Origin: Deltaproteobacteria bacterium
Lineage (GTDB): Bacteria > Desulfobacterota > Binatia > UTPRO1
Length of the DNA: 64,000 nt
Reading direction: 5' to 3'
NCBI GenBank assembly: GCA_020848745.1
Contig: JADLHM010000055.1
Coordinates: 1 to 64,000 of the forward strand
The position numbers and the translations under genes were made by a program. The notes below the pieces were generated by a model. That model did no database searches. It was not told the DNA's origin and saw only the letters and a list, made by a program, of their open reading frames with translations. This document shows, piece after piece, positions 1 to 64,000 of this stretch; position 1 is the stretch's first letter, and each line of letters starts with the position of its first letter.

Positions 1-670
1 CCTTGGTGACGGCGCGGGTGATGAGGGCGGTGCGCTTCTCCTGGAGCAGCTCGATCAGCCGCTCCTTCTTCGCCACCAGCCCATCGATCCGCGCCGTCTC
101 CCGGTCGAGGAACGCGGCGATGGCGCGTTGCTCGGGTTCGGGGGGAAGCGGGTGCTTCAGGTTCTCTGCGAACGCTTCCGGGACTCGCTTCTGCCCTCCT
201 GCGCCATACATCTCGGCCTCCCCCAGCCGTCGAAAGGCGTCGGACAGAGTGACGTAGAACAGATACTGGCCGTCTACAGCGTCGAGCGCTCGCAGTACAT
301 GCAGCTCGGTAGTTCCGAAGGCGATGCCATTTGTCAGGCCGGCTGCCAATGCCCCTTTGCCGTTCTCGAAGCACGGCGTGATCTTGGCGACGACAACATC
401 CCCGTTCGCGAAGTACGTGTATCCTGAGCCAACGTCAGCCAATGGTTTGATTCTGGAGAGATCCAGTCCGCCATACTCGCCGACAGCTTCCATTGGCACG
501 AATGAGACCTCAGCGTCATGTGCGAGTCTGCGCGCTGCGAGCGGCGACGGATTCAGCTCAACGCCGAACTTCAGCCGCTTCACCTCCCAGTGCGCCGGAA
601 TTTCCCGCAGCCACTCGACGCCGGAGTCCTTGTAGGTCGGGTATGGCTTGAGGCGTCGCAGCGCGCTCAT
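1..670 (-). CDS. hsdS: Type I restriction-modification specificity subunit HsdS (C-terminus outside window)
   Basis: The first 223 codons of a DNA-specificity subunit; the frame is open to the window edge, so the 3' part is missing. After ATG (670) the protein has the family opening GVEWLREIPAHWE, then one target-recognition domain (about residues 20-165). A central conserved region follows, with the signature PEPEQRAIAAFLDRE and ETARIDGLVAKKERL, the helix that spaces the two recognition domains. HsdS sets which bipartite site HsdM methylates and HsdR cuts. The ATG overlaps the abiEii stop by four bases, so it is the last visible gene of the hsdM-abiE-hsdS operon. The second recognition domain and hsdR should lie further left if the system is complete. 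Confidence 0.88.
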   Translation of the reverse strand, partial: MSALRRLKPYPTYKDSGVEWLREIPAHWEVKRLKFGVELNPSPLAARRLAHDAEVSFVPMEAVGEYGGLDLSRIKPLADVGSGYTYFANGDVVVAKITPCFENGKGALAAGLTNGIAFGTTELHVLRALDAVDGQYLFYVTLSDAFRRLGEAEMYGAGGQKRVPEAFAENLKHPLPPEPEQRAIAAFLDRETARIDGLVAKKERLIELLQEKRTALITRAVTK

Positions 671-1584
671 TGCCACGGACCTCCCGGCGGCCACGCGCCT
701 GCGCTGGTTCCCTTGCCGCGCAGGTCGTTGAGCACCGGCGAGAGGAAGGCATGCAGCACGCGCGCGCACTCGTCGGCGAAGTCGGCCGGAACGTCGATCC
801 GTGCGCGGCGGACGAACGCGCGCACTTGTGCCGGACGCGAGGGGTTGTCCCAGTAGTCCCGCGTGAGCGCGAGCGGCGCATCCTGCGGAATCGACGTATG
901 GCGGCGCTCGAACGTGCGCCGCACTGCCTCAGTGAGCGTCGCGCGGTCGAACGCAAATCGCGATGCAAGGTAGTGCAGGTCGAAGAAATCCTTGATCCGG
1001 CTGTTGCGATCACCGAGCACCACCATCGCCTCGAACTTCTCTGCCACCACCGTCTCGCGGGGATAGGCGAACAGCTCGGGCGCGGGAAAGTCGAGGAGCG
1101 TCGGGAAGATGCAGGGCTGCGGCGGTGGCCAGACCTCGTCGGCCACGCCCATATCGATCTGCAGCATCAGGCGCGCTTGCCCGCAGCGCGCGCGCAGCGT
1201 GGCGCGGGTGCCGGCGTACTCGTCCTCGGCGCGAATCGCTTCGAGGCGAAGGCGTTCGCCGTCGAAGTCGATGCCGTCGGGTGGTGCCGGTGTGGCGACG
1301 ATCATCTGCAGGTCGTGACGGATTGCGTCGAACGTGCCGTCGCCCCGGCGCAGCAGGTCGAGGTCGAGCGTCGCCCGGTAGGGCCGCTCCGACCAGAGTC
1401 GCAGGAGCATCGCCCTCTTGAGCACGAACCGGTCGCGTCGATCAGAGACGGCGAGCCGGTAGAGGAAGCGCTCGAGGCAGTAGCTGGTGAGCAGCGTCTG
1501 GTAGTCGTCACCCGTCTGTCTCGCCCGGTTCAGCAGGCGTGCGGCCACCGAGGCGGCAAGGTTGGCCATGCCAGCGCGCGTCAT
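667..1584 (-). CDS. abiEii: AbiEii/AbiGii-type nucleotidyltransferase toxin
   Basis: A 305-aa protein of the AbiEii family, the toxin half of type IV (AbiE) toxin-antitoxin and phage-abortive systems. Related toxins transfer nucleotides, for example onto tRNA ends. The nucleotidyltransferase core is near the N-terminus: FVLKRAMLL (residues 53-61) followed by TLDLDLL, with the paired aspartates at about 74 and 76. A later stretch, YPRETVVAEKFEAMV, and then SRIKDFFDLHYL, are typical of the family. Many relatives read KGG or KGA where this one reads KRA (56-58), so activity should be tested. Start and stop overlap both neighbours by four bases (ATGA), implying coupled translation with the antitoxin and hsdS. 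Confidence 0.85.
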   Translation of the reverse strand: MTRAGMANLAASVAARLLNRARQTGDDYQTLLTSYCLERFLYRLAVSDRRDRFVLKRAMLLRLWSERPYRATLDLDLLRRGDGTFDAIRHDLQMIVATPAPPDGIDFDGERLRLEAIRAEDEYAGTRATLRARCGQARLMLQIDMGVADEVWPPPQPCIFPTLLDFPAPELFAYPRETVVAEKFEAMVVLGDRNSRIKDFFDLHYLASRFAFDRATLTEAVRRTFERRHTSIPQDAPLALTRDYWDNPSRPAQVRAFVRRARIDVPADFADECARVLHAFLSPVLNDLRGKGTSAGAWPPGGPWQ

Positions 1585-2183
1585 GCGATCGCGTCCAGGT
1601 AGGGCTGCATGACCCGGGCAACCCGGCAGATCCGGGCAAAGCGGGCAAGATCGTTCGCACCGCCGCGGTGCTTCCGACTGAAGTCGCGCAGTGCCTCCAC
1701 GGCGACGTCGATGCCGATCTTGTTGCGGTACTTGAAGCAGTCGGCCACCGTCTTGGCGGCCGAATAGACCCGCAGGGTGACGCCCTCCGCCCGGCGTTCC
1801 TCGATGCCTTCCGTGAGCGCCTCGCCGGAGAAGCGTGCGATCCGCAGGCGCGGGTAGTCGAGCCGCGGGCGGCGCGCCTTCTCGGGAAGCGCGACCCAGA
1901 CCTCGGCCGGCGATTGCGTGGTGAGACCGTGGAGTCGTAGCGCCGTGAGCAGGCAGAAGATGCCGTCGGGAACGCGGGTGGCGACTTGCGCCAGCGTGTG
2001 CTCCGCCGTGATCGAATGGCGAGCAGCGACATAAACGCCCCGAGCCTCTCGCACCACCAGTCCCTGGTCCACGAGGCGAGCAAGCTGCGCGCGGGTAATG
2101 TCGTAGGCCGCGAGATCCCTGGGGCGCGTGATTCCCTTCTGCTCGATGAGCCGCAGCGCTCGTTCCTTGATCGGTTTCGCCAT
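1581..2183 (-). CDS. abiEi: AbiEi-type antitoxin / transcriptional regulator
   Basis: A 200-aa protein matching AbiEi antitoxins: an N-terminal winged helix-turn-helix (ITRAQLARLVDQGLVVREA, about residues 27-45, then RGVYVA), followed by the C-terminal domain with HTLAQVATRVPDG, LTALRLHGLT and the basic stretch FKYRNKIGIDVAVEAL. In characterised AbiE systems AbiEi neutralises the toxin and represses its own promoter through inverted repeats. The chosen ATG (2183) starts the conserved MAKPIKERAL sequence; the frame is open further upstream, but that part crosses the palindromes and is not family-like. The stop overlaps the abiEii start (ATGA). Confidence 0.85.
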   Translation of the reverse strand: MAKPIKERALRLIEQKGITRPRDLAAYDITRAQLARLVDQGLVVREARGVYVAARHSITAEHTLAQVATRVPDGIFCLLTALRLHGLTTQSPAEVWVALPEKARRPRLDYPRLRIARFSGEALTEGIEERRAEGVTLRVYSAAKTVADCFKYRNKIGIDVAVEALRDFSRKHRGGANDLARFARICRVARVMQPYLDAIA

Positions 2184-2202
2184 GGTTCCCGGATGATACG
2201 AA

Positions 2203-2232
2203 ACGTCGGGGGTTGTCGACAAGCCCCGACGT
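2203..2232. promoter_or_regulatory. 30-bp palindrome upstream of abiEi (candidate AbiEi operator)
   Basis: ACGTCGGGG and CCCCGACGT flank a perfect inner palindrome, TTGTCGACAA, giving a 30-bp near-perfect dyad with one mismatched pair. It sits 20 bp before the abiEi start. On the minus strand a weak promoter (TTGCGC, 16 bp, GATACG) can be drawn so that the dyad covers the region just after the -10. AbiEi proteins are known to bind inverted repeats at their own promoter, so an autoregulatory operator is the simplest reading; binding is inferred. Confidence 0.55.
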
Positions 2233-2257
2233 ATCAGTACTAGGCAGTACGGCGCAA

Positions 2258-2289
2258 AATGTCGGCCCTTGCGAGCATTTGCCGACATT
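2258..2289. promoter_or_regulatory. Second inverted repeat between hsdM and abiEi
   Basis: AATGTCGGC (2258-2266) and GCCGACATT (2281-2289) form a perfect 9-bp inverted repeat with a 14-base spacer, starting 8 bp after the hsdM stop. Its half-site shares the GTCGG core with the longer palindrome next to it, which suggests two sites for the same protein. A weak hsdM terminator is the alternative, but no T-run follows. Confidence 0.4.
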
Positions 2290-2297
2290 CCGCGTAG

Positions 2298-4457
2298 TCA
2301 GCTCACCCGCCCCCCCGTCACCTCCGCCAGCATCCGCACGATGTCGCCCTCGATGGCGCGGATGTCGGCCTCGATCGCCTCGAGCGGGCGGGGCGGGGTG
2401 TAGCGATAGAAGTAGCGGTTGAAGTTGATCTCGTAGCCGATGACGCCGACGCGGCCGTCCCGCGGGTCGCGCTTCCGGATGTCGATCCAGGCGTCCGGCA
2501 CGTGCGGGCGGACCTCGCGGTCGAAGAAGGTCCGCACGCTCGCCGGCACGCCATCCGCTCCGGCGGGATCGTCGCCATCGGGGAGCGGCACGCTCTCGGT
2601 GTCGCGCAGCTCGGGATCGGGCTCGGGGTTGCCGTCTTTGTCGCGGCAGATCGCGGCGGTTTCGTCGCGCTCGGAGAGGGCCGACAGGATCGCCTTCCCG
2701 GCCGGCGCCGGGAGTTTGAGGCCAGCCTTGCGGGTCGCGGCGCCGAGTGCGCGCTCGAACTCGTCGCGGTCCTTGAAAAGCGTCTCGGGCAGGCCGCGCA
2801 GCAGGGCGCGGATGGCATCCTGGAGCTTCCGTCCTTCGGCCTGTTCCTCGGCACCGGCGGCGCCCTTCTTCTTCGACTGGGCGAGATTCTGGAATCCCTT
2901 CTCGTCGTCGAGCCGCGCGATGCGCTCGGGCGTCGCCTGGAAATTGAGCCGCAGCGGTCGCTCGACGGTGATCTTGCGGAGGCCGAAGTGCGTGGTCGGG
3001 AAGACACGGCTCACGACCAAATCTTCTTCTTCCTTCCCGTCCTTCGTGATCCGGCGCGTGTCGCCGTCCCGGAAGTCGGCGAGGATCCTCAGGATGTCCT
3101 GCGCGCGCTCCGGCGGAATCTCGCGGCGTTTGTCGCCGAGGCTCTTGCGCATCGGCACCCAGAAGCCGCTCGCGTCGATGAGCTGGACCTTGCCCTCGCG
3201 GGCCGCCGCCTTGCGGTTGGTCACGACCCAGACATAGGTCGCGATCCCGGTGTTGTAGAAGAGCTGCTCCGGCAGCGCGATCAGCGCCTCGAGCAGGTCG
3301 TGCTCCAGGATGAAGCGCCGGATTTCGCTCTCGCCGCTGCCGGCGTCGCCCGTGAACAGCGGCGAGCCGTTCATGATGACGGCGATGCGCGAGCCGCCTT
3401 CCTTCGGTTCCTTCACGTGCGCCAGCATGTGCAGCAGGAACAGGAGCTGGCCGTCGCTGATCCGCGGCAAGCCCGGGGCGAAGCGACCCGAAGCGCCGCG
3501 CTCGTGCTCGGCCCGCACGGCGTCCTCGTCGCGCTTCCAATCCTTGCCGTAGGGCGGGTTGGCGATCAGGTAGTCGAAGCCCCGGCCGGCGTGCCGGTCG
3601 TTCGACAGCACGGTGCCGTAGGCGATGTTGTCGGCGTCGCGTCCGGTCGGGTCCTTCATGAAAAAGTCCGACTTCGAGACGGCCCAGGTTTCCGGGTTCA
3701 CCTCCTGCCCGAAGAGGTGCATCTCCGCGTTCGGGTTGATCGCGGGCCGCAGCAGATCGCCGTTCTTGCGCAAGCCGACGGTGACGTGCTCCTTGGTGAT
3801 CATCAGCATGCCGCCTGAACCGCAGCAGGGGTCGTATACCGTGCAGACGACGCCCTTACGGCGCATTCGCGCTTCGTCGCCGGCCAGCATCAGGTCCACC
3901 ATCAGGTGAACCACGTCGCGCGGCGTGAAGTGCTCGCCGGGGTTCTCGTTCAGCGCCTCGTTGAACTTGCGGATCAGCTCTTCGAAGATCGTGCCCATCG
4001 TCGGGTTGTCGATTCTGTCCGGGTGCAGGTCGACCTTCTTGAAGCGCTCGAGCACCTGGAACAGCAGCCCCGCTTCGTCGAGCTTGCTGATCGTGTTGTC
4101 GAAGTCGAACTTCTCCAGCACCTCGCGCATGTTGGGGCTGAAGCCGGCGATGTAGTTGCGCAGATTGGCGGCGAGGTGCGGCGCGTCGGCGAGGAGCTTC
4201 TCGAAGTCGTACCGGGAGGTGTTGTAGAAGGCGAACCCGGATGCACGCCGGAGCTGGGCATCGAGATCCCCGAGCCCCTGGCCCTTGAGCTGCGCTCGAC
4301 GCTTGAGAACAGCGTCTTTCGTGCCAGCAAGCACGCAATCCAGGCGGCGGAGTACCGTGAGGGGTAGGATCACGTCCTGGTACTTCCCGCGCTTGAAAGT
4401 GTCGCGGATGAGGTCCGCGACCCCCCAGAGGAAGCTGACGATCTCGCTATGGTTCAC
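2298..4457 (-). CDS. hsdM: Type I restriction-modification DNA methyltransferase HsdM
   Basis: A 719-aa N6-adenine methylase subunit of a type I restriction-modification system. It has the N-terminal HsdM domain (VNHSEIVSFLWGVADLIRDTF onward), the SAM-binding motif DPCCGSGGML (about residues 209-218) and the catalytic NPPY (about 300-303). A long C-terminal region with coiled-coil character follows, longer than the roughly 500 aa common in the family. It modifies the site chosen by HsdS. The GTG at 4457 is preferred because a GGAG lies 9 bases upstream and the family begins at NHSEI; a GTG two codons earlier is possible. It is first in the operon; abiEi follows after 114 bp. Confidence 0.92.
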   Translation of the reverse strand: MNHSEIVSFLWGVADLIRDTFKRGKYQDVILPLTVLRRLDCVLAGTKDAVLKRRAQLKGQGLGDLDAQLRRASGFAFYNTSRYDFEKLLADAPHLAANLRNYIAGFSPNMREVLEKFDFDNTISKLDEAGLLFQVLERFKKVDLHPDRIDNPTMGTIFEELIRKFNEALNENPGEHFTPRDVVHLMVDLMLAGDEARMRRKGVVCTVYDPCCGSGGMLMITKEHVTVGLRKNGDLLRPAINPNAEMHLFGQEVNPETWAVSKSDFFMKDPTGRDADNIAYGTVLSNDRHAGRGFDYLIANPPYGKDWKRDEDAVRAEHERGASGRFAPGLPRISDGQLLFLLHMLAHVKEPKEGGSRIAVIMNGSPLFTGDAGSGESEIRRFILEHDLLEALIALPEQLFYNTGIATYVWVVTNRKAAAREGKVQLIDASGFWVPMRKSLGDKRREIPPERAQDILRILADFRDGDTRRITKDGKEEEDLVVSRVFPTTHFGLRKITVERPLRLNFQATPERIARLDDEKGFQNLAQSKKKGAAGAEEQAEGRKLQDAIRALLRGLPETLFKDRDEFERALGAATRKAGLKLPAPAGKAILSALSERDETAAICRDKDGNPEPDPELRDTESVPLPDGDDPAGADGVPASVRTFFDREVRPHVPDAWIDIRKRDPRDGRVGVIGYEINFNRYFYRYTPPRPLEAIEADIRAIEGDIVRMLAEVTGGRVS

Positions 4458-4506
4458 GGGCACACGCTCCGGTCCAGTCTTGGTTCTCGCAACGAGCCCT
4501 CGGGCT

Positions 4507-4578
4507 GTCTAACGTCTGGCGAGTCAGCCGCGCGTCGTCGAGCACGTGGGTCGCGAACGCGTGCCGGACCCCCGCATC
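4507..4578 (-). pseudogene. Remnant of a tyrosine recombinase (box II fossil)
   Basis: Reading the minus strand directly after the serine-hydrolase stop gives DAGVRHAFATHVLDD followed by ARLTRQTL. This matches the HxLRHxFATHLL box II of phage-type and integron-type tyrosine recombinases, including the catalytic His/Arg context. The rest of the gene is absent: the left side is cut off by the neighbour and the right side degenerates before a stop near 4447, inside the hsdM start region. It lies at the boundary of the restriction-modification operon and probably marks old mobility of this block. The match is short, so chance cannot be fully excluded. Confidence 0.5.
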
Positions 4579-5899
4579 ATACGGACTTCCGCGGCATCGC
4601 GCTTCGCTCGCGTTCATCGCGCGACAGGGCGTCCCACCAGTCGAATCCCGGCTCCTTGGGGCACACGCGGCTGATCTCCCGACTGATGGCGGCGAAGCGT
4701 CCGATCTCCGGATAGAGGAGGGGTTTCCCGCTGGTCATCAACGCGACCGTGATCTGCCGTTCGGGATCGGCCCAGCCCAGGACGGTGATGAAGCCGATGT
4801 GGCCGAAGGCATGGAACGTGTCCGGCCCCCAGAAGCTCATCCAGCGGCTGCCGAGCATGAATCCCATGCCGTAGCGTACCGGCATGGCGAGCGAGAAATC
4901 GAACTCGAGATACGACTGCTCGGAGACGGCACGCCGGATCGTGCGGGGCTCGAAAATACGGACACCGTCGAGCTCGCCGCCGTTCAGCAGCAGCTGGTAG
5001 AAGCGGCTGAGCTCGTTGGCGGTCGCGATCACGTTGCCCGAGGGGACGATGGCGGTCAGATACCGAGGATCGTTGCCCAGCTCGGGAACGCGCTCGAACT
5101 CGACGCCGAGGAAACGGCGGAAGATCCACGAGACGGGGGGGAGTACGGGAAGGCCGGTGAAGTGATTCGAGGCGACCCGATCGACGTCCTCGGGCGCGAC
5201 GCCGTAGTTCATCCAGCGAAATCCGAGCCGCTCCAGGATCTCGCACGCGAGCACGGTGCGAATGTCGTCGCCGGTGACGCGACGGACGATCTCGCCCAGG
5301 AGAAATCCTCCACTGATGGCATGGTAGGCGAGCCGCCGTCCGGCTCGCGAGACGGGCCGGGCGGCACAGAGCATGCGCAGGATCTCGGCGGGCTCATTCA
5401 GCAGGTCGAGGCGCATCGCCTCGGGCGGAATGTTGGGGACGCCCGCGCGGTGGGTGAGGACGTGCCGGATGGTGATCCATCGCTTCCCGTGCATCGCGAA
5501 CTCCGGAATGTATTCGCACACCGGGTCGTCGAGATGGAGCAGGTGCTGCTGGTCGAGCAGGTGGATCAGCATCGCGGTTACGGCCTTGCTTGCGGAGAAG
5601 ACGTTGAAGGGCGTATCCGGCGTCGCGAGCGTCCGCTGACCGTCGGCCGGATCGTGCGGACCTCCACCTTTCGCATAACCGATGGCCCGGTCGATCACGA
5701 CCTTGCCCCGGCGACGGATGCAGAGCTGCATGGCCGGGTGCACCCCGGCCGCGTAGAGCGACTCGACGGCCCTCCAGATCGCGTCGATGCCCGCGCCATC
5801 GAGCCCCACGGAGCGCGGATCGACCTCCCGGTCGGTCGCGATCGTCGTCACCGATTCGATGGATCCCGAGACGGGGACGCGGGTGACCAGAGAAAGCAT
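4577..5899 (-). CDS. Serine hydrolase of the beta-lactamase (class C / esterase) family
   Basis: A 440-aa serine hydrolase. The nucleophile motif SASK is at residues 102-105, the second motif is the Tyr in AYHAISGGFLLGE (Tyr192), and the KTG-equivalent box is HIG in FHAFGHIGF. This pattern is typical of the esterase or transesterase branch (EstB/LACTB-like) rather than antibiotic-hydrolysing enzymes. No clear signal peptide, so probably cytoplasmic. The ATG at 5899 gives a family-like N-terminus; in-frame starts upstream (ATG 5965, GTG 5977) are alternatives. The neighbour upstream on the same strand is the large secreted protease-like gene. Substrate unknown. Confidence 0.8.
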   Translation of the reverse strand: MLSLVTRVPVSGSIESVTTIATDREVDPRSVGLDGAGIDAIWRAVESLYAAGVHPAMQLCIRRRGKVVIDRAIGYAKGGGPHDPADGQRTLATPDTPFNVFSASKAVTAMLIHLLDQQHLLHLDDPVCEYIPEFAMHGKRWITIRHVLTHRAGVPNIPPEAMRLDLLNEPAEILRMLCAARPVSRAGRRLAYHAISGGFLLGEIVRRVTGDDIRTVLACEILERLGFRWMNYGVAPEDVDRVASNHFTGLPVLPPVSWIFRRFLGVEFERVPELGNDPRYLTAIVPSGNVIATANELSRFYQLLLNGGELDGVRIFEPRTIRRAVSEQSYLEFDFSLAMPVRYGMGFMLGSRWMSFWGPDTFHAFGHIGFITVLGWADPERQITVALMTSGKPLLYPEIGRFAAISREISRVCPKEPGFDWWDALSRDERERSAMPRKSV

Positions 5900-6010
5900 T
5901 GCGGATTCTCGCACGAACTCGGCTACCGTGCCAGGAGCCGCACCGCTCTGATCGCCTTCGACCATCACGGCGCACACGTGCGCTTGCCGATCCTGCGTCG
6001 CGACCGACTG

Positions 6011-8839
6011 CTATTCGCACGACGCGAAGGTGCAGAAGCCGTCCATGAACTTGCCGTCGCAGTAGTGGCACCAGTAGAGGGTGTCGTCGTTGCAGTCCGC
6101 GTCCGGGCAGACCGACGGTCCGCCCGGACCGCCGCAGAAGGTCGGCGGCAGATTGCCCATGTTGCCGCAGCAGCTGCTCGCGGTCGCGAAGCATTCGGGG
6201 TCGGACGCGATCCGCTCGGGCGTGCAGCAGGTCTTGAGCTGGGGATGGCAGCACTCGGTCGGCCCGCAGCCCGCCGGATCGCCGGGCGCGCAACCGCAGG
6301 TGCAATCTCCCCGGCAGCCGCCGGGACACGGTGAGTCGTCGGTGAGCTCGCACTCCTCGTTGGGATCGAGCTTGCCGTCGCCGCACTGCCCGCAGCCGCC
6401 GCAGTCGGGCTCGCAGTACCCGGGACGGGGTGCGCTCAGCGCGTTGCAGATTTCGCGATCGTTGCCGTCGCAGATCTCGCCGGGCTCCTTCACGCCGTTG
6501 CCGCACATCGGGCCCTGCCGGCACGTGCAGTCCGACAGGCACGTGCCGGGGCACGCGCCGTCCGCGGCGCCGTCGCACTCCTCGTCGCCGTTCACCTTGC
6601 CGTCGCCGCAACCGCGCACCTCGACCGAGGCGCAGGCCGTGCCGAGATACGGCGCGTCGGGATCGGTGCGGATCGAGACGCTCATGGCGTCCGTGCCGAC
6701 GTCCTCCTCGTCGGCCTCGTAGGTGACGGTCGGCGCGACGGTCTCGAACACGCCGCCCTCGTTGCCCATGCCGTCCTTCAAGAGGCCGGCCGACGTCGTG
6801 CTGGTCCACGCATGGCGGAGCTCGCAGTCGCCGGTGTTCTCGACGTGCGGTGTGAGCACGACGGCCTCTCCGTTCTCGAGCGACGAGGTCGGCGGAGTCA
6901 CCGTCGGCTTGCCGGCGTAGGCGAGGTGCGAGTCGCCGATCATGTGGAAGGTCGCGGGCGGCAGGTCGACGCGGCGGATCCCCTTCGGGGCGAGCCGCTT
7001 GACGGGCGCCGGATCGATCTTCACCGAACGCGCGAACGCGTCGCCGGTCGTCAGCAGGTGCTCCGCAATGTCCGGCACGAGCTGCCCCGTGACGACCCTT
7101 GCGAACGTCGTGCTCGTGGAGCCGACGTAGCCGAAGAACGTTCGCGCTCCCTTCTGGCGGAAGACGGCCGCTTCAACCGGGTCCTCGGCGCTGTGGCACT
7201 GGCTCGCGTAGACGAAGCCCTTGTCGAACTGCCCGCCGATCCGCCTCAGATACTCGGGCGCAAAGGCCCAGACGTTGAGGCCGCCCCCGTGGAGCTCTTC
7301 CGGGATGCCGATCACGAACGTCTCGTAGCGCTTGGTGGGGTCGGCGAAGGTCTGGTCGAACGCCTCCATCTCGGTCGCGGTCTGATCGGTCACGATCTCG
7401 ACGTGGCCGTGGTCGTCCAGGAATCCGTGGGTCGAGAAGAAGAGCGCCGACGCCGAGGTGACGTCGAGCACGGACGCCAGCGTGAGCTGCTTCACCGTCG
7501 TGGTGATCGGCAGGCACGAGTCGTCGAAAGCGGTCTTGGCTTTCGGCCAGTCGTCGGTGACCGGAAAGTATGCCGTCGTGAGGATGATTGCCTTCCGGTT
7601 GCCGATCAGGGTGCGGTCGGGCGCGGGAGGGCACGTCGCGGCACGGGCGCCGGCAGGTTGCGCGCGCCCGGCCGGTGGCGCGACGCCGCCTTCGTCGCGA
7701 GTGGCCGCGCCCTGCGTGACCGACGCGGTGTCGCTCGGCCGGGCGCTCAACAGGATGCCCCCCTGGAGGCCGGACGCGTAGCGGATCACGATGTCGAGGC
7801 CGTTGGCGCCGAGCCGCGCCTCGGCGACGCCGGGGAGCGCGGCGATCGCGCGGAGCGCGGCGAGTCGGGCGTTCAGCGAGTCGTCGAGGAGGGTCCGCTG
7901 CTCGGTCCAGATCCGGAGCGCGGCGTCCTGGGCGGCGAAGAGCGTCGTGACGTCGGCTTCGGTGAGCTCCGGCACCACCGGGATGCGGATCGGCGCGGAG
8001 GCGACGACCGTCCCGCCGACGGTTGCCTGCGCGACGAACGTCTGCTCGCCGAGCGCCGGCCCCGTCACGGTCGCGGTGCACGCGCGGAGGCCGTCGCCCG
8101 CGACGAGGTCGCCGCTCGCGGCGCCGCCGTCGTCGACGAGCAGGCAGACCGGCGGATCGACGGGCACGCCCGCGTCGAGACGGCGCACCGCCGCGCCGCC
8201 GCCGTCCGGCACGAGGCCGGCGGCGAGGCTCGCCTGGAAGACGAGGCTCGTCGGCGTGGCCACGGTGACGGCAGGCGGCATCGCGCGGAGCGTTCCCGTC
8301 AGCAGGCACGGCGATCCCGGATGCTTCTTCGGGAGGCCGTACTTCACCGCCTTCGGCTTCGTGGGCGGTTTCGTCGGCGGTTTGCCGAGGCGTTCGAGCG
8401 GCAGCAGCGCGCACGCGACGTCGTCGTCGGCGCGCAGCCGCGCCGTGAAGGTGGCGGGCAGCGGCGGCACCAGGAGACCCGAGCCCTTCGCTGCGAAGCG
8501 GCGCTTCTTGAGGTCGATCACGAGCTGCGAGACGCCGGGCGTGCGACTCGGCCCCTTGAAGGTGAGCTTCGTCTTCGTGCGCTTGAAGTCGGCGGCGCTG
8601 AGTCCGAGCGTCACGCCGTCGAGCTCGAAGACGATGCGGGATGCCGCCGCGAGGTCGAGCCCGGCGGGGTCGCGCGCGTCGAGCTCGCCCTTGATGGCGA
8701 ACGCATCGCCTTTCGCGGGGTGCACGACCACGCCCACGGACTTGATGGTGAGGGCGGGGGCGGCGGCCGGAATCAGCAGGACGAGGAGCACCGCACCGAG
8801 GACGGAGGAACGCGAGTCGGGCGGGAGGGGTCGCGGCAT
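6011..8839 (-). CDS. Secreted caspase/gingipain-like (clan CD) putative peptidase with cysteine-rich C-terminus
   Basis: A 942-aa exported protein with a signal peptide (VLGAVLLVLLIPAAAPA). Residues about 30-300 are beta-rich without a recognised fold. A central domain (about 410-620) shows the clan CD layout: the hydrophobic block ALFFSTHGF (His471) and, about 77 residues on, GFVYASQCHS (Cys548), followed by FHMIGDSHLAY, which resembles the GDP-x-L tail of C25 peptidases. The last 200 residues hold repeated CGDGKVNGDEECDG / CGNGVKEPGEICDG units of the DUF4215 type and more than 40 cysteines, suggesting an extracellular disulphide-bonded stalk. Peptidase activity is inferred from the dyad and its context. 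The start is placed at the ATG giving a proper signal peptide (8839). Confidence 0.7.
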   Translation of the reverse strand: MPRPLPPDSRSSVLGAVLLVLLIPAAAPALTIKSVGVVVHPAKGDAFAIKGELDARDPAGLDLAAASRIVFELDGVTLGLSAADFKRTKTKLTFKGPSRTPGVSQLVIDLKKRRFAAKGSGLLVPPLPATFTARLRADDDVACALLPLERLGKPPTKPPTKPKAVKYGLPKKHPGSPCLLTGTLRAMPPAVTVATPTSLVFQASLAAGLVPDGGGAAVRRLDAGVPVDPPVCLLVDDGGAASGDLVAGDGLRACTATVTGPALGEQTFVAQATVGGTVVASAPIRIPVVPELTEADVTTLFAAQDAALRIWTEQRTLLDDSLNARLAALRAIAALPGVAEARLGANGLDIVIRYASGLQGGILLSARPSDTASVTQGAATRDEGGVAPPAGRAQPAGARAATCPPAPDRTLIGNRKAIILTTAYFPVTDDWPKAKTAFDDSCLPITTTVKQLTLASVLDVTSASALFFSTHGFLDDHGHVEIVTDQTATEMEAFDQTFADPTKRYETFVIGIPEELHGGGLNVWAFAPEYLRRIGGQFDKGFVYASQCHSAEDPVEAAVFRQKGARTFFGYVGSTSTTFARVVTGQLVPDIAEHLLTTGDAFARSVKIDPAPVKRLAPKGIRRVDLPPATFHMIGDSHLAYAGKPTVTPPTSSLENGEAVVLTPHVENTGDCELRHAWTSTTSAGLLKDGMGNEGGVFETVAPTVTYEADEEDVGTDAMSVSIRTDPDAPYLGTACASVEVRGCGDGKVNGDEECDGAADGACPGTCLSDCTCRQGPMCGNGVKEPGEICDGNDREICNALSAPRPGYCEPDCGGCGQCGDGKLDPNEECELTDDSPCPGGCRGDCTCGCAPGDPAGCGPTECCHPQLKTCCTPERIASDPECFATASSCCGNMGNLPPTFCGGPGGPSVCPDADCNDDTLYWCHYCDGKFMDGFCTFASCE

Positions 8840-8945
8840 GGAGCACCGGACGAAACGTCCTTCCGCTAGCATGGAAGTACGGCGCGAGGCGACCGGAATC
8901 TACCCAGCCGCGACCCGGACACCTCGCGAGCACCTCGTCGACGGC

Positions 8946-9542
8946 TCAGCGGCGCCGCCGCCGAGCCGTCCGGGGCATGAGACCGCTCAGCAGCAGTTCC
9001 TCGGCTTGTCGAATCGCATCGCTCGGCGAGAGGCCGACCGCGGCGAGAAACGCGGGATCCATCACGCGCTGGACGGCCGCGAAGAACACCTCGGCGGCCA
9101 ACCGGCTGTCGAAGCGCCGAAACGCTCCTTGCCGAATGCCGTCCCGGATGAGCGCCTCGGCCTCCTTCCGGCGTACGGCCTGGTGCCGCTGCAAGAGGCG
9201 CTTGGCCGCAGGAAAGGCCGCGACGTCGGCGAAGAACGACTGGCTCGCGCCGCGCAGCTCGGTCACTCCGGGCTCGACCAACGCGACGATGCGCTCGCGG
9301 ATGTCGTGACGCGCCGACGACGCCTCGATGCCCTTGCGGCGAATACGGGCCAGGCAACGGTCCAGCACCCGCAACACCAAAGCGGGCTTGGTCTCGGCCA
9401 GCTGATAGAGCGTCTGACGCGAGCAGCGAAGGCGGCGGACCAGATCGCCGATCGTGACCTTGCGGAAGCCCTCGCCGAGGAAGATCTGCTCCAGCCCTTC
9501 CAGGATCTGCTCGGCGCGCGGCGATGCTCTCGTTGACTTCAC
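8946..9542 (-). CDS. TetR-family transcriptional regulator
   Basis: A 198-aa regulator with an N-terminal TetR helix-turn-helix (VTIGDLVRRLRCSRQTLYQL, about residues 29-48) and an all-helical ligand-binding domain with a basic tail. It starts with GTG at 9542, 74 bp from the oppositely oriented CoA-ligase gene, with an inverted repeat in the gap. That arrangement is classic for a local repressor, so it most likely controls the 9617-13893 operon and itself, with an acyl-CoA of that pathway as a likely inducer (inference). Confidence 0.85.
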   Translation of the reverse strand: MKSTRASPRAEQILEGLEQIFLGEGFRKVTIGDLVRRLRCSRQTLYQLAETKPALVLRVLDRCLARIRRKGIEASSARHDIRERIVALVEPGVTELRGASQSFFADVAAFPAAKRLLQRHQAVRRKEAEALIRDGIRQGAFRRFDSRLAAEVFFAAVQRVMDPAFLAAVGLSPSDAIRQAEELLLSGLMPRTARRRRR

Positions 9543-9574
9543 AGCTGCGGCCCGCTACCCCACAGGTAACAGGC

Positions 9575-9598
9575 GTACCAGAATCGTGCAATTGGTAC
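9575..9598. promoter_or_regulatory. Inverted repeat in the divergent tetR / CoA-ligase intergenic region
   Basis: GTACCA (9575-9580) and TGGTAC (9593-9598) form a perfect 6-12-6 inverted repeat centred in the 74-bp gap between two divergent starts. A smaller dyad, TACCCCACAGGTA (9556-9568), lies beside it. The size and position fit a TetR-family operator. Confidence 0.45.
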
Positions 9599-9616
9599 AC
9601 CGGAGGCTCGGCTGGA

Positions 9617-11002
9617 ATGCGTGCGATGGCCAGCGAAGGTCGACCGTATTGGAACATGGACGTCGAGCCGTGGCTCGGCGGCGAGCGCATCGCGACGCTG
9701 CAGCTCGAGCGGCTCCGCGCCCGCGTCGGGGGACTTCTCGACCACGCACCGTACTTCGCGCGCCGCCTACGCGAACGTGGCGTGACCCGACCTGCCGACA
9801 TCGGCTCCCTCGCGGATTGGCAGCGGGCGCTGCCGCCGTTCACCAAGGCGGATTACCGCGATCTCTTCGAGGCCTGCGGCGGCGATGTGTACCGCCTGCT
9901 CGACGACACGCTGCCGGTTCCGCTCGAAGACCTCGTCTGCATGGCCGCCACCTCGGGAACCACCGGCGATCCTCAGCCCTATCCTTTTACGCGGAGCGAT
10001 CTCGATGACCTGTGGGGAGAGTTCATGCGCCGGGCGCGCTGGCGAGCCGGGGTGCGACCGGGCGATCGTCTCGTCCACGCCTTCGCGCTCTCGATGTTCG
10101 CCGCCGGCGTCCCCCCGCTGCAGTCGAGCCGTGACGACGGCACGATGACGATCCCGGTCGGCGCCGAGGGCGGAGTCGCGCGCATTCTCAAAACGGCAAA
10201 GTTCTTCCGCGGCAACGTCCTGTCCTGCACCCCGTCCCTGGCCGAGCACATGATCGAGCGTGCGCCGGAGATCCTCGGCGAAGTGATCGCGTCGCTCGGC
10301 ATCAAGGTGCTGCTGTGCGGCGGCGAACCAGGAGCCGGCATCCCCGAGGTGCGCAAGCGCATCGAGTCGGCGTACGGCGCACGGCTCTTCGACGCCGGCG
10401 CCGGGTTCGGCGTCTCCTGTCGCCATCCGGAGTACCAGGGAATGCACTGGGTCGCCGATGACCTCGCGATCTACGAGCTCATGGATCCGCACAGCCACGA
10501 GTCGGTCGCGCTCGCCGACGGCGCCGAAGGCGAGGCGGTCTTCACCACCCTCGTCGGCGGCGGGCTCGGCTGGACGCGCCTCACGCTCGGCGACATTCAC
10601 CGCATCGAGGTATCGCCGTGTCCCTGCGGCGCGACGGGGCTGCGGTATCGCATCATCGGCCGCGTCGACGACATGCTCAAGGTGAAGGGCGTGATCGTCT
10701 ACCCGGCCGCCATCGACAGCGTGATCGCGAGCTTCATCCCGCGTGTCACCGGCGAGTTTCGCATCCTCCTCGACGAGCCGCCGCCGCGCGTCGTGCCGCC
10801 GCTCACGCTGCGCGTCGAGCGCGGCGAGCATACGGCGGACTCCGATCTCGCCGCGCTCGAGGCGGACGTGCTCCGCGCGATGAAGGAGCGACTGAAGATC
10901 ACGCCGCACATCCTCTGGGCCGCGCCCTACGAGTACGAGCGAAGCTCCCACAAGACTCGCTTCATCGAGTTGACCGGCAAGGCGCCCGTGCGCCCGAGCT
11001 GA
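9617..11002 (+). CDS. Phenylacetate-CoA ligase-like (PaaK family) acid:CoA ligase
   Basis: A 461-aa adenylate-forming enzyme. The P-loop-like AATSGTTGDPQPY is near residue 115, LLCGGEPG and the aromatic-binding DAGAGFGVSC are in the middle, and IGRVDDMLKVKGVIVYP is the hinge to the C-terminal domain. These are marks of the PaaK branch, which activates phenylacetate and other aryl or alkyl acids to CoA thioesters with ATP. The ATG at 9617 is chosen because GGAGG lies 10 bases upstream; an ATG three codons on is possible. It opens a five-gene operon and probably supplies the CoA substrate to the dehydrogenase that follows 11 bp later. Confidence 0.82.
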   Translation: MRAMASEGRPYWNMDVEPWLGGERIATLQLERLRARVGGLLDHAPYFARRLRERGVTRPADIGSLADWQRALPPFTKADYRDLFEACGGDVYRLLDDTLPVPLEDLVCMAATSGTTGDPQPYPFTRSDLDDLWGEFMRRARWRAGVRPGDRLVHAFALSMFAAGVPPLQSSRDDGTMTIPVGAEGGVARILKTAKFFRGNVLSCTPSLAEHMIERAPEILGEVIASLGIKVLLCGGEPGAGIPEVRKRIESAYGARLFDAGAGFGVSCRHPEYQGMHWVADDLAIYELMDPHSHESVALADGAEGEAVFTTLVGGGLGWTRLTLGDIHRIEVSPCPCGATGLRYRIIGRVDDMLKVKGVIVYPAAIDSVIASFIPRVTGEFRILLDEPPPRVVPPLTLRVERGEHTADSDLAALEADVLRAMKERLKITPHILWAAPYEYERSSHKTRFIELTGKAPVRPS

Positions 11003-11013
11003 AGGAGACGGCC

Positions 11014-12237
11014 ATGGACTACCCGAGTGACAGCCTCATCGACGACCAGCGCGAGCTCGTGGCCGCGGCGCGAAGCTTCGCGGCGCGCGTGCTCAGACCG
11101 GCCGGCATCGAGCTGGATCGGATGCCGGCTGCCGAAGTCGCGGCGCGCGACTCGCTGCTGTTTCGCACCGTGCGCGAAGCCGGCATGCTCGGCTACACGC
11201 GCATGGGGGGAACCCCCGAAATCGGCGGCATGGGACTCTCGCCGCTCGATCGCTACCTCGTGCTCGAGCAGCTCGGCTGGGGCAGCACGGGCATCACGGC
11301 AGTGGTCTTTCTCGCGTCGACCCCCGCGGAGGTCGCGCTTCTCAGCGGCGATCCCGGGGTGATCGCCGAGATCGCATTGCCGTACTATGCCTGCGAGGAC
11401 GGCTCGCTCATCGGGTGCTGGGCCATCACGGAGCCGGACCATGGCTCCGACACGCTCGGCAGCCTGCGACCCGAGCTCGACGTGCGGGCGAGGGGGCAGG
11501 TCATTGCGCGTCGCAGCGGCGACGATTGGATCCTGTCGGGGCAGAAGTCGGCGTGGGTTTCGAACGGGCCGATCGCGACGCACGCGATGCTCAACGTCCA
11601 GCTCGACGCCAACGGCAACATGAGCGACAGCGGCGTTTGCCTCCTGGCGCTCGACCTGCCCGGCGTCGGCCGCGGCAAGCCGCTCGAAAAGCACGGCATC
11701 CGTTCCCTGCCGCAGGGCGAGCTCTTTTTCGACGACGTGCGAGTCCCGGCGCGAAACATGGTGATCGGACGGGAGGGGTACGCGGGGTACATGCACAGCC
11801 ACCTGTCGGCATTCAACGCCGGCGTCGGCTGCGTTGCTACCGGCCTTGCGCGAGCCGCCTACGAGTGCGCGCGTGATTACTGCGGCGCGCGCACGCAAGG
11901 GGGGCGGCCGATCTTCGAGCACCAATCGGTACGGGCACGCTTGTTTCGCATGCACTCGCTCGTGCAAGCGTCCTTCTCGCTGTCACGCGACGCCTGGGTC
12001 ACCAACCTCACGCGCATCGAGCGCGGCGAAACGCCCAGGCTCGAGCTGTCCATCACCTCGAAGGTGTTCTGTACGCAAGCGGCCCTCGAGGTCGCGACGC
12101 TCGCCGTGCAGCTCCACGGCGGCAACGGTATGACGAAGGAGTACCCGGTCGAAATGTTCTTGCGGGATGCCACGGCCTTGACCGTCGCCGACGGCGAGAA
12201 CGCGTTCCTGACGCAGATCGCTGCGTCGCTGCTCTGA
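11014..12237 (+). CDS. Acyl-CoA dehydrogenase with Asp in the catalytic-base position
   Basis: A 407-aa FAD flavoenzyme of the acyl-CoA dehydrogenase superfamily. WAITEPDHGSD is the substrate/FAD motif in the middle domain and LHGGNGMTKEYPVEMFLRD is the C-terminal signature. Where medium-chain dehydrogenases have IYEG with the catalytic Glu, this protein reads VADG, putting Asp393 in that place. An Asp base is known in some alicyclic-acid dehydrogenases, although at a different site. Strong ribosome site GAAGGAG before ATG 11014. It lies between the CoA ligase and the SnoaL-like gene, so it probably dehydrogenates the activated acid. Confidence 0.85.
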   Translation: MDYPSDSLIDDQRELVAAARSFAARVLRPAGIELDRMPAAEVAARDSLLFRTVREAGMLGYTRMGGTPEIGGMGLSPLDRYLVLEQLGWGSTGITAVVFLASTPAEVALLSGDPGVIAEIALPYYACEDGSLIGCWAITEPDHGSDTLGSLRPELDVRARGQVIARRSGDDWILSGQKSAWVSNGPIATHAMLNVQLDANGNMSDSGVCLLALDLPGVGRGKPLEKHGIRSLPQGELFFDDVRVPARNMVIGREGYAGYMHSHLSAFNAGVGCVATGLARAAYECARDYCGARTQGGRPIFEHQSVRARLFRMHSLVQASFSLSRDAWVTNLTRIERGETPRLELSITSKVFCTQAALEVATLAVQLHGGNGMTKEYPVEMFLRDATALTVADGENAFLTQIAASLL

Positions 12238-12255
12238 GCGATCGAGAGGCCCACG

Positions 12256-12762
12256 ATGACCGACGACATCCTCGCACGACTGAGGCGTCTGGAGGACCGC
12301 GAGGCCATCCGGGTTCTGCAGGCCACGTACTGCTTCCTCGTCGACGACGGCCGCTTCGTCGAGCTCGTCGAGCAGCACTTCACCGAAGATGCATGCTGCG
12401 ACTTCCGCGACGTCACCGGCGCCATGGTGCCGATGGTATCGCGGGGACGAGGGGAGATCCTCGAGTTCTTCACGAACGTCGTCGGCGCACTGCTCGACGA
12501 CATGTCTCACACGGTGCACAACGAGCGGATCCGCATCGACGGCCGCACCGCCGACGCCGAGTGCTACTTCGAGCTGACCGCCGTGGAGCGACTCAGCGGA
12601 AAGGCCCTGGTCGGAGCGGGGCGCTATCTCGACCGTTACCGGCGCGACGGCGAGGCGTGGCGCTTCGCTGAGCGCAAGGCGCGCATGTTCCACCTGACCA
12701 CGCTCGAAGATGGCTGGGCGCGCCGGCGCCTGCTGCCGGCGCTGACCGGTGCAAAGGAGTGA
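12256..12762 (+). CDS. SnoaL-like / NTF2-fold protein
   Basis: A 168-aa protein with the NTF2-like cone pattern: N-terminal helices with REAIRVLQATYCFLVDDGR, a loop DACCDFRDVTG, and strands ending in AGRYLDRYRRDGEAWRFAER. Members of this SnoaL_4-type group act as dehydratases, isomerases or hydroxylases on ring substrates, or have no known activity. Its place between an acyl-CoA dehydrogenase and a nitroreductase suggests an enzymatic role on the pathway intermediate, such as hydration or dehydration, but no catalytic residues can be assigned with confidence. Confidence 0.72.
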   Translation: MTDDILARLRRLEDREAIRVLQATYCFLVDDGRFVELVEQHFTEDACCDFRDVTGAMVPMVSRGRGEILEFFTNVVGALLDDMSHTVHNERIRIDGRTADAECYFELTAVERLSGKALVGAGRYLDRYRRDGEAWRFAERKARMFHLTTLEDGWARRRLLPALTGAKE

Positions 12763-12766
12763 CGTG

Positions 12767-13549
12767 ATGGAGTTCACCGAGGTGATCGGCATTCGCCGCT
12801 CGATTCGCTTCTTCGACCCGGATCGAGCGGTGGAGCGCGAGAAGATCCAGAAGATCCTGGAGGCGATGCGGCTCGGCTCCTGCGCGATGAACGCCCATTG
12901 GCTGCGCGCCGTCGTCGTTCAGCGAGACGAGCTCGACCCGGAGACGTTCGAAAAGCTCAAGATTCCGGTCGCCGGAGTGATCATGGAGCTCGCGCCGGTC
13001 CACATCTATTGCTACGGGGACCCGACCGTGATCGCGCGCGACCGCGGCGCCAGCCCGAAGCAGCTGATCGACGTCGGCGCGCTCGCGCCGAGTCACGGCT
13101 GGACCTACCGGTTCGTCGACGAGCTCGTGTGGCCGCAAATCCTCGAGCCGATGACCCACAATCCGGCCTATCCGGTCGCCATGGCGTTCGACAACGGCGG
13201 CTGCGCCACGCAGGGGCTGCTCATGGCGTACGAGGAAGGGCTCGGCGCCTGTTGGACGGCGTTCAACGTCGACGCGGCAAAGGAGGCGTTCGCGATACCC
13301 GACGAGTGGATCCCGCACTACCTGCTCAACGTCGGCTATCCCCTGGAATCGCGCGAGGCGGGTGGGCAGCGCCCGCGCCCCCCGTTCGAGCAGCTCTATT
13401 TCGAGGGCCGCGTCGGTCGTCCGTTTCGGCGGGACGAAAAGGTCGTGGCGGAACTCGAGCGGCGAAGGATGATCCAAGCGCCCGCGCCGTTTCCCGATCG
13501 CCCGCAGGAGCTGCGCCGACTCGCGCAAAAGCTGGGGCTTCCCGAGTGA
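12767..13549 (+). CDS. Nitroreductase-family flavoprotein
   Basis: A 260-aa member of the nitroreductase / FMN oxidoreductase superfamily. The FMN-binding opening is GIRRSIRFFDPDRAVEREK, then LRAVVVQRD, a central NGGCATQGLLMAYEEGLG (the family's mid-protein helix) and LLNVGYPLE near the end. Such proteins reduce nitro groups, quinones, enoates or flavins, or cleave FMN (BluB). The start at 12767 follows AAAGGAG, four bases after the upstream stop, so it is co-translated with the SnoaL-like gene. In this operon a reductase or dehydrogenase step on the CoA intermediate is likely; the substrate is unknown. Confidence 0.8.
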   Translation: MEFTEVIGIRRSIRFFDPDRAVEREKIQKILEAMRLGSCAMNAHWLRAVVVQRDELDPETFEKLKIPVAGVIMELAPVHIYCYGDPTVIARDRGASPKQLIDVGALAPSHGWTYRFVDELVWPQILEPMTHNPAYPVAMAFDNGGCATQGLLMAYEEGLGACWTAFNVDAAKEAFAIPDEWIPHYLLNVGYPLESREAGGQRPRPPFEQLYFEGRVGRPFRRDEKVVAELERRRMIQAPAPFPDRPQELRRLAQKLGLPE

Positions 13550-13893
13550 CGGCGGCTCTCGAGCGGCCCCTCGAGAGCTGCGAGAGCGTCATCGCGTGGG
13601 CCGAGGGCTTGCGCGGACAGTGGGGCGGAGACCCTCTCGGCGAGGATCCGCAGAAGCTCGCCACGCTGGCCGCGTTCTGCGAGCTCGTCGGCATGGACGC
13701 CGACGCGTTGGTCGCGTTCTGTTTCCTCCGCAAGCGCGCGACCGGTGAGCGGTTCGCGAGCGCGCGCCGCCGCGACGAGATTCTCGCGCGTCTGAAGGAA
13801 TTCGAGTCTGCCGCCGGCCGCGGTGTGGAGGCGAGGCGACGCCGCAGTCACGTCGTCTCCTTCCTTTCGCACAACGGAGTGCTGATCTATTGA
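13546..13893 (+). CDS. 115-aa protein of unknown function (helical, recombinase-N-terminus-like)
   Basis: Not confidently recognised. The GTG start overlaps the nitroreductase stop (GTGA), so it is translationally coupled and belongs to the operon. The sequence is mostly helical and basic: LATLAAFCELVGMDADALV, then ARLKEFESAAGR and SHVVSFLSHNGVLIY at the end. The order and the final SFLxHNG element recall the SAM-like DNA-binding N-terminal domain of tyrosine recombinases, but no catalytic domain follows. It may be a small DNA-binding or accessory protein of the pathway. The function is left open. Confidence 0.55.
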   Translation: MTAALERPLESCESVIAWAEGLRGQWGGDPLGEDPQKLATLAAFCELVGMDADALVAFCFLRKRATGERFASARRRDEILARLKEFESAAGRGVEARRRRSHVVSFLSHNGVLIY

Positions 13894-13991
13894 AGCAGGC
13901 TGAACCCGGCCTTCAGCGAGACGTCCCCGGCATCCCCGTGCGAGGAGGTCGAGCGTTGGACCGAGCGCGACCCGGCACGTAGGTTGTCGCC

Positions 13992-15269
13992 ATGACAGAG
14001 TCCGCGAACCCCTTTGCATTCGACGCGACGCTCGAGGCCGTCGAGGCCATGGTGCGCGACTTCTGCGCGCGCGAGGTGGAGCCCGCGATCGCCGACCTCG
14101 AAGCCGGGCGGCAGTCTCCGTACGCGCTGGCGCGGCGCATGGCGGAGGTGTTCCAGATCGAGGCCATGATCGCGGAGCCGCTACGGAGCCGGTCGGCGCG
14201 GCGAGCGCGCGGCGAGTCGCCCGCGTCCGGCGGCAGCGCCCCGTTCAACCCGATGGGCGATCCCGGCACGGCCGCCGTCTTCGCCAAGGAACTGGCGCGG
14301 GTTTCGCCTGGTTTCGCGCTGTGCGTCGTGGCGAACTTCGGCTGTGGCGCCACCATCGCGGCGCGCGGGGACGCCGAGTTGATCGAGCGCTGCGCGCTGC
14401 CGGTGCTGTCGTTTGCCAAGATCGGCTGCTGGGGCCTCACCGAGCCCGGCACGGGCTCTGACGCCTTCGCCATGCGCACGACCGTGCGCATGGATGGCGA
14501 CCACGTGGTCGTGAACGGGGCGAAGACCTTCGTGTCCAACGCGCCTTGTGCGGACGTGCTGCTGATCTACGCGCGCTTCGACGACGGGCGCCCGCGCGAT
14601 CCGCACGACAAGGCCGCCGTCTTTCCCGTCGTCGTCGAGCGGGGCGCGGCGGGGCTCACGCAGGGGCCGCCGATGGCCAAGATGGGCATGCACGCGTCGC
14701 CCACCGGCGAGATCGCACTCGACGAGGTGCGCGTGCCGCGCGGCTGCCTGCTCGGCGATCCCGAGCGGCCGCAGCGCGCCGCCGCCGAGCAGACGCTGGC
14801 CAGCGAACGCCTGACCGTGGTCGCCATGGCGCTCGGGGTCATCGAACGCTGTCTCGACGATGCCCTGCGCTACGCCGTGGAGCGCGAGCAGTTCGGCCGG
14901 CCCATCGCGGCCTTTCAGCTGACGCAGCAGAAGCTCGCGCGCATGTACGTCCAACGCGAGAACGTCACGAATCTGCTCCTGAAGTGCATCGCCCTCGATC
15001 GGACCGGGGCGGCGCGTCCGCGCGACGTCAGCGCCGCCAAGTGGTACGCCACCGAGTCGGCGCTCGCGGCGGCCGACGACGCCATCCAGATCATGGGGGG
15101 CGCCGGCTACGTGCAGGGGCACGCGCCCGAGCGGCTGTACCGTGACATGCGCCTGTGGACCATCGGCGGCGGCACCAGCGAGATCCAGGTGCTCACCATC
15201 GCCAAGGACTTGCTGCGCGACCACGGTCTGCGGGCCGAGCTGAACGGCGACTGGCGGCGCGAGTCGTGA
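13992..15269 (+). CDS. Acyl-CoA dehydrogenase (helix-G glutamate type)
   Basis: A 425-aa acyl-CoA dehydrogenase with WGLTEPGTGSDAFAMRT in the middle domain and GGAGYVQGHAPERLYRDMR in the C-terminal domain. It has IGGGTSEIQ where medium-chain enzymes carry the catalytic Glu. Instead SERL (Glu272) on the preceding helix matches the base position of isovaleryl-CoA and long-chain dehydrogenases, so activity is expected. It is separated from the upstream operon by 98 bp but has the same direction and probably serves the same pathway. Confidence 0.88.
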   Translation: MTESANPFAFDATLEAVEAMVRDFCAREVEPAIADLEAGRQSPYALARRMAEVFQIEAMIAEPLRSRSARRARGESPASGGSAPFNPMGDPGTAAVFAKELARVSPGFALCVVANFGCGATIAARGDAELIERCALPVLSFAKIGCWGLTEPGTGSDAFAMRTTVRMDGDHVVVNGAKTFVSNAPCADVLLIYARFDDGRPRDPHDKAAVFPVVVERGAAGLTQGPPMAKMGMHASPTGEIALDEVRVPRGCLLGDPERPQRAAAEQTLASERLTVVAMALGVIERCLDDALRYAVEREQFGRPIAAFQLTQQKLARMYVQRENVTNLLLKCIALDRTGAARPRDVSAAKWYATESALAAADDAIQIMGGAGYVQGHAPERLYRDMRLWTIGGGTSEIQVLTIAKDLLRDHGLRAELNGDWRRES

Positions 15270-15291
15270 TCGGCGTCGCGGGGAGCGCCCG

Positions 15292-15954
15292 CTACGACCG
15301 TTTCTGGTGAACCGAGAAGGTGAGGAGCGGGATCTCCCCGTACGCGGCGAGGATGCGGTTGTCGGAGGGATAGCAGTCGTGCCGCAGCACGAGGGAGCAC
15401 TGCGAAGCGAGCGTCGCGTCGATGTAGTCTTGCGTTACGTCGTAGTTGACGTTCGAGGCTCCCTTCCAGAAGGCGTGATTGACCGGATGCTGCACGTTCG
15501 AAAGCGCGATGACGATGCTCCCGCCGATCCGGGTGACGGCGACCATCTCGCGCATGGCCCGCCCCGGATCGCGTGCGACGTGCAGCGTCGCGAAGGAAAA
15601 CGCCACGTCGTAGGCGTTCTGCCCGAGCGCCCCGAGGTCGTGGATGTCGCGCTCGACGGGCGTCACCGCGGGCGTCGCGAGCGCCGTCGCCTGCAGGACC
15701 TCGAGACACCGGGCTTGCGTATCAATCGCCGCGACCGCCAATCCCCTCTGCGCGAGGAAGGAGGACCAGTAGCCGTAGCCGGCGCCGCAATCGACGACCG
15801 AGCGGACCGGTCCGGGAAGCCGCGTGAAGATCTCGGCGACGACGCGGTCATAGTAGACCGCGTAGATCATCCTCCAGAAGAACTCGTGGTAGCGGACCTC
15901 GTCCGCGGGCACGACGTTCTTCATCCGCGCCAGGAGCGCGTCGCAGTCGGTCAT
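15292..15954 (-). CDS. Class I SAM-dependent methyltransferase (Methyltransf_11/25 type)
   Basis: A 220-aa protein with the SAM-binding motif VVDCGAGYGYWSSFLAQRG (about residues 53-71), an acidic end of strand two (AAIDTQ), and AYDVAFSFATLHV, the post-II region that often holds the substrate contact. The acceptor cannot be told from sequence. It converges on the acyl-CoA dehydrogenase gene with a 22-bp gap and has no operon partner, so it is probably a stand-alone gene. Confidence 0.8.
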   Translation of the reverse strand: MTDCDALLARMKNVVPADEVRYHEFFWRMIYAVYYDRVVAEIFTRLPGPVRSVVDCGAGYGYWSSFLAQRGLAVAAIDTQARCLEVLQATALATPAVTPVERDIHDLGALGQNAYDVAFSFATLHVARDPGRAMREMVAVTRIGGSIVIALSNVQHPVNHAFWKGASNVNYDVTQDYIDATLASQCSLVLRHDCYPSDNRILAAYGEIPLLTFSVHQKRS

Positions 15955-16152
15955 CGCAGGCGATCCGAATCGCGCACGGCCCTCTAGCTACCCCCGCCTC
16001 GGCGGAGCCGCAACGGCGCGCGGATCAGCCGCGCGCTTTCGGACGGGCGCTGGGTGCGCGCACGGCCGTGCGCGTCGGCTGCATCCGCTTGTCGGTCCGC
16101 ATGTCCATCGTCCGCCCGAAGGTCGCGAGCGGCGCGGTCGCCGTGTCGGTGG

Positions 16153-16189
16153 GGAGACATAGTACCAGTAGCGTAGCCTCGATGTCTCC
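16153..16189. repeat. 8-bp inverted repeat in a 525-bp noncoding gap
   Basis: GGAGACAT (16153-16160) and ATGTCTCC (16182-16189) form a perfect inverted repeat with 21 bases between. It lies within the 15955-16479 gap, about 50 bp before the MocR-type fossil. It may be an old operator of the lost regulator or its partner gene. Apart from this repeat and the fossil, the gap shows no supported gene. Confidence 0.3.
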
Positions 16190-16241
16190 TGCGCCAATGT
16201 GGTGACAGATTCACGACGGGTGACTTCGAGCAACGGCCCTC

Positions 16242-16385
16242 GCCCGCTGCATCAGCGACGGACATTTCGATCGCCACCTGCACCGCACGCGCGCCCGCAA
16301 CGGCGAGCGCCGTGGCCTCGGCTACGCCTCGCTCGCGATCGCCCAGATCCGGGGTGTCGTCGAAGCCTTCGCCGATGAGCGACAA
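16242..16385 (+). pseudogene. Remnant of a MocR/PdxR-type (GntR-aminotransferase) regulator
   Basis: A continuous 48-codon stretch reads ARCISDGHFDRHLHRTRARN and then GLGYASLAIAQIRGVVEAFA. The first part matches the FIxxGHFxRHxRRMR helix of MocR/PdxR aminotransferase-domain regulators, and the second matches their C-terminal LGFAxLxxxxIxxGVxxLA. The roughly 60 residues that normally separate these parts are missing, so this is an internally deleted fossil. No N-terminal HTH or PLP-lysine region is found nearby. Confidence 0.45.
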
Positions 16386-16479
16386 GGGGCGCCGGCCCGC
16401 GTCCCGCCACGGCCGCGCGGACGATTCGTCCAGAGTACCTTCCGAGCCGCGTGCGCGTACGTCATAAGAGTGGGCGCGC

Positions 16480-19400
16480 ATGTGGATCGTCCGACTCGCG
16501 CTCCGCCGGCCGTTTTCCGTGGCGGTCATGGCGCTGCTGATGACGGTGCTGGGCACGCTGTCGTTCGGACTGATGAACGTCGACATCTTCCCCGCGATCG
16601 ATCTCCCGGTCGTGCTCGTGGTGTGGAACTACCCGGGTCTCTCCGCGACCGACATGGAGCGGCGGGTCGTCCTGCTGAGCGAGCGGGCGTTCTCCACCAC
16701 CGTGAACGGCATCGAGCACATGGAGTCCTCGTCGTTCGCCGGCATCGGGATGATCAAGGTCTATTTCCATCCCGGCGCCGCGGTGGGCGGCGCGATCGCG
16801 CAGATGAGCTCCGTCGCGCAGACGGTGCTGCGGATCATGCCGCCGGGCATCCAGGCGCCGAACGTCATCGACTACAACGCGGCGAACGTCCCCGTCGCGC
16901 AGCTGAACGTGAGCAGCGACACGCTCCCGGAATCGGCGCTCTTCGACTACGGTCTGAACTTCATCCGGGTGAAGCTCTTCACGATCGAGGGGCTGTCGTC
17001 GCCCGCACCGCTCGGCGGCGTGAGCCGCGCCGTGATGGTGAACCTCGATCCCGAGGCGCTCTACGCGAACAACCTGTCGCCCCAGCAGGTCTCGAACGCG
17101 CTCGCCGCCGGCAACGTGATCATTCCCTCGGGGACCGTGAAGATCGGTGATCGCGAGTACAGCGTCCAGCTGAACGGCAGCCCGTCCGACGTCGCGCAAT
17201 TCAACCGCATGCCGCTGCGCGTCGTCGACGGGACGCCGGTGCTGCTCGGCGACGTGGCGCCGGTCGCCAACGCGCACCAGGTGCAGACGAACGTGGTGCG
17301 CGTCGACGGGGCGCGCGCCACGTACCTCATGATCATCAAACACGCCGCCGCCTCGACGCTCGCCGTCGTCGACCGCGTGAAGACGGCGCTGCCCGACATT
17401 CTCGCGACGGCGCCGAAAGGCCTCGAGGCCGCGCTCACCTTCGATCAGTCGAAGTTCGTGCGGCAGGCCCTCGCGGATGTCGTGCGTGAGGCGGTCGTGG
17501 CGGCGGTGCTGGTGGCGCTCATGGTGCTCGTGTTCCTCGGCTCGGTGCGCAGCATGCTGATCGTGATCGTGTCGATCCCGCTCTCGATCCTGACCTCGAT
17601 CGTCGCGCTCAAGCTCTCCGGACAGACCATCAACATCATGTCGCTCGGCGGGCTCGCGCTCGCGGTGGGCATGCTGGTCGACGACGCGACCGTCGAGATC
17701 GAGAACATCCATCGCAACCACGTGATGGGAAAGCCGCTCCTGATCGCGATTCTCGACGGCGCGGCGCAGATCGCGATGCCGACCTTCGTCGGCACGCTCG
17801 CCATCTGCATCGTCTTCTTTCCCGTCGTGCTGCTGTACGGGGTGGCGCGCTTCCTCTTCACGCCGCTCGCGCTCGCGGTCGTGTACGCGATGCTGACGTC
17901 GTACCTCTTGTCGCGTACGCTCGTCCCGTCGATGGCGCGCTACCTGCTGCCGGAGTCGCGCGCGGAGCCCGCTGGCCGTTCGGCCTGGCGCGGCTTTCTC
18001 GCCGGGTTCGAGGTCCGCTTCGAGCGCTTTCGCGAGGCCTATCGAGGCTGGCTCGGCGTCTTCGTGGCGCGCCGGCGCTTCACGCTCGCGTGCGTCGCGG
18101 TCGCGATCGCGGCGTCATGTGCGCTCGCGACGGTCGTCGGACAGGATTTCTTTCCCGCCGTGGACGCGGGGATGATGAGGCTGCACGTTCGCGCCCCGAC
18201 CGGCACGCGCATCGAGCGCACGGAGCAGATCGTCGACGACGTCGAGCGCATCATCCGGTCGATCGTGCCCGCCGACGAGCTCGTGGCCATCAGCGACAAC
18301 ATCGGGACGCCGGTCTCGTACACCCTCGCGTTCTACCAAACCGACAGCATCGGCCCGATGGACGCCGACATCCTCGTCCAGCTCCACGAGCGGCACGGGC
18401 CGACCGCCGAGTATCAGGACCGGATCCGGCGCGCGCTCGCCGAGGCCATCCCGGACGGTGAGTTCTACTTCCAGGCGGCCGACATCGTGAATCAGGTGCT
18501 GAACTTCGGCCTCCCGGCCCCGATCGACGCGCAGATCCAGGGCTACGATCTCGACGCGTCGTACGCGCTCGCGACGAGGTTGAAGGAGAAGATGGCGCGC
18601 ATCCCGGGGCTCACCGACCTCCGGATCGCGGAACCGCTCGACTATCCGACGATCAAGGTGGACGTCGATCGGCAGAAGGCGCTCGAGCTCGGTGTGACCG
18701 AAGCGGACGTCGCGTCGAGCCTCCTGACGTCGCTCAGCACGAGCTTCCTCCTGCAGCCGAACCAGTGGCTCGATCCGTCGAACGGCGTCAATTACAGCGT
18801 GCTCCTGCAGACGCCGCAGCACAGGGTCGACTCGATCCCGGCGCTCGCGCGGACGCCGCTCGCCGCGTCGACGCGACCCGACGCCGAGCCCCAGCTGCTC
18901 GGCAATCTCGCCCGCATCGGTCGGACCGTCTCCCCGGCGGTGATCCAGCACTACTCGGTGCAGCGGGTCATCGACGTGAACGCCGGCGTGCACGGCCGCG
19001 ACCTCGGGAGCGCCGCCGCCGACGTGCAGCGCGCGATCGACGAGCTCGGCACGCTCGCGCCCGGGACCAAGATCACGGTGCGAGGCCAGAGCCAGGCGAT
19101 GCGCGAGTCGTTCACGACGCTCGGCGCGGCGCTCGTCCTCGCCGTCGTTCTCGTCTACCTTCTGATGGTGGCGAATTTTCAGTCGTGGCTCGAGCCCTTC
19201 ATCATCCTCCTTGCGGTGCCGGGCGCGCTCGCGGGCGTGCTCTGGATGCTCGTGCTGACCGGTACGACCATCAACGTCGAGTCGGCGATGGGCGCGATCA
19301 TGGCGGTCGGGGTCGCCGTGGCGAACGGCAACTTGCTCGTGACCTTCGCCAACGAGCTGCGCGAGGAGGGCTTCGGGCCGGTGGAGGCGGCGATCGAGGC

Positions 19401-19662
19401 GGGGCGCATCCGCCTGCGGCCGATCGTGATGACGGCGCTCGCGATGATCCTCGGGATGCTGCCCATGGCGATCGGCTTCGGCGGGGCGGATCAGAACGCG
19501 CCGCTCGGGCGGGCGGTCATCGGCGGGCTCCTCGCCGCGACGCTGATGACGCTGTTCGTCGTGCCCGCGGCGTACGCGATCTTCGGACGGACCGTGATCG
19601 GCAAGCACGAGCGCGACGCCGAGGTCGCCGCCGTGACGGGGGCGGGAGCGCTCGAGACGTGA
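16480..19662 (+). CDS. RND-family efflux transporter, inner-membrane pump (AcrB/MexF-like)
   Basis: A 1060-aa hydrophobe/amphiphile-type RND permease of full length. It has the first membrane helix at about residues 10-32, two large periplasmic domains, and twelve membrane segments in two halves. The proton-relay pair Asp401-Asp402 is in GLALAVGMLVDDATVEIEN. It exports drugs, lipids or small molecules using the proton gradient, together with an adaptor and an outer-membrane channel. The adaptor gene follows with a GTGA overlap. No outer-membrane factor is encoded nearby, so a TolC-type protein must come from elsewhere. Substrate unknown. Confidence 0.92.
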   Translation: MWIVRLALRRPFSVAVMALLMTVLGTLSFGLMNVDIFPAIDLPVVLVVWNYPGLSATDMERRVVLLSERAFSTTVNGIEHMESSSFAGIGMIKVYFHPGAAVGGAIAQMSSVAQTVLRIMPPGIQAPNVIDYNAANVPVAQLNVSSDTLPESALFDYGLNFIRVKLFTIEGLSSPAPLGGVSRAVMVNLDPEALYANNLSPQQVSNALAAGNVIIPSGTVKIGDREYSVQLNGSPSDVAQFNRMPLRVVDGTPVLLGDVAPVANAHQVQTNVVRVDGARATYLMIIKHAAASTLAVVDRVKTALPDILATAPKGLEAALTFDQSKFVRQALADVVREAVVAAVLVALMVLVFLGSVRSMLIVIVSIPLSILTSIVALKLSGQTINIMSLGGLALAVGMLVDDATVEIENIHRNHVMGKPLLIAILDGAAQIAMPTFVGTLAICIVFFPVVLLYGVARFLFTPLALAVVYAMLTSYLLSRTLVPSMARYLLPESRAEPAGRSAWRGFLAGFEVRFERFREAYRGWLGVFVARRRFTLACVAVAIAASCALATVVGQDFFPAVDAGMMRLHVRAPTGTRIERTEQIVDDVERIIRSIVPADELVAISDNIGTPVSYTLAFYQTDSIGPMDADILVQLHERHGPTAEYQDRIRRALAEAIPDGEFYFQAADIVNQVLNFGLPAPIDAQIQGYDLDASYALATRLKEKMARIPGLTDLRIAEPLDYPTIKVDVDRQKALELGVTEADVASSLLTSLSTSFLLQPNQWLDPSNGVNYSVLLQTPQHRVDSIPALARTPLAASTRPDAEPQLLGNLARIGRTVSPAVIQHYSVQRVIDVNAGVHGRDLGSAAADVQRAIDELGTLAPGTKITVRGQSQAMRESFTTLGAALVLAVVLVYLLMVANFQSWLEPFIILLAVPGALAGVLWMLVLTGTTINVESAMGAIMAVGVAVANGNLLVTFANELREEGFGPVEAAIEAGRIRLRPIVMTALAMILGMLPMAIGFGGADQNAPLGRAVIGGLLAATLMTLFVVPAAYAIFGRTVIGKHERDAEVAAVTGAGALET

Positions 19663-20789
19663 GCGACGACCCGCGCCGCTACGTGAGTCGGAAGCCGGGA
19701 CGATGGTTCACCGCGTCCTGGATCGCCGCGGTCCTGGTCGTGTGTGCGGCGACTGCGGCGATCGTGCTCGCGCGCGATCTGAGACTGCGCCGGCAGGGCG
19801 AGATCAAACGGGACGAAGCGGCGAAGGGGCGGCGCGTGCTCGTGACGCGCCCGTCGACGGCGCCGGCGACGCGGGCGCTCGAAGTGCCGGCGAGCGTGCG
19901 CGGCTTCGAGGAGTCGCTGGTGTACGCGAAGATCGCCGGGTACCTGAAGCGCATCGCCGTCGACAAGGGCGATCACGTCACCGCCGGACAAGTGATCGCC
20001 GAGCTCGAGTCGCCCGAGGTCGATCAGCAGGTCGCGAACGCCGAGGCCGCCGTCACGCTGCAGCGGGCGACCGACGCGCGCACGCAGGCGCTCGTCCGCG
20101 AGGGCGTGGTCGCGAAGCAGACCGGGGACGAGACGCGCGGCGCGCTCGCGCAGGCCGAGGCGACGCTCGCGCAGCTGCGTGCGACGCAGGCATACGAGCA
20201 GATCCGGGCGCCGTTCACCGGCGTCGTGACGGCGCGCGCGGTGGATCCCGGCGCGCTGGTGTCGCAGGCGACCGCGGGGGCCGGCACGCCGATCGTGACC
20301 GTCGCCTCGCTCGCCAGGATGCGCGTCTCCGCCAACCTGCCGCAGAGCGCCGCCGTGCGGGTCCAGGTCGGCGACCCCGCCGGCATCACGGTGAAGGAGT
20401 ACCCGGGGCGCGTCTTCGCCGGCACCGTCAGCCGGCGCGCCGAGGCGCTGCGGACGGCGACCCGTACCATGCTCGTCGAGGTCGACGTGCCGAACGAGGA
20501 CGGGGCGCTCTACCCGGGCATGTATGCCACGGCGCGGTTCGACGTGACGCAACCGGAGGGTCCGCCCACGGTTCCCGACGACGCGCTCGTGTTCCGCGGG
20601 GGTCGGGTCTATGTCCCGCTCGTGCGGGACGGCCACCTGGTCCTCGCCGCGGTCGAGCTCGGCTATGACGACGGCCGGACCGTCGAGATCACGTCCGGCA
20701 TCAGCGCGGACGACACGATCGCGATGAACGTCGGGCAGGCCGCGCGTGACGGCGAGCCGGTTCATGCGGTGCCGCTGCCGCAGCGCTGA
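19659..20789 (+). CDS. RND efflux periplasmic adaptor (HlyD/AcrA membrane-fusion protein)
   Basis: A 376-aa membrane-fusion protein. One N-terminal membrane helix (SWIAAVLVVCAATAAIVLA), a biotinyl-lipoyl half-domain (GYLKRIAVDKGDHVTAGQVI), a short alpha-hairpin (DQQVANAEAAVTLQRATDAR and partner), the second half (QIRAPFTGVVTARAVDPGAL) and a beta-barrel follow in the usual order. It links the pump to an outer-membrane channel. The GTG start overlaps the pump stop (GTGA), so the two are made together. It lacks a lipoprotein cysteine and is anchored by its helix. Confidence 0.9.
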   Translation: MSDDPRRYVSRKPGRWFTASWIAAVLVVCAATAAIVLARDLRLRRQGEIKRDEAAKGRRVLVTRPSTAPATRALEVPASVRGFEESLVYAKIAGYLKRIAVDKGDHVTAGQVIAELESPEVDQQVANAEAAVTLQRATDARTQALVREGVVAKQTGDETRGALAQAEATLAQLRATQAYEQIRAPFTGVVTARAVDPGALVSQATAGAGTPIVTVASLARMRVSANLPQSAAVRVQVGDPAGITVKEYPGRVFAGTVSRRAEALRTATRTMLVEVDVPNEDGALYPGMYATARFDVTQPEGPPTVPDDALVFRGGRVYVPLVRDGHLVLAAVELGYDDGRTVEITSGISADDTIAMNVGQAARDGEPVHAVPLPQR

Positions 20790-20868
20790 ACCGGACGCTC
20801 ACCCCGCCTGCGGCACGTGATCGAAGTCCGCTTGCGTTGTCGCGTTCGAGGCGCCGGCGGCGGAGCAT

Positions 20869-21051
20869 CTATCGCATGTGCGGCTTTGACCTGCCGTCGA
20901 GGTCGGTCGGCGAGGCCGGCGCCGGGAGGCCCGCCGCCTGACAACCGGCGGCCGCCGGGTCGCAGACGCCTTGAAGCCCGCCGTCGGCGGGAGCGCCCTT
21001 GGCCCACTTCCATTGGAGCTGGTTCTGTACCGCGTCGCCGCAGCGCTTCAT
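20869..21051 (-). CDS. Short hypothetical protein or decayed fragment
   Basis: A possible 60-aa protein, MKRCGDAVQNQLQWKWAKG onward, with a CDPAAAGCQ pair of cysteines and a Pro/Ala-rich tail. Amino-acid use in the first half (K, Q, N, W) looks more like real coding than a GC-rich shadow. It lies 36 bp after the vapC-like stop in the 20790-21087 gap, on the same strand. It may be the tail of a lost exported cysteine-rich protein. No family recognised; the rest of the gap shows nothing. Confidence 0.25.
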   Translation of the reverse strand: MKRCGDAVQNQLQWKWAKGAPADGGLQGVCDPAAAGCQAAGLPAPASPTDLDGRSKPHMR

Positions 21052-21087
21052 CTCGACCTGACGCTTCGCGGGAAGCTCGGTCCGAGC

Positions 21088-21540
21088 CTAGGCGGCCGGC
21101 ATTCCGGGCGGGTCGGGTGGCGCAACGATCCGGGGTCTGCCCGGCTCGGCCAAGCGCGCGAAATCGTCGACGTTGAAAGTGAGGAACAGCTCGGCTGCTT
21201 CTCTTTCCGCCGTGACGAGATGAAGCGCGTCGTAGACCGCACCGGAGCGGAGGGCGCGCGCGGTGCAGCGGCTGACGGCGGCCGGGTAGGCTCCGCTTCG
21301 CGCCGACACGAAGCCCACCGATCGACGAACCCGCTCCAGCACCGCGGCGGCGACTTCTCCCGAGACGCGCGGCTCGATCGGGAGGGCCGTGAGGACGGCC
21401 CATGCTTCGGCGTAGGCGTGCCAGCTCGCGATCAGCTCGACCTTCTTCCGTGGATGCAACCACCAGCTCGCACGCGCATGGTGCGGATGGTCCTCGATCA
21501 CCGCCGCGACGATCACGGACGTATCGACGGCGACCTTCAC
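21088..21540 (-). CDS. PIN-domain ribonuclease toxin (VapC-like)
   Basis: A 150-aa PIN-domain protein with the conserved acidic residues: Asp in KVAVDTSVIVAA, Glu in HAYAEAWAVL, Asp in GAVYDALHLVTA and Asp in LTFNVDDFARLA. VapC toxins cut tRNA or rRNA until bound by their antitoxin. The GTG start overlaps the stop of the upstream AbrB-type gene (GTGA), the standard antitoxin-first order of vapBC. Confidence 0.85.
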   Translation of the reverse strand: MKVAVDTSVIVAAVIEDHPHHARASWWLHPRKKVELIASWHAYAEAWAVLTALPIEPRVSGEVAAAVLERVRRSVGFVSARSGAYPAAVSRCTARALRSGAVYDALHLVTAEREAAELFLTFNVDDFARLAEPGRPRIVAPPDPPGMPAA

Positions 21541-21803
21541 TCGCTCATCCGACCGAGGCCGCGGATCCGCTGCGCGCGCTGCTCGCGGTGATCCGGAATC
21601 TCGCCCACCAGGCGTCCGCGGATGACGAGGAGCCCGTTGACCTCGACGGGGGCGCTCTCCTCGGCGACGCGTTCGAGCACGAGGCGGTGCCCCGCTTCGG
21701 CACGGAGGCGCAGCCGCGTCCCCTCGCGGAGCTGGAGCTTGGTCCGGACGGCCTTCGGAACCACCAGGCGCCCGGCTCGGTCGATGGTGACGATGTCTTC
21801 CAT
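21537..21803 (-). CDS. SpoVT/AbrB-type antitoxin (VapB-like)
   Basis: An 88-aa protein starting with the AbrB-like swapped-hairpin DNA-binding sequence VTIDRAGRLVVPKAVRTKL, followed by LREGTRLRLRAEAGHRLVLE. The C-terminal tail should bind the PIN toxin encoded next. It probably represses its own operon. The 92-bp gap upstream (21804-21895) separates it from comM on the same strand and could hold its promoter, although no convincing box is seen. Confidence 0.83.
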   Translation of the reverse strand: MEDIVTIDRAGRLVVPKAVRTKLQLREGTRLRLRAEAGHRLVLERVAEESAPVEVNGLLVIRGRLVGEIPDHREQRAQRIRGLGRMSE

Positions 21804-21895
21804 GGGGAAACGGTATCTTCCAATGCCATGTGGCGCAAGAGAATACCCATGAGTGGCCTGTGGCAGGACGGGGATCGAGGGAAGCCAACGGCGGG

Positions 21896-23419
21896 CTACG
21901 CGCGCCGTTCGCGGTCGAGCGCGCGGTACTGAATCGCTTCGGCGACGTGCGCGGCGCCGACCCGCTCGCTGCCCGCGAGATCGGCGATCGTGCGTGCCAC
22001 CTTGAGGATCCGCGTGTAGGCGCGGGCCGAGAGGCCGAGCTGCGCCATCGCGCGCTCGATGAGCGCGGCGCCTGCGGAATCGGGGCGGGCGTAGGCATGG
22101 AGTTCACGCGCGTTCATTTCGGCGTTAGCGCGCGCGGCGCCGAGGCGCGCATCCTGGCGCTCGCGTACGGCGGCGATGCGCGCCGCCACGGCCTCGGACG
22201 ACTCGCCGCTCGGCGTCGCGCCGAGCTCGCGATACTTGACCGGCGCGACCTCGACGTGGAGATCGATGCGGTCGAGCAGCGGTCCGGAGAGGCGGGCGTG
22301 GTATTGCGCGAGCTGATGCGGCGTGCAGCGGCAGCCGCGGAGCGGATCGCCGCGGAAGCCGCAGGGGCACGGGTTCATCGCGGCAACCAGCACCAGGCGC
22401 GCGGGATAGGTGACGCGCCAGGCGCCGCGCGCGATCGTCACGCGGCGATCCTCGAGGGGCTGGCGCAGACCCTCGAGCACGTCGCGGCGGAACTCGGGCA
22501 GCTCGTCGAGGAAGAGCACGCCGTGGTGCGCGAGCGCGAGCTCGCCCGGACGCGGGGCGGCGCCTCCGCCGCCGAAGAGTCCGGCGGTCGACACGGTGTG
22601 GTGCGGGGCGCGAAAGGGCCGCTCGGTGACCAGCGCGCGGTCGCCGAGGAGGCCTGCGGCGCTGTGGATGCGCGTCACCTCGAGCGCTTCGGCGAAGGCG
22701 AGCGGCGTGAGAAGCGTGGCGAGCCGGCGCGCGAGCATCGTCTTGCCCGCGCCGGGCGGCCCCACCAGGAGGAGGTTGTGGCCGCCCGCGGCGGCGACCT
22801 CGAGCGCGCGCTTCGCGTAGACCTGTCCGCGGACGTCGGCGAGATCGAGCGGCGACGTCCGGGCTCCCGGCGCGGCCGGCACGGTCGGCGGTTGGACCTC
22901 CGGCTCGCGGCTGCCGATCAGGATCTCGACGGTGGTGCGGAGGTCGTCGCTCGGGAGGACCGCGAGAGCCTCCACGAGCGCCGCTTCGGGCGCGTTGGCG
23001 CGCGGCACGACCAGGCGCGCGCAGCCGGCGGTCCGGGCCGCCGCCGCGATCGCGAGCGCGCCGCGGATCGGCCGGACGCTGCCGTCGAGCGCGAGTTCGC
23101 CGGCGACCGCCACGCCGGCGAGCCGCTCGCGGAGCGGGTGTCCCGTGGCGGCGAGGATCGCGAGTGCGATCGGGAGATCGTAGGCGGCGCCTTCCTTCCG
23201 CAGGTGCGCCGGCGCGAGGTTCACGGTGATCCGCCTGGGCGGGATCTCGAAGCCCGCGTTGCGGAGGGCGGAGCGGACGCGATCCTTGCTCTCGCGGACG
23301 CTCGAGTCGGGGAGGCCGACGGTCTGCGTGTGCGGGATGCCGGTCGCGAGGTCGACCTCGACCTGGACGGGGTGCGCCTCGATGCCGACGAGCGCGCACG
23401 TCGTGACGGTGGCGAGCAC
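21896..23419 (-). CDS. comM: YifB/ComM-family Mg-chelatase-like AAA+ helicase
   Basis: A 507-aa AAA+ protein. It has an N-terminal Lon-protease-like domain (GLPDSSVRESKDRVRSALRN), Walker A GPPGAGKTML, Walker B GVLFLDELPEF, and an Mg-chelatase C-terminal domain with the cysteine group NPCPCGFRGDPLRGCRC. ComM drives branch migration during recombination of transforming DNA; DprA, its partner in natural transformation, is encoded 6 kb away. The GTG at 23419 is chosen because the family begins LATVTTCALVGIEA; an upstream TTG (23455) would add 12 unconserved residues. Confidence 0.9.
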   Translation of the reverse strand: MLATVTTCALVGIEAHPVQVEVDLATGIPHTQTVGLPDSSVRESKDRVRSALRNAGFEIPPRRITVNLAPAHLRKEGAAYDLPIALAILAATGHPLRERLAGVAVAGELALDGSVRPIRGALAIAAAARTAGCARLVVPRANAPEAALVEALAVLPSDDLRTTVEILIGSREPEVQPPTVPAAPGARTSPLDLADVRGQVYAKRALEVAAAGGHNLLLVGPPGAGKTMLARRLATLLTPLAFAEALEVTRIHSAAGLLGDRALVTERPFRAPHHTVSTAGLFGGGGAAPRPGELALAHHGVLFLDELPEFRRDVLEGLRQPLEDRRVTIARGAWRVTYPARLVLVAAMNPCPCGFRGDPLRGCRCTPHQLAQYHARLSGPLLDRIDLHVEVAPVKYRELGATPSGESSEAVAARIAAVRERQDARLGAARANAEMNARELHAYARPDSAGAALIERAMAQLGLSARAYTRILKVARTIADLAGSERVGAAHVAEAIQYRALDRERRA

Positions 23420-23577
23420 GGGCGCGAGCGTCGCCGCCCGGCGGGGCGGGCGCAACGCTGCGAGTAGCGGGTACGCTCGCGGCGGAGGACGCGGTGCGCG
23501 TGGCCGGTCAGGTCGTCGACTTGCCGCCGGCGTCCGCGTCGTCGGGGGTGTCTTCGACGACGACGACGGTCATGCGG

Positions 23578-24465
23578 TCAGCCGAGCAGGTCGCGTTGCT
23601 CGCTCCAGGCGCCCTGGATTCGGTCGGCGAGCGCGTGCTCGTCCTCGGCGCCGAGGCCGAGGAGCGTGGTGCCGACGCTCGGGGGCGCCTCGCTTCCGGT
23701 GCCGCAGCCGATCCGGTACGCGAACGCGTCGGCGGCGTTCAGGAGCGTGGCGAGCTCGCGTGCCGCGCCCGCCTCGGTCGGCTCATGGTGCCAGCGGATC
23801 GCGTCGCAGAGTTCGAGCGCGAGGCCCCAGTCCTCGGCGAGGATCGCGCCCGCCTCCGCGTGGTCGAAGCCGTACCACTCGCGCTCGAGGTACGACCTCT
23901 CGCCCGTACCGTTCACGGCGAGGCTTTCGATCACCTCGGCTGCCGTCCCGTCGGCGAGGAGGAACGCGGCGCGCCCGACGTCGTGGAAGAGCCCCGGCAG
24001 GAACGCGCATCCGACCTCCACCCGCCGCGTCGTGCGCGCGAGCTCCTCGCACGCGACGGCGACCGCCAGCGAGTGGTTCCAGAGTTCCTCGGCTCCGGCC
24101 GTGGCGCCCTCGTACAGGCGCTTCGCGCACGCGGCGACCAGGATGTCGCAGGTCTTGCGGAGCCCGAGCGTGATCACCGCTTCCTGGAGCTTGCGCGCCG
24201 GGTTGCGGCGTCCGAGCGCGGCGGAGTTCGCGATCCGCAGCACACGGGCCGAGAGGCCGACGTCGGTCTGGATCACGCGGCAGAGATCGTCGATGTCGGC
24301 TTCGGGGTCGCGCGCCATACCGAGCGCGGCGCTCGCGGCGGCGGGCAGCGTCGGGAGCGCGCCGGTCTGCGACAGGCGGGCGAGGGTACTCCGGACCCGC
24401 GCCTGCAGATCCTCGTGCTGCAGCGGCGTCCAGGTACGCTGCTCGAATGCCTGCATGGATTCCAT
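23578..24465 (-). CDS. HDOD-domain signalling protein
   Basis: A 295-aa protein with an HDOD domain. RVLRIANSAALGRRNPARKLQEAV, shown here only as the helix following LPTLPAAA, and WNHSLAVAVACEELA and FLPGLFHDVG keep part of the HD-like pattern. HDOD proteins lack most metal ligands and act in regulation of motility, cyclic-di-GMP signalling or stress rather than as phosphodiesterases. Start at ATG 24465, preceded by GGAGGAG at good spacing; earlier in-frame starts lack such a site. It is a single gene, with a 192-bp gap upstream (24529-24720 shows no gene) where its promoter must lie. Confidence 0.8.
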   Translation of the reverse strand: MESMQAFEQRTWTPLQHEDLQARVRSTLARLSQTGALPTLPAAASAALGMARDPEADIDDLCRVIQTDVGLSARVLRIANSAALGRRNPARKLQEAVITLGLRKTCDILVAACAKRLYEGATAGAEELWNHSLAVAVACEELARTTRRVEVGCAFLPGLFHDVGRAAFLLADGTAAEVIESLAVNGTGERSYLEREWYGFDHAEAGAILAEDWGLALELCDAIRWHHEPTEAGAARELATLLNAADAFAYRIGCGTGSEAPPSVGTTLLGLGAEDEHALADRIQGAWSEQRDLLG

Positions 24466-24720
24466 CGGCTCGACTCCTCCGTTCATCGTGGCGCCGATCG
24501 CCGTCCCGCGGCCGCCGCGCTCCGTCATGCGAGATCGTCACGCATTTCTCCAAGCGGTCGCGAGCGCCGCGTCGTTGCTGGCGATGGAGGACCGCAAAGC
24601 AACGAATGTGCCTGGGCGCACAGGACGAAAACGCCGGAGAATGCACGGGATATGGCCGGGCACGAGCGCCGCCGCTCGGCGGATCGTCAGTTTTCTGCCG
24701 ACGCGCGCGGCGCGCAGGCG

Positions 24721-25152
24721 TCAGTCGGGTGTGGGGGCGCGGCGCGCGTGCTTGAGGCGCGCGCGCCGCTGCTTCCCCTCGAGCCGTCGTTCGACGGCGG
24801 CGGCCGAGGGCTTCGTCGGACGGCGCGCCCGCGGTCGGGCGACGGCGCCCGCGAGGAGCGCCGCGAGGCGCGCCAGCGCCGCCTCGCGGTTCCGGCCCTG
24901 ATCGCGTGTCGTGCCGTTGGTCACGATCAGCTCGCCGGCCTGTGTGAGCTTCGATCGCAGGCGCGCGAGCGCGCGCGTCCGCAGGTCGGTCGGGAAGGCG
25001 GTCGAGTGGGCGAGATCGAAGCGCACGACGGCCTTCGAGGCGACCTTGTTGACGTTCTGGCCCCCCGGTCCGCCGGCGCGAACGAAGGTGAGATCGAGCT
25101 CGACCGCCGGAATCGCGAGGCGGTCGTTCACGCGTAGATCGCCGCGCGCCAT
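24721..25152 (-). CDS. arfB: Alternative ribosome-rescue factor ArfB (GGQ peptidyl-tRNA hydrolase)
   Basis: A 143-aa protein with the class I release-factor GGQ catalytic motif in FVRAGGPGGQNVNKVASKA (about residues 23-41) and a strongly basic C-terminal tail (KQRRARLKHARRA). ArfB uses this tail to enter the empty mRNA channel of stalled ribosomes and hydrolyse the peptidyl-tRNA. Length and order are those of the family; it lacks the codon-reading domain of RF1/RF2. It follows the VWA gene by 16 bp, so co-transcription is likely. Confidence 0.9.
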   Translation of the reverse strand: MARGDLRVNDRLAIPAVELDLTFVRAGGPGGQNVNKVASKAVVRFDLAHSTAFPTDLRTRALARLRSKLTQAGELIVTNGTTRDQGRNREAALARLAALLAGAVARPRARRPTKPSAAAVERRLEGKQRRARLKHARRAPTPD

Positions 25153-25168
25153 CGCGTTTCCCGCGGAA

Positions 25169-26356
25169 TCAGACCCGCGCGCCGACGAGCGCCTGCACGG
25201 CGCTCGCCAGGCCGTCGACGCTCAGATGGAACATCGGGAAGAGGCGCCGCACGAGGCGCGTCGTGTAGGTGTGGTCCCAGAGCTTCTGCTCGTCGGGATT
25301 GATCCACACCGCGCGCTCGAAGTGGCCCGCGAGACGCTGCAGCCAGGTCATGCCGGGGGTCGGCGACGTGTTGTGCGGATTGATGCCGCCGTGGCCTTCG
25401 AGGAGCTCCGACGGGTGCATCGCCGCGTCGCCCACGATGAGGAGCTTCCAGCGCTCGTCGAGGCTGCGCAGGATGTCGCCGGTCGGAACGGCGTCGGCGC
25501 GGGTCAGGCGCGCCCGCGAGTACACGTAGTCGTAGACGCAGTTGTGGAAGTAGAACGGGCGGAACTCGCGGAGCCCGCGCTCGTCGTGCAACGCCGTCAG
25601 GAGCTGGCTCATCGGCTCGTAGTACGGGTCCATCGTGCCGCCGACGTCCATGAGCAGGAGCAGCCGCACGTCGTTCTTCTTCGGTGCCCGGAAGACCATC
25701 TCGATTTCGCCGGCGTTCTTGCAGGTCTCGTCGATGGTTTCGTCGAGGTCGAGCTCGGTCGCGAGGCCAGTGCGGGTGAGCTGGCGGAGGCGCTTGAGCG
25801 CGACCCGCATCTGGCGGATGTCGAGCGCGACGTCGGTCCGGTAGTCGCGGAACTTCCGGTCCTCGGCGACCTTCATCGCGGAGCGGCTGCGGCCGGGGCC
25901 GCCGACGCGGATGCCCGTCGGATGCTGCCCGCCGTGCCCATAGGGCGACTTGCCGCCGGTGCCGACCCATTTGCCGCCGCCGTCGTGGCGTTCGGTCTGC
26001 TCAGCGAGCGTCTCGAGGAAGCGCCGCATGAGCTCGTCCGAGGAAAGCCGCTCGAGCGCGGCGAGCTCCTCGGGCGAGAGATTCGGGAAGTTCTTCGGAT
26101 CGGCGAGCCAGTTCAGGAGCTCGTCGGTGACGCCGTCGAACCGGCCCTCGACGCCCTGGAAGACGCGTGCGAACACGCGGTCGTAGGCGTCGTAGAACGT
26201 CTCGCTCTTCACCAGGCAGGCCCGCGCCAGATGATAGAAGCGGAGCAGGCTCGACCCGTGCATGCCGCGCTTCATGGCTTCGAGGAGCGTCATCCATTCC
26301 TGGAGCGCGACCGGGATGCCTTCGTCGCGGAGGCCGTAGAAGAGGTCGAGGAACAT
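25169..26356 (-). CDS. CoxE-like von Willebrand factor A domain protein
   Basis: A 395-aa protein of the VWA/CoxE group. The N-terminal half is helical (MFLDLFYGLRDEGIPVALQE onward), a Gly-rich linker follows, and the VWA core has LLLMDVGGTMDPYYEPMSQ. The usual MIDAS DxSxS reads DVGGTMD here, which is common in this subgroup (DVGGSMD), and FYFHNCVYDYVY follows. Such proteins pair with MoxR ATPases as chaperone-like machines for cofactor insertion or complex assembly. The moxR gene is 20 bp upstream, supporting a working pair; the client is unknown. Confidence 0.85.
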   Translation of the reverse strand: MFLDLFYGLRDEGIPVALQEWMTLLEAMKRGMHGSSLLRFYHLARACLVKSETFYDAYDRVFARVFQGVEGRFDGVTDELLNWLADPKNFPNLSPEELAALERLSSDELMRRFLETLAEQTERHDGGGKWVGTGGKSPYGHGGQHPTGIRVGGPGRSRSAMKVAEDRKFRDYRTDVALDIRQMRVALKRLRQLTRTGLATELDLDETIDETCKNAGEIEMVFRAPKKNDVRLLLLMDVGGTMDPYYEPMSQLLTALHDERGLREFRPFYFHNCVYDYVYSRARLTRADAVPTGDILRSLDERWKLLIVGDAAMHPSELLEGHGGINPHNTSPTPGMTWLQRLAGHFERAVWINPDEQKLWDHTYTTRLVRRLFPMFHLSVDGLASAVQALVGARV

Positions 26357-26376
26357 GGCGGGCGGCGCGCGTCCTT

Positions 26377-27267
26377 CTATTGATTGTAGCGCGGCCCGAG
26401 CTCCTTCCAGCTGGTCGGATAGCGCCCGCTCTTCTGGTCGAATCGGGTCAGGGCCTCGGCGTCCTGCTCCTTCTTGAGGAGGGCGCCGACGAACGGGATG
26501 TGCGCTTCCAGCTGGTCGGGCGTGATGCCGGCGCGGAGCAGCGCGGAGATCCAGTCGATCAGCTCCGACGTCGACGGCTTCTTGCGGAGCTCGCTCTGCT
26601 CGCGCAGCCAGTAGAACTTGATCAGGACCTGATCGAGGAGCGTCGCGTCGAGGTTCGGATGGTGGACCGCGACGATCTGCTTCATGAGCGCCGCGTCGGG
26701 GAACTCGATGTAGTGGAAGATGCAGCGGCGCAGGAACGCGTCCGGCAGCTCCTTTTCGTTGTTCGAGGTGATGATGACGACCGGGCGCTCCTTGGCGGCG
26801 ATCTCGTCGCCGGTCTCGATCACCGTGAAGCGCATCTCGTCGAGCTCGCGGAGAAGGTCGTTCGGGAACTCGAGATCGGCCTTGTCGACCTCGTCGATGA
26901 GGAGCACGTGGCGCTTCGGCGCCGCGAACGCCTGGCCGAGCGGCCCGAGCTTGATGTAGCGCCGGATGTCGGAGACGTCGCCGCCTCCGAAGCGGCTGTC
27001 GTTCAAGCGCTGAACCGTGTCGTACACGTAGAGGCCGTCGGCCGCCTTGGAGGTCGACTTGATGTGCCAGGAGAGCATCGGCATCCCGAGCCCCTCCGAC
27101 ACGTGGCGCGCGAGGAGGGTCTTGCCGGTGCCGGGCTCGCCCTTGATGAGGAGCGGGCGCTCGAGGGCGACGGCGCAGTTGACGGCGTCGACGAGAGGGG
27201 CGGAGGCGATGTAGCCCGCGGTTCCGGAGAAGCGGTGAAAGTCGTCCTGCAGCGCTGCCATGGGCAA
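26377..27267 (-). CDS. MoxR-family AAA+ ATPase
   Basis: A 296-aa AAA+ ATPase with Walker A GEPGTGKTLLA (about residues 41-51), Walker B HVLLIDEVDKAD, sensor-like ITSNNEKELPDAFLRRC and the C-terminal lid domain. MoxR proteins work with VWA partners to mature or activate target complexes. It is the first gene of the moxR-VWA-arfB string on this strand. Start ATG 27267; the 76-bp gap behind it (27268-27343) holds its likely promoter region without a clear consensus. Confidence 0.9.
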   Translation of the reverse strand: MPMAALQDDFHRFSGTAGYIASAPLVDAVNCAVALERPLLIKGEPGTGKTLLARHVSEGLGMPMLSWHIKSTSKAADGLYVYDTVQRLNDSRFGGGDVSDIRRYIKLGPLGQAFAAPKRHVLLIDEVDKADLEFPNDLLRELDEMRFTVIETGDEIAAKERPVVIITSNNEKELPDAFLRRCIFHYIEFPDAALMKQIVAVHHPNLDATLLDQVLIKFYWLREQSELRKKPSTSELIDWISALLRAGITPDQLEAHIPFVGALLKKEQDAEALTRFDQKSGRYPTSWKELGPRYNQ

Positions 27268-27343
27268 AAATCCTCCGTCAGAGCGTCGAGTTGCGTGAGC
27301 GCGTTCGCTTAGCGGGTGCGCGCGGCGTCCGCAACCGAGGAGC

Positions 27344-27760
27344 TCAGGAAGGGGCGCGATCGCTTCGGAAGAGACCCGCCACCATCCGCAGGAGCCGGTA
27401 GGGGTCGGGCATCTCGCCGTCGGGCGTGAGCCGATCGACGATGGTCGGCATCAATCCCGCCAGCGCCTCCGGCAGCCGGCTCATGGCGATGCCCGCCCGC
27501 CGGGAGAGCTCGACGAGCTGCTCCGGGTCGAGGATCTTCGCGAGGTCCTCGGGCGTGATCCGACGGTTCGGGCCGGTCGAGACCCAGGACGCGATGACGT
27601 CGCCGAGACCCTGTTCCTGGAAGCGGCGTACCAGGGCGTCGAGGCCGCCGCGCTGCTGCAGCATCTCGAGGATGCCCGATGCGAGCTCCGGGTTGGTGTT
27701 CTCGGCGAAAGCCTGAGCCGCTTTCGCGACCTGCTTCGCGAACTCGTCGAAGAGACCCAT
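27344..27760 (-). CDS. YidB-like (DUF937) protein
   Basis: A 138-aa protein resembling the YidB/DUF937 family: MGLFDEFAKQ at the start, a region around GGLDALVRRFQEQGLGDVI, then SWVSTGPNRRITPEDLAKIL, which matches the family's SWVGTGxNxxIxPxxLxxxL core. The family is widespread and its function unknown; it is mostly helical and soluble. It lies upstream of moxR on the same strand and diverges from mscL across 134 bp. Confidence 0.75.
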   Translation of the reverse strand: MGLFDEFAKQVAKAAQAFAENTNPELASGILEMLQQRGGLDALVRRFQEQGLGDVIASWVSTGPNRRITPEDLAKILDPEQLVELSRRAGIAMSRLPEALAGLMPTIVDRLTPDGEMPDPYRLLRMVAGLFRSDRAPS

Positions 27761-27894
27761 CGTGCGCTCGTCGCCGTTCCATCGCTACCACGCGGGCGCC
27801 CGCTCGGCGAGGTCAACTTGACAGCCTCGGGAATGCCCGGCACACGCCGGGCGTGGAAGGCAGCACCACAGCATAGGAAGGGGGGGAGCAGCTC

Positions 27895-28329
27895 ATGTTG
27901 AAGGAGTTCAAGGAATTCGCTCTCAAGGGCAACGCCGTCGACCTCGCGATCGGCGTCATCATCGGTGGCGCGTTCGGCGGCATCGTGACCTCGCTCGTGA
28001 ACGACGTGATGATGCCGCCGATCGGGAAGCTGCTCGGCGGCGTCGACTTCACGAACTTCTTCGTGGTCCTCGGCGGCGGGGAGTTCCCGAGCCTGAAGGC
28101 GGCCAAGGACGCCGGTGCCGCGACGCTCAACTACGGGATTTTCCTGAACACGGTCATCAATTTCCTGATCGTCGCGATGGTGCTCTTCTTCGTCGTGCGC
28201 GGCATGAACGCGCTCAAGCGCGAGCAGCCCGCGCCGGCGGCTCAGCCGACCGAGAAGCCGTGCCCCCAGTGCGCCATGAACATCCCGCTCGCCGCCAAGC
28301 GATGCCCGCATTGTACGAGCCCGCTCTGA
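27895..28329 (+). CDS. mscL: Large-conductance mechanosensitive channel MscL with C-terminal zinc ribbon
   Basis: A 144-aa MscL. It has the N-terminal amphipathic helix and TM1 ([20 protein letters not shown]), a periplasmic loop, and TM2 ([20 protein letters not shown]). The usual short helical bundle after TM2 is replaced or extended by a CxxC-x-CxxC zinc ribbon, [18 protein letters not shown]. The channel opens under membrane tension to save cells from osmotic downshock; the ribbon may change gating or bind a partner. ATG 27895 follows a run of G with GGAG. In the divergent gap there is a TTGACA (27818) and a GCCCGG-CCGGGC dyad (27835-27852), but no clear -10. Confidence 0.92.
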
Positions 28330-28354
28330 TTCCCGCGGCGCCGGATCTCCCCCC

Positions 28355-28768
28355 GTGCTGACGGTCGGCCTGACGCGCGAGGCGACCATGGTGACGGCGC
28401 CGGCGGACTCGGCGACCGTGGTGTCGCCGCTCGTGCCCGACGTGTTCGCGAGCGCGCGCATGATCGCGTTCGCCGAAGCCATCTGCGCCGCCCTCATGGC
28501 GGAGCATGCGGGGCCGGGCGAGACGAGCGTCGGCGTCGGGTTCCAGTTCACGCACGAGGCCGCCACCCCGATCGGCATGAGGGTGCGTGTGCGGGTCCGG
28601 CTCGCGGAGCTGGACCGCCGCCGTTGCGTCTTCGAGGTCGAGGGCCACGACCAGGCCGATCGCATCACGGTCGGCCGCCACGAGCGCGTCGTCGTCGATC
28701 GCGAGAAGTTCATGGCGCGCGTGCGGGCGAAGGCCGCGGCGCACGGCGACGCGGGGACGGGAGGCTGA
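28355..28768 (+). CDS. FlK-like hotdog-fold thioesterase
   Basis: A 137-aa hotdog protein similar to fluoroacetyl-CoA thioesterase FlK and its relatives. MIAFAEAICAALM carries the helix glutamate, GETSVGVGFQFTHEAATPIGM the conserved His and following strand, and HERVVVDREKF the end. The FlK catalytic Thr is a Ser/Ala environment here (VFASARM), so specificity is likely for an ordinary acyl-CoA. GTG start at 28355 gives the typical LTVGLTREA opening; no strong ribosome site is seen. Confidence 0.75.
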   Translation: MLTVGLTREATMVTAPADSATVVSPLVPDVFASARMIAFAEAICAALMAEHAGPGETSVGVGFQFTHEAATPIGMRVRVRVRLAELDRRRCVFEVEGHDQADRITVGRHERVVVDREKFMARVRAKAAAHGDAGTGG

Positions 28769-28781
28769 GCGCGAGCTTCGC

Positions 28782-29684
28782 ATGGAGGAGCGCGACGACT
28801 GGAAGCTCGGCGACGACGGCGAGCCCGTGGCGTGCCCGCGCTGCGGCAAGCCGAATCGTGGCGGGCTGAGCTACTGCACGATCTGCGGGAGTCCGCTCGC
28901 CGGTGAGGATCTCGCGGCGGACCCGGAGACGTTCCGTACGCTCGGCGAGGCGATGGGTGGCCGCCGTCCGCGCCAGGCACGGCGCGCGCGCTCGCTCCGA
29001 GCCTGGACCATCGCGGCGGCAACGCTGCTCGTGACGGTCGTGGTGTTGACGTGGCTGCAGACGCGCGAGCAGCCGTTTCGTCTCGAAGACTGGACGGCTC
29101 CGGCCGCCATTCCGACCCCGGTCGCGACGCTGCCGCCCGCGCCGCCGACGATGGTCGCGACGCGCGTCGTTCGGCCGACGGCGGTTCCCGTACCGACGGG
29201 CACCGCCACCGCGGCCGCTCCCGAGCCGACCGCCGTTGCGACGCCGGTGCCGACGCCGCGCCGGACGGCGGTGAAGGGGCGTCGCGCCGTCGCGCCGCCC
29301 GCGCCGACGCGACGCGCGCCGGCGCGCGCCGAGCCGCCGCCCGTGCGCGAGGATCCCGGCGACGCGCGGCCGCGGCTCCAATCCGACACCGCGCCCGAGG
29401 ATCTCCGGCCGCGAGTCGAGGCCACCGAGAAGCCGAGCCTCGGATCGGATCTGCAGGAGGCGACCCGCGTCTATCGGCAGGCCGTCGAGGTGCACAACGC
29501 GCGCGTCGACGAGTACAACGCGCTCGTCGACGAGATCCAGCGTCGGAACGCCTGGGACGACAGCGAGGGGTCGGTCGAGCTGCGTCGCCGTCTCGATCGC
29601 GCCCGCGCCGCCGTCGAGAGCGCACGGGTGCAGGCGGAGATGCTGCGCGCCCGCATGGAGTCCGTGCGCGCCAAGTACCGCTGA
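28782..29684 (+). CDS. Zinc-ribbon single-pass membrane protein with Pro/Ala/Thr-rich linker
   Basis: A 300-aa protein not assigned to a named family. It has an N-terminal zinc ribbon (CPRCGKPNRGGLSYCTICG, about residues 19-37), one membrane helix (AWTIAAATLLVTVVVLTWL), a long low-complexity Pro/Thr/Ala region, and a C-terminal coiled coil (about 225-300, ARVDEYNALVDEIQRR onward). The layout suggests a cytoplasmic metal-binding domain and a periplasmic rod that spans or touches the wall. It follows the thioesterase by 13 bp. The neighbouring MscL also carries a zinc ribbon. Confidence 0.7.
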   Translation: MEERDDWKLGDDGEPVACPRCGKPNRGGLSYCTICGSPLAGEDLAADPETFRTLGEAMGGRRPRQARRARSLRAWTIAAATLLVTVVVLTWLQTREQPFRLEDWTAPAAIPTPVATLPPAPPTMVATRVVRPTAVPVPTGTATAAAPEPTAVATPVPTPRRTAVKGRRAVAPPAPTRRAPARAEPPPVREDPGDARPRLQSDTAPEDLRPRVEATEKPSLGSDLQEATRVYRQAVEVHNARVDEYNALVDEIQRRNAWDDSEGSVELRRRLDRARAAVESARVQAEMLRARMESVRAKYR

Positions 29685-29739
29685 CCCGCTACTCGGCGCC
29701 TTTCGGCCGCCGATCCGCTCTGCGACGGTGGCGGCCGCG

Positions 29740-30861
29740 ATGGGGCGCGGGAGCGACGAAGCCGGAGCCTGGATCGTGCTGCGATCGACGCCCGGGATCG
29801 GCGACGTGCGCGGCCGGGCGCTCGCGGCACGCTTCGCCGGCGCGCTCGGGGTGCTTGCCGCGACGGAGGCCGCGCTGGTCGCCGCGGGGTGCCCGGCCGA
29901 GGCGGCGCGCCGGATCCTCGGCTCCGCGGCGCGGCGGGACGCGCGCGCCGAGCTCGACCGCGTCGTCGCGGCCGGGGCCCGCCTCGTCGCGTTCGACGAT
30001 CCCGAGTATCCCGCGCCGCTCCGCCAGGTCCACGATGCGCCCCTGCATCTCGTCGCCAAGGGCAGCCCGCTCGACGCGAGCCCGGCGGTGGCGATCGTCG
30101 GCGCCCGGCGGGCGACGAGCTACGGACGCGAGACGGCCCACCGGCTGGCGTCCGGCCTCGCCGATGCCGGCGTGACCGTCGTGAGCGGGCTCGCGCGGGG
30201 GATCGACGGGGCCGCGCACGAGGGCGCGCTCGCGGCGCGTGGGCGGACGGTCGCGGTGCTCGGCTCGGGGATCGACGTCGTGTATCCGCGCGAGCACGCC
30301 GAGCTCGCGACGCGCATCGTGGCGACCGGGACCCTGCTGAGCGAGCGACCCGTCGGCAGCATGCCCCTTCCGGCCCACTTCCCGGCGCGGAACCGCATCC
30401 TCGCCGGCATGACCCAGGGCACGATCGTGATCGAAGCGGCGGAGCGCAGCGGCTCGCTCATCACGGCGCGGCTCGCCAACGAGCAGGGCCGGGAGGTCTT
30501 CGCCGTACCGGGGCGCGTCGACTCGCCGCTCTCATCCGGCGCCCATCTATTGATCCGCGAGGGGGCGACGCTCGCCCGCGACCTCGACGACGTCCTCGCG
30601 GAGATCGCGCCGGCGCTCCGTGGTCGCGCCGGCGGTGTCGCGTCCGGGCCCGGCGGCTCCGGTGGTGATGAGCACGGGCTGGTCGAGCACCTCGCAAGCG
30701 GTCCCCTCTCGGCCGACGATCTGGCGCGCGCGAGCGGTCGGAGCCCGCAAGAAATCATTGCAATACTGCTCGATCTCGAGCTTCGGAGGGTCGTCCGGAG
30801 GGCTTCCGGAGGACAATTCCATCTGACGGGCAGATTTGCCGGGGGGGGTGGTTTACAGTAA
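29740..30861 (+). CDS. dprA: DNA-processing protein DprA
   Basis: A 373-aa DprA/Smf protein: an N-terminal SAM-like helical domain, the Rossmann-like core with AIVGARRATSYGRETAHRLA, SGLARGIDGAAHEGAL and VLGSGIDVVYPREH, and a C-terminal winged helix (SADDLARASGRSPQEIIAIL). It loads RecA onto incoming single-stranded DNA in natural transformation. topA follows at once, the common dprA-topA order. ATG 29740 is preferred over a GTG four codons earlier. Confidence 0.9.
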   Translation: MGRGSDEAGAWIVLRSTPGIGDVRGRALAARFAGALGVLAATEAALVAAGCPAEAARRILGSAARRDARAELDRVVAAGARLVAFDDPEYPAPLRQVHDAPLHLVAKGSPLDASPAVAIVGARRATSYGRETAHRLASGLADAGVTVVSGLARGIDGAAHEGALAARGRTVAVLGSGIDVVYPREHAELATRIVATGTLLSERPVGSMPLPAHFPARNRILAGMTQGTIVIEAAERSGSLITARLANEQGREVFAVPGRVDSPLSSGAHLLIREGATLARDLDDVLAEIAPALRGRAGGVASGPGGSGGDEHGLVEHLASGPLSADDLARASGRSPQEIIAILLDLELRRVVRRASGGQFHLTGRFAGGGGLQ

Positions 30862-30881
30862 TGGGGTCGATCCCAGGAGCC

Positions 30882-33209
<2,328 letters not shown>

Positions 33210-33459
33210 CCTCGTCGCGCGCCGGTCGGTTCCGGAGGGCATGGGGAGCTCGTCTCGTCGCTCGGCGGGAACTCCCAGCGCGTAGAGCCCGCCGTGCCAC
33301 GCGCGTGTTGCGCACGACGCGAGCTGAGCTCGCTCCTCAACGACTCCCCACGCCCCGCGGCGCCGCCGCCGCGCGAAGAGCTCCTGCGCGAAGCCGACGC
33401 GCCGACCTCACCGCGGTCGTCTCTGTGTCGTCTTCGGGCGTTTTCTCGCGGCGCTGCGC

Positions 33460-33597
33460 GCCGCGTGGGTGGGGAGTCGGTGACGAGCGAGACAGCTCGC
33501 TTGACCGAAGGACAGATGAGGCAGCGGCGGGTCGTAGGCGCCGGAGGGTAGGAGCCCGAGCGAGGAGGCGAGCTCCCCACCCACGCGGCCCTCCGGC
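33460..33597. other. Highly structured noncoding element between topA and trmFO (candidate structured RNA)
   Basis: Within the 448-bp gap 33210-33657 there is no supported gene, but strong structure. A 17-bp perfect inverted repeat pairs 33460-33476 with 33573-33589. Just inside, 33477-33508 folds into a hairpin (TCGGT/ACCGA, then GCGA/TCGC). GCCGGAGGG (33540-33548) in the loop can pair with CCCTCCGGC (33589-33597) outside the stem, the topology of a pseudoknot. A further partial inverted copy of the stem sequence lies at about 33338-33361. It could be a small RNA, a trmFO leader or a relic of a MITE-like repeat. Confidence 0.45.
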
Positions 33598-33657
33598 CTC
33601 GCACAGGACTGCGCCCGACTGGCGCTCCGGGGCGATGCCCAGTACAGAGGACGGCTC

Positions 33658-35025
33658 ATGTCGGATCGCGTCACGGTCGTCGGCGGTGGGCTCGCGGGAT
33701 CGGAGGCCGCGTGGCAGCTCGCGGAGCTCGGCATCGGCGTCGACCTCTACGAGATGCGTCCGGTGCGCGGCACGGAGGCGCACACCACGGAGCACCTCGC
33801 CGAGCTCGTCTGTTCGAACTCGTTCCGGAACGCCTCGCTCGAGACGGCGGTCGGCTGCTTGAAGGAGGAGATGCGGCGGCTCGGCTCGCTCGTCCTCGCG
33901 GTCGCCGACCGTACGAGCGTGCCGGCGGGAGCGTGCCTGGCGGTCGATCGCGCGCTCTTCGCCGAGGGGGTCACGCGCGCCGTCACCGAGCATCCGAACG
34001 TCCGACTGCACCGCTGCGAGCTCCAGGCGATCCCGGACGGCGTCACGATTCTGGCGACCGGCCCGCTGACCTCGCCCGGGCTGTCGTCGGCGCTCGAGCG
34101 CCTCTTCGGGGAAGCGCACCTCTACTTCTACGACGCCATCGCGCCGATCGTGACGAGCGACTCGATCGACATGGGGATCGCCTACAAAGCCTCGCGCTAC
34201 GGGAAGGGCGGAGACGACTACGTCAACTGTCCGATGACGCGCGACGAGTACTATGCCTTCGTCGATGCCGTGCTCGCCGCCGAGAAGGTGCCGGCGAAGC
34301 AATTCGAGCGCACGGTGTATTTCGAGGGCTGTATGCCGATCGAAGAGATGGCGCGCCGCGGCCGCGACACGCTCGCCTTCGGTCCGATGCGTCCGGTCGG
34401 CCTGATCGATCCGCAGACGGGGACACGGCCTTTCGCCGTCGTGCAGCTCCGGCAGGACGACGCCGCGGCGCGGCTCTTCAACATGGTGGGCTTCCAGACC
34501 AAGATGACCTATCCCGAACAGCGGCGCGTCTTCCGCATGATCCCCGGGCTCGCGGCGGCCGAGTTCGTCCGGCTCGGCAGTCTCCACCGCAACACCTTCG
34601 TCGACTCGCCGAACGTGCTGATGCCGACGCTGCGGCTTCGCGCGGCGCGCACGACCTTTCTCGCGGGCCAGATCATCGGCGTCGAGGGCTACGTCGAGTC
34701 GGCGGCCGCGGGGTTGCTGGCCGGCATCAACGCGGCGCGGCTCCTCGCCGGGGCGCCGCTCGTGTCGCCGCCCGCGACCACCGCCCTCGGCTCACTCCTC
34801 GCGTACGTCACGCAGCGGGGTCGCCGCGACTTCCAGCCGATGAACGCGAACTACGGGCTCTTCCCACCGCTCGCGGGCCGCGTACGTGGACGCGAGAAGA
34901 AGCTCAAGCTCGCGGCGCGCGCGCTCGCCGACTTCGATCGGTGGTCGATCGCCGAAGGGCTCGCGCCGGCGGCGCGCGTGCGGCCGGCGCCTGAGCCGGT
35001 GGACGCGCTCCCCGCGTCGTCCTGA
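33658..35025 (+). CDS. trmFO: Folate-dependent tRNA (m5U54) methyltransferase TrmFO
   Basis: A 455-aa FAD- and methylene-tetrahydrofolate-dependent enzyme that methylates U54 in the T-loop of tRNA. It begins with the dinucleotide-binding motif [19 protein letters not shown], and has the family signatures [40 protein letters not shown] and [10 protein letters not shown]. The length matches the family. The dprA-topA-trmFO order is conserved in many bacteria. Starts at ATG 33658, downstream of the structured gap. Confidence 0.95.
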
Positions 35026-35112
35026 GCCCGCGCGCCTCGCGCCGATCGACGCGGTGGGCGCTCTCGCGACGTGGACCCGGTAGGCAATGCGAGCTAGGGT
35101 CGCCGCGCTCGC

Positions 35113-38100
35113 ATGGGTCCACCGCTCGAGAGGCTCCGCGCCGCCGGCGTAGCCGATCCGGACGCGCTCGTCGCGCGCCTCGGCGCGACCTGGCCCGCCG
35201 CCGACGTGCCGGACGCCGTGCTCGACGCGCTCGCCGATGCGGCCGACCCCACGCTCGCCGTCGCGAGCCTCGGCCGGCTGCGCGAAGGCGCGTCGGAGGC
35301 GCTCGCGAGCACCGCCGCCGATCCCGACGCGGCCGCCGCCCTGGTCACGCTCCTCGGCGCCAGCGGCTCGGTCGCGCGCTGGCTCCTCGCCGAGCCGGCG
35401 TCCTGGTCGGAGGTTCTCGCGACGAGCCAGACGCCGCCGCCGCTGGCGACGCTCGTGCCGCGTCCGGCGCCGCCCGAGGACCAGAGCGTCGAAGCGCTGG
35501 CGCAAGCGCTCCGGGCCTTCAAGCGGCGACGCGTGCTCTTGATCGCGGCGCGCGATCTCCTGCGCCGGAGCACGCTCGCCGAGACCACGGCGGAGCTTTC
35601 GCGGCTCGCCGAGGACGCCCTCGAAGTCGCGGTCGCGGGCGTCCGTGCGCGGCTCGTCGCCGCGCACGGCGACGTACTCGATGCCGGCGGCGGCCCGCTC
35701 GGGTTCTGCGTCCTCGGCATGGGGAAGCTCGGCGGCGGCGAGCTCAATTTCAGCTCCGACATCGATCTCGTGTACGTCTATGCCGACGGCGGACGCGACA
35801 GCGCCGGCGGTCCGCGCGGTCCGCTCTCGGTACGCGAGTTCATGAGCCGCCTCGCGGAGGGCGTGACCAAGGCGGTGCACCAGGCGACCGGGGACGGCTT
35901 CGTCTTTCGCGTCGACCTGCGCTTGCGGCCCGAGGGGACCAATGGACCGATCGTCAACTCGATCGTGAATGCGCTCCTCTACTACGAGTCGTGGGGCCAG
36001 ACATGGGAGCGCGCGGCGTATCTGAAGGCGCGGCCCGTCGCCGGCGACCACGCGCTCGGGGCCGCCTTGCTGCGCGAGCTCGAGCCCTTCGTCTTCCGCC
36101 GCTACCTCGACTTCGCCACGCTCGAAGATCTGAAGCAGATGAAGGCGAAGGTCGCGCACGCGCTGGCGAGCGGTCCCGACAAGGGCATCAACGTGAAGCT
36201 CGGACGGGGCGGCATCCGCGAGGTCGAGTTCGTGATCCAGAACCTGCAGCTCATCCACGCCGGCAAGGACGAGCGCATCCGCGAGCGCAATTCGCTGCTC
36301 GCGCTCGAGCGTCTGGTCGAGGCGCGCTACCTAGCGGCGGACGAGAGCGCGCGTCTCGCCGAGGCGTATCGGTTCCTCCGCGACGTCGAGCACAAGATCC
36401 AGCTCGTGGACGAGCGCCAGACGCAGGTGATTCCCGCGGGGCAGGGCGAGCTGCAGTTGGCGCGCCGGCTCGGCTATCGGGGCGACGGCGCCGACGGAGT
36501 GCTGGCGGCGTTTCGCGCCGATCGCGTCCGGCACATGGACGCGGTCGCGGCCTCGTTCGCGTCGCTCTTCTACGGCGCGGAGACGACCCGCGCGGAGAAC
36601 GCCGACGAACGCTACGCGGCGCTCCTCGCCGGTCTCGACGACGACCCCGCGAAGACCGACGCGGAGCTCGCGGCGGTCGGGTTCGCCGATCCGCGCTCTG
36701 CGCGCGAGCACCTCGTGCTGTTGCGCGACGGCGCGCCGACGTCGCGAGCGAACCCGCGTCGCAAGCAGCTCCTGTTGACGGTCGCGCCGGCGCTTCTCGG
36801 CGAGGTGACGCGTGCGCCCGATCCGGACCTGGCGCTCCGGCACCTGGCCGGGTTCATCGCGGCGATCGGCGCCCGCTCGAGCTTCCTTTCCCTTCTCGCG
36901 GAGAACCGTGCCACCCTGCGCGTGCTGGTGCGCCTCTTCGGGTCGAGCGAGTTCCTGTCGCAGATCCTGATCCGCCATCCCGAGATGCTCGACAACCTCG
37001 TGCGCGCGGACCTCGTCCGACTCGACATGCCGAAGCCGGCGCTCGTGGCCGAGGTCGCGGGGATCGTGCAATCCGCCGACGGCTACGAGGCGCGGCTCGA
37101 CGCGCTCCGCCGCTTCCGGCACGAGCAATTCCTCCGCATCGGCATCAACGACCTCGACAACCTGCTGCCCTTCCATGTCGCGAGCAGCCAGCTGAGCGAT
37201 CTAGCGGACGTCTGTCTCGACGCGGCATGGCGCGTGGCGGAGGAGGAGACGTGCCGACGCTACGGTATCGCAGCGTCCCCGGGCCGCTTTGCGGTAATCG
37301 GGCTCGGTAAGCTCGGCGCCCGCGAGCTCACGTACAACTCGGACCTCGATCTCATCTTCGTATACATCCCCGGGGCGAGCACGGCGGGTCCGGTGTCGGT
37401 GCACGAGTTCTTCACCAAGCTCGCGCAGACGCTGATGACGACGCTGCAGGTTCGGACCCGCGAGGGGCGGATGTACAGCATCGACACGCGGCTCCGGCCG
37501 TCGGGCAACCAGGGGCCGCTCGTGTCGTCGCTCGAATCGTTCGCGCGCTACCATGCCGAGCGCGCGCAGCTCTGGGAGCGCCAGGCGATGATCAAGGCGC
37601 GCGGCGTCGTCGGCGAACCGGCTCTCCTGCGCGAGGTGGAGGCGATCATCACGCGGTTCGTGTACGCGCAGCCCCTCGCCGACGACGAGGTGGCCGAGAT
37701 CCACCGGCTGCGCATGCGGCTCGAGCGTGAGCTCGGCGGCGACGAGCGCGCGGAGCTCAACATCAAGACGGGCCGCGGCGGACTCCTCGACATCGAGTTC
37801 ATGGTGCAGATGAAACAGCTCCGCCACGGTTCCGACGTGCCGGAGGTTCGCCGGCGGGCGACGCGCCACGCGCTCGCGGCGCTCGCGGCGGCCGGGGTCG
37901 TGCCCGACGACGAGGCGGCGAGCCTCGAGGAGAGCTACGCGTTCCTGCGATCGCTCACCAACCGGTTGCGCATCGAGCGCGACCAACCGGTCGAGTCGAT
38001 CGAGCGCGAGAGCGAGCGCCTGCCGGCGCTCGCGCGCCGGCTCGGCTACACGGGTAGCAACGACGCCGTCGCGGATCAGCTGCTCGCCGACTACGGCCGC

Positions 38101-38148
38101 CATCGCGAACGTGTACGGGCGCTCTATGTGCGCTGGTTCGGCGTCTGA
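35113..38148 (+). CDS. glnE: Bifunctional glutamine synthetase adenylyltransferase/adenylyl-removing enzyme
   Basis: A 1011-aa protein with two nucleotidyltransferase halves. The N-terminal deadenylylating half carries GMGKLGGGELNFSSDIDLVY (about residue 200) and the C-terminal adenylylating half GLGKLGARELTYNSDLDLIF (about 730). GlnE adds or removes AMP on glutamine synthetase in response to the PII protein GlnB and glutamine, tuning nitrogen assimilation. Both catalytic D-x-D pairs are intact and the length is full. No glnA or glnB is nearby. ATG 35113 has no strong ribosome site. Confidence 0.95.
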   Translation: MGPPLERLRAAGVADPDALVARLGATWPAADVPDAVLDALADAADPTLAVASLGRLREGASEALASTAADPDAAAALVTLLGASGSVARWLLAEPASWSEVLATSQTPPPLATLVPRPAPPEDQSVEALAQALRAFKRRRVLLIAARDLLRRSTLAETTAELSRLAEDALEVAVAGVRARLVAAHGDVLDAGGGPLGFCVLGMGKLGGGELNFSSDIDLVYVYADGGRDSAGGPRGPLSVREFMSRLAEGVTKAVHQATGDGFVFRVDLRLRPEGTNGPIVNSIVNALLYYESWGQTWERAAYLKARPVAGDHALGAALLRELEPFVFRRYLDFATLEDLKQMKAKVAHALASGPDKGINVKLGRGGIREVEFVIQNLQLIHAGKDERIRERNSLLALERLVEARYLAADESARLAEAYRFLRDVEHKIQLVDERQTQVIPAGQGELQLARRLGYRGDGADGVLAAFRADRVRHMDAVAASFASLFYGAETTRAENADERYAALLAGLDDDPAKTDAELAAVGFADPRSAREHLVLLRDGAPTSRANPRRKQLLLTVAPALLGEVTRAPDPDLALRHLAGFIAAIGARSSFLSLLAENRATLRVLVRLFGSSEFLSQILIRHPEMLDNLVRADLVRLDMPKPALVAEVAGIVQSADGYEARLDALRRFRHEQFLRIGINDLDNLLPFHVASSQLSDLADVCLDAAWRVAEEETCRRYGIAASPGRFAVIGLGKLGARELTYNSDLDLIFVYIPGASTAGPVSVHEFFTKLAQTLMTTLQVRTREGRMYSIDTRLRPSGNQGPLVSSLESFARYHAERAQLWERQAMIKARGVVGEPALLREVEAIITRFVYAQPLADDEVAEIHRLRMRLERELGGDERAELNIKTGRGGLLDIEFMVQMKQLRHGSDVPEVRRRATRHALAALAAAGVVPDDEAASLEESYAFLRSLTNRLRIERDQPVESIERESERLPALARRLGYTGSNDAVADQLLADYGRHRERVRALYVRWFGV

Positions 38149-38255
38149 TCCGACCCGCCATCCCTCCCGCGCGCCGCGACGGGGACGAGGTGCGTGCGGC
38201 GAACGAAATTGACAACCCGGGACCCCTCCGATAGCTCTCGCCGTTCGGAGGCGCG

Positions 38256-39167
38256 GTGCAAAAGAGCGAACTGATCTGGCTCGACGGAGAGTTCGTCCCC
38301 TGGGACGAAGCGAAGGTCCATGTCCTCACGCACACGCTGCACTACGGGCTCGGCGCGTTCGAAGGCATTCGCTGCTACCAGACGAAGGACGGCCGCTCGG
38401 CCGTGTTCCGTCTGCACGAGCACACCCGGCGCCTCTTCGCCTCGGCGCACATCCTCGAGATGCCGATCTCGTTCTCACCCGCCGCGATCGACGAGGCGTG
38501 TCTCGACACGATCCGCCGCAACAAGCTGCGTGAATGCTACATCCGGCCGCTCGTTTTTCTCGGTGATGGCGAGATGGGGCTCGCCGCGGTGAATCCCGTG
38601 CGCGTCGCCGTGATCGTGTGGCCGTGGGGTTCGTACCTCGGCGACGACGGCATCAAGAACGGCATCCGGGTGAAGACGTCGTCGTACCAGCGTTTCCACG
38701 TGAACACGTTGATGACGAAGGCGAAAGCGGTCGGTCACTACGTGAACTCGATCCTCGCGGCGCGCGAGGCGCGGCGCGGCGGGTACGACGAGGCGCTCAT
38801 GCTCGACACCGACGGGTTCGTGTCGGAGGCGAGCGGCGAGAATCTTTTCATCGTGCGTGACGACGTCGTGAAGACGCCGCCGCTCACGTCGGTGCTGCCC
38901 GGGATCACCCGGGCGACGATCATCACGCTGCTCCGCGAGCAGGGGTACACGCTCGTCGAGGACCGCTTCACGCGCGACGAGGCCTACATCGCCGACGAGG
39001 CCTTCTTCACCGGGACGGCGGCCGAGGTCACGCCGATCCGCGAGATCGACGACCGCGCGATCGGAACGGGCAAGCCTGGTCCGGTCACGCAAGCGATGCA
39101 GCAGGCGTATTTCGCGTTGATTCGGGGGGAGGCCCCGAAGCATCGCGAGTGGTTGTCGTTCGTCTGA
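38256..39167 (+). CDS. ilvE: Branched-chain amino acid aminotransferase
   Basis: A 303-aa PLP-dependent class IV aminotransferase that interconverts leucine, isoleucine and valine with their 2-oxo acids. Visible features are HTLHYGLGAFEGIRCYQT near the N-terminus, RPLVFLGDGEMG, the PLP lysine in LMTKAKAVGHYVNS (about residue 155), and SEASGENLFIVRDD. Length and motifs match IlvE rather than D-amino-acid transaminase. GTG start at 38256 with GGAG upstream. A hairpin follows the stop. Confidence 0.93.
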   Translation: MQKSELIWLDGEFVPWDEAKVHVLTHTLHYGLGAFEGIRCYQTKDGRSAVFRLHEHTRRLFASAHILEMPISFSPAAIDEACLDTIRRNKLRECYIRPLVFLGDGEMGLAAVNPVRVAVIVWPWGSYLGDDGIKNGIRVKTSSYQRFHVNTLMTKAKAVGHYVNSILAAREARRGGYDEALMLDTDGFVSEASGENLFIVRDDVVKTPPLTSVLPGITRATIITLLREQGYTLVEDRFTRDEAYIADEAFFTGTAAEVTPIREIDDRAIGTGKPGPVTQAMQQAYFALIRGEAPKHREWLSFV

Positions 39168-39177
39168 GCGGGCCTGT

Positions 39178-39197
39178 GTCTTGCGGCTCCGCAAGAC
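39178..39197 (+). terminator. Hairpin after ilvE
   Basis: GTCTTGCGG and CCGCAAGAC form a perfect inverted repeat separated by CT (effectively a four-base loop), starting 10 bp after the ilvE stop. No T-run follows, so termination may be weak. The rest of the gap to 39406 shows no gene. Confidence 0.5.
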
Positions 39198-39406
39198 GTT
39201 CGGAGTCCAACCCGAGGTGCCGCGTGCGAGGGTGCGCGACGCGAGGTCGCAAGGTCTGGCGCTCGTGCAAGTCAGGAGACCGCGGGTGCCGCGTGGATCA
39301 CGCCCGCATGGCATACGCTAAGCTCACGACTTCAAGGGCTTACGGGGGAGAATCGGGCCTGGAGGACGGCAGGCTGCTGGTCCTGCTCTTGCTCACCCGG
39401 AGGCGA

Positions 39407-40321
39407 GTGCTGCGCGCGTTCCTTTCGACCCTTGTCGCCGTCGCCGCGCTGCTGATCGGCGGCGGCCCACGCTCCGCCACGGCGGCGGAGCGGACCTTCG
39501 TCCTCGCGCCCGCCGACCTGGTCGCGGCGCCGGACGCCTTCGGGGCGAAGGCTCTGGCGCGCTCGGGGGTGCTCGGCAAGGTCGTTGGCCTCAAGCGGGG
39601 CGCGGTGCGATTCGGCCGCGGGCTCTGCCCCTCGCTGCTGATGGATCCGACCCGCAGGCTCACGCGTGTGCGCGTGCTCGGCGGTCCGGCCGCTGCACCG
39701 CTCGTCGTCGGGAAGAGCCTGGCGAAAGATCTCGGCGCTGCGCTGGCCGCGATGAACGCGGCGAGTTGGCTGCCGCCGGCCGCCGGCAGGACCCGGCAGG
39801 CGTCGTGGGTGTCCGAGCCGCCGGCCGTGGACGTCGTCGGGTTCACGACCGCGGGCTTCGCGACCGGCGATCAGACCGGCGCGCTCGGGAAGGCCGACGC
39901 CGAGAACGGCGTGCCGGGGTTCCGCTTCGCCGTCGACCTCGCATTCGACCCGAACACTGGGCCTGTCGACCTCGCGGTCGCCGTGACGAGCGAGTTGCCG
40001 TCGAAGCGGGTCGGCAAGCCCGGCAAGCGGACCGAGTGCATCATGGTGGTGTCGATGCTGCCGGTCGACCTGCAAGCGCTTCGCGACCTGGTCGACGCGA
40101 CGCCGCTCGACTCCGTGACGCGCAACCGCCTGACGTACATTCTGGATCGCGCGCAGGGTTTCCTCGATGGCGGCCGGCCCGAGGGTCCGTCGCGTGCCGC
40201 CCGCAACGTCCGCACGTTCGCGCTCGAGGTCGCGCAGCGGTCCGAGACCGAGATTCCGCCCGCGTTCGCGGAGGCGATGATCACGCGCGCCAACGCGGCC
40301 GCCGAGGCGCTGAGCTTCTGA
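39407..40321 (+). CDS. Exported protein of unknown function, paralogue of the next gene
   Basis: A 304-aa protein with a signal peptide (LRAFLSTLVAVAALLIGG, cut near ATAAERT). The mature part has no recognised fold but is clearly related to the following gene: both share F-x-L..D(L/V)..A at the start, a (V/L)LGGP or VLDGP block, W(L/V)PPA, and near the end (L/V)PVDLQALRDLV versus VPVDVGVLERLV followed by RN(R/G)L. GTG 39407 with an adjacent GGAGG is chosen because it places the signal peptide correctly; ATG 39308 is an alternative. Three exported genes in a row suggest an envelope role. Confidence 0.65.
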   Translation: MLRAFLSTLVAVAALLIGGGPRSATAAERTFVLAPADLVAAPDAFGAKALARSGVLGKVVGLKRGAVRFGRGLCPSLLMDPTRRLTRVRVLGGPAAAPLVVGKSLAKDLGAALAAMNAASWLPPAAGRTRQASWVSEPPAVDVVGFTTAGFATGDQTGALGKADAENGVPGFRFAVDLAFDPNTGPVDLAVAVTSELPSKRVGKPGKRTECIMVVSMLPVDLQALRDLVDATPLDSVTRNRLTYILDRAQGFLDGGRPEGPSRAARNVRTFALEVAQRSETEIPPAFAEAMITRANAAAEALSF

Positions 40322-40323
40322 TC

Positions 40324-41646
40324 ATGCGACGCCTCGCTCCCTTCACCGGTGCGCTCGTCCTGGCGCTCGTGGCGCTCGCGCCGCGTGTCGCGCGCGCCGA
40401 GGTCACGACCTTCCATCTATCCGTCGGCGACGTGCTCGCCAGCGTCGGCCGGACGAATGCCTTTCTCGCATCGCTCGGCAAGAACGCGCGTGGCCTGAAG
40501 CTCGTGCCGGGCGGAACCAAGTTCGCCGGCCTCACGTGCGCCGGCTTCGGCGACGTCTACAAGCTCGGCGCGGTCACCGTGCTCGACGGGCCGCAGGCCT
40601 TCGCCGACCTCGTCACGACCAAGAAGGGGAAGGACGCACGCAGCCTCGCGACCGCCTTCGGGGCGGCCGGGCTCACGGCCTGGGTGCCGCCCGCCAGCGA
40701 CGCGGAGACCGATCGCCAGCTCTGGAGCGCCGTGACGGTTCCGCACGGCCTCCGCTTCGTCGCCGACGCGCTCATCAGCGGCGGCGACGGTGGCCTGCTC
40801 GACGCGGCCGCTTCGGCCGGCATCTTCCGGTTCCGCGCCGACGTGTCGCCGACGGCGGAGGCGGGAGCGCCGCACCGCTTCCTGCTCGAGGTCGTCGGGC
40901 GCACCGCTTCGACCGACACCGGGCTCGTGGCCTTCGGCGAGCAGCGCTGCTTCACGCTGGTCGACCTCGTGCCGGTCGACGTCGGCGTGCTCGAGCGGCT
41001 CGTGAACGAGCGGCTCGACGACCCCTACGTGCGCAACGGCCTCGCGACCCGTGTGGCGACGTTGAAGACGGCGCTTGGACGCCGCGATCTCGTCACCGCC
41101 CTCGACGTCATGGCGTACATCATCGGCCACCTCGTGGCGCGGACTCCCGAGCACGCGCAGCCCGCCGACGCGCGTCGGATCGTGACCGGCGTCTTCGACG
41201 TGCGGCGTGGCCTCGAGTTCCGCGCGGCCGGCGCCCAGTGCGGAAACGGAGTGCGGGAGACGGGCGAGGGGTGCGACGGCGCCGACTTCGGCGGCTTCAC
41301 CTGCGAGACCGTCGGATACGCGAGCGGCACGCTCGGTTGCCAGCCGTCGTGTCTGTTCGACGTCGCGCAATGCGTCGCCAACCCGGTCTGCGGCAACGGC
41401 ATCCTCGAGCTCAACGAGGAATGCGACGCCGGGGCGCAGAACTCCGACACGGCACCCGACGCCTGCCGCACCACCTGCAAGCGTGCTCACTGCGGCGACA
41501 AGGTGGTCGACCTCTTCGAGGATTGCGAAGGGAACGATCTCGGAGGCGAGACCTGCAAGACGCTCGGCTACGACGGCGGTACGCTCAAGTGCGACGCCAG
41601 TTGGTGCGAGTTCGACGAGGACCGCTGCACGCTCGAGGACGAGTGA
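40324..41646 (+). CDS. Exported protein with cysteine-rich DUF4215-like C-terminal repeats
   Basis: A 440-aa protein with a signal peptide (LVLALVALAPRVARA). The N-terminal 290 residues are homologous to the preceding gene's product. The tail adds cysteine-rich units: CGNGVRETGEGCDGADFGG, CGNGILELNEECDAG, and CGDKVVDLFEDCEGNDLGG. Those spacing patterns resemble DUF4215 or myxobacterial cysteine-rich surface repeats, implying disulphides outside the cytoplasm. It starts 2 bp after the previous stop and ends in a GTGA overlap with the propeller gene, so all three form one operon. Confidence 0.7.
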   Translation: MRRLAPFTGALVLALVALAPRVARAEVTTFHLSVGDVLASVGRTNAFLASLGKNARGLKLVPGGTKFAGLTCAGFGDVYKLGAVTVLDGPQAFADLVTTKKGKDARSLATAFGAAGLTAWVPPASDAETDRQLWSAVTVPHGLRFVADALISGGDGGLLDAAASAGIFRFRADVSPTAEAGAPHRFLLEVVGRTASTDTGLVAFGEQRCFTLVDLVPVDVGVLERLVNERLDDPYVRNGLATRVATLKTALGRRDLVTALDVMAYIIGHLVARTPEHAQPADARRIVTGVFDVRRGLEFRAAGAQCGNGVRETGEGCDGADFGGFTCETVGYASGTLGCQPSCLFDVAQCVANPVCGNGILELNEECDAGAQNSDTAPDACRTTCKRAHCGDKVVDLFEDCEGNDLGGETCKTLGYDGGTLKCDASWCEFDEDRCTLEDE

Positions 41647-43475
41647 CGGTCTCCGGCGCCCTTGCGGGGCACCGACCGCCGGCGCGGTCGGTCGCGGCGC
41701 TCGCGTGCCTCGCGGTCTGGCTCGCCGCAGGCGTCGTGTTCGCGGCGCCGTTCGCCTACGTCGTGAACCACGGCGACGGGACGGTGTCGGTGCTCGATAC
41801 GGAAACCAATGTCGTCACCGCGACCGTCACGGTCGGCAGCCAGCCGCTCGGCGCGGCCGTGCATCCCGCGGCCACCCGCGCGTACGTCACGAATCAGATC
41901 GCTCCGAACGGGACGGTGTCGGTGCTCGACACCGCAACCAACGCCGTGGTGGCGACCGTGCCCGTCGGTGCCGGGCCTTCGGGCGTGGCGGTGAAGCTCC
42001 CCGGCGACCGCGTCTACGTCACCAACCGCGACGACAAGACCGTGTCGGTCATCGACACCGCGAACAACGCGACCATCGCGACGATCCCCGTCGACAACAA
42101 CCCCCTCGGCATCGCGATCGACCCCTCGGGCACGCCGGCCTACGTCGTGAACAAGGGCAGCAACAGCGTCTCGGTGATCGACACCGCCGCGAACGTGGTG
42201 ACCGGAACGATCGCGGTCGGCAACGACCCGAGCCAGGTGGCGATCGCGCCCGGTGGTCGCTGGGTGTACGTCGGCAACGCCGGCAACGCGAGCGTCTCGG
42301 TCATCGATTCTGCGGCGAAGGCGGTCGTGGCGACGGTGGCGGTCGGCAGCATTCCCGAAGGGCTCGCCCTCGATCCCACGGGCGCGCGGCTCTACGTCGC
42401 GAACAGCGGGCCCAACAGCGTATCGGTGGTCGACACGGCGACGCGGACCGTCGTGTCGACCGTCGAGGTCGGGTTCACGCCGTTCGCGATCGGCATGCGG
42501 CCGGACGGCGCGCGGGCGTTCGTGTTGAATCGGCAGAGCGCCGACGTTTCGGTGCTCGATACCGCGACCGACCCCGTCACCGTGAGGGCGACCGTCGAGG
42601 TCGGGTCGAGCCCTGCGGGCATGGGCGAGCTCGTCGTGCCGGCGCTGCGGGTGCCGAGCTTCGTCGCGGACGCGCGAAAGTGCCAGGCGACGCTCTTCCG
42701 CCAGGCGGTGAAGCTCGTGAAGCTGCATCACGGCCTCGAGGCCACCTGTCGTCTCGGGATCCGCAAGGCGGAGGCGGATGGCAGGAGCACGGCGGCGGCC
42801 GAGGCCGCGTGTCAGGCCGCGCTCGATCCCGGCGACCCCCTGTCGAAGATCGCCCGGGCGAGGATGAGGCTCGGCGCCGCCGTCCAACGGCGCTGCACGG
42901 CGGTCGCGCCGTCGCTGATGAACGGTCCCTGCGATCGCGGCGCGACGACCGTCTCGGCGACTCTCGATTGCCTGATGCCGCAGCACGAAGCCCGGGTGGC
43001 GGCGCTCGCCGACGACGAGCTCGCGCCGACGCATCCGGCGCCGTCCAAGCCGGCCCTCGCGTGCCAGAGCGCGATGGCAAAGCACGGCCGGCGCTTCGCC
43101 GACCGCTTGCACGAGGACTTCGCGGCGTGTCTCGAGAAGGTGCTGACCGCGGCGGCGACGGGCAAGGGCGAAGCGAAGGCCGCCGCGCGCTGCCGGGGTA
43201 CGCTCGATCTCGCGAACCCGGCATCGAAGGCCGCGCGCGCGCGCGCGGCCGCACTCGCGGGGATGGGGAAGAAGTGCGCCGCGGTGGTCCCGGCCGACCT
43301 CGGCCATCCGTGTGACGCCGATGCGGCGACGACGGCCGAGACCGCGGGCTGCGTCGTGGCGGAGCACGCCGCCGACGTGGCGAAACTCGTGGCGGCGGAG
43401 GCGAACGACGCCTGCGCGATGGCGACGCGGCTCGGGATCGGCGAGCGTTACCCGGCGATCTGCGGCGGACCGTAG
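41643..43475 (+). CDS. Exported YVTN beta-propeller protein with duplicated cysteine-containing C-terminal domain
   Basis: A 610-aa protein with a signal peptide (VAALACLAVWLAAGVVFA). Residues about 40-330 hold seven or so 40-aa repeats of the AYVVNxGxxTVSVxDT....ATVxVGxxPxG type, forming a YVTN-like propeller. The last 280 residues contain two copies of a helical domain with conserved cysteines (KCQATLFRQAVKLVK...; then ACQSAMAKHGRRFADRLHED...), each with ALDPGDP/LDLANPASK and an RxC...V.P..L..PCD segment. The function is unknown; surface or periplasmic scaffolding is plausible. GTG start overlaps the previous stop. Confidence 0.75.
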   Translation: MTVSGALAGHRPPARSVAALACLAVWLAAGVVFAAPFAYVVNHGDGTVSVLDTETNVVTATVTVGSQPLGAAVHPAATRAYVTNQIAPNGTVSVLDTATNAVVATVPVGAGPSGVAVKLPGDRVYVTNRDDKTVSVIDTANNATIATIPVDNNPLGIAIDPSGTPAYVVNKGSNSVSVIDTAANVVTGTIAVGNDPSQVAIAPGGRWVYVGNAGNASVSVIDSAAKAVVATVAVGSIPEGLALDPTGARLYVANSGPNSVSVVDTATRTVVSTVEVGFTPFAIGMRPDGARAFVLNRQSADVSVLDTATDPVTVRATVEVGSSPAGMGELVVPALRVPSFVADARKCQATLFRQAVKLVKLHHGLEATCRLGIRKAEADGRSTAAAEAACQAALDPGDPLSKIARARMRLGAAVQRRCTAVAPSLMNGPCDRGATTVSATLDCLMPQHEARVAALADDELAPTHPAPSKPALACQSAMAKHGRRFADRLHEDFAACLEKVLTAAATGKGEAKAAARCRGTLDLANPASKAARARAAALAGMGKKCAAVVPADLGHPCDADAATTAETAGCVVAEHAADVAKLVAAEANDACAMATRLGIGERYPAICGGP

Positions 43476-43490
43476 TCGCTGGCGGGCCGC

Positions 43491-45521
43491 TCAGCCGGCC
43501 GGCGCGAACGCGTCCGGCGGTCCTCGACGGGCGGTACGCTCGAAATCGGTGACCTCCCCGGCCGGCCCGGCGAGGACCAGCGTGTCGCCCGCGGCGAGAG
43601 CGTGATCCGGATCCGGAACCTCGAACGTATGGCCGGGATCGTCGCGACGCTCGACCGCGAGCACGCTCACGCCGAAGCGCGCGCGGCAGTCGAGCTCGCG
43701 CAGCGTGCGCCCGTCCCACCCGCGCGGCACCTCGAAGCGCACGACCCTATACCCCTTCGACCACCGTGGGAGCGCGTCGACGCCGGCCGCACCCGGAATC
43801 GTCCGCATCGCCACCAGCGCGCGATTGTAGGCGCGGATCACGTCGGCGCGCGACAGCAGCCCGAGCACGCGTGTCTGATCGTCGCTTGCGACGACGGGGA
43901 GCGCGTCGCGATCGTCCTCCTCCATCCGGCCGAGCGCCTGGCCGAGGCTCGTCTCCAGCGTGACGGTCGGAACGTGGCGGTCGCAGAGGTCGCCGGCCGT
44001 GCGCTCGCTTCCGGCCTCGGGATCGAGGAGTACGGCGCGGACGCCGTGCAGCGACAACGTCCCGAGCAGGCGGCCGCCGCCCTCGACGACGGGAAAGTGG
44101 CTCCCGGTGCTTTCGCCCATCACCTTCAAGACCTCGGCGAGCGGCGCGTCGGCGCGGATCGGCTCGAAGACTTCGTGGAAGGCGGAGGCGACCGGGATCA
44201 GGTCCATGATCTGCTCGCGCGGCGGCTCGAGGCTGGTTCCGGCGCGCGCGAGCCCGAGCGTGTCGATCGACTCCGATTCGATCGCGCTGGCGACGATGAC
44301 TGCGAGGATCACGGTGACGAGCGCCGGCAACGCGATCTCGTGGCTGCCCGTCGTTTCGAACAGCAGGAAGATCGCGGTGAGCGGCGCGTGCGTACAGGCA
44401 CCGAGAAACGCGGCGAGGCCGACGAGGGCGTACGAGCCGCGCGGTCCGGTGAGGCTCGGCATCCACCAGGCGGACAGGGAGCGGAACGCGCCGCCGCTCA
44501 TCGCCCCGATGAAGAAGATGGGACCGAAGACGCCGCCTGGAGCGCCGCAGCCGAGCGAGACGCTGCTCGTGAGGATCTTGGCGAGCGCGAGTGCGACCAT
44601 CAGCGTCGCGGGGAGCTTTCCGGCGAGCGCCTCTTCGATGACGGGATAGCCGTCGGAGAGGTTCTTCGGCAGGAATGCCCCGACGACGCCGACCGCGGCG
44701 AGTCCGCCGACGAGCTTCGTCGCCGTGCCGACGCGCAGCCGTGCGAGGCGTTCGAGGGTGGCGTGGAAGAAGCGGACGTAGCTCGCCGCGAGCAAGCCGA
44801 GGAAGAGGCCCATGAGGGCGTACGTCACCAGTTCTTGGTACGCGCCGAGATCGAACGCCCGCACCTGGAAGACCGTGTCGACGCCGCCGAGCGCGCGCGC
44901 CGTGATCACCGCCGTCGCGGTCGAGATGACGATCAGGCTGAAATGTGCGAGCTCGACCTTGCCCTGGAGCACGATCTCCTGCGCGAACATCACGCTGCCG
45001 ATCGGCGCGTTGAAGGTGGTCGCGATGCCGGCGGCCGCGCCGCACGCGGCGAGGAGCTTCGAGCGTGGTTCGAGGCGGAGGAGCCGCGCGACGAACGAGC
45101 CGATCGATCCGCCGATCTGCGCGATCGGTCCTTCGCGACCGACCGAAGCGCCCGCGCCGAGCGAGATCGCGGCGCCGAGGGTCTTGACGATCATCCAGCG
45201 CCGCTTCACCCGTCCGCTCTCGAGGTGCACCATCTCGAGGAAACGCGGGAAGCCGTAGCCGAGCGCGTGCCCGGGGAAGATCCGTTCCAGCAGGAGCAGC
45301 GCGATTCCGCCTGCGGCGAGCACGATGGGCGGCGCGAGCGGCTGCGCCGCCCCCCACGCGCCGAGCGCGGCGCCGAGCGCCCCGAAGGCGCGTGCCGCGG
45401 TCCTGATCGCGGCCTGGAAGACGACGCTGCCGGCCGCGCCGAGGAAGCCGATCAGCGCCGCGACGAGAACGAGGCCGGTGTATTGGGTGTGCGTCGCCGA
45501 CGCGCTTCGCGACCCGGACAC
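43491..45521 (-). CDS. ClC-family chloride channel/antiporter with CBS pair and TrkA-C domain
   Basis: A 676-aa protein. The membrane part has SVGREGPIAQ with the gating glutamate and GAPGGVFGPIFFIGA. The first selectivity motif, normally GSGIP, reads GYGFP, replacing the anion-coordinating Ser by Tyr. A CBS pair (about 435-550: SAFHEVFEPIRADAPL; VPTVTLETSLGQALG) and a TrkA-C/RCK domain (about 575-655) follow. These suggest regulation by nucleotides and ligands. It moves chloride or another anion, perhaps in exchange for protons. Convergent with the propeller gene; divergent from bolA. Confidence 0.9.
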   Translation of the reverse strand: MSGSRSASATHTQYTGLVLVAALIGFLGAAGSVVFQAAIRTAARAFGALGAALGAWGAAQPLAPPIVLAAGGIALLLLERIFPGHALGYGFPRFLEMVHLESGRVKRRWMIVKTLGAAISLGAGASVGREGPIAQIGGSIGSFVARLLRLEPRSKLLAACGAAAGIATTFNAPIGSVMFAQEIVLQGKVELAHFSLIVISTATAVITARALGGVDTVFQVRAFDLGAYQELVTYALMGLFLGLLAASYVRFFHATLERLARLRVGTATKLVGGLAAVGVVGAFLPKNLSDGYPVIEEALAGKLPATLMVALALAKILTSSVSLGCGAPGGVFGPIFFIGAMSGGAFRSLSAWWMPSLTGPRGSYALVGLAAFLGACTHAPLTAIFLLFETTGSHEIALPALVTVILAVIVASAIESESIDTLGLARAGTSLEPPREQIMDLIPVASAFHEVFEPIRADAPLAEVLKVMGESTGSHFPVVEGGGRLLGTLSLHGVRAVLLDPEAGSERTAGDLCDRHVPTVTLETSLGQALGRMEEDDRDALPVVASDDQTRVLGLLSRADVIRAYNRALVAMRTIPGAAGVDALPRWSKGYRVVRFEVPRGWDGRTLRELDCRARFGVSVLAVERRDDPGHTFEVPDPDHALAAGDTLVLAGPAGEVTDFERTARRGPPDAFAPAG

Positions 45522-45588
45522 CGGCTCACCATGCCAAAACGGTCATGCGCTTGCGAGCCGCGTGCGGCGTAGTATAGCTCAGCGCTCA

Positions 45589-45816
45589 ATGCATCCGGAC
45601 GAGATCCAGCGCAGCCTGGCCGAAACGTTCCCCGACGCGCACATCCGCGCGGAGGACTACACCGGCGGCGGCGATCATTTCTCGGTCCACATCACGAGCG
45701 CCACGTTCGCGGGACGGTCGTTGGTGGAGCGTCACCAGATGGTCTATCGAGCGCTCGGCGCGTTGATGCCCCGCATCCACGCGTTGCAGCTCAAGGCCGA
45801 CGCGCCGGGCGAGTGA
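45589..45816 (+). CDS. BolA-family protein
   Basis: A 75-aa BolA-like protein with the family order: MHPDEIQRSLAETFPDAHIR, the Gly-rich GGGDHFSVHITSATFAGRS, and VERHQMVYRALGALM with the conserved His and the helix of the class. BolA proteins bind monothiol glutaredoxins with a shared 2Fe-2S cluster. The grxD gene follows 13 bp later, which supports an Fe-S trafficking or iron-sensing pair. ATG 45589 has only a weak ribosome site. Confidence 0.9.
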   Translation: MHPDEIQRSLAETFPDAHIRAEDYTGGGDHFSVHITSATFAGRSLVERHQMVYRALGALMPRIHALQLKADAPGE

Positions 45817-45829
45817 AGGAGAACCGACC

Positions 45830-46153
45830 ATGGCAGACCCCGTCATCACCGAGATCGAGAACGAGATCCGCGACAACAAGGTCATGATCTACATGAAGGG
45901 CACGCCGAGCTTTCCACAGTGCGGCTTCTCCGCGGCGACCATCGAGGTCTTCGAGGAGCTCGGCCGGCCCTTCGGCAGCGTCGATGTGCTGAGCCAGCCA
46001 GCCAAGCGCGAGGCGATCAAGCGCTATTCGAACTGGCCGACGATCCCGCAGGTGTACGTCGATGGAAAGTTCCTCGGCGGCTGCGATATCGTGCGCGAGA
46101 TGCACGCGACCGGCGAGCTGAAGCGCCTCCTCGACGCGTCGTTCGCGGGTTAG
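45830..46153 (+). CDS. grxD: Monothiol glutaredoxin GrxD
   Basis: A 107-aa monothiol glutaredoxin with IYMKGTPSFPQCGFSAA carrying the CGFS active site, NWPTIPQVYVDGKFLGGCD for glutathione binding, and GELKRLL at the end. It carries a glutathione-ligated 2Fe-2S cluster and hands it to acceptors, typically with BolA. A good ribosome site (AAGGAG) lies before ATG 45830 and it is co-transcribed with the bolA-like gene. Confidence 0.95.
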   Translation: MADPVITEIENEIRDNKVMIYMKGTPSFPQCGFSAATIEVFEELGRPFGSVDVLSQPAKREAIKRYSNWPTIPQVYVDGKFLGGCDIVREMHATGELKRLLDASFAG

Positions 46154-46229
46154 GGACGCGTTCTTTCCCCCGCCCGGACGCGCCACGCTGGGAGCCGGTC
46201 CGCGGAAGGGTGCCGTCGGCGCGTGGCTC

Positions 46230-47465
46230 TCAGCGGGCGAGGGCCTGCGCCAGGTCCGCGATGAGGTCCGCGCCGTCTTCGATGCCGACCGAGTACCGGA
46301 TCAGGTTGTCCTTGATGCCGACCTGGAGACGCTCCTCGGTCGTGAGCTCGTAGAAGCTCATGAGCGCCGGCTGCTCGATCAGGCTCTCGACGCCGCCGAG
46401 CGACGGCGCGATGCGGGGGATGCCGCAGGCGTCGACGACCCGCGTCGCTGCATCCAGGTGGCCGTCGACCTCGAAGGAGACGACCCCGCCGAAGCCACGC
46501 ATCTGCCTCCGCGCGACGGCGTGCTCCGGGTGGCTCGGCAGGCCCGCGTAGTGCACCCGCCGCACCTTCGGATGCGCTTCGAGGAACTCGGCGATCGCCT
46601 GCGCGTTGGCGTTCTGCCGTTCGATGCGGAGCGCCAGCGTCTTCAGACCGCGGATCAGGAGATAGGCCGCGAAGGGATCGATCACGGCGCCGATCACCCC
46701 TTGCAACGCACGGATCCCGTCGACGAGGTCCGCCGATCCCAGCACCGCGCCGGCCATGAGGTCGTTGTGGCCGCCGAGGAACTTGGTGGCGGAGTGCAGG
46801 ACGAGGTCGATGCCCCAGGCGAGCGGCCGCTGGTTGTAGGGCGTCGCGAAGGTGGCGTCGACGATGGTCTTCACCCGGTGGCGCCGCCCGATCTCGGCGA
46901 ACCGTTCGAGGTCGAGGATGCGGTTGTAGGGATTCGTCGGGGACTCGCTGAGGAGGATGCGCGTGTTCGGGCGGATCGCCTCGGCAATGGCGTCGTAGTC
47001 GCCGGCGGGGACGGTCGAGCACTCGATGCCGTAGCGGTGCAGCGTCTGGTTCAGGAACTGGCGCGTACGCCGGTAGGAGTCGTCGGTGACGACGACGTGC
47101 GCGCCGCGCGACAGCATCGCGAAGAGCGTCGTCGTGACCGCCGCCATGCCGCTCGAAACGAGCAGGCAGTCCTCCGCGCCCTCGAGCGCGGCGAGCTTGT
47201 GCTCGGCGATGCGCTGCGTGGGGTTGCCGTAGCGACCGTACTCCTCGCGCTCGATGCGGTGCTCGAAATGGTCGCGCAGCTCCTGCGTGTCGGCGAAGGT
47301 GTAGGTCGCTGTCTGGATGATCGGCGTGGTGAGCGCGTTGCCGGCCTTCCGGCGCGGCTCGCCGGCGTGCACGGCGGCGGTCCCGAACCCCGGCGCTCCG
47401 GCGTCTCGGCGCGACGGGTCGTCGACCGGCGGCACGCCGGTTCCCTGCGGATCGCGCGCGGTCAT
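46230..47465 (-). CDS. Trans-sulfuration PLP enzyme (cystathionine gamma-synthase/beta-lyase family)
   Basis: A 411-aa Cys/Met-metabolism PLP enzyme. It has EYGRYGNPTQRIAEHKLAAL, SSGMAAVTTTLFAML, the PLP-lysine motif LHSATKFLGGHNDL, and SLGGVESLIEQPALMS. Substrate can be cystathionine, O-acylhomoserine or methionine; sequence alone does not decide. Its ATG overlaps the thrC stop by one base (TGATG), so it is co-translated with threonine synthase, and a gamma-synthase role at the homoserine branch point is attractive (inference). Confidence 0.85.
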   Translation of the reverse strand: MTARDPQGTGVPPVDDPSRRDAGAPGFGTAAVHAGEPRRKAGNALTTPIIQTATYTFADTQELRDHFEHRIEREEYGRYGNPTQRIAEHKLAALEGAEDCLLVSSGMAAVTTTLFAMLSRGAHVVVTDDSYRRTRQFLNQTLHRYGIECSTVPAGDYDAIAEAIRPNTRILLSESPTNPYNRILDLERFAEIGRRHRVKTIVDATFATPYNQRPLAWGIDLVLHSATKFLGGHNDLMAGAVLGSADLVDGIRALQGVIGAVIDPFAAYLLIRGLKTLALRIERQNANAQAIAEFLEAHPKVRRVHYAGLPSHPEHAVARRQMRGFGGVVSFEVDGHLDAATRVVDACGIPRIAPSLGGVESLIEQPALMSFYELTTEERLQVGIKDNLIRYSVGIEDGADLIADLAQALAR

Positions 47466-48811
47466 CAGCCTTCGAGGAGGCGGGCGCGATCGACGTGGCG
47501 CGCGATCGTGTCCGCGACGTGCTTGGCGTCGGCCGGGAGCTCGACGGGTAGGTTCTGATAGCGCGATTCGACGCCTGCGAGCGTGCCGAGGTGGTACGCC
47601 GTCTTCTGGTCGGCGAACTTCAAGCCGTGGGCGGTCGAGACCACCACGACGCGGTCGCACGCCTTGATGATCTTGCGCTCGACGAGCTTGCGGAGCGCGG
47701 CCAGCGCGACGCCCGTGTGCGGACAGTTGAACATGCCGGTGCGGTCGGCGCGCGCGGACTCGTCCGCCAGTTCCTGCTCGCTCGCCTGCTCGACGACGCC
47801 GTTGAAGCGCTGCAACGTTCGGATGGCCCGCTTTGCGCTCACCGGGTTGCCGATCTGGATGGCGCTCGCGAGCGTCTTCTTCGCCGTGACCGGCGCGAAC
47901 TCCTCGAAGTGCTTCAAGTACGAGCGATAGAGCGGGTTCGCGTGCTCGGCCTGGGCGACGCAGATGCGCGGCAGCTTCTGGATCAGGCCGAGGTCTTGCA
48001 GCAGCAGGAAGCCCTTGCCGAGCGCCGTCACGTTGCCGAGGTTGCCCCCGGGGATGATCACCCAGTCGGGCACCTCCCAGTCGAACTGCTGCACGATCTC
48101 GATCGCGACGGTCTTCTGGCCCTCGATGCGCAGGCTGTTCATCGAGTTGGCGAGGTAGATGCGCTTCTGCTTGGTGATCTCCTGGACGACCGCCATGCAG
48201 CCGTCGAAGTCGGTGTCGAGCGAGAGCACGAGCGCGCCGTTCGCGAGCGGTTGCACGAGCTGCGCCGGTGAGACCTTGTTGCGCGGCAGCAGCACGATCG
48301 ACGCGATGCCGGCCGCCGCGCAGTACGACGCGAGCGCGGCCGAGGTGTCACCGGTCGAGGCGCACGCGACGGCGTCGATCGGCTGGCCATCGGCGATCAT
48401 CTGCTTCACTACGGAGACGAGCACCGTCATGCCGAGATCCTTGAACGAGCCCGTGTGCGAGTTGCCGCACTGCTTGACCCAGAGATCCTCGACGTGGAGC
48501 TGCCGGCCGTAACGCTCGGCCCACAAGAGATTGCTGTTGCCCTCGAACGTGGAGACGATGTTCTCGTTGTCGATGAAGGGGACGACCCACTCCTTCTTGC
48601 CCCATACGCCGGAGCCGTAGGGGTAGGCGCCCTTGCGGTTGCGCTCCTCGAAGAGCTGCATCCAGGCGGCCGGGGCGCGTGTGCGGAGCGCGTCGACGTC
48701 GTGCTGCACCTCCAGCAGGTCGCCGCAGGACGGGCAGCGGTAGATGATCTCGAGTAGCGAGAACTGCCCGTGGCACCCGTTGATGCACTGAAACCACGCA
48801 TTGTAGCCCAT
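47465..48811 (-). CDS. thrC: Threonine synthase
   Basis: A 448-aa PLP-dependent threonine synthase that turns O-phosphohomoserine into threonine. An N-terminal zinc ribbon (CINGCHGQF...CPSCGDLLE) precedes the fold-type II core; the PLP lysine is in [14 protein letters not shown], and the phosphate/substrate region includes [15 protein letters not shown] and [19 protein letters not shown] 48811 is the family start. First gene of the thrC/trans-sulfuration pair; 59 bp downstream of the membrane-protein gene on the same strand. Confidence 0.92.
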
Positions 48812-48870
48812 GGCGGGCGAGCTTCCGTCAGGCGATGCGAAAAATCAACTCGCGAACGTCGCGCGCGCCA

Positions 48871-50190
48871 TCACCACCAACCGTGCGCGCGCAGCACGAC
48901 GACCCACGCGTAGCCCGTGCCCCAGGGGGTCGGATCGAGCCAGGGATCGAGCGCGCCGATCATCGCGAGGGGCACCGACGCCGCGAGCGCGAGCCAGAAC
49001 GCGATCCGCCCGGCGCGTGAGCGGAACGTGGCATAGGCATCGGCGAGGAACACGAGCAGGAGCGGAATGAAGAGGCAGAACCAGCGCACGCCATAGCTGT
49101 TGCCGCCCGGGCTGTCGGAGGTGAGCAGATAGTAGGCGACGAGCGCCACGGTCGGCGCGAGCACGAGCACGAGCTCGGCGCGCCAGCGATAGGTGCGGTC
49201 GGCTGCGAGACGGAGCATGCCGAGCACGACGAAGAGGAGCACCGGGGTGAGCGCGAAGAGACCGCGCTCGCCGAAGGTGCAGAGCCACACGTAGGCAAGG
49301 AAGGCGCGGAGCGATGCGTGCGGCAGGGAGGAGCCGGCGAGGTGGCCCTTGTCCGCCGAGAAGTACGACCCGGGATACTCGAAGAGCCGGGGCTGCAACG
49401 AGAGCGGCAGCGGGCTGCCCGAGAGCGCGTACGCGTACGCCAGGTAGCCGAGGAGCGGCACGGCGGTCGCGGCGGCGAGCGTGAGGACCGCGGCGATCGG
49501 TCGCGGGGCGCCGGGCCAGCCGACGTACAGCAAGAGGAACGGCAGGTAGAACGCCGCGCCGTGGTCCGCGGTCGCGGCGACGCCGACGAGCAGGCCGCCG
49601 AGCGCGAGCCCCGCGAGCCCGCTACCGCAACGGCGCCATGACCAGACGAGGAGCGTCCCGACGAGCAGCGCCGTCGCCGACGGCGGATGGTTCGAGAAGG
49701 TGACGCTGTACGTCGCGTTCAACGAGCCGAGCCCGAGCGCGACGATCGTGAGCGCGCGCCAGCGGGAATCGGGCACGAGGCGCGCGAGGAAGCGCGTCAG
49801 GAAGAGCAGGCCGAGCCATGTCGTGAGCCCGATGGTGAGGAGCGTCGTCCAGTAGTACGCACGGGGGAGGTCGGTGCGAAACGTGATGCCGCACGCGACC
49901 TCCGCGGCGTAGGCGGGGACCGCCATGAGCGCGACGGCGGGCGGCTTGTCCGAGTAGTAGCGTCCCTCGATCATGCACACGTCGCCGCTCTTGCGGCCCA
50001 TCTCCGTGCCGTCCACCCAGAGCCGACCGTGCTCGACGATCGCCTCGACCATTCCGAGCCGCGAGGTATCGTTCCATCCGCCCCAGTGGGTGCGAGTGGC
50101 GAGGACGAGGAACGCCGCGACGGCCGCGAGCGCCAGCCACTCGGGGGCGCAGAGCGGCGACACCGCGGAGGCGCGCGGCAGCTCGCTCAC
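48871..50190 (-). CDS. Polytopic membrane protein, GT-C-like (glycosyltransferase family 39-type)
   Basis: A 439-aa protein with about ten membrane helices. An early luminal loop has GWNDTSRLGMVEAIVEHGRLW and a following GRYYSDKPPAVALMAVPAY, a pattern seen in GT-C glycosyltransferases (Asp in the first loop and DKPP). It probably transfers a polyprenyl-phosphate sugar to an envelope acceptor, but the donor and acceptor are unknown. The GTG start overlaps the preceding gene's stop (GTGA). Confidence 0.7.
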   Translation of the reverse strand: MSELPRASAVSPLCAPEWLALAAVAAFLVLATRTHWGGWNDTSRLGMVEAIVEHGRLWVDGTEMGRKSGDVCMIEGRYYSDKPPAVALMAVPAYAAEVACGITFRTDLPRAYYWTTLLTIGLTTWLGLLFLTRFLARLVPDSRWRALTIVALGLGSLNATYSVTFSNHPPSATALLVGTLLVWSWRRCGSGLAGLALGGLLVGVAATADHGAAFYLPFLLLYVGWPGAPRPIAAVLTLAAATAVPLLGYLAYAYALSGSPLPLSLQPRLFEYPGSYFSADKGHLAGSSLPHASLRAFLAYVWLCTFGERGLFALTPVLLFVVLGMLRLAADRTYRWRAELVLVLAPTVALVAYYLLTSDSPGGNSYGVRWFCLFIPLLLVFLADAYATFRSRAGRIAFWLALAASVPLAMIGALDPWLDPTPWGTGYAWVVVLRAHGWW

Positions 50191-51611
50191 CGCGCGGCCC
50201 TCGTGCCGTCGGCGGGCGGCGTGGCGTCGTCCGGGGTCCGGCGCGTCGCTGCGACGCCGCCCGCGACGGCGGCGGCGGCCAGGAGGTTCGCGAGCGTGAG
50301 CGCCCATTCGCGAGGCGCGTCGCGTCGGCGGAGCTCCAGGCGGCGGGCGCGTACCGCCGGGGGAAAGATCGTCTCGTCCGGCTGCACGTGCATGGCAAGG
50401 AGGTTGCCCCACTGCCACGAGAGAATCTGGAGGCTCATGGTGACGAGGCATGTCGCAACGCCGGGCGTCGTGCGCGGGAGGAGGAATGCCGTACCGATCA
50501 AGAAGGGCGTCGTGAACGCGCCGTACGTGCTGTGGATCCGGGTCGGCAGCAGGACCGCCGCGAGCATCACCAGCGCCGCGAGTGGCAGGATGGCGAAGCG
50601 TGCGCGGGCGGGATCGCGCCGCTCCCAGGCGCGCGTGAGCGTGTATGCGCCGGCGAGCCCGCCGGTGAGGAGCAGCGTGCCCCAGGTGTCGCGGGCGAGG
50701 CCGAGGAGCGGCGTTCGCGGGTCGAGGATCCCCGTCGTCAGCAAGTCCGCGTACCAGACGTTGAAGCTCATCGCCGTCGTCCACTGCAGGCGATAGACGA
50801 AATTCTCGAGGTACGTGGCGCGGAGCCAGGCGTCGCCGGAGTCGATCCAGAAGGGGAGAGCCGCGAGGTTCAGCACCAGAACGGCGACGAGTCCGGCACC
50901 GACGATCCGCGCGCGCGGCACGCGGAAGAGAAACGCGTAGAGCCAGAGCGGCGCGAAGATCAGCCCCGAGGGCTTGGCCGCGAGCGCGACGCCCCAGAGC
51001 GCTCCGGCCGAGAGCCAGCGTCCGCGCGTCATCGCGGCGACCATCCACACGCCGGGGGCCAGGACCCAGGATTCGGTCTGACCCCAGAACGCGCCGTCGA
51101 GGAGGAGCGGCGGCGCGAGCCATGCGGCGGCGAAGGCTCCCGCGGCGGCAGGCACGCTGGCGAAGCCGCGGACGACGCTGAACAGCCCGAGCGCGATCGC
51201 GAGCTCGGCGAGCGTGGTGCTCGCGGCATAGACGGCGCGCGACGCCTTGGTGTTCGCGACCGGATCGGGGTCGAGCCGTTCGAGCAGGGCGCCCTGCAGC
51301 GCGAAGGCGTACGCGGCGAGCGGCGGATAGTTCAAACGCTCGCCGGTGCCCGTCTCGAGACGCTGCATCCGCCCGTCGATCGGAGCGTCGGTGAGGCAGG
51401 TGCCCGGTCCGTGGCGGTAGAGGTCGAGCACGCCGGCCCGGATGGCCTGTCGGCCCCAGCACACGTAGTCGACGTGGTCGCCGAGGAATCCGTAGCGGGG
51501 CGCGAGGTCGAGCAGCCAGGCGCGCACCAGGACTCCCGCGAGCAGCGCCGCGGCGAACGTGACGACGACGAAACGCCGCGGAGCGGAGACGGCGGGAGGC
51601 GAGCCGGCCAC
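50187..51611 (-). CDS. Polytopic GT-C-type mannosyltransferase-like membrane protein
   Basis: A 474-aa protein with about nine membrane helices. RYGFLGDHVDYVCWGRQAI is the first periplasmic loop with an Asp pair, and LLLDGAFWGQTESWVLAPG is the family GQxD/E-like loop. These fit the GT-C superfamily of dolichol/polyprenol-phosphate-dependent glycosyltransferases. With the following gene it makes a coupled pair likely to glycosylate a lipid, polymer or protein outside the cytoplasm. The 101-bp gap behind it contains no gene. Confidence 0.75.
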   Translation of the reverse strand: MAGSPPAVSAPRRFVVVTFAAALLAGVLVRAWLLDLAPRYGFLGDHVDYVCWGRQAIRAGVLDLYRHGPGTCLTDAPIDGRMQRLETGTGERLNYPPLAAYAFALQGALLERLDPDPVANTKASRAVYAASTTLAELAIALGLFSVVRGFASVPAAAGAFAAAWLAPPLLLDGAFWGQTESWVLAPGVWMVAAMTRGRWLSAGALWGVALAAKPSGLIFAPLWLYAFLFRVPRARIVGAGLVAVLVLNLAALPFWIDSGDAWLRATYLENFVYRLQWTTAMSFNVWYADLLTTGILDPRTPLLGLARDTWGTLLLTGGLAGAYTLTRAWERRDPARARFAILPLAALVMLAAVLLPTRIHSTYGAFTTPFLIGTAFLLPRTTPGVATCLVTMSLQILSWQWGNLLAMHVQPDETIFPPAVRARRLELRRRDAPREWALTLANLLAAAAVAGGVAATRRTPDDATPPADGTRAAR

Positions 51612-51712
51612 GCCGGCTTGCTAGGCGCCCGTCCGCCGAAACTCAAGCGGAGACGTGTCGCGGGGCCACGCGGCGGCGTTCTCCGCGTGGCCCCGATGCG
51701 GGGGCCGGGGCG

Positions 51713-52105
51713 CTACCGTGTGATCGCGATGCGACGGGGTTTCGTCCGCTCCGCCTTCGGGATCTCGAGCGAGAGGACGCCGTGCTGCATGCGAGCGACG
51801 ATGCGGTCGCTGTCGACGTCGCTCGAGAGGGTGAAGCGGCGGACGTAGTTGCCGACGTTGTACTCCGTGTAGAGCGGGTTCATTTCCTCGTACTGCTTCA
51901 CGTCGACCTGGCCCTCGATGGAAAGCACGCCGTCGTCGAGGTGGACGTTCAGAGACTCCTCGTCGACGCCGGGCATGTCCGCCCACAGCCAGAGGCCGTC
52001 CTTGGTTTCGAAGATGTCGACTTGCGGCACGTACGTCCGACCCGCTCGCGTCACCTCGTCGCGGGCCTCCTGCTTCTCCGGAACGTTGAGTTCTTGCTGG
52101 GTCAT
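51713..52105 (-). CDS. Hsp20/alpha-crystallin small heat-shock protein (first of two)
   Basis: A 130-aa small heat-shock protein. The alpha-crystallin domain spans most of the length: PQVDIFETKDGLWLWADMPG, LDDGVLSIEG, and the C-terminal MQHGVLSLEIPKAERTKPRR with a short IxI-like end. It holds unfolding proteins for later refolding. ATG 52105 is chosen because AGGAGG lies 8 bases upstream and overlaps the alternative GTG (52114). It follows the second hsp20 gene by 16 bp and is co-transcribed with it. Confidence 0.9.
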   Translation of the reverse strand: MTQQELNVPEKQEARDEVTRAGRTYVPQVDIFETKDGLWLWADMPGVDEESLNVHLDDGVLSIEGQVDVKQYEEMNPLYTEYNVGNYVRRFTLSSDVDSDRIVARMQHGVLSLEIPKAERTKPRRIAITR

Positions 52106-52121
52106 CGTCGTCACCTCCTGT

Positions 52122-52568
52122 TCAAGCCGCCTTTACCGCGATCTGCCGCGGCTTGGCGTCTTCTTTCTTGGGCACGCGCACCGTGAGGATGCCGTGCTTG
52201 TACGAGGCCTCGGCGCGCCCGAGGTCGAGATCGGCCGGCACCTGGAACGAACGGGAGAACTGCCCCGCACTGCGCTCGCGACGGTGGAAACTACCGTCCG
52301 CCGGCTGCCGGACCTCGCGCTTGCCGCTCACGGTCAGCGTGCGGCCCTCGGCCTCGATGGCGACGTCCTCGGGCGCGACGCCCGGCACCTCCAACTTCAC
52401 GACGTAGCCGTCCTTGTCGGCGAAGACGTTGACTGGCGGGAAGACGCCGCGACCGGACGGGCCGAGATCGATCCCGAACGGCTTGTCGAACACGCGCTCC
52501 AGCTCGCGCTGGAGGTTCAGCAAGCCGGCGACGGGATCGAAGCCAGACGAAATACGAAATCGAGCCAT
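52122..52568 (-). CDS. Hsp20/alpha-crystallin small heat-shock protein (second of two)
   Basis: A 148-aa small heat-shock protein: N-terminal FDPVAGLLNLQRELERVFD, the alpha-crystallin domain with PPVNVFADKDGYVVKLEVPG and EAEGRTLTVSGKREV, ending in YKHGILTVRVPKKEDAKPRQ. Strong ribosome site GGAGG before ATG 52568. It leads the hsp20 pair; such pairs of dissimilar small Hsps often co-assemble. Longer upstream reading in frame crosses noncoding sequence and is not family-like. Confidence 0.92.
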   Translation of the reverse strand: MARFRISSGFDPVAGLLNLQRELERVFDKPFGIDLGPSGRGVFPPVNVFADKDGYVVKLEVPGVAPEDVAIEAEGRTLTVSGKREVRQPADGSFHRRERSAGQFSRSFQVPADLDLGRAEASYKHGILTVRVPKKEDAKPRQIAVKAA

Positions 52569-52630
52569 GGTGGAACCTCCTCGTGGGATGATGAAATTGG
52601 CGGCAGTCTCGCTCCGCCGCCTCGTCCGCA

Positions 52631-52658
52631 AACCTAAGACCACATCGTTCCGCGTCAA
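52631..52658 (-). promoter_or_regulatory. Candidate promoter of the hsp20 pair
   Basis: On the minus strand TTGACG (52658-52653), 16 bp and TAGGTT (52636-52631) make a plausible sigma-70-like promoter 63 bp before the first hsp20 start. No CIRCE element or clear sigma-32 box is visible, so the mode of heat induction is unknown. Confidence 0.4.
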
Positions 52659-52713
52659 GGCGTGCGGTCGAGCGCGTCGCCTCCGACCGTCTCCACCCCC
52701 GATGTGCAGGGGC

Positions 52714-52742
52714 TTGCACCAGTGTCTACACATCTGTAGGTA
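52714..52742 (+). promoter_or_regulatory. Promoter with overlapping dyad upstream of the tetR-acyl-CoA dehydrogenase operon
   Basis: TTGCAC (52714), 17 bp, TAGGTA (52737) form a fair promoter. Between the boxes CTACA-CATC-TGTAG (52726-52739) is a palindrome overlapping the -10, well placed for repression by the TetR product. Expected transcription start is only about 3-4 bases before the ATG at 52752, so the mRNA would be almost leaderless. Confidence 0.45.
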
Positions 52743-52751
52743 GGCGTCTCG

Positions 52752-53405
52752 ATGCCGTCGCGCCTCCGCCCCGCACCCGCCGCGGACGACACCCGCGAGC
52801 ACATCATCGACGCCGCCCAGGCGATCTTCGCGCGCGACGGATTCGCCGGGGCGAAGATGCAGGAGATCGCCGATCGCGTCGGCATCCAGCGGCCGAGCCT
52901 CTTCTACCACTTCAAGAACAAGGAGGCGCTGTTCGTGGCCGCGCACGAGCAGGTCTTCGCGAAGATCGAGCCGGTCTTTCGGGAGAGTCTCGCGCCCAAC
53001 GGCGATCCGTTCGTGCAGCTCGACCGGGTGAGCCGCGCCGTACTCGCGGTCATGGCGGAGGAGCCCGACTTCGCGCGTATGATCGCGCGCACGTCGGTCG
53101 ACCGCCATCCCGCGGCCGTGAAGATCGTCCGCACGTACCTCCAGCCGCTGATCGACCTCTCGGTCGATTTCGTCCGTGATGGCCAACGGCGCGGCGTGTT
53201 CGCCGACATCGACCCGTTCTTCTTCACCCTCAACAGCTGGGGCGCGTCGCTGATGTATTTCATCGCCCGCGATCTGCTCGCCCCGGTCGCCAAGCCCACC
53301 GATCCGAAGGACGTCGCCCGGTTCACCACGACACTGTTGCAGATGGGCAATCGTGCCCTCGCACCCAACGAGCGACGCGCGGCCGCCTCGCAGCGCGCGT
53401 CCTAG
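52752..53405 (+). CDS. TetR-family transcriptional regulator of fatty-acid genes
   Basis: A 217-aa TetR-type regulator with the HTH MQEIADRVGIQRPSLFYHFK (about residues 36-55), the common YHFKNKEAL end, and a helical C-terminal domain similar to those of fatty-acid regulators. It is followed after 18 bp by an acyl-CoA dehydrogenase and then a thiolase, so it likely senses an acyl-CoA and controls this operon and itself. Confidence 0.88.
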   Translation: MPSRLRPAPAADDTREHIIDAAQAIFARDGFAGAKMQEIADRVGIQRPSLFYHFKNKEALFVAAHEQVFAKIEPVFRESLAPNGDPFVQLDRVSRAVLAVMAEEPDFARMIARTSVDRHPAAVKIVRTYLQPLIDLSVDFVRDGQRRGVFADIDPFFFTLNSWGASLMYFIARDLLAPVAKPTDPKDVARFTTTLLQMGNRALAPNERRAAASQRAS

Positions 53406-53423
53406 CGCCAGGAGAGCGATTCC

Positions 53424-54563
53424 ATGGAACGCCGAGTCTTCACCCGAGAGCACGAGCTCTTTCGCGAGCAGTTCAAGAAGTTCTGCGAGCGCGAGATCGC
53501 GCCGAACGTCGAGCGCTGGGAAGAGCAGCGCATCGTCGATCGCGAGACCTGGAAGAAGGCGGGAGAGCAGGGCTACCTCTGTCCGACCCTGGAGCCGAAA
53601 TACGGCGGCTCGGGCGTCGATTTCGGCTACGCCGCGATCATCAACGAGGAGATCGTGAAGGCCGGGTCGTCCGGGTTCACCGCCGGACTCCACAGCGACA
53701 TCGTCGTTCCGTACATCGAGAGCTTCGGCAACGAGGCGCAGAAGGCGCGTTGGCTGCCCGGTTGCGCGAGCGGCGACATCATCACCGCCATCGCCATGAC
53801 CGAGCCGAACACGGGCTCCGACCTGGCCGGGATCAAGACGACTGCCGTTCGCGACGGCGACTCGTACATGATCAACGGGCAGAAGACCTTCATCTCGAAC
53901 GGTATCCTCTGCGACCTCGTGATCGTGGCGGCCAAGACCGATCCCGAATCGCGGCACGGCGGCGTGAGTCTGATCGTCGTCGAGAACGGCACGCCCGGCT
54001 TCGAGAAGGGCCGCAAGCTCAACAAGATGGGCATGCACTCGCAGGACACCGCGGAGCTGCATTTCTCCGATTGTCGGGTGCCCGCCGACAACCTGCTCGG
54101 CCAGGAAGGCCAGGGCTTCTACTACTTGATGGAGAAACTCCAGCAGGAGCGGCTCGTGTGCGCGATCGGCGCGCAGGCGGGTGTCGAGACCGTGCTCGGG
54201 GAAACCATCAAGTACACGCAGGAGCGCCAGGCGTTCGGGAAGCCGATCGCCAAGTTCCAGAACACGCAGTTCAAGCTGGCGGAGATCGCGACCGAGGTCG
54301 AGCTCGGCCGCGTCTTCGTCGACCGTCTCATCGACGAGCACATCAAAGGCACCCCCATCATCAAAGAGACGAGCATGGCCAAGTGGTGGGTCACCGAGAT
54401 GTGCAAGCGCAACATCGATCTCTGCCTGCAATTCTACGGCGGCTACGGCTTCATGGAGGAGTATCCCATCTGTCGCGCCTACCGTGACGCCCGCATCCAG
54501 ACGATCTTCGCGGGTACGACCGAGATCATGAAGATCATCATCGCCAAATCCATGGGACTCTAG
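53424..54563 (+). CDS. Acyl-CoA dehydrogenase (long-chain/isovaleryl type)
   Basis: A 379-aa acyl-CoA dehydrogenase: [37 protein letters not shown] (FAD/substrate), [17 protein letters not shown] carrying the helix glutamate expected as catalytic base, and the C-terminal [18 protein letters not shown] then [11 protein letters not shown]. It introduces the 2,3-double bond of acyl-CoA in beta-oxidation, passing electrons to ETF. It lies between tetR and a thiolase, which should act on its downstream products. Confidence 0.93.
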
Positions 54564-54589
54564 TCCCGAGCCCGCAAGGAGCCATTCGA

Positions 54590-55777
54590 ATGATCAAGAA
54601 TCCGCGCAAAGTGTCCGTGATCGGCGTCGGCATGACGCAGTTCTTCAAGCCCGGCGAGAAAGACTATCCCGAGCTCAGCAAGCAGGCCGGGGAACAGGCG
54701 CTCAAGGACGCCGGCATCTCGTACGACCTGATCGAGCAGGCCTTCGTCGGCTACGTGTACGGCGAGTCGACCTGCGGACAGCGCGCCGTCTATCAGCTCG
54801 GCCTGACCGGCATCCCCGTCTACAACCTCAACAACAACTGCTCGACGGGCTCGACCGCGCTCTACCTCGCATACCAGGCGATCGCGAGCGGCATGAACGA
54901 GTGCGTGCTCGCACTCGGCTTCGAGAAGATGGAGCGCGGCTCCCTCGGCGCGAAGTTCACCGACCGCACGCATCCCATGGACCAGCACATGCAGGTCATG
55001 ATGTCGATGCAGGGCTTCGAGTCGGCGCCGGCGGCGGCGCAGATGTTCGGGGGCGCCGGCCGCGAGCACATGAAGAAGTACGGCACCACCAAGGAGCAGC
55101 TCGCCAAGGTCGCCGTCAAGAACCGCCGCCACGCGGTCGCCAACCCGCGCTCGCAATTCCGCCAGGCGTCGAGCCTGGAGGAGATCCTGGCCGCGCCGAT
55201 GGTCTTCGAGCCGCTCACCAAGTTCCAGTGCTGTCCGACGTCCGACGGCTCGGCGGCGGCGATTCTCTGCTCCGAGGAGTTCGCCAAGAAGCACGGTGCC
55301 GACAAGGGGATCTCCATCCCCGCCATGACGATGACCACCGACTACCCGACGAGCTTCGAGCAGTCGATGATCAAGATGGTCGGTCAGGACCTCACCCGGG
55401 CCGCCGCCAAGCAGGTGTACGAGCGGAGCGGCCTCGGTCCCGAGGACGTGCAGGTGATCGAGCTGCACGACTGCTTCACGCCGAACGAGCTCATCACCTA
55501 CGAGGGCCTCGGTCTCTGCGGCGAGGGCCAGGCCGGCAAGCTCATCGAGGAGGACCGGACCACGTACGGCGGCACGTGGGTCGTGAACCCGTCGGGTGGC
55601 CTGCTCTCGAAGGGCCATCCGCTCGGGGCGACCGGACTTGCCCAGTGCTTCGAGCTGAACTCGCAGCTCCGTGGGCTCGTCGAGCCCGAGCGCCAGGTGC
55701 AAGGCGCGAAGGTCGCGTTGCAGCACAATCTCGGCCTCGGCGGCGCCTGCGTCATCGCGATGTACAAGAAGGACTAG
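54590..55777 (+). CDS. Thiolase-family protein (SCP-x/lipid-transfer type acetyl-CoA acyltransferase)
   Basis: A 395-aa thiolase-like protein of the SCP2-thiolase branch: [18 protein letters not shown] with the nucleophile Cys near residue 88, [17 protein letters not shown], and [19 protein letters not shown] with the conserved His. It could cleave 3-ketoacyl-CoA, including branched or sterol side chains, or join acyl units. The NEAH box is replaced by HDCF, typical of this branch. Strong terminator after the gene. Confidence 0.9.
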
Positions 55778-55800
55778 GGGAGCCGGCGATCCTCGGTTGC

Positions 55801-55841
55801 GACGGCGGCGCGCCGGGCTCGGTGCCCGGCGCGCCGCCGTC
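55801..55841 (+). terminator. Strong rho-independent terminator after the thiolase
   Basis: An 18-bp perfect GC-rich stem (55801-55818 with 55824-55841) with the loop TCGGT, followed by GTTTCGG. It starts 24 bp after the stop and ends the tetR-dehydrogenase-thiolase transcript. Confidence 0.85.
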
Positions 55842-55892
55842 GTTTCGGCGTCGCTTGTGGCCGGTGGACGTTCGCTGCATATAGGTGCGTCC

Positions 55893-57197
55893 ATGGCCGA
55901 GGCGCACGCGGTGTCGTTGGGGGCGACGCTCCCGTTCTGGTCGGTCGCACCCTTCGCGTTGATGCTGCTCGGCATCGCGCTCATCCCGCTGCGGTGGCCG
56001 CACTTCTGGGAGCGCAACGGCAACAAGGGGATCGTGAGCGCGGTCCTCGGGGTTCCGGTCGCGCTCTATGTCGCGACACACGATCCGCACCTCCTCTGGC
56101 ACACGGCGCTCGAGTACGTATCGTTCATCGCGCTCCTCGGCGCGCTCTTCACGATCTCGGGCGGCATCGTCCTGCGCGGAGACCTGCGCGCGACGCCCGG
56201 CATCAACACGACATTCCTCGCGGTCGGCGCGCTCCTCGCGAACGTGATCGGAACGACGGGCGCCAGCATGCTGCTGATCCGGCCGCTCCTCCAGACCAAC
56301 TCCGAGCGCAAGCACGTCGGCCACATCCCGATCCTCTTCATCTTCGTCGTCTCGAACTGCGCGGGGTTGCTGACCCCGCTCGGCGACCCGCCGCTCTTCC
56401 TCGGCTATCTGCGCGGGGTGCCGTTCTTCTGGACGCTGCGCCTGCTCCCCGAATGGCTCTTCGTCGTCTCGATCCTGCTCGTCGTGTTCTATGTGATGGA
56501 TGCGCGGGCGGTCGCGAAGGAGTCTGCCGCGGATCTGCGCCGGGACGTCGCGCGGCAGGTGCCCCTGCAACTCGCCGGCACCATCAACGGCCTCTATCTC
56601 CTCGGCGTCGTGCTGGCGGTGCTGGTGAGCCCGTCGCTCCCGGAGGGACCGGTGCGCGAGGGCGTGCGGCTCGGCGTGATGGCCGCCATGACGGCGCTGT
56701 CGCTCGCGACCACGCCGCAGGCGCTGCGCAAGGAGAACGGCTTCACCTTCGGCCCGATCACGGAGGTGGCCGTGCTCTTCGCGGGCATCTTCGCAACGAT
56801 GGTTCCGGCGCTCGAGATCTTGCGCGTGCGCGGCGCCGAGTTCGGCATCCAGGCGCCGTGGCAATTTTTCTGGCTCTCGGGCTCGCTCTCCTCCTTCCTG
56901 GACAACGCGCCCACGTACCTGACGTTCGCCTCGCTCGCGCAGAGCCTCGGTCCGGGCGCCGACGCCGCCGTGCACCTCGCGGGGGGGCCGGTTTCCGCGA
57001 CCCTGCTCACCGCCATCTCCGCCGGCTCGGTGCTCATGGGCGCCAACAGCTACATCGGCAACGGTCCGAACTTCATGGTGAAGGCGATCGCCGAGGAGCA
57101 GGGCGTCGCGATGCCGAGCTTCGGCGGCTACATGGTCTGGTCGGGCGCGATCCTGATCCCGATCTTCGTCGTGATGACATTCCTGTTCTTCGCGTGA
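55893..57197 (+). CDS. Na+/H+ antiporter or citrate-type transporter (NhaD/ArsB-like)
   Basis: A 434-aa polytopic membrane protein of the ion-transporter superfamily. It has about ten to twelve helices, with TTGASMLLIRPLLQTNSER, the hairpin-like NCAGLLTPLGDPPLFLG and the second repeat SSFLDNAPTYLTFASLAQ. The same two-repeat layout is seen in NhaD sodium/proton antiporters and citrate transporters. Substrate is not certain; NhaD is most likely. ATG 55893 follows the terminator region; 7 bp separate it from the next gene. Confidence 0.85.
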   Translation: MAEAHAVSLGATLPFWSVAPFALMLLGIALIPLRWPHFWERNGNKGIVSAVLGVPVALYVATHDPHLLWHTALEYVSFIALLGALFTISGGIVLRGDLRATPGINTTFLAVGALLANVIGTTGASMLLIRPLLQTNSERKHVGHIPILFIFVVSNCAGLLTPLGDPPLFLGYLRGVPFFWTLRLLPEWLFVVSILLVVFYVMDARAVAKESAADLRRDVARQVPLQLAGTINGLYLLGVVLAVLVSPSLPEGPVREGVRLGVMAAMTALSLATTPQALRKENGFTFGPITEVAVLFAGIFATMVPALEILRVRGAEFGIQAPWQFFWLSGSLSSFLDNAPTYLTFASLAQSLGPGADAAVHLAGGPVSATLLTAISAGSVLMGANSYIGNGPNFMVKAIAEEQGVAMPSFGGYMVWSGAILIPIFVVMTFLFFA

Positions 57198-57204
57198 GGC
57201 CGCG

Positions 57205-57885
57205 ATGAGCTACGAGCGCGGCGCCATCGTCCTGCTACGCCTGAGCGGCTTCGCCGTGCTGGTGCTCTCGGTCGTCATGCTGGCGGCCTTCCCGACCGCG
57301 CCGCTCGAGCGGAACGTGCCGGGCTTCGTGAGCCCGGTCGTCGGCTTCGAGCTCGCTTCGAGCCCCGAGCACGTCTTCGGAATCCTCGGAGCGCCGGACG
57401 ACCCCGCGCGTCCGGCGGCGGTCGCGGGGATGGATCGCGGCAATCGCATCGACCTCCTCTTCATGATCGCGTACCCGGCCCTGTACCTCGGCATCGTGCT
57501 GCTGCTCCGCGCGCGCGGTCGTCTCGCGGGCGGCATCGGACAGGTCGCGATGCTGCTGCCGAGCGTGATGTGGCTCGGCGACCTCTTCGAGAACCGCGAG
57601 CTGTTCGTGCTCGCCGGGCTCACCGACCCGGCCGCCATGACGGACGCGCTCGCACGCTTGCGCGTATTCACGCTCGTGAAATGGTACGCGATCTTCGGGG
57701 CGTCCGCGCTCGTCGCCTACCCGATCTGGCGACAGGCGAGCTGGTGGCGGTGGGCGGGTGTCGCGTTCGGGCTTGCAGCCGCCGTCGGCTTCGCGTCCGT
57801 GATCGCGCTTCCCGCGATCGAGCTTGCGGCGTATCTTCTGTCGCTGGCCTGGCTCGTCACCTGGGTGTACTCCATGCGGGCGTGA
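57205..57885 (+). CDS. Conserved membrane protein of unknown function
   Basis: A 226-aa protein with about six membrane helices: LSGFAVLVLSVVMLAAF, IDLLFMIAYPALYLGIVLLL, IGQVAMLLPSVMWLGDLFEN and VFTLVKWYAIFGASALVAY among them. No motif that names a function; the loop between the first and second helices is large. It starts 7 bp after the antiporter stop and its TGA overlaps the cupin start (GTGA), so three genes form an operon. Confidence 0.65.
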   Translation: MSYERGAIVLLRLSGFAVLVLSVVMLAAFPTAPLERNVPGFVSPVVGFELASSPEHVFGILGAPDDPARPAAVAGMDRGNRIDLLFMIAYPALYLGIVLLLRARGRLAGGIGQVAMLLPSVMWLGDLFENRELFVLAGLTDPAAMTDALARLRVFTLVKWYAIFGASALVAYPIWRQASWWRWAGVAFGLAAAVGFASVIALPAIELAAYLLSLAWLVTWVYSMRA

Positions 57886-58394
57886 GCGACGCCGCGTTCT
57901 GGATCGAGCGCCTCGACCTCCGACCGCACCCCGAGGGCGGCTATTTCCGCGAGACGTATCGGGCGGCCGAGAGCATCGCCGCGTCGGCGCTGCCGCCGCG
58001 CTTCGGCGGCGGGCGCGCCTTTGCGACGGCGATCTACTTCCTCCTGACGCGCGATGCGTTCTCGGCGTTCCATCGCATTCGTTCCGACGAGATATGGCAC
58101 TTCTACGCCGGGCAGAGCGTCACGCTGGCGATCCTCGAGGACGTCGGTGGAGGTCGCCTCACGATCGCGAGCCTCGGCCGCGACCCGGCGCGGGGGGAGC
58201 GTCCGCAGATCGTCGTGCCGGCCGGCGCGTGGTTCGGCGCCGAGGTCGCCCCCGCGGGGACCTACGCCCTCGTCGGCTGCACCGTGGCGCCCGGGTTCGA
58301 CTTCGCCGACTTCGATCTCGCCGAGCGCGCGGCGCTCCTGGCGCGGTACCCGCGGCACCGCGGCGTGATCGAGCGGCTGACCCGGATCGGCTGA
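57882..58394 (+). CDS. DUF985 (cupin_5) family protein
   Basis: A 170-aa cupin-fold protein. It has the family opening WIERLDLRPHPEGGYFRETY, RAFATAIYFLLTRDAFSAFH, then SDEIWHFYAGQSVTLAIL and VPAGAWFGAEVAP, the two beta-helix turns of the cupin barrel, with a metal-like His in EIWHFY. The function is unknown; some relatives act on sugars or polyketides. GTG start overlaps the upstream stop. Confidence 0.85.
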   Translation: MSDAAFWIERLDLRPHPEGGYFRETYRAAESIAASALPPRFGGGRAFATAIYFLLTRDAFSAFHRIRSDEIWHFYAGQSVTLAILEDVGGGRLTIASLGRDPARGERPQIVVPAGAWFGAEVAPAGTYALVGCTVAPGFDFADFDLAERAALLARYPRHRGVIERLTRIG

Positions 58395-58475
58395 TCCGGC
58401 GCGGCGGGCTGTCCGCCTCGCATCCTCATCGCGTCGAGGAGTCCTCGGATCGTCGTCCGGCGCGGCCTGTCGGCG

Positions 58476-59888
58476 TCATCCGAGCTCGGCGGCGACCCGT
58501 AGCTCGCGGAACGACTCCTCGATCGCGAGCACGAACTCGTGCAGGTCGGGAACGAGGTCCCAGTCGGCGATGAAACCCCAGCAGAGACGGCCGGCGTAGC
58601 TGAAGAGGGCGACTCCCAGCGCCTGGTTCGGGAGGAGCGCCAGCATCGGGTAGCACTCGCGGAGCTCGGCGCCGAGAAGGTAGAGCGGAATCTGCGGACC
58701 CGGCACGTTCGTCACGACCAGGTTGAACGGACGCGAGCGCGTGCTGAGGCGGACCGCCGACGAGAGCAGGGTCGTGCTGGTCCACTCGCTCACGGCGGCG
58801 AGGACGCGCGCACCGAGCGTCTGGCGGGACTCCTTGAGGCGCGCGGTATTGGCGCGGACCTTGTCGAGCCGCCGGCGCGGGTCGCGCTCGGCGACCGGCA
58901 GCTCGGTGATCCAGAGCGCGATCTGGTTCCCGAGCGTTCCGCGCTGCTCGTCGGTGCGGATGCTGACAGGGATGCTCGCGCGCAGCTCCAGGACGTCGAC
59001 GTTCACGCGCCGGTCTTCGAGGAACGTGCGGAGCGCCCCCGACACCGTCGCGAGCACGACATCGTTGACGGTGCCGCCGAGGCGGTCTTTCACGGCCTTG
59101 ACGGCGTCGAGATCGAGGGGAAGCCAGTCGTAGCGCCGGTGCGGACCGATCGGCAGGTTGATCGGCGTCGGCGACGCGGGGCGCGCGGCGACGCCGAGGG
59201 TCTCCCCGAGCGCGCTCAGGGCCTCCCAGAAGCCGGCGAGGATGCGGGTCGGCGCGGTGAACGCACAGGGCGCCTCCCACAGGAAATCGAGCGGCTCGCG
59301 GAGCCGGCGCAGCCATTCGTCGCGGAAGATCTGAAGGGGTGTCGGCGCCGGACGGGGAATCCAGCGCGGTCCCTGGGTGAATTCCGCCGACGGCGTCGGG
59401 TTCAGCAGCACCGCCAGGAGATCGACGCCGGAGACGCCGTCGACCATACAGTGGTGGGTCTTGGCGACGAGCGCGAAGCGGTGTCCCTCGAGGCCTTCCA
59501 CCACCCAGATCTCCCAGAGCGGCTTCGCGCGGTCGAGCTGCTGGGAGACGATGCGAGCCGCGAGCCGCTTCAGCTGCCGTTCGTCACCCGGACGCGGCAG
59601 GCTCGCGTGGCGGACGTGGTAGTGGATGTTGAAGTGCTCGTCGTCGACCCACACCAGGCGGTTTCCGAGCGGCACCGTGGTGAGCCGCTGGCGGTAGCGC
59701 GGGATCAGGTGCAACCGCGACTCGATGTAGGTGCGGATCGTGTCGATGTCGATGCCGCCATCGGGTCCCGACAGCGGAGCCGCGTCCAGCACCAGCACGG
59801 CGGCGACGTGCTGATGGGTGGTCGGGCTCTCGATCGCGAGAAACGAGTTGTCGACGACGGACAGGCGGTCGAAGGCGTAGCTTTGCAT
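58476..59888 (-). CDS. Wax ester synthase/diacylglycerol acyltransferase (WS/DGAT)
   Basis: A 470-aa acyltransferase with the HHxxxDG active site in KTHHCMVDGVSGVDLLAV (about residue 140), a PLWEIWVVEGL motif just before it, NDVVLATVSGALRTFL and NVPGPQIPLYLLGA at the end. Bacterial WS/DGATs join acyl-CoA to long alcohols or diacylglycerol for neutral-lipid storage. It fits the acyl-CoA genes nearby. Sequence starts at the family-like YAFDRLSVVDNSFLAIE. Confidence 0.92.
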   Translation of the reverse strand: MQSYAFDRLSVVDNSFLAIESPTTHQHVAAVLVLDAAPLSGPDGGIDIDTIRTYIESRLHLIPRYRQRLTTVPLGNRLVWVDDEHFNIHYHVRHASLPRPGDERQLKRLAARIVSQQLDRAKPLWEIWVVEGLEGHRFALVAKTHHCMVDGVSGVDLLAVLLNPTPSAEFTQGPRWIPRPAPTPLQIFRDEWLRRLREPLDFLWEAPCAFTAPTRILAGFWEALSALGETLGVAARPASPTPINLPIGPHRRYDWLPLDLDAVKAVKDRLGGTVNDVVLATVSGALRTFLEDRRVNVDVLELRASIPVSIRTDEQRGTLGNQIALWITELPVAERDPRRRLDKVRANTARLKESRQTLGARVLAAVSEWTSTTLLSSAVRLSTRSRPFNLVVTNVPGPQIPLYLLGAELRECYPMLALLPNQALGVALFSYAGRLCWGFIADWDLVPDLHEFVLAIEESFRELRVAAELG

Positions 59889-59969
59889 GGCGGCGGGCTC
59901 CGGTGGCCGTGGTTTCGGCCCGCTACTATAGCCGAGGCGCCGGCCGCTTGGCTCCCCCGGATCGGCGGG

Positions 59970-60251
59970 CTAGAAGACGCCGGCGATGACCTCGAACGGC
60001 AGGGCGACGAGGTCGAGGATCAGGGTGAACGGGACGAGCGGCACCTTTGCGACGGGGTGTACGTCGAGGTCGAGCGCGGTCTTGGTGGCGACGAAGATGT
60101 ACTCGTCGTTGTAGCCGCGCCGGTCCTCGTAGCGACCGCGGTCGTAGCGATCGGCGAACGTGGGCGTGGCGGGGGTCGCCGCGAGCAGGGCGAGGGCGAG
60201 CAGCGGCGCGGCACAGCGGCGGAGCACGGCGGAACGGGAATGGACGGACAT
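59970..60251 (-). CDS. Small exported protein
   Basis: A 93-aa protein with a signal peptide (APLLALALLAATPATPTFA) and a short mature part ending in VPLVPFTLILDLVALPFEV, a hydrophobic segment that could insert in a membrane. A Tyr/Arg/Asp-rich stretch (DRYDRGRYEDRRGYNDEY) separates the two. No family recognised. ATG 60251 has GGAGGA upstream. Confidence 0.65.
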   Translation of the reverse strand: MSVHSRSAVLRRCAAPLLALALLAATPATPTFADRYDRGRYEDRRGYNDEYIFVATKTALDLDVHPVAKVPLVPFTLILDLVALPFEVIAGVF

Positions 60252-60271
60252 CGGATCCTCCTCGAGTGGGT

Positions 60272-60736
60272 TCACGCCCGGGCCCGGGGTCGCAACACGA
60301 CCACCGGAATCGGACGCGCGGTGAGCAGCGCGTAACGCGTGTAGAACGGGTTGGACGCGGTGAGTATCGGCCAGAGACGCCGGCGCTCGTCGGGATCGGC
60401 GGCGTGCGCGACGATCGGCACGCGGTTCGCGCCGACCTGCACGACCGCCTCGGGCCGCGCCTTGAGGTTCAACCACCATGCCGGGTGGCGATCGGCGCCG
60501 CCGTTGGAGGCCACCACGACGAAATCCTCGCCGTCGGGAACGTAGGTGAGCGCCACGGTGCGCTGGGTGCCCGAGCGGCGACCGGTCGTCGTCAGCAGGA
60601 GGCTCGCGAGGCCGACGGCGCGATGGCCGATCAAGCCGCGTGACAGACGATAGAGGCGTGTGTGTACGCGGCTGACGACCTTCCAGAGGCCGCTCTCACC
60701 GACGAGCTTCAACGCGCGCCGCGCGCCCTCCTGCAT
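60272..60736 (-). CDS. Deazaflavin (F420)-dependent nitroreductase family protein
   Basis: A 154-aa protein of the Ddn/DUF385 group with the split-beta-barrel pattern LLTTTGRRSGTQRTVALTYV, then DFVVVASNGGADRHPAWWLN and LKARPEAVVQVG. Characterised relatives are F420H2-dependent quinone or nitro reductases, so the cell may make F420. ATG 60736 is chosen; an upstream TTG (60772) is weaker. Confidence 0.85.
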   Translation of the reverse strand: MQEGARRALKLVGESGLWKVVSRVHTRLYRLSRGLIGHRAVGLASLLLTTTGRRSGTQRTVALTYVPDGEDFVVVASNGGADRHPAWWLNLKARPEAVVQVGANRVPIVAHAADPDERRRLWPILTASNPFYTRYALLTARPIPVVVLRPRARA

Positions 60737-60849
60737 GCGCGCGGTTGTGGCAGCCCGTTCCGGGCGGCGCAAGCTGGCCGAGGGCGGAATCGCCTTGACG
60801 ACGCCGAGGGGCGAGCAGTAGCTTGCCGCTCTCGCGCCGAGACTCGCGC

Positions 60850-60999
60850 ATGAACCGGAAGACTTTCAGTGCCGCCTACGACGCTCCCGTCCTGCGCGCC
60901 GCGCGCGCCGTGCGCGGCGACGTGACGGAGGTCGACGGCGATCAGCTCGTGGCGGCCGCCCGCGGCGCGCCGGAGCGGCGGAGCTTCCCCACCTCGTAG
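60850..60999 (+). CDS. Possible 49-aa protein of unknown function
   Basis: An ATG-started frame (MNRKTFSAAYDAPVLRA onward) in the 260-bp gap between the F420-family gene and enoyl-CoA hydratase. It ends 33 bp before the hydratase start. It shows no domain and no good ribosome site; coding is plausible but unproven. No other feature is seen in this gap. Confidence 0.25.
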   Translation: MNRKTFSAAYDAPVLRAARAVRGDVTEVDGDQLVAAARGAPERRSFPTS

Positions 61000-61032
61000 C
61001 GGCGTGCCGTTCCGGCGCGCAGGAGACCGACC

Positions 61033-61884
61033 ATGAGCCTCGTTCTCACCGAGAAGCCGCGTCCGCACGTGACCGTCGTGCGCTTGAACCGCCCGCATCG
61101 CCTGAACGCCATGTCGTTCGACCTGATGACGGCGCTCTACGAGACGCTGCGTCTGGTCGCCGCCGACAACGCCGCGTGGGTCGTCGTGCTGACCGGCGAG
61201 GGGCGCGGCTTCTGCTCCGGCCTCGACCTCGAGGATCCCGGCATGATCCCCGGCATCGACGACATGTCGCTCGCACGGATCGGCATGTTGGCGATGGGCC
61301 ATTTCTCCCGCATCGTGCCGGCGCTCCGCGATCTGCCGCAGCCGGTGATCGCCGCGATCAACGGGCCCGCGTACGGCGGCGGCATGTGCCTCTCGCTCGG
61401 CGCCGACGTGCGCTTCGCCGCGGCCTCGGCCGAGTTCAACGCCACGGGGATCGTGAACGGCCTCACCTCGACCGAGCTCGGCGCGAGCTGGCTTCTGCCG
61501 CGCTTGATCGGAGCATCGCGGGCCAACGATCTCCTGCTGACGGGTCGCAAGGTCGGCGCCGAGGAGGCCGAGCGCATCGGGCTCGTGTCGCGCGTCGTCC
61601 CCGACGGAGCCGTCGTCGACGTGGCGATCGAGGCGGCCGAGCGCATGTGCGAGTTCAGCGCTTTCGGCCTGCAGATGACGAAGAAGGTGTGCTGGGCGAA
61701 CCTCGAGACGACGAGCCTGACGGCCGCGGTCGACCTCGAGGACCGCAATCAACTGCTGCTCGGCAACACGGAGAATCTGGTCGAATGCATCCGGGCCCGG
61801 CGCGAGAACCGCAAGCCTGTCTACACCGATATGCCCCGGCGGGACGTCGCGGAGCATGCCGCGAGCCATCCGCCGAAGTACTGA
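61033..61884 (+). CDS. Enoyl-CoA hydratase/isomerase (crotonase family)
   Basis: A 283-aa crotonase. NRPHRLNAMSFDLM at the start, GEGRGFCSGLDLED for the first oxyanion loop, PAYGGGMCLSLGADVRFAA with the second backbone-NH Gly, and the active acid/base region SAEFNATGIVNGL. The usual hydratase Glu pair is partly altered, so it may be a hydratase, isomerase or related enzyme. AGGAG before ATG 61033. Confidence 0.88.
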   Translation: MSLVLTEKPRPHVTVVRLNRPHRLNAMSFDLMTALYETLRLVAADNAAWVVVLTGEGRGFCSGLDLEDPGMIPGIDDMSLARIGMLAMGHFSRIVPALRDLPQPVIAAINGPAYGGGMCLSLGADVRFAAASAEFNATGIVNGLTSTELGASWLLPRLIGASRANDLLLTGRKVGAEEAERIGLVSRVVPDGAVVDVAIEAAERMCEFSAFGLQMTKKVCWANLETTSLTAAVDLEDRNQLLLGNTENLVECIRARRENRKPVYTDMPRRDVAEHAASHPPKY

Positions 61885-61912
61885 CGGGACGGCGTCCGTC
61901 GAGTCCCGTCAC

Positions 61913-62356
61913 TCAGGGTTTCACGGCCGCGGGCTCGCCCGCGAGCGTGGCGCCGGCGTCGAGTGCGAGCAGGCGGACGCGCCCGCTCGCGACCAGCGTC
62001 CCGTCGGTCGTGCGCGCGTCGGCCTGCCAGAGCTGCGAACGGCGCCCGCGTGTCAGTGGACGCGCCGTCACGGTGATCCGCCCCTCGCGGACCGCGTGGA
62101 TGAAGCTCGTGTGGTTCTCCACGCCGACGACGGCCTGGCGGCGCGGCATGGCGGCCAGGGCGGCGCCGATCGAGCAGGCCGTCTCGACGGCAGTGCAGTG
62201 CATGCCCCCGTGCACGATGCCGTAGGGCTGGCGGTGACGGTCGTCGACGTCGTACTCGAGCACGACCTCATCGGGCCCGCTGTGGACGACGCGGATCCCG
62301 AGCGTCGCGTCGAGCCCGCCCGCGGGACCGACGAGTCGCGTTGATTCGGAGGACAC
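61913..62356 (-). CDS. PaaI-type hotdog thioesterase
   Basis: A 147-aa hotdog thioesterase: LDATLGIRVVHSGPDEVVLE, then YGIVHGGMHCTAVETACSI with the HGG motif and the helix of the active site, and NHTSFIHAVREGRITVTARP. This is the PaaI/4HBT order; it releases free acids from aryl- or acyl-CoA. GTG start at 62356; no strong ribosome site. Convergent with enoyl-CoA hydratase. Confidence 0.85.
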   Translation of the reverse strand: MSSESTRLVGPAGGLDATLGIRVVHSGPDEVVLEYDVDDRHRQPYGIVHGGMHCTAVETACSIGAALAAMPRRQAVVGVENHTSFIHAVREGRITVTARPLTRGRRSQLWQADARTTDGTLVASGRVRLLALDAGATLAGEPAAVKP

Positions 62357-62425
62357 GCCGAGGTAGTGGCGCGGGCGAAGGGTTAACGCAAGCGCCGCGG
62401 CGCGCGGCGCCGGAGGGAGCGAGGG

Positions 62426-62950
62426 ATGAGTGAGATAAAGAACCGCTTGTGCCGCCGGATCCTCGTGCCGCACGACTTCTCGAGCCACGCGACGCGCGCG
62501 CTCGAGATCGCGGCCGGGCTCGCGGGACCCGGGAGTGCGATCACCGTGCTGCACGCGCTCCCGCCGGTGTACTCTTCGATGGGCGGACCCGCCGCCGATC
62601 TTGCGTGGGCGCCGACGCCGGCGGTGGTTGCCGACGTGAGGCGCCAGCTGACGCGTACCGTGGAGCGCGCGCTCGGGCGCGAGGACGCCGCGCGCGTTCG
62701 CTGTCGCGTCGAGCTGGCCGATCCGCTGACGGCGATTCTCGCCGCGGCGAAGGGCGCCGACTTGATCGTGATGACGACCCTCGGGCGCACGGGACTGGGG
62801 CACCTCCTCATGGGGAGCGTCGCGGAGAAGGTGGTGCGGCACGCGACCGTGCCCGTGCTCACGGTGCACCCGAAGGCGGCAGCGCGTCTCGCGCGCAGCC
62901 GCACGCGGGTCGCCGCGCGTCCCCGCGCCAAGCGGAAGGCCCCCGCGTAG
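62426..62950 (+). CDS. Universal stress protein (UspA family)
   Basis: A 174-aa single-domain UspA protein: RRILVPHDFSSHATRALEIA, ADLIVMTTLGRTGLGHLLMG then SVAEKVVRHATVPVLTVHP, giving the ATP-binding G-x2-G-x9-G(S/T) pattern. A basic tail (RSRTRVAARPRAKRK) follows. Such proteins help survival under starvation or oxidant stress. ATG 62426 after GGAGGGAG. Convergent with nadA. Confidence 0.9.
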   Translation: MSEIKNRLCRRILVPHDFSSHATRALEIAAGLAGPGSAITVLHALPPVYSSMGGPAADLAWAPTPAVVADVRRQLTRTVERALGREDAARVRCRVELADPLTAILAAAKGADLIVMTTLGRTGLGHLLMGSVAEKVVRHATVPVLTVHPKAAARLARSRTRVAARPRAKRKAPA

Positions 62951-62969
62951 CGCGTGTTCAGCGCGGCTC

Positions 62970-64000
62970 TTAGCGCTCGGTGATCGCGATCATCTGCTCG
63001 AGCGCCCGCCGTGCGTCGCGGACCAGCACGGCGCGCTCGGCCTCGGACAGGCGCTCGCGCGCGCCGGTGTGCTCGTTCACGGCGTCGCCCGGCAGCACGT
63101 GGTTCAGGTCGGGCGGCATGCCCTTGCGCAGCAGGTCGAGGATCGCGACCAGGTGCGGCGGGTCGTTCCGCGACATCGTTGCGCAGCCGCATCCCATGCC
63201 CCCGAACTGCTCGCGCGGGACGTCGGCCATGTTGACGACCTCGACACCGCGGAGCGCGCCTTGTTCGCGTGCGTTCCGCACGAAATGCCCTTCGGTCGCG
63301 ATGGCGAGCTTGTCGCCGGGCTCGGCATCGGTCATCGCCTTCCAGAGATAGCTCGTCGAGCCGGCGCCGTCGGCGACGTCGACGACGACCTTGGGGCACT
63401 CCGGGTGGACCAGCACGCGGTAGCCGCGGCCTCGCCAATACGCGACCTGTGACGGTGTGAAGACCGTGTGAACGCCGCAGAAGCTGCCCCAGAGCACCAT
63501 GCGCGCGCGGTCGAGCCGATCGCGCGCGGCGGCGGGCAGGGCGGCGACGGTCTGCGCCGCGCCGTCGAGGCCGCCGGGCCACTGGAAGAGCGCGTCCGGA
63601 CCGAGCCCGCACCATCCCGCGGCGACCTCGCCGAGATGGCGATCGGGGACGAAGAAGATCTTCTTGTGCTGCTGGAGCGCCCAACCCACTACGGCCCTGG
63701 CGTTGGAGCTCGTGCAGACGGCGCCGCCCGTCCGGCCGGCGAGCGCCTTCACGCGTCCCGAGGTGTTCATGTAGGCGACCACGAGGAGATCCTCGCCGTA
63801 GCGCACCCGTAGATCGTCGAACACGGGCTCCACCATGGAGTCCTTCGCCAGCATCTCCATCGTGCAGCCGGACTTCGGGTTGGTGATCCAGACGTCCTGA
63901 TCCGGGTGCGCGAGGATCGCGATCGACTCGGCCATGAAGTGGACGGCCGACTCGACGAAGATCTTCACCTCGGGATGCCGCTGGGTCTGGAGCGCGAGCT
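62970..64000 (-). CDS. nadA: Quinolinate synthase NadA (N-terminus outside window)
   Basis: The C-terminal 342 codons of quinolinate synthase, which condenses iminoaspartate with dihydroxyacetone phosphate in NAD synthesis using a 4Fe-4S cluster. VHFMAESIAILAHPDQDVW, CTSSNARAVVGWAL, LVHPECPKVVVDVAD and GCGCATMSRNDP are seen, including the cluster cysteines. The reading frame stays open beyond the GTG at 63968 to the edge, so the real start lies outside. It converges on uspA. Confidence 0.93.
   Translation of the reverse strand, partial: LALQTQRHPEVKIFVESAVHFMAESIAILAHPDQDVWITNPKSGCTMEMLAKDSMVEPVFDDLRVRYGEDLLVVAYMNTSGRVKALAGRTGGAVCTSSNARAVVGWALQQHKKIFFVPDRHLGEVAAGWCGLGPDALFQWPGGLDGAAQTVAALPAAARDRLDRARMVLWGSFCGVHTVFTPSQVAYWRGRGYRVLVHPECPKVVVDVADGAGSTSYLWKAMTDAEPGDKLAIATEGHFVRNAREQGALRGVEVVNMADVPREQFGGMGCGCATMSRNDPPHLVAILDLLRKGMPPDLNHVLPGDAVNEHTGARERLSEAERAVLVRDARRALEQMIAITER

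Follow-up and report, generated by a model that had tools for sequence, protein, structure and literature searches.

The locus at positions 6,011 to 8,839 of the window, the whole 64,000-nucleotide stretch of Deltaproteobacteria DNA that was analysed, raises the question of whether it encodes an exported peptidase of the caspase type and, if so, to which family such an enzyme would belong. Searches of Pfam, NCBIfam and PADLOC with the whole window protein returned no family, and the sequence search of the PDB yielded one match only, at chance level.

Gene, export signal and the His-Cys pair

The coding sequence lies on the minus strand (8839..6011; all features of the protein given below are on this strand) and is backed by homology of residues 24–788 to the relative L003 (29% identity, E 5e-40), while the plus-strand frame over 6011–8839 is interrupted by a stop. 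An alternative ATG, in frame at 8872, would lengthen the protein by 11 amino acids; translation from 8839 begins with a clear signal peptide (residues 1–29, 8753..8839), with cleavage assigned by inspection after APA (SSVLGAVLLVLLIPAAAPA, followed by LT). Signal peptides or lipoboxes were likewise found by inspection in every relative with a complete N-terminus. The length of 942 aa and the signal peptide are thus as originally predicted.

Using tblastn with the window protein we retrieved L003 and L004, and a three-member profile then added L033 and L034; within the class, the family is present in 5 of 148 genomes. In the phylum L039–L042 were added elsewhere (6 of 395 genomes), and L070 and L071 were found in one further genome, so that the family as analysed here comprises eleven members in ten genomes including that of the window, i.e. 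ten relatives in nine genomes. L047 is the same contig as L003, from a groundwater MAG labelled Deltaproteobacteria bacterium. L070 (G430, contig C3) and L071 (G430, contig C64) are two close copies in the lipoprotein form; around the Cys they read CRGLSS, which recalls the QACRG motif of caspases. Since two genomes of the same genus and three of the same family as the window genome lack the family, the gene is best regarded as accessory, and the plasmid and viral collections that we searched contained no match. This sporadic presence says nothing about function.

The original prediction proposed a catalytic pair formed by His in STHG and Cys in SQCHS, 77 residues apart, and named the retention of both residues in homologues as a check. 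Both motifs are confirmed: STHG covers residues 469–472 (7424..7435; His471 at 7427–7429) and SQCHS residues 546–550 (7190..7204; Cys548, the proposed nucleophile, at 7196–7198), each dyad residue being preceded by a hydrophobic run (ALFFSTHG and FVYASQC). His-Gly and Cys are kept in 11/11 members. In an alignment of nine members with 29% mean column identity the only invariant columns were H471, G472, C548 and G564, and with all eleven members H, G and C remain. G564 belongs to a KGA motif (residues 563–565, 7145..7153), of which GA is present in most members. The spacing between His and Cys is 65–98 residues in ten members and 39 in the eleventh; in the window protein the two motifs are separated by a long insert (residues 473–545, 7205..7423), possibly a lid or specificity loop.

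Because profile searches favour the motif itself, we made a version of the three-member profile in which the H and C columns, together with six columns on either side, were hidden. L033 (8e-19) and L034 (3e-15) were nevertheless recovered, and their H and C fell within the hidden columns. L039 reaches only 0.01 and L040–L042 are missed; for these distant members, which are not found without the motif, conservation of the dyad is therefore partly circular.

Relationship of the core to CHAT and C25

Clan CD is defined by the His-Cys order and by the positions of the two residues after strands 3 and 4 (PMC4357240), and in sequence the catalytic core (residues 412–645, 6905..7606) agrees with this definition. 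In profile-profile comparison (hhalign) of the eleven-member core against domain sets from the same phylum, the core matched CHAT (PF12770; 95.9%, P 5e-9, 162 columns) and C25 (PF01364; 79.2%, P 1.6e-5, 180 columns), and the two dyad residues were in register in both alignments. As a yardstick, two accepted clan CD families, C25 and C14, scored 66% against each other in the same test, and C25 scored 96% against CHAT. None of 200 block-shuffled profiles reached either score (maximum 23.9 versus 65.7 for CHAT and 25.2 versus 47.3 for C25), and reversed profiles gave 0.25–0.48%. With H and C masked, 70.7% was retained against CHAT and 31% against C25. Two disjoint halves of the family scored 94.7% and 91.3% against CHAT, and the family minus the window protein 96.6%; the window core alone matched CHAT weakly (0.46%), though with H and C in register. 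A smaller C25 set had given 3.7%, which we attribute to profile depth since the larger set gave 79%. Two AlphaFold2 runs on 2–3 alignment rows (window protein and L047 only) gave no confident model of the core (pLDDT 39.0 and 35.7), so that the mutual placement of H471 and C548 is a prediction from sequence.

In these alignments THG lies over ATHG, GHG or GHS, C548 over the catalytic Cys and GA over the C25 GA. The ATFHMIGDSHL stretch (residues 629–639, 6923..6955) corresponds to the C25 'lGDP' and CHAT 'WASFQLTG' ends, ATFHMIGDS aligning with the C25 'GDP' end, or with the CHAT end when the window sequence is used alone. The GDSHL tail that had been read as C25-like is indeed present, from residue 635, and in register with the C25 end; GD is not family-wide, however, and GDSHL is missing from most relatives. 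The C25-like label as such holds only in part: the core is related to C25, but among clan CD profiles CHAT comes closest, and the C25 match covers profile columns 335–533 of 629, that is, the caspase-fold half. Profile searches had been suggested as a check, and here hhalign separates C25 (79.2%) from C14 (0.3%), while Pfam matches neither. As closest relatives, C14 (PF00656), with no Pfam match either, and C11 (PF03415; 0.6%) were rejected: caspases, metacaspases and clostripain share the clan CD dyad order with the core, but their profiles do not match. C13, C50, C80 and C84 had no match to the window protein in the Pfam scan.

Could the family then simply belong to C25 (gingipains) or to CHAT and escape the Pfam models through divergence alone? 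The profile matches above are what such a reading would predict. Nevertheless, nine scanned members had no peptidase match in Pfam (with limits of E 10 for the window protein and E 1 for the relatives); this includes the CHAT model at the same limits, and the C25 model is silent in the window protein, the scanned relatives and the window's own genome. TPR families are likewise absent from every scanned member, and the family differs from both in its N-terminal module and longer His-Cys insert. The TPR-CHAT protease of Craspase, which is separase-like, resembles the core in dyad order and motif (ATHG and AC) and in a helix region after the Cys; its dyad is H585/C627, and mutation of C627 abolishes activity (PMC9729208). 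The family lacks TPRs, is exported and carries an α2-β3 module upstream, and its usual spacing contrasts with the 43–52 residues of most CHAT proteins and the 42 of Craspase. Gingipains are alike in being exported, in the caspase-fold half with H, C, GA and a GDP-like end, and in a possible N-terminal pro-region, whereas their N-terminal subdomain is unmatched in hhalign and C25 spacing is 30–43. We found no description of an exported CHAT-like family in a literature search of partial coverage. Export is not unprecedented for CHAT, as L091, a CHAT protein of the phylum, has a signal-peptide-like start. Taken together, we consider straightforward membership in either family unlikely. Our preferred reading, to which we assign a probability of roughly 70%, is that the sequence encodes a cysteine peptidase of clan CD that is exported and whose family, as yet without a profile model, is related both to CHAT and to the catalytic half of C25.

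Modules around the core and the genomic setting

The N-terminal beta-rich domain (residues 30–148, 8396..8752) is common to L003 and L033 (E 9e-4) and, in a search of 58 genomes, absent from the others. It is followed by an Ig-like, choice-of-anchor X-like stretch (residues 188–291, 7967..8278), assigned by alignment to L003 only: the counterpart in L003 matches NCBIfam NF041940 (E 2.5e-7), and the window protein has no NCBIfam match of its own there. Residues 292–366 (7742..7966) form the α2-β3 module, a possible pro- or regulatory domain, modelled by AlphaFold2 as two helices and three strands (pLDDT about 61–86 by 10-residue block). This module is conserved between both subgroups of the family (hhalign 84.9%, 0/200 shuffles), and L040, L041, L070 and L071 also have it upstream; fold searches with the model returned background-level hits only (best Foldseek E 0.48; VIA Z no higher than 6.3). 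In G233, at L039, module (1–675) and core (1408–2292) are in separate frames with a pentapeptide-repeat-like ORF (731–1360) between them, which may be a natural split or an insertion. Between module and core of the window protein lies an Ala/Pro/Arg-rich linker (residues 367–411, 7607..7741), a candidate processing region recognised by its composition and low pLDDT, and a further beta-rich domain, aligned to L003, connects core and tail (residues 646–735, 6635..6904). The expectation of a new architecture thus stands, in that neither Pfam nor NCBIfam has a model for it.

The last 199 residues (744–942, 6014..6610) contain 34 Cys, arranged in repeats of the CGDGxxxxxEeCD type that occur in many proteins of the class. 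The claim of a disulphide-rich tail is therefore upheld but its assignment to DUF4215 is not: the tail shares the disulphide-rich CGDG...ECD signature, yet the Pfam model (PF13948) has no match in it, nor has any other Pfam or NCBIfam family. Elsewhere in the window's genome (G000) there are 68 DUF4215 matches, on contigs C10, C38, C121 and others (L022–L029), with up to a dozen or more per open frame, so that this genome is well supplied with exported proteins rich in disulphides. The C-terminal tails of the relatives vary: Cys-rich in L034 as in the window protein, choice-of-anchor L in L004 and weakly in L033, an acidic disulphide repeat in L003 (below its cut-off), Glucodextran_B in L040 and a Vgb-like propeller in L034.

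The class abounds in secreted proteins whose tails are Cys-rich or of the choice-of-anchor kind and recur from protein to protein, which gives some room to a transpeptidase or sortase-like anchoring enzyme of the same fold, in which the Cys548 thioester would be resolved by an amine and not by water. PorU, which acts as a sortase in type IX secretion, belongs to the C25 family; the dyad would be the same and the protein is exported. With 5/148 genomes of the class, however, the family is too rare for a housekeeping sorter, no shared C-terminal sorting signal came to notice, and we regard such a role as improbable. That the caspase fold serves here as a non-catalytic binding or structural module, as the divergence of the core might suggest, is very improbable, since H, G, C and one Gly held invariant in nine members at 29% mean identity are what one would expect of an active site.

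The next co-directional gene downstream (4577–5977, minus strand) encodes a beta-lactamase-like PF00144 serine hydrolase, with its listed start 33 bases past the stop of the protease gene; it is not found beside the relatives examined, and among three loci examined there were no conserved gene neighbours. Further on are an HsdM type I methylase gene (2298–4463, minus strand) and an AbiEi/AbiEii pair (1581–2288 and about 670–1590), a type IV toxin-antitoxin system. Together these form a small defence cluster (670–4463, minus strand) two genes from the protease. We rejected a role of the protease in a defence island: HsdM and AbiE are nearby, but the examined relatives share no neighbours and PADLOC gave no match.

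Proposed mechanism and significance

If the protein is the exported clan CD peptidase that we prefer, Cys548, with His471 as its partner, would attack peptide bonds in secreted or envelope proteins. The gingipain prodomain confers latency (PMC4357240), and by analogy the α2-β3 module and linker may suppress activity until cleavage within the linker releases it; the proposed catalysis follows the example of gingipain and TPR-CHAT. The long His-Cys insert could shape or cover the substrate site as a lid or specificity loop, and the Ig-like domains and Cys-rich tail might tether or display it on the cell surface. The surface location and the action on neighbours or self-proteins that had been suggested originally are conjectural. 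As a tentative extension, less likely than the core assignment itself, we suggest a new clan CD family at the CHAT/C25 branch, in which an α2-β3 prodomain is joined by a cleavable linker to a core that bears a long lid between His and Cys: a zymogen that would be activated outside the cytoplasm, distributed sporadically between lineages and fitted with exchangeable anchoring tails.

From its sequence, this is probably a genuine new protease family, distantly related to caspase-type enzymes and predicted to be active. Since the profile libraries that we searched have no model of it, its genes are likely to be annotated as hypothetical, and the practical interest of the finding is that of an unannotated protease family. 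The familiar CHAT-type proteases (Craspase, separase-like) are regulated enzymes that act inside the cell, and the familiar C25 peptidases are secreted. If our reading is correct, an exported family that matches both profiles and has its own upstream module would help to link the two branches.
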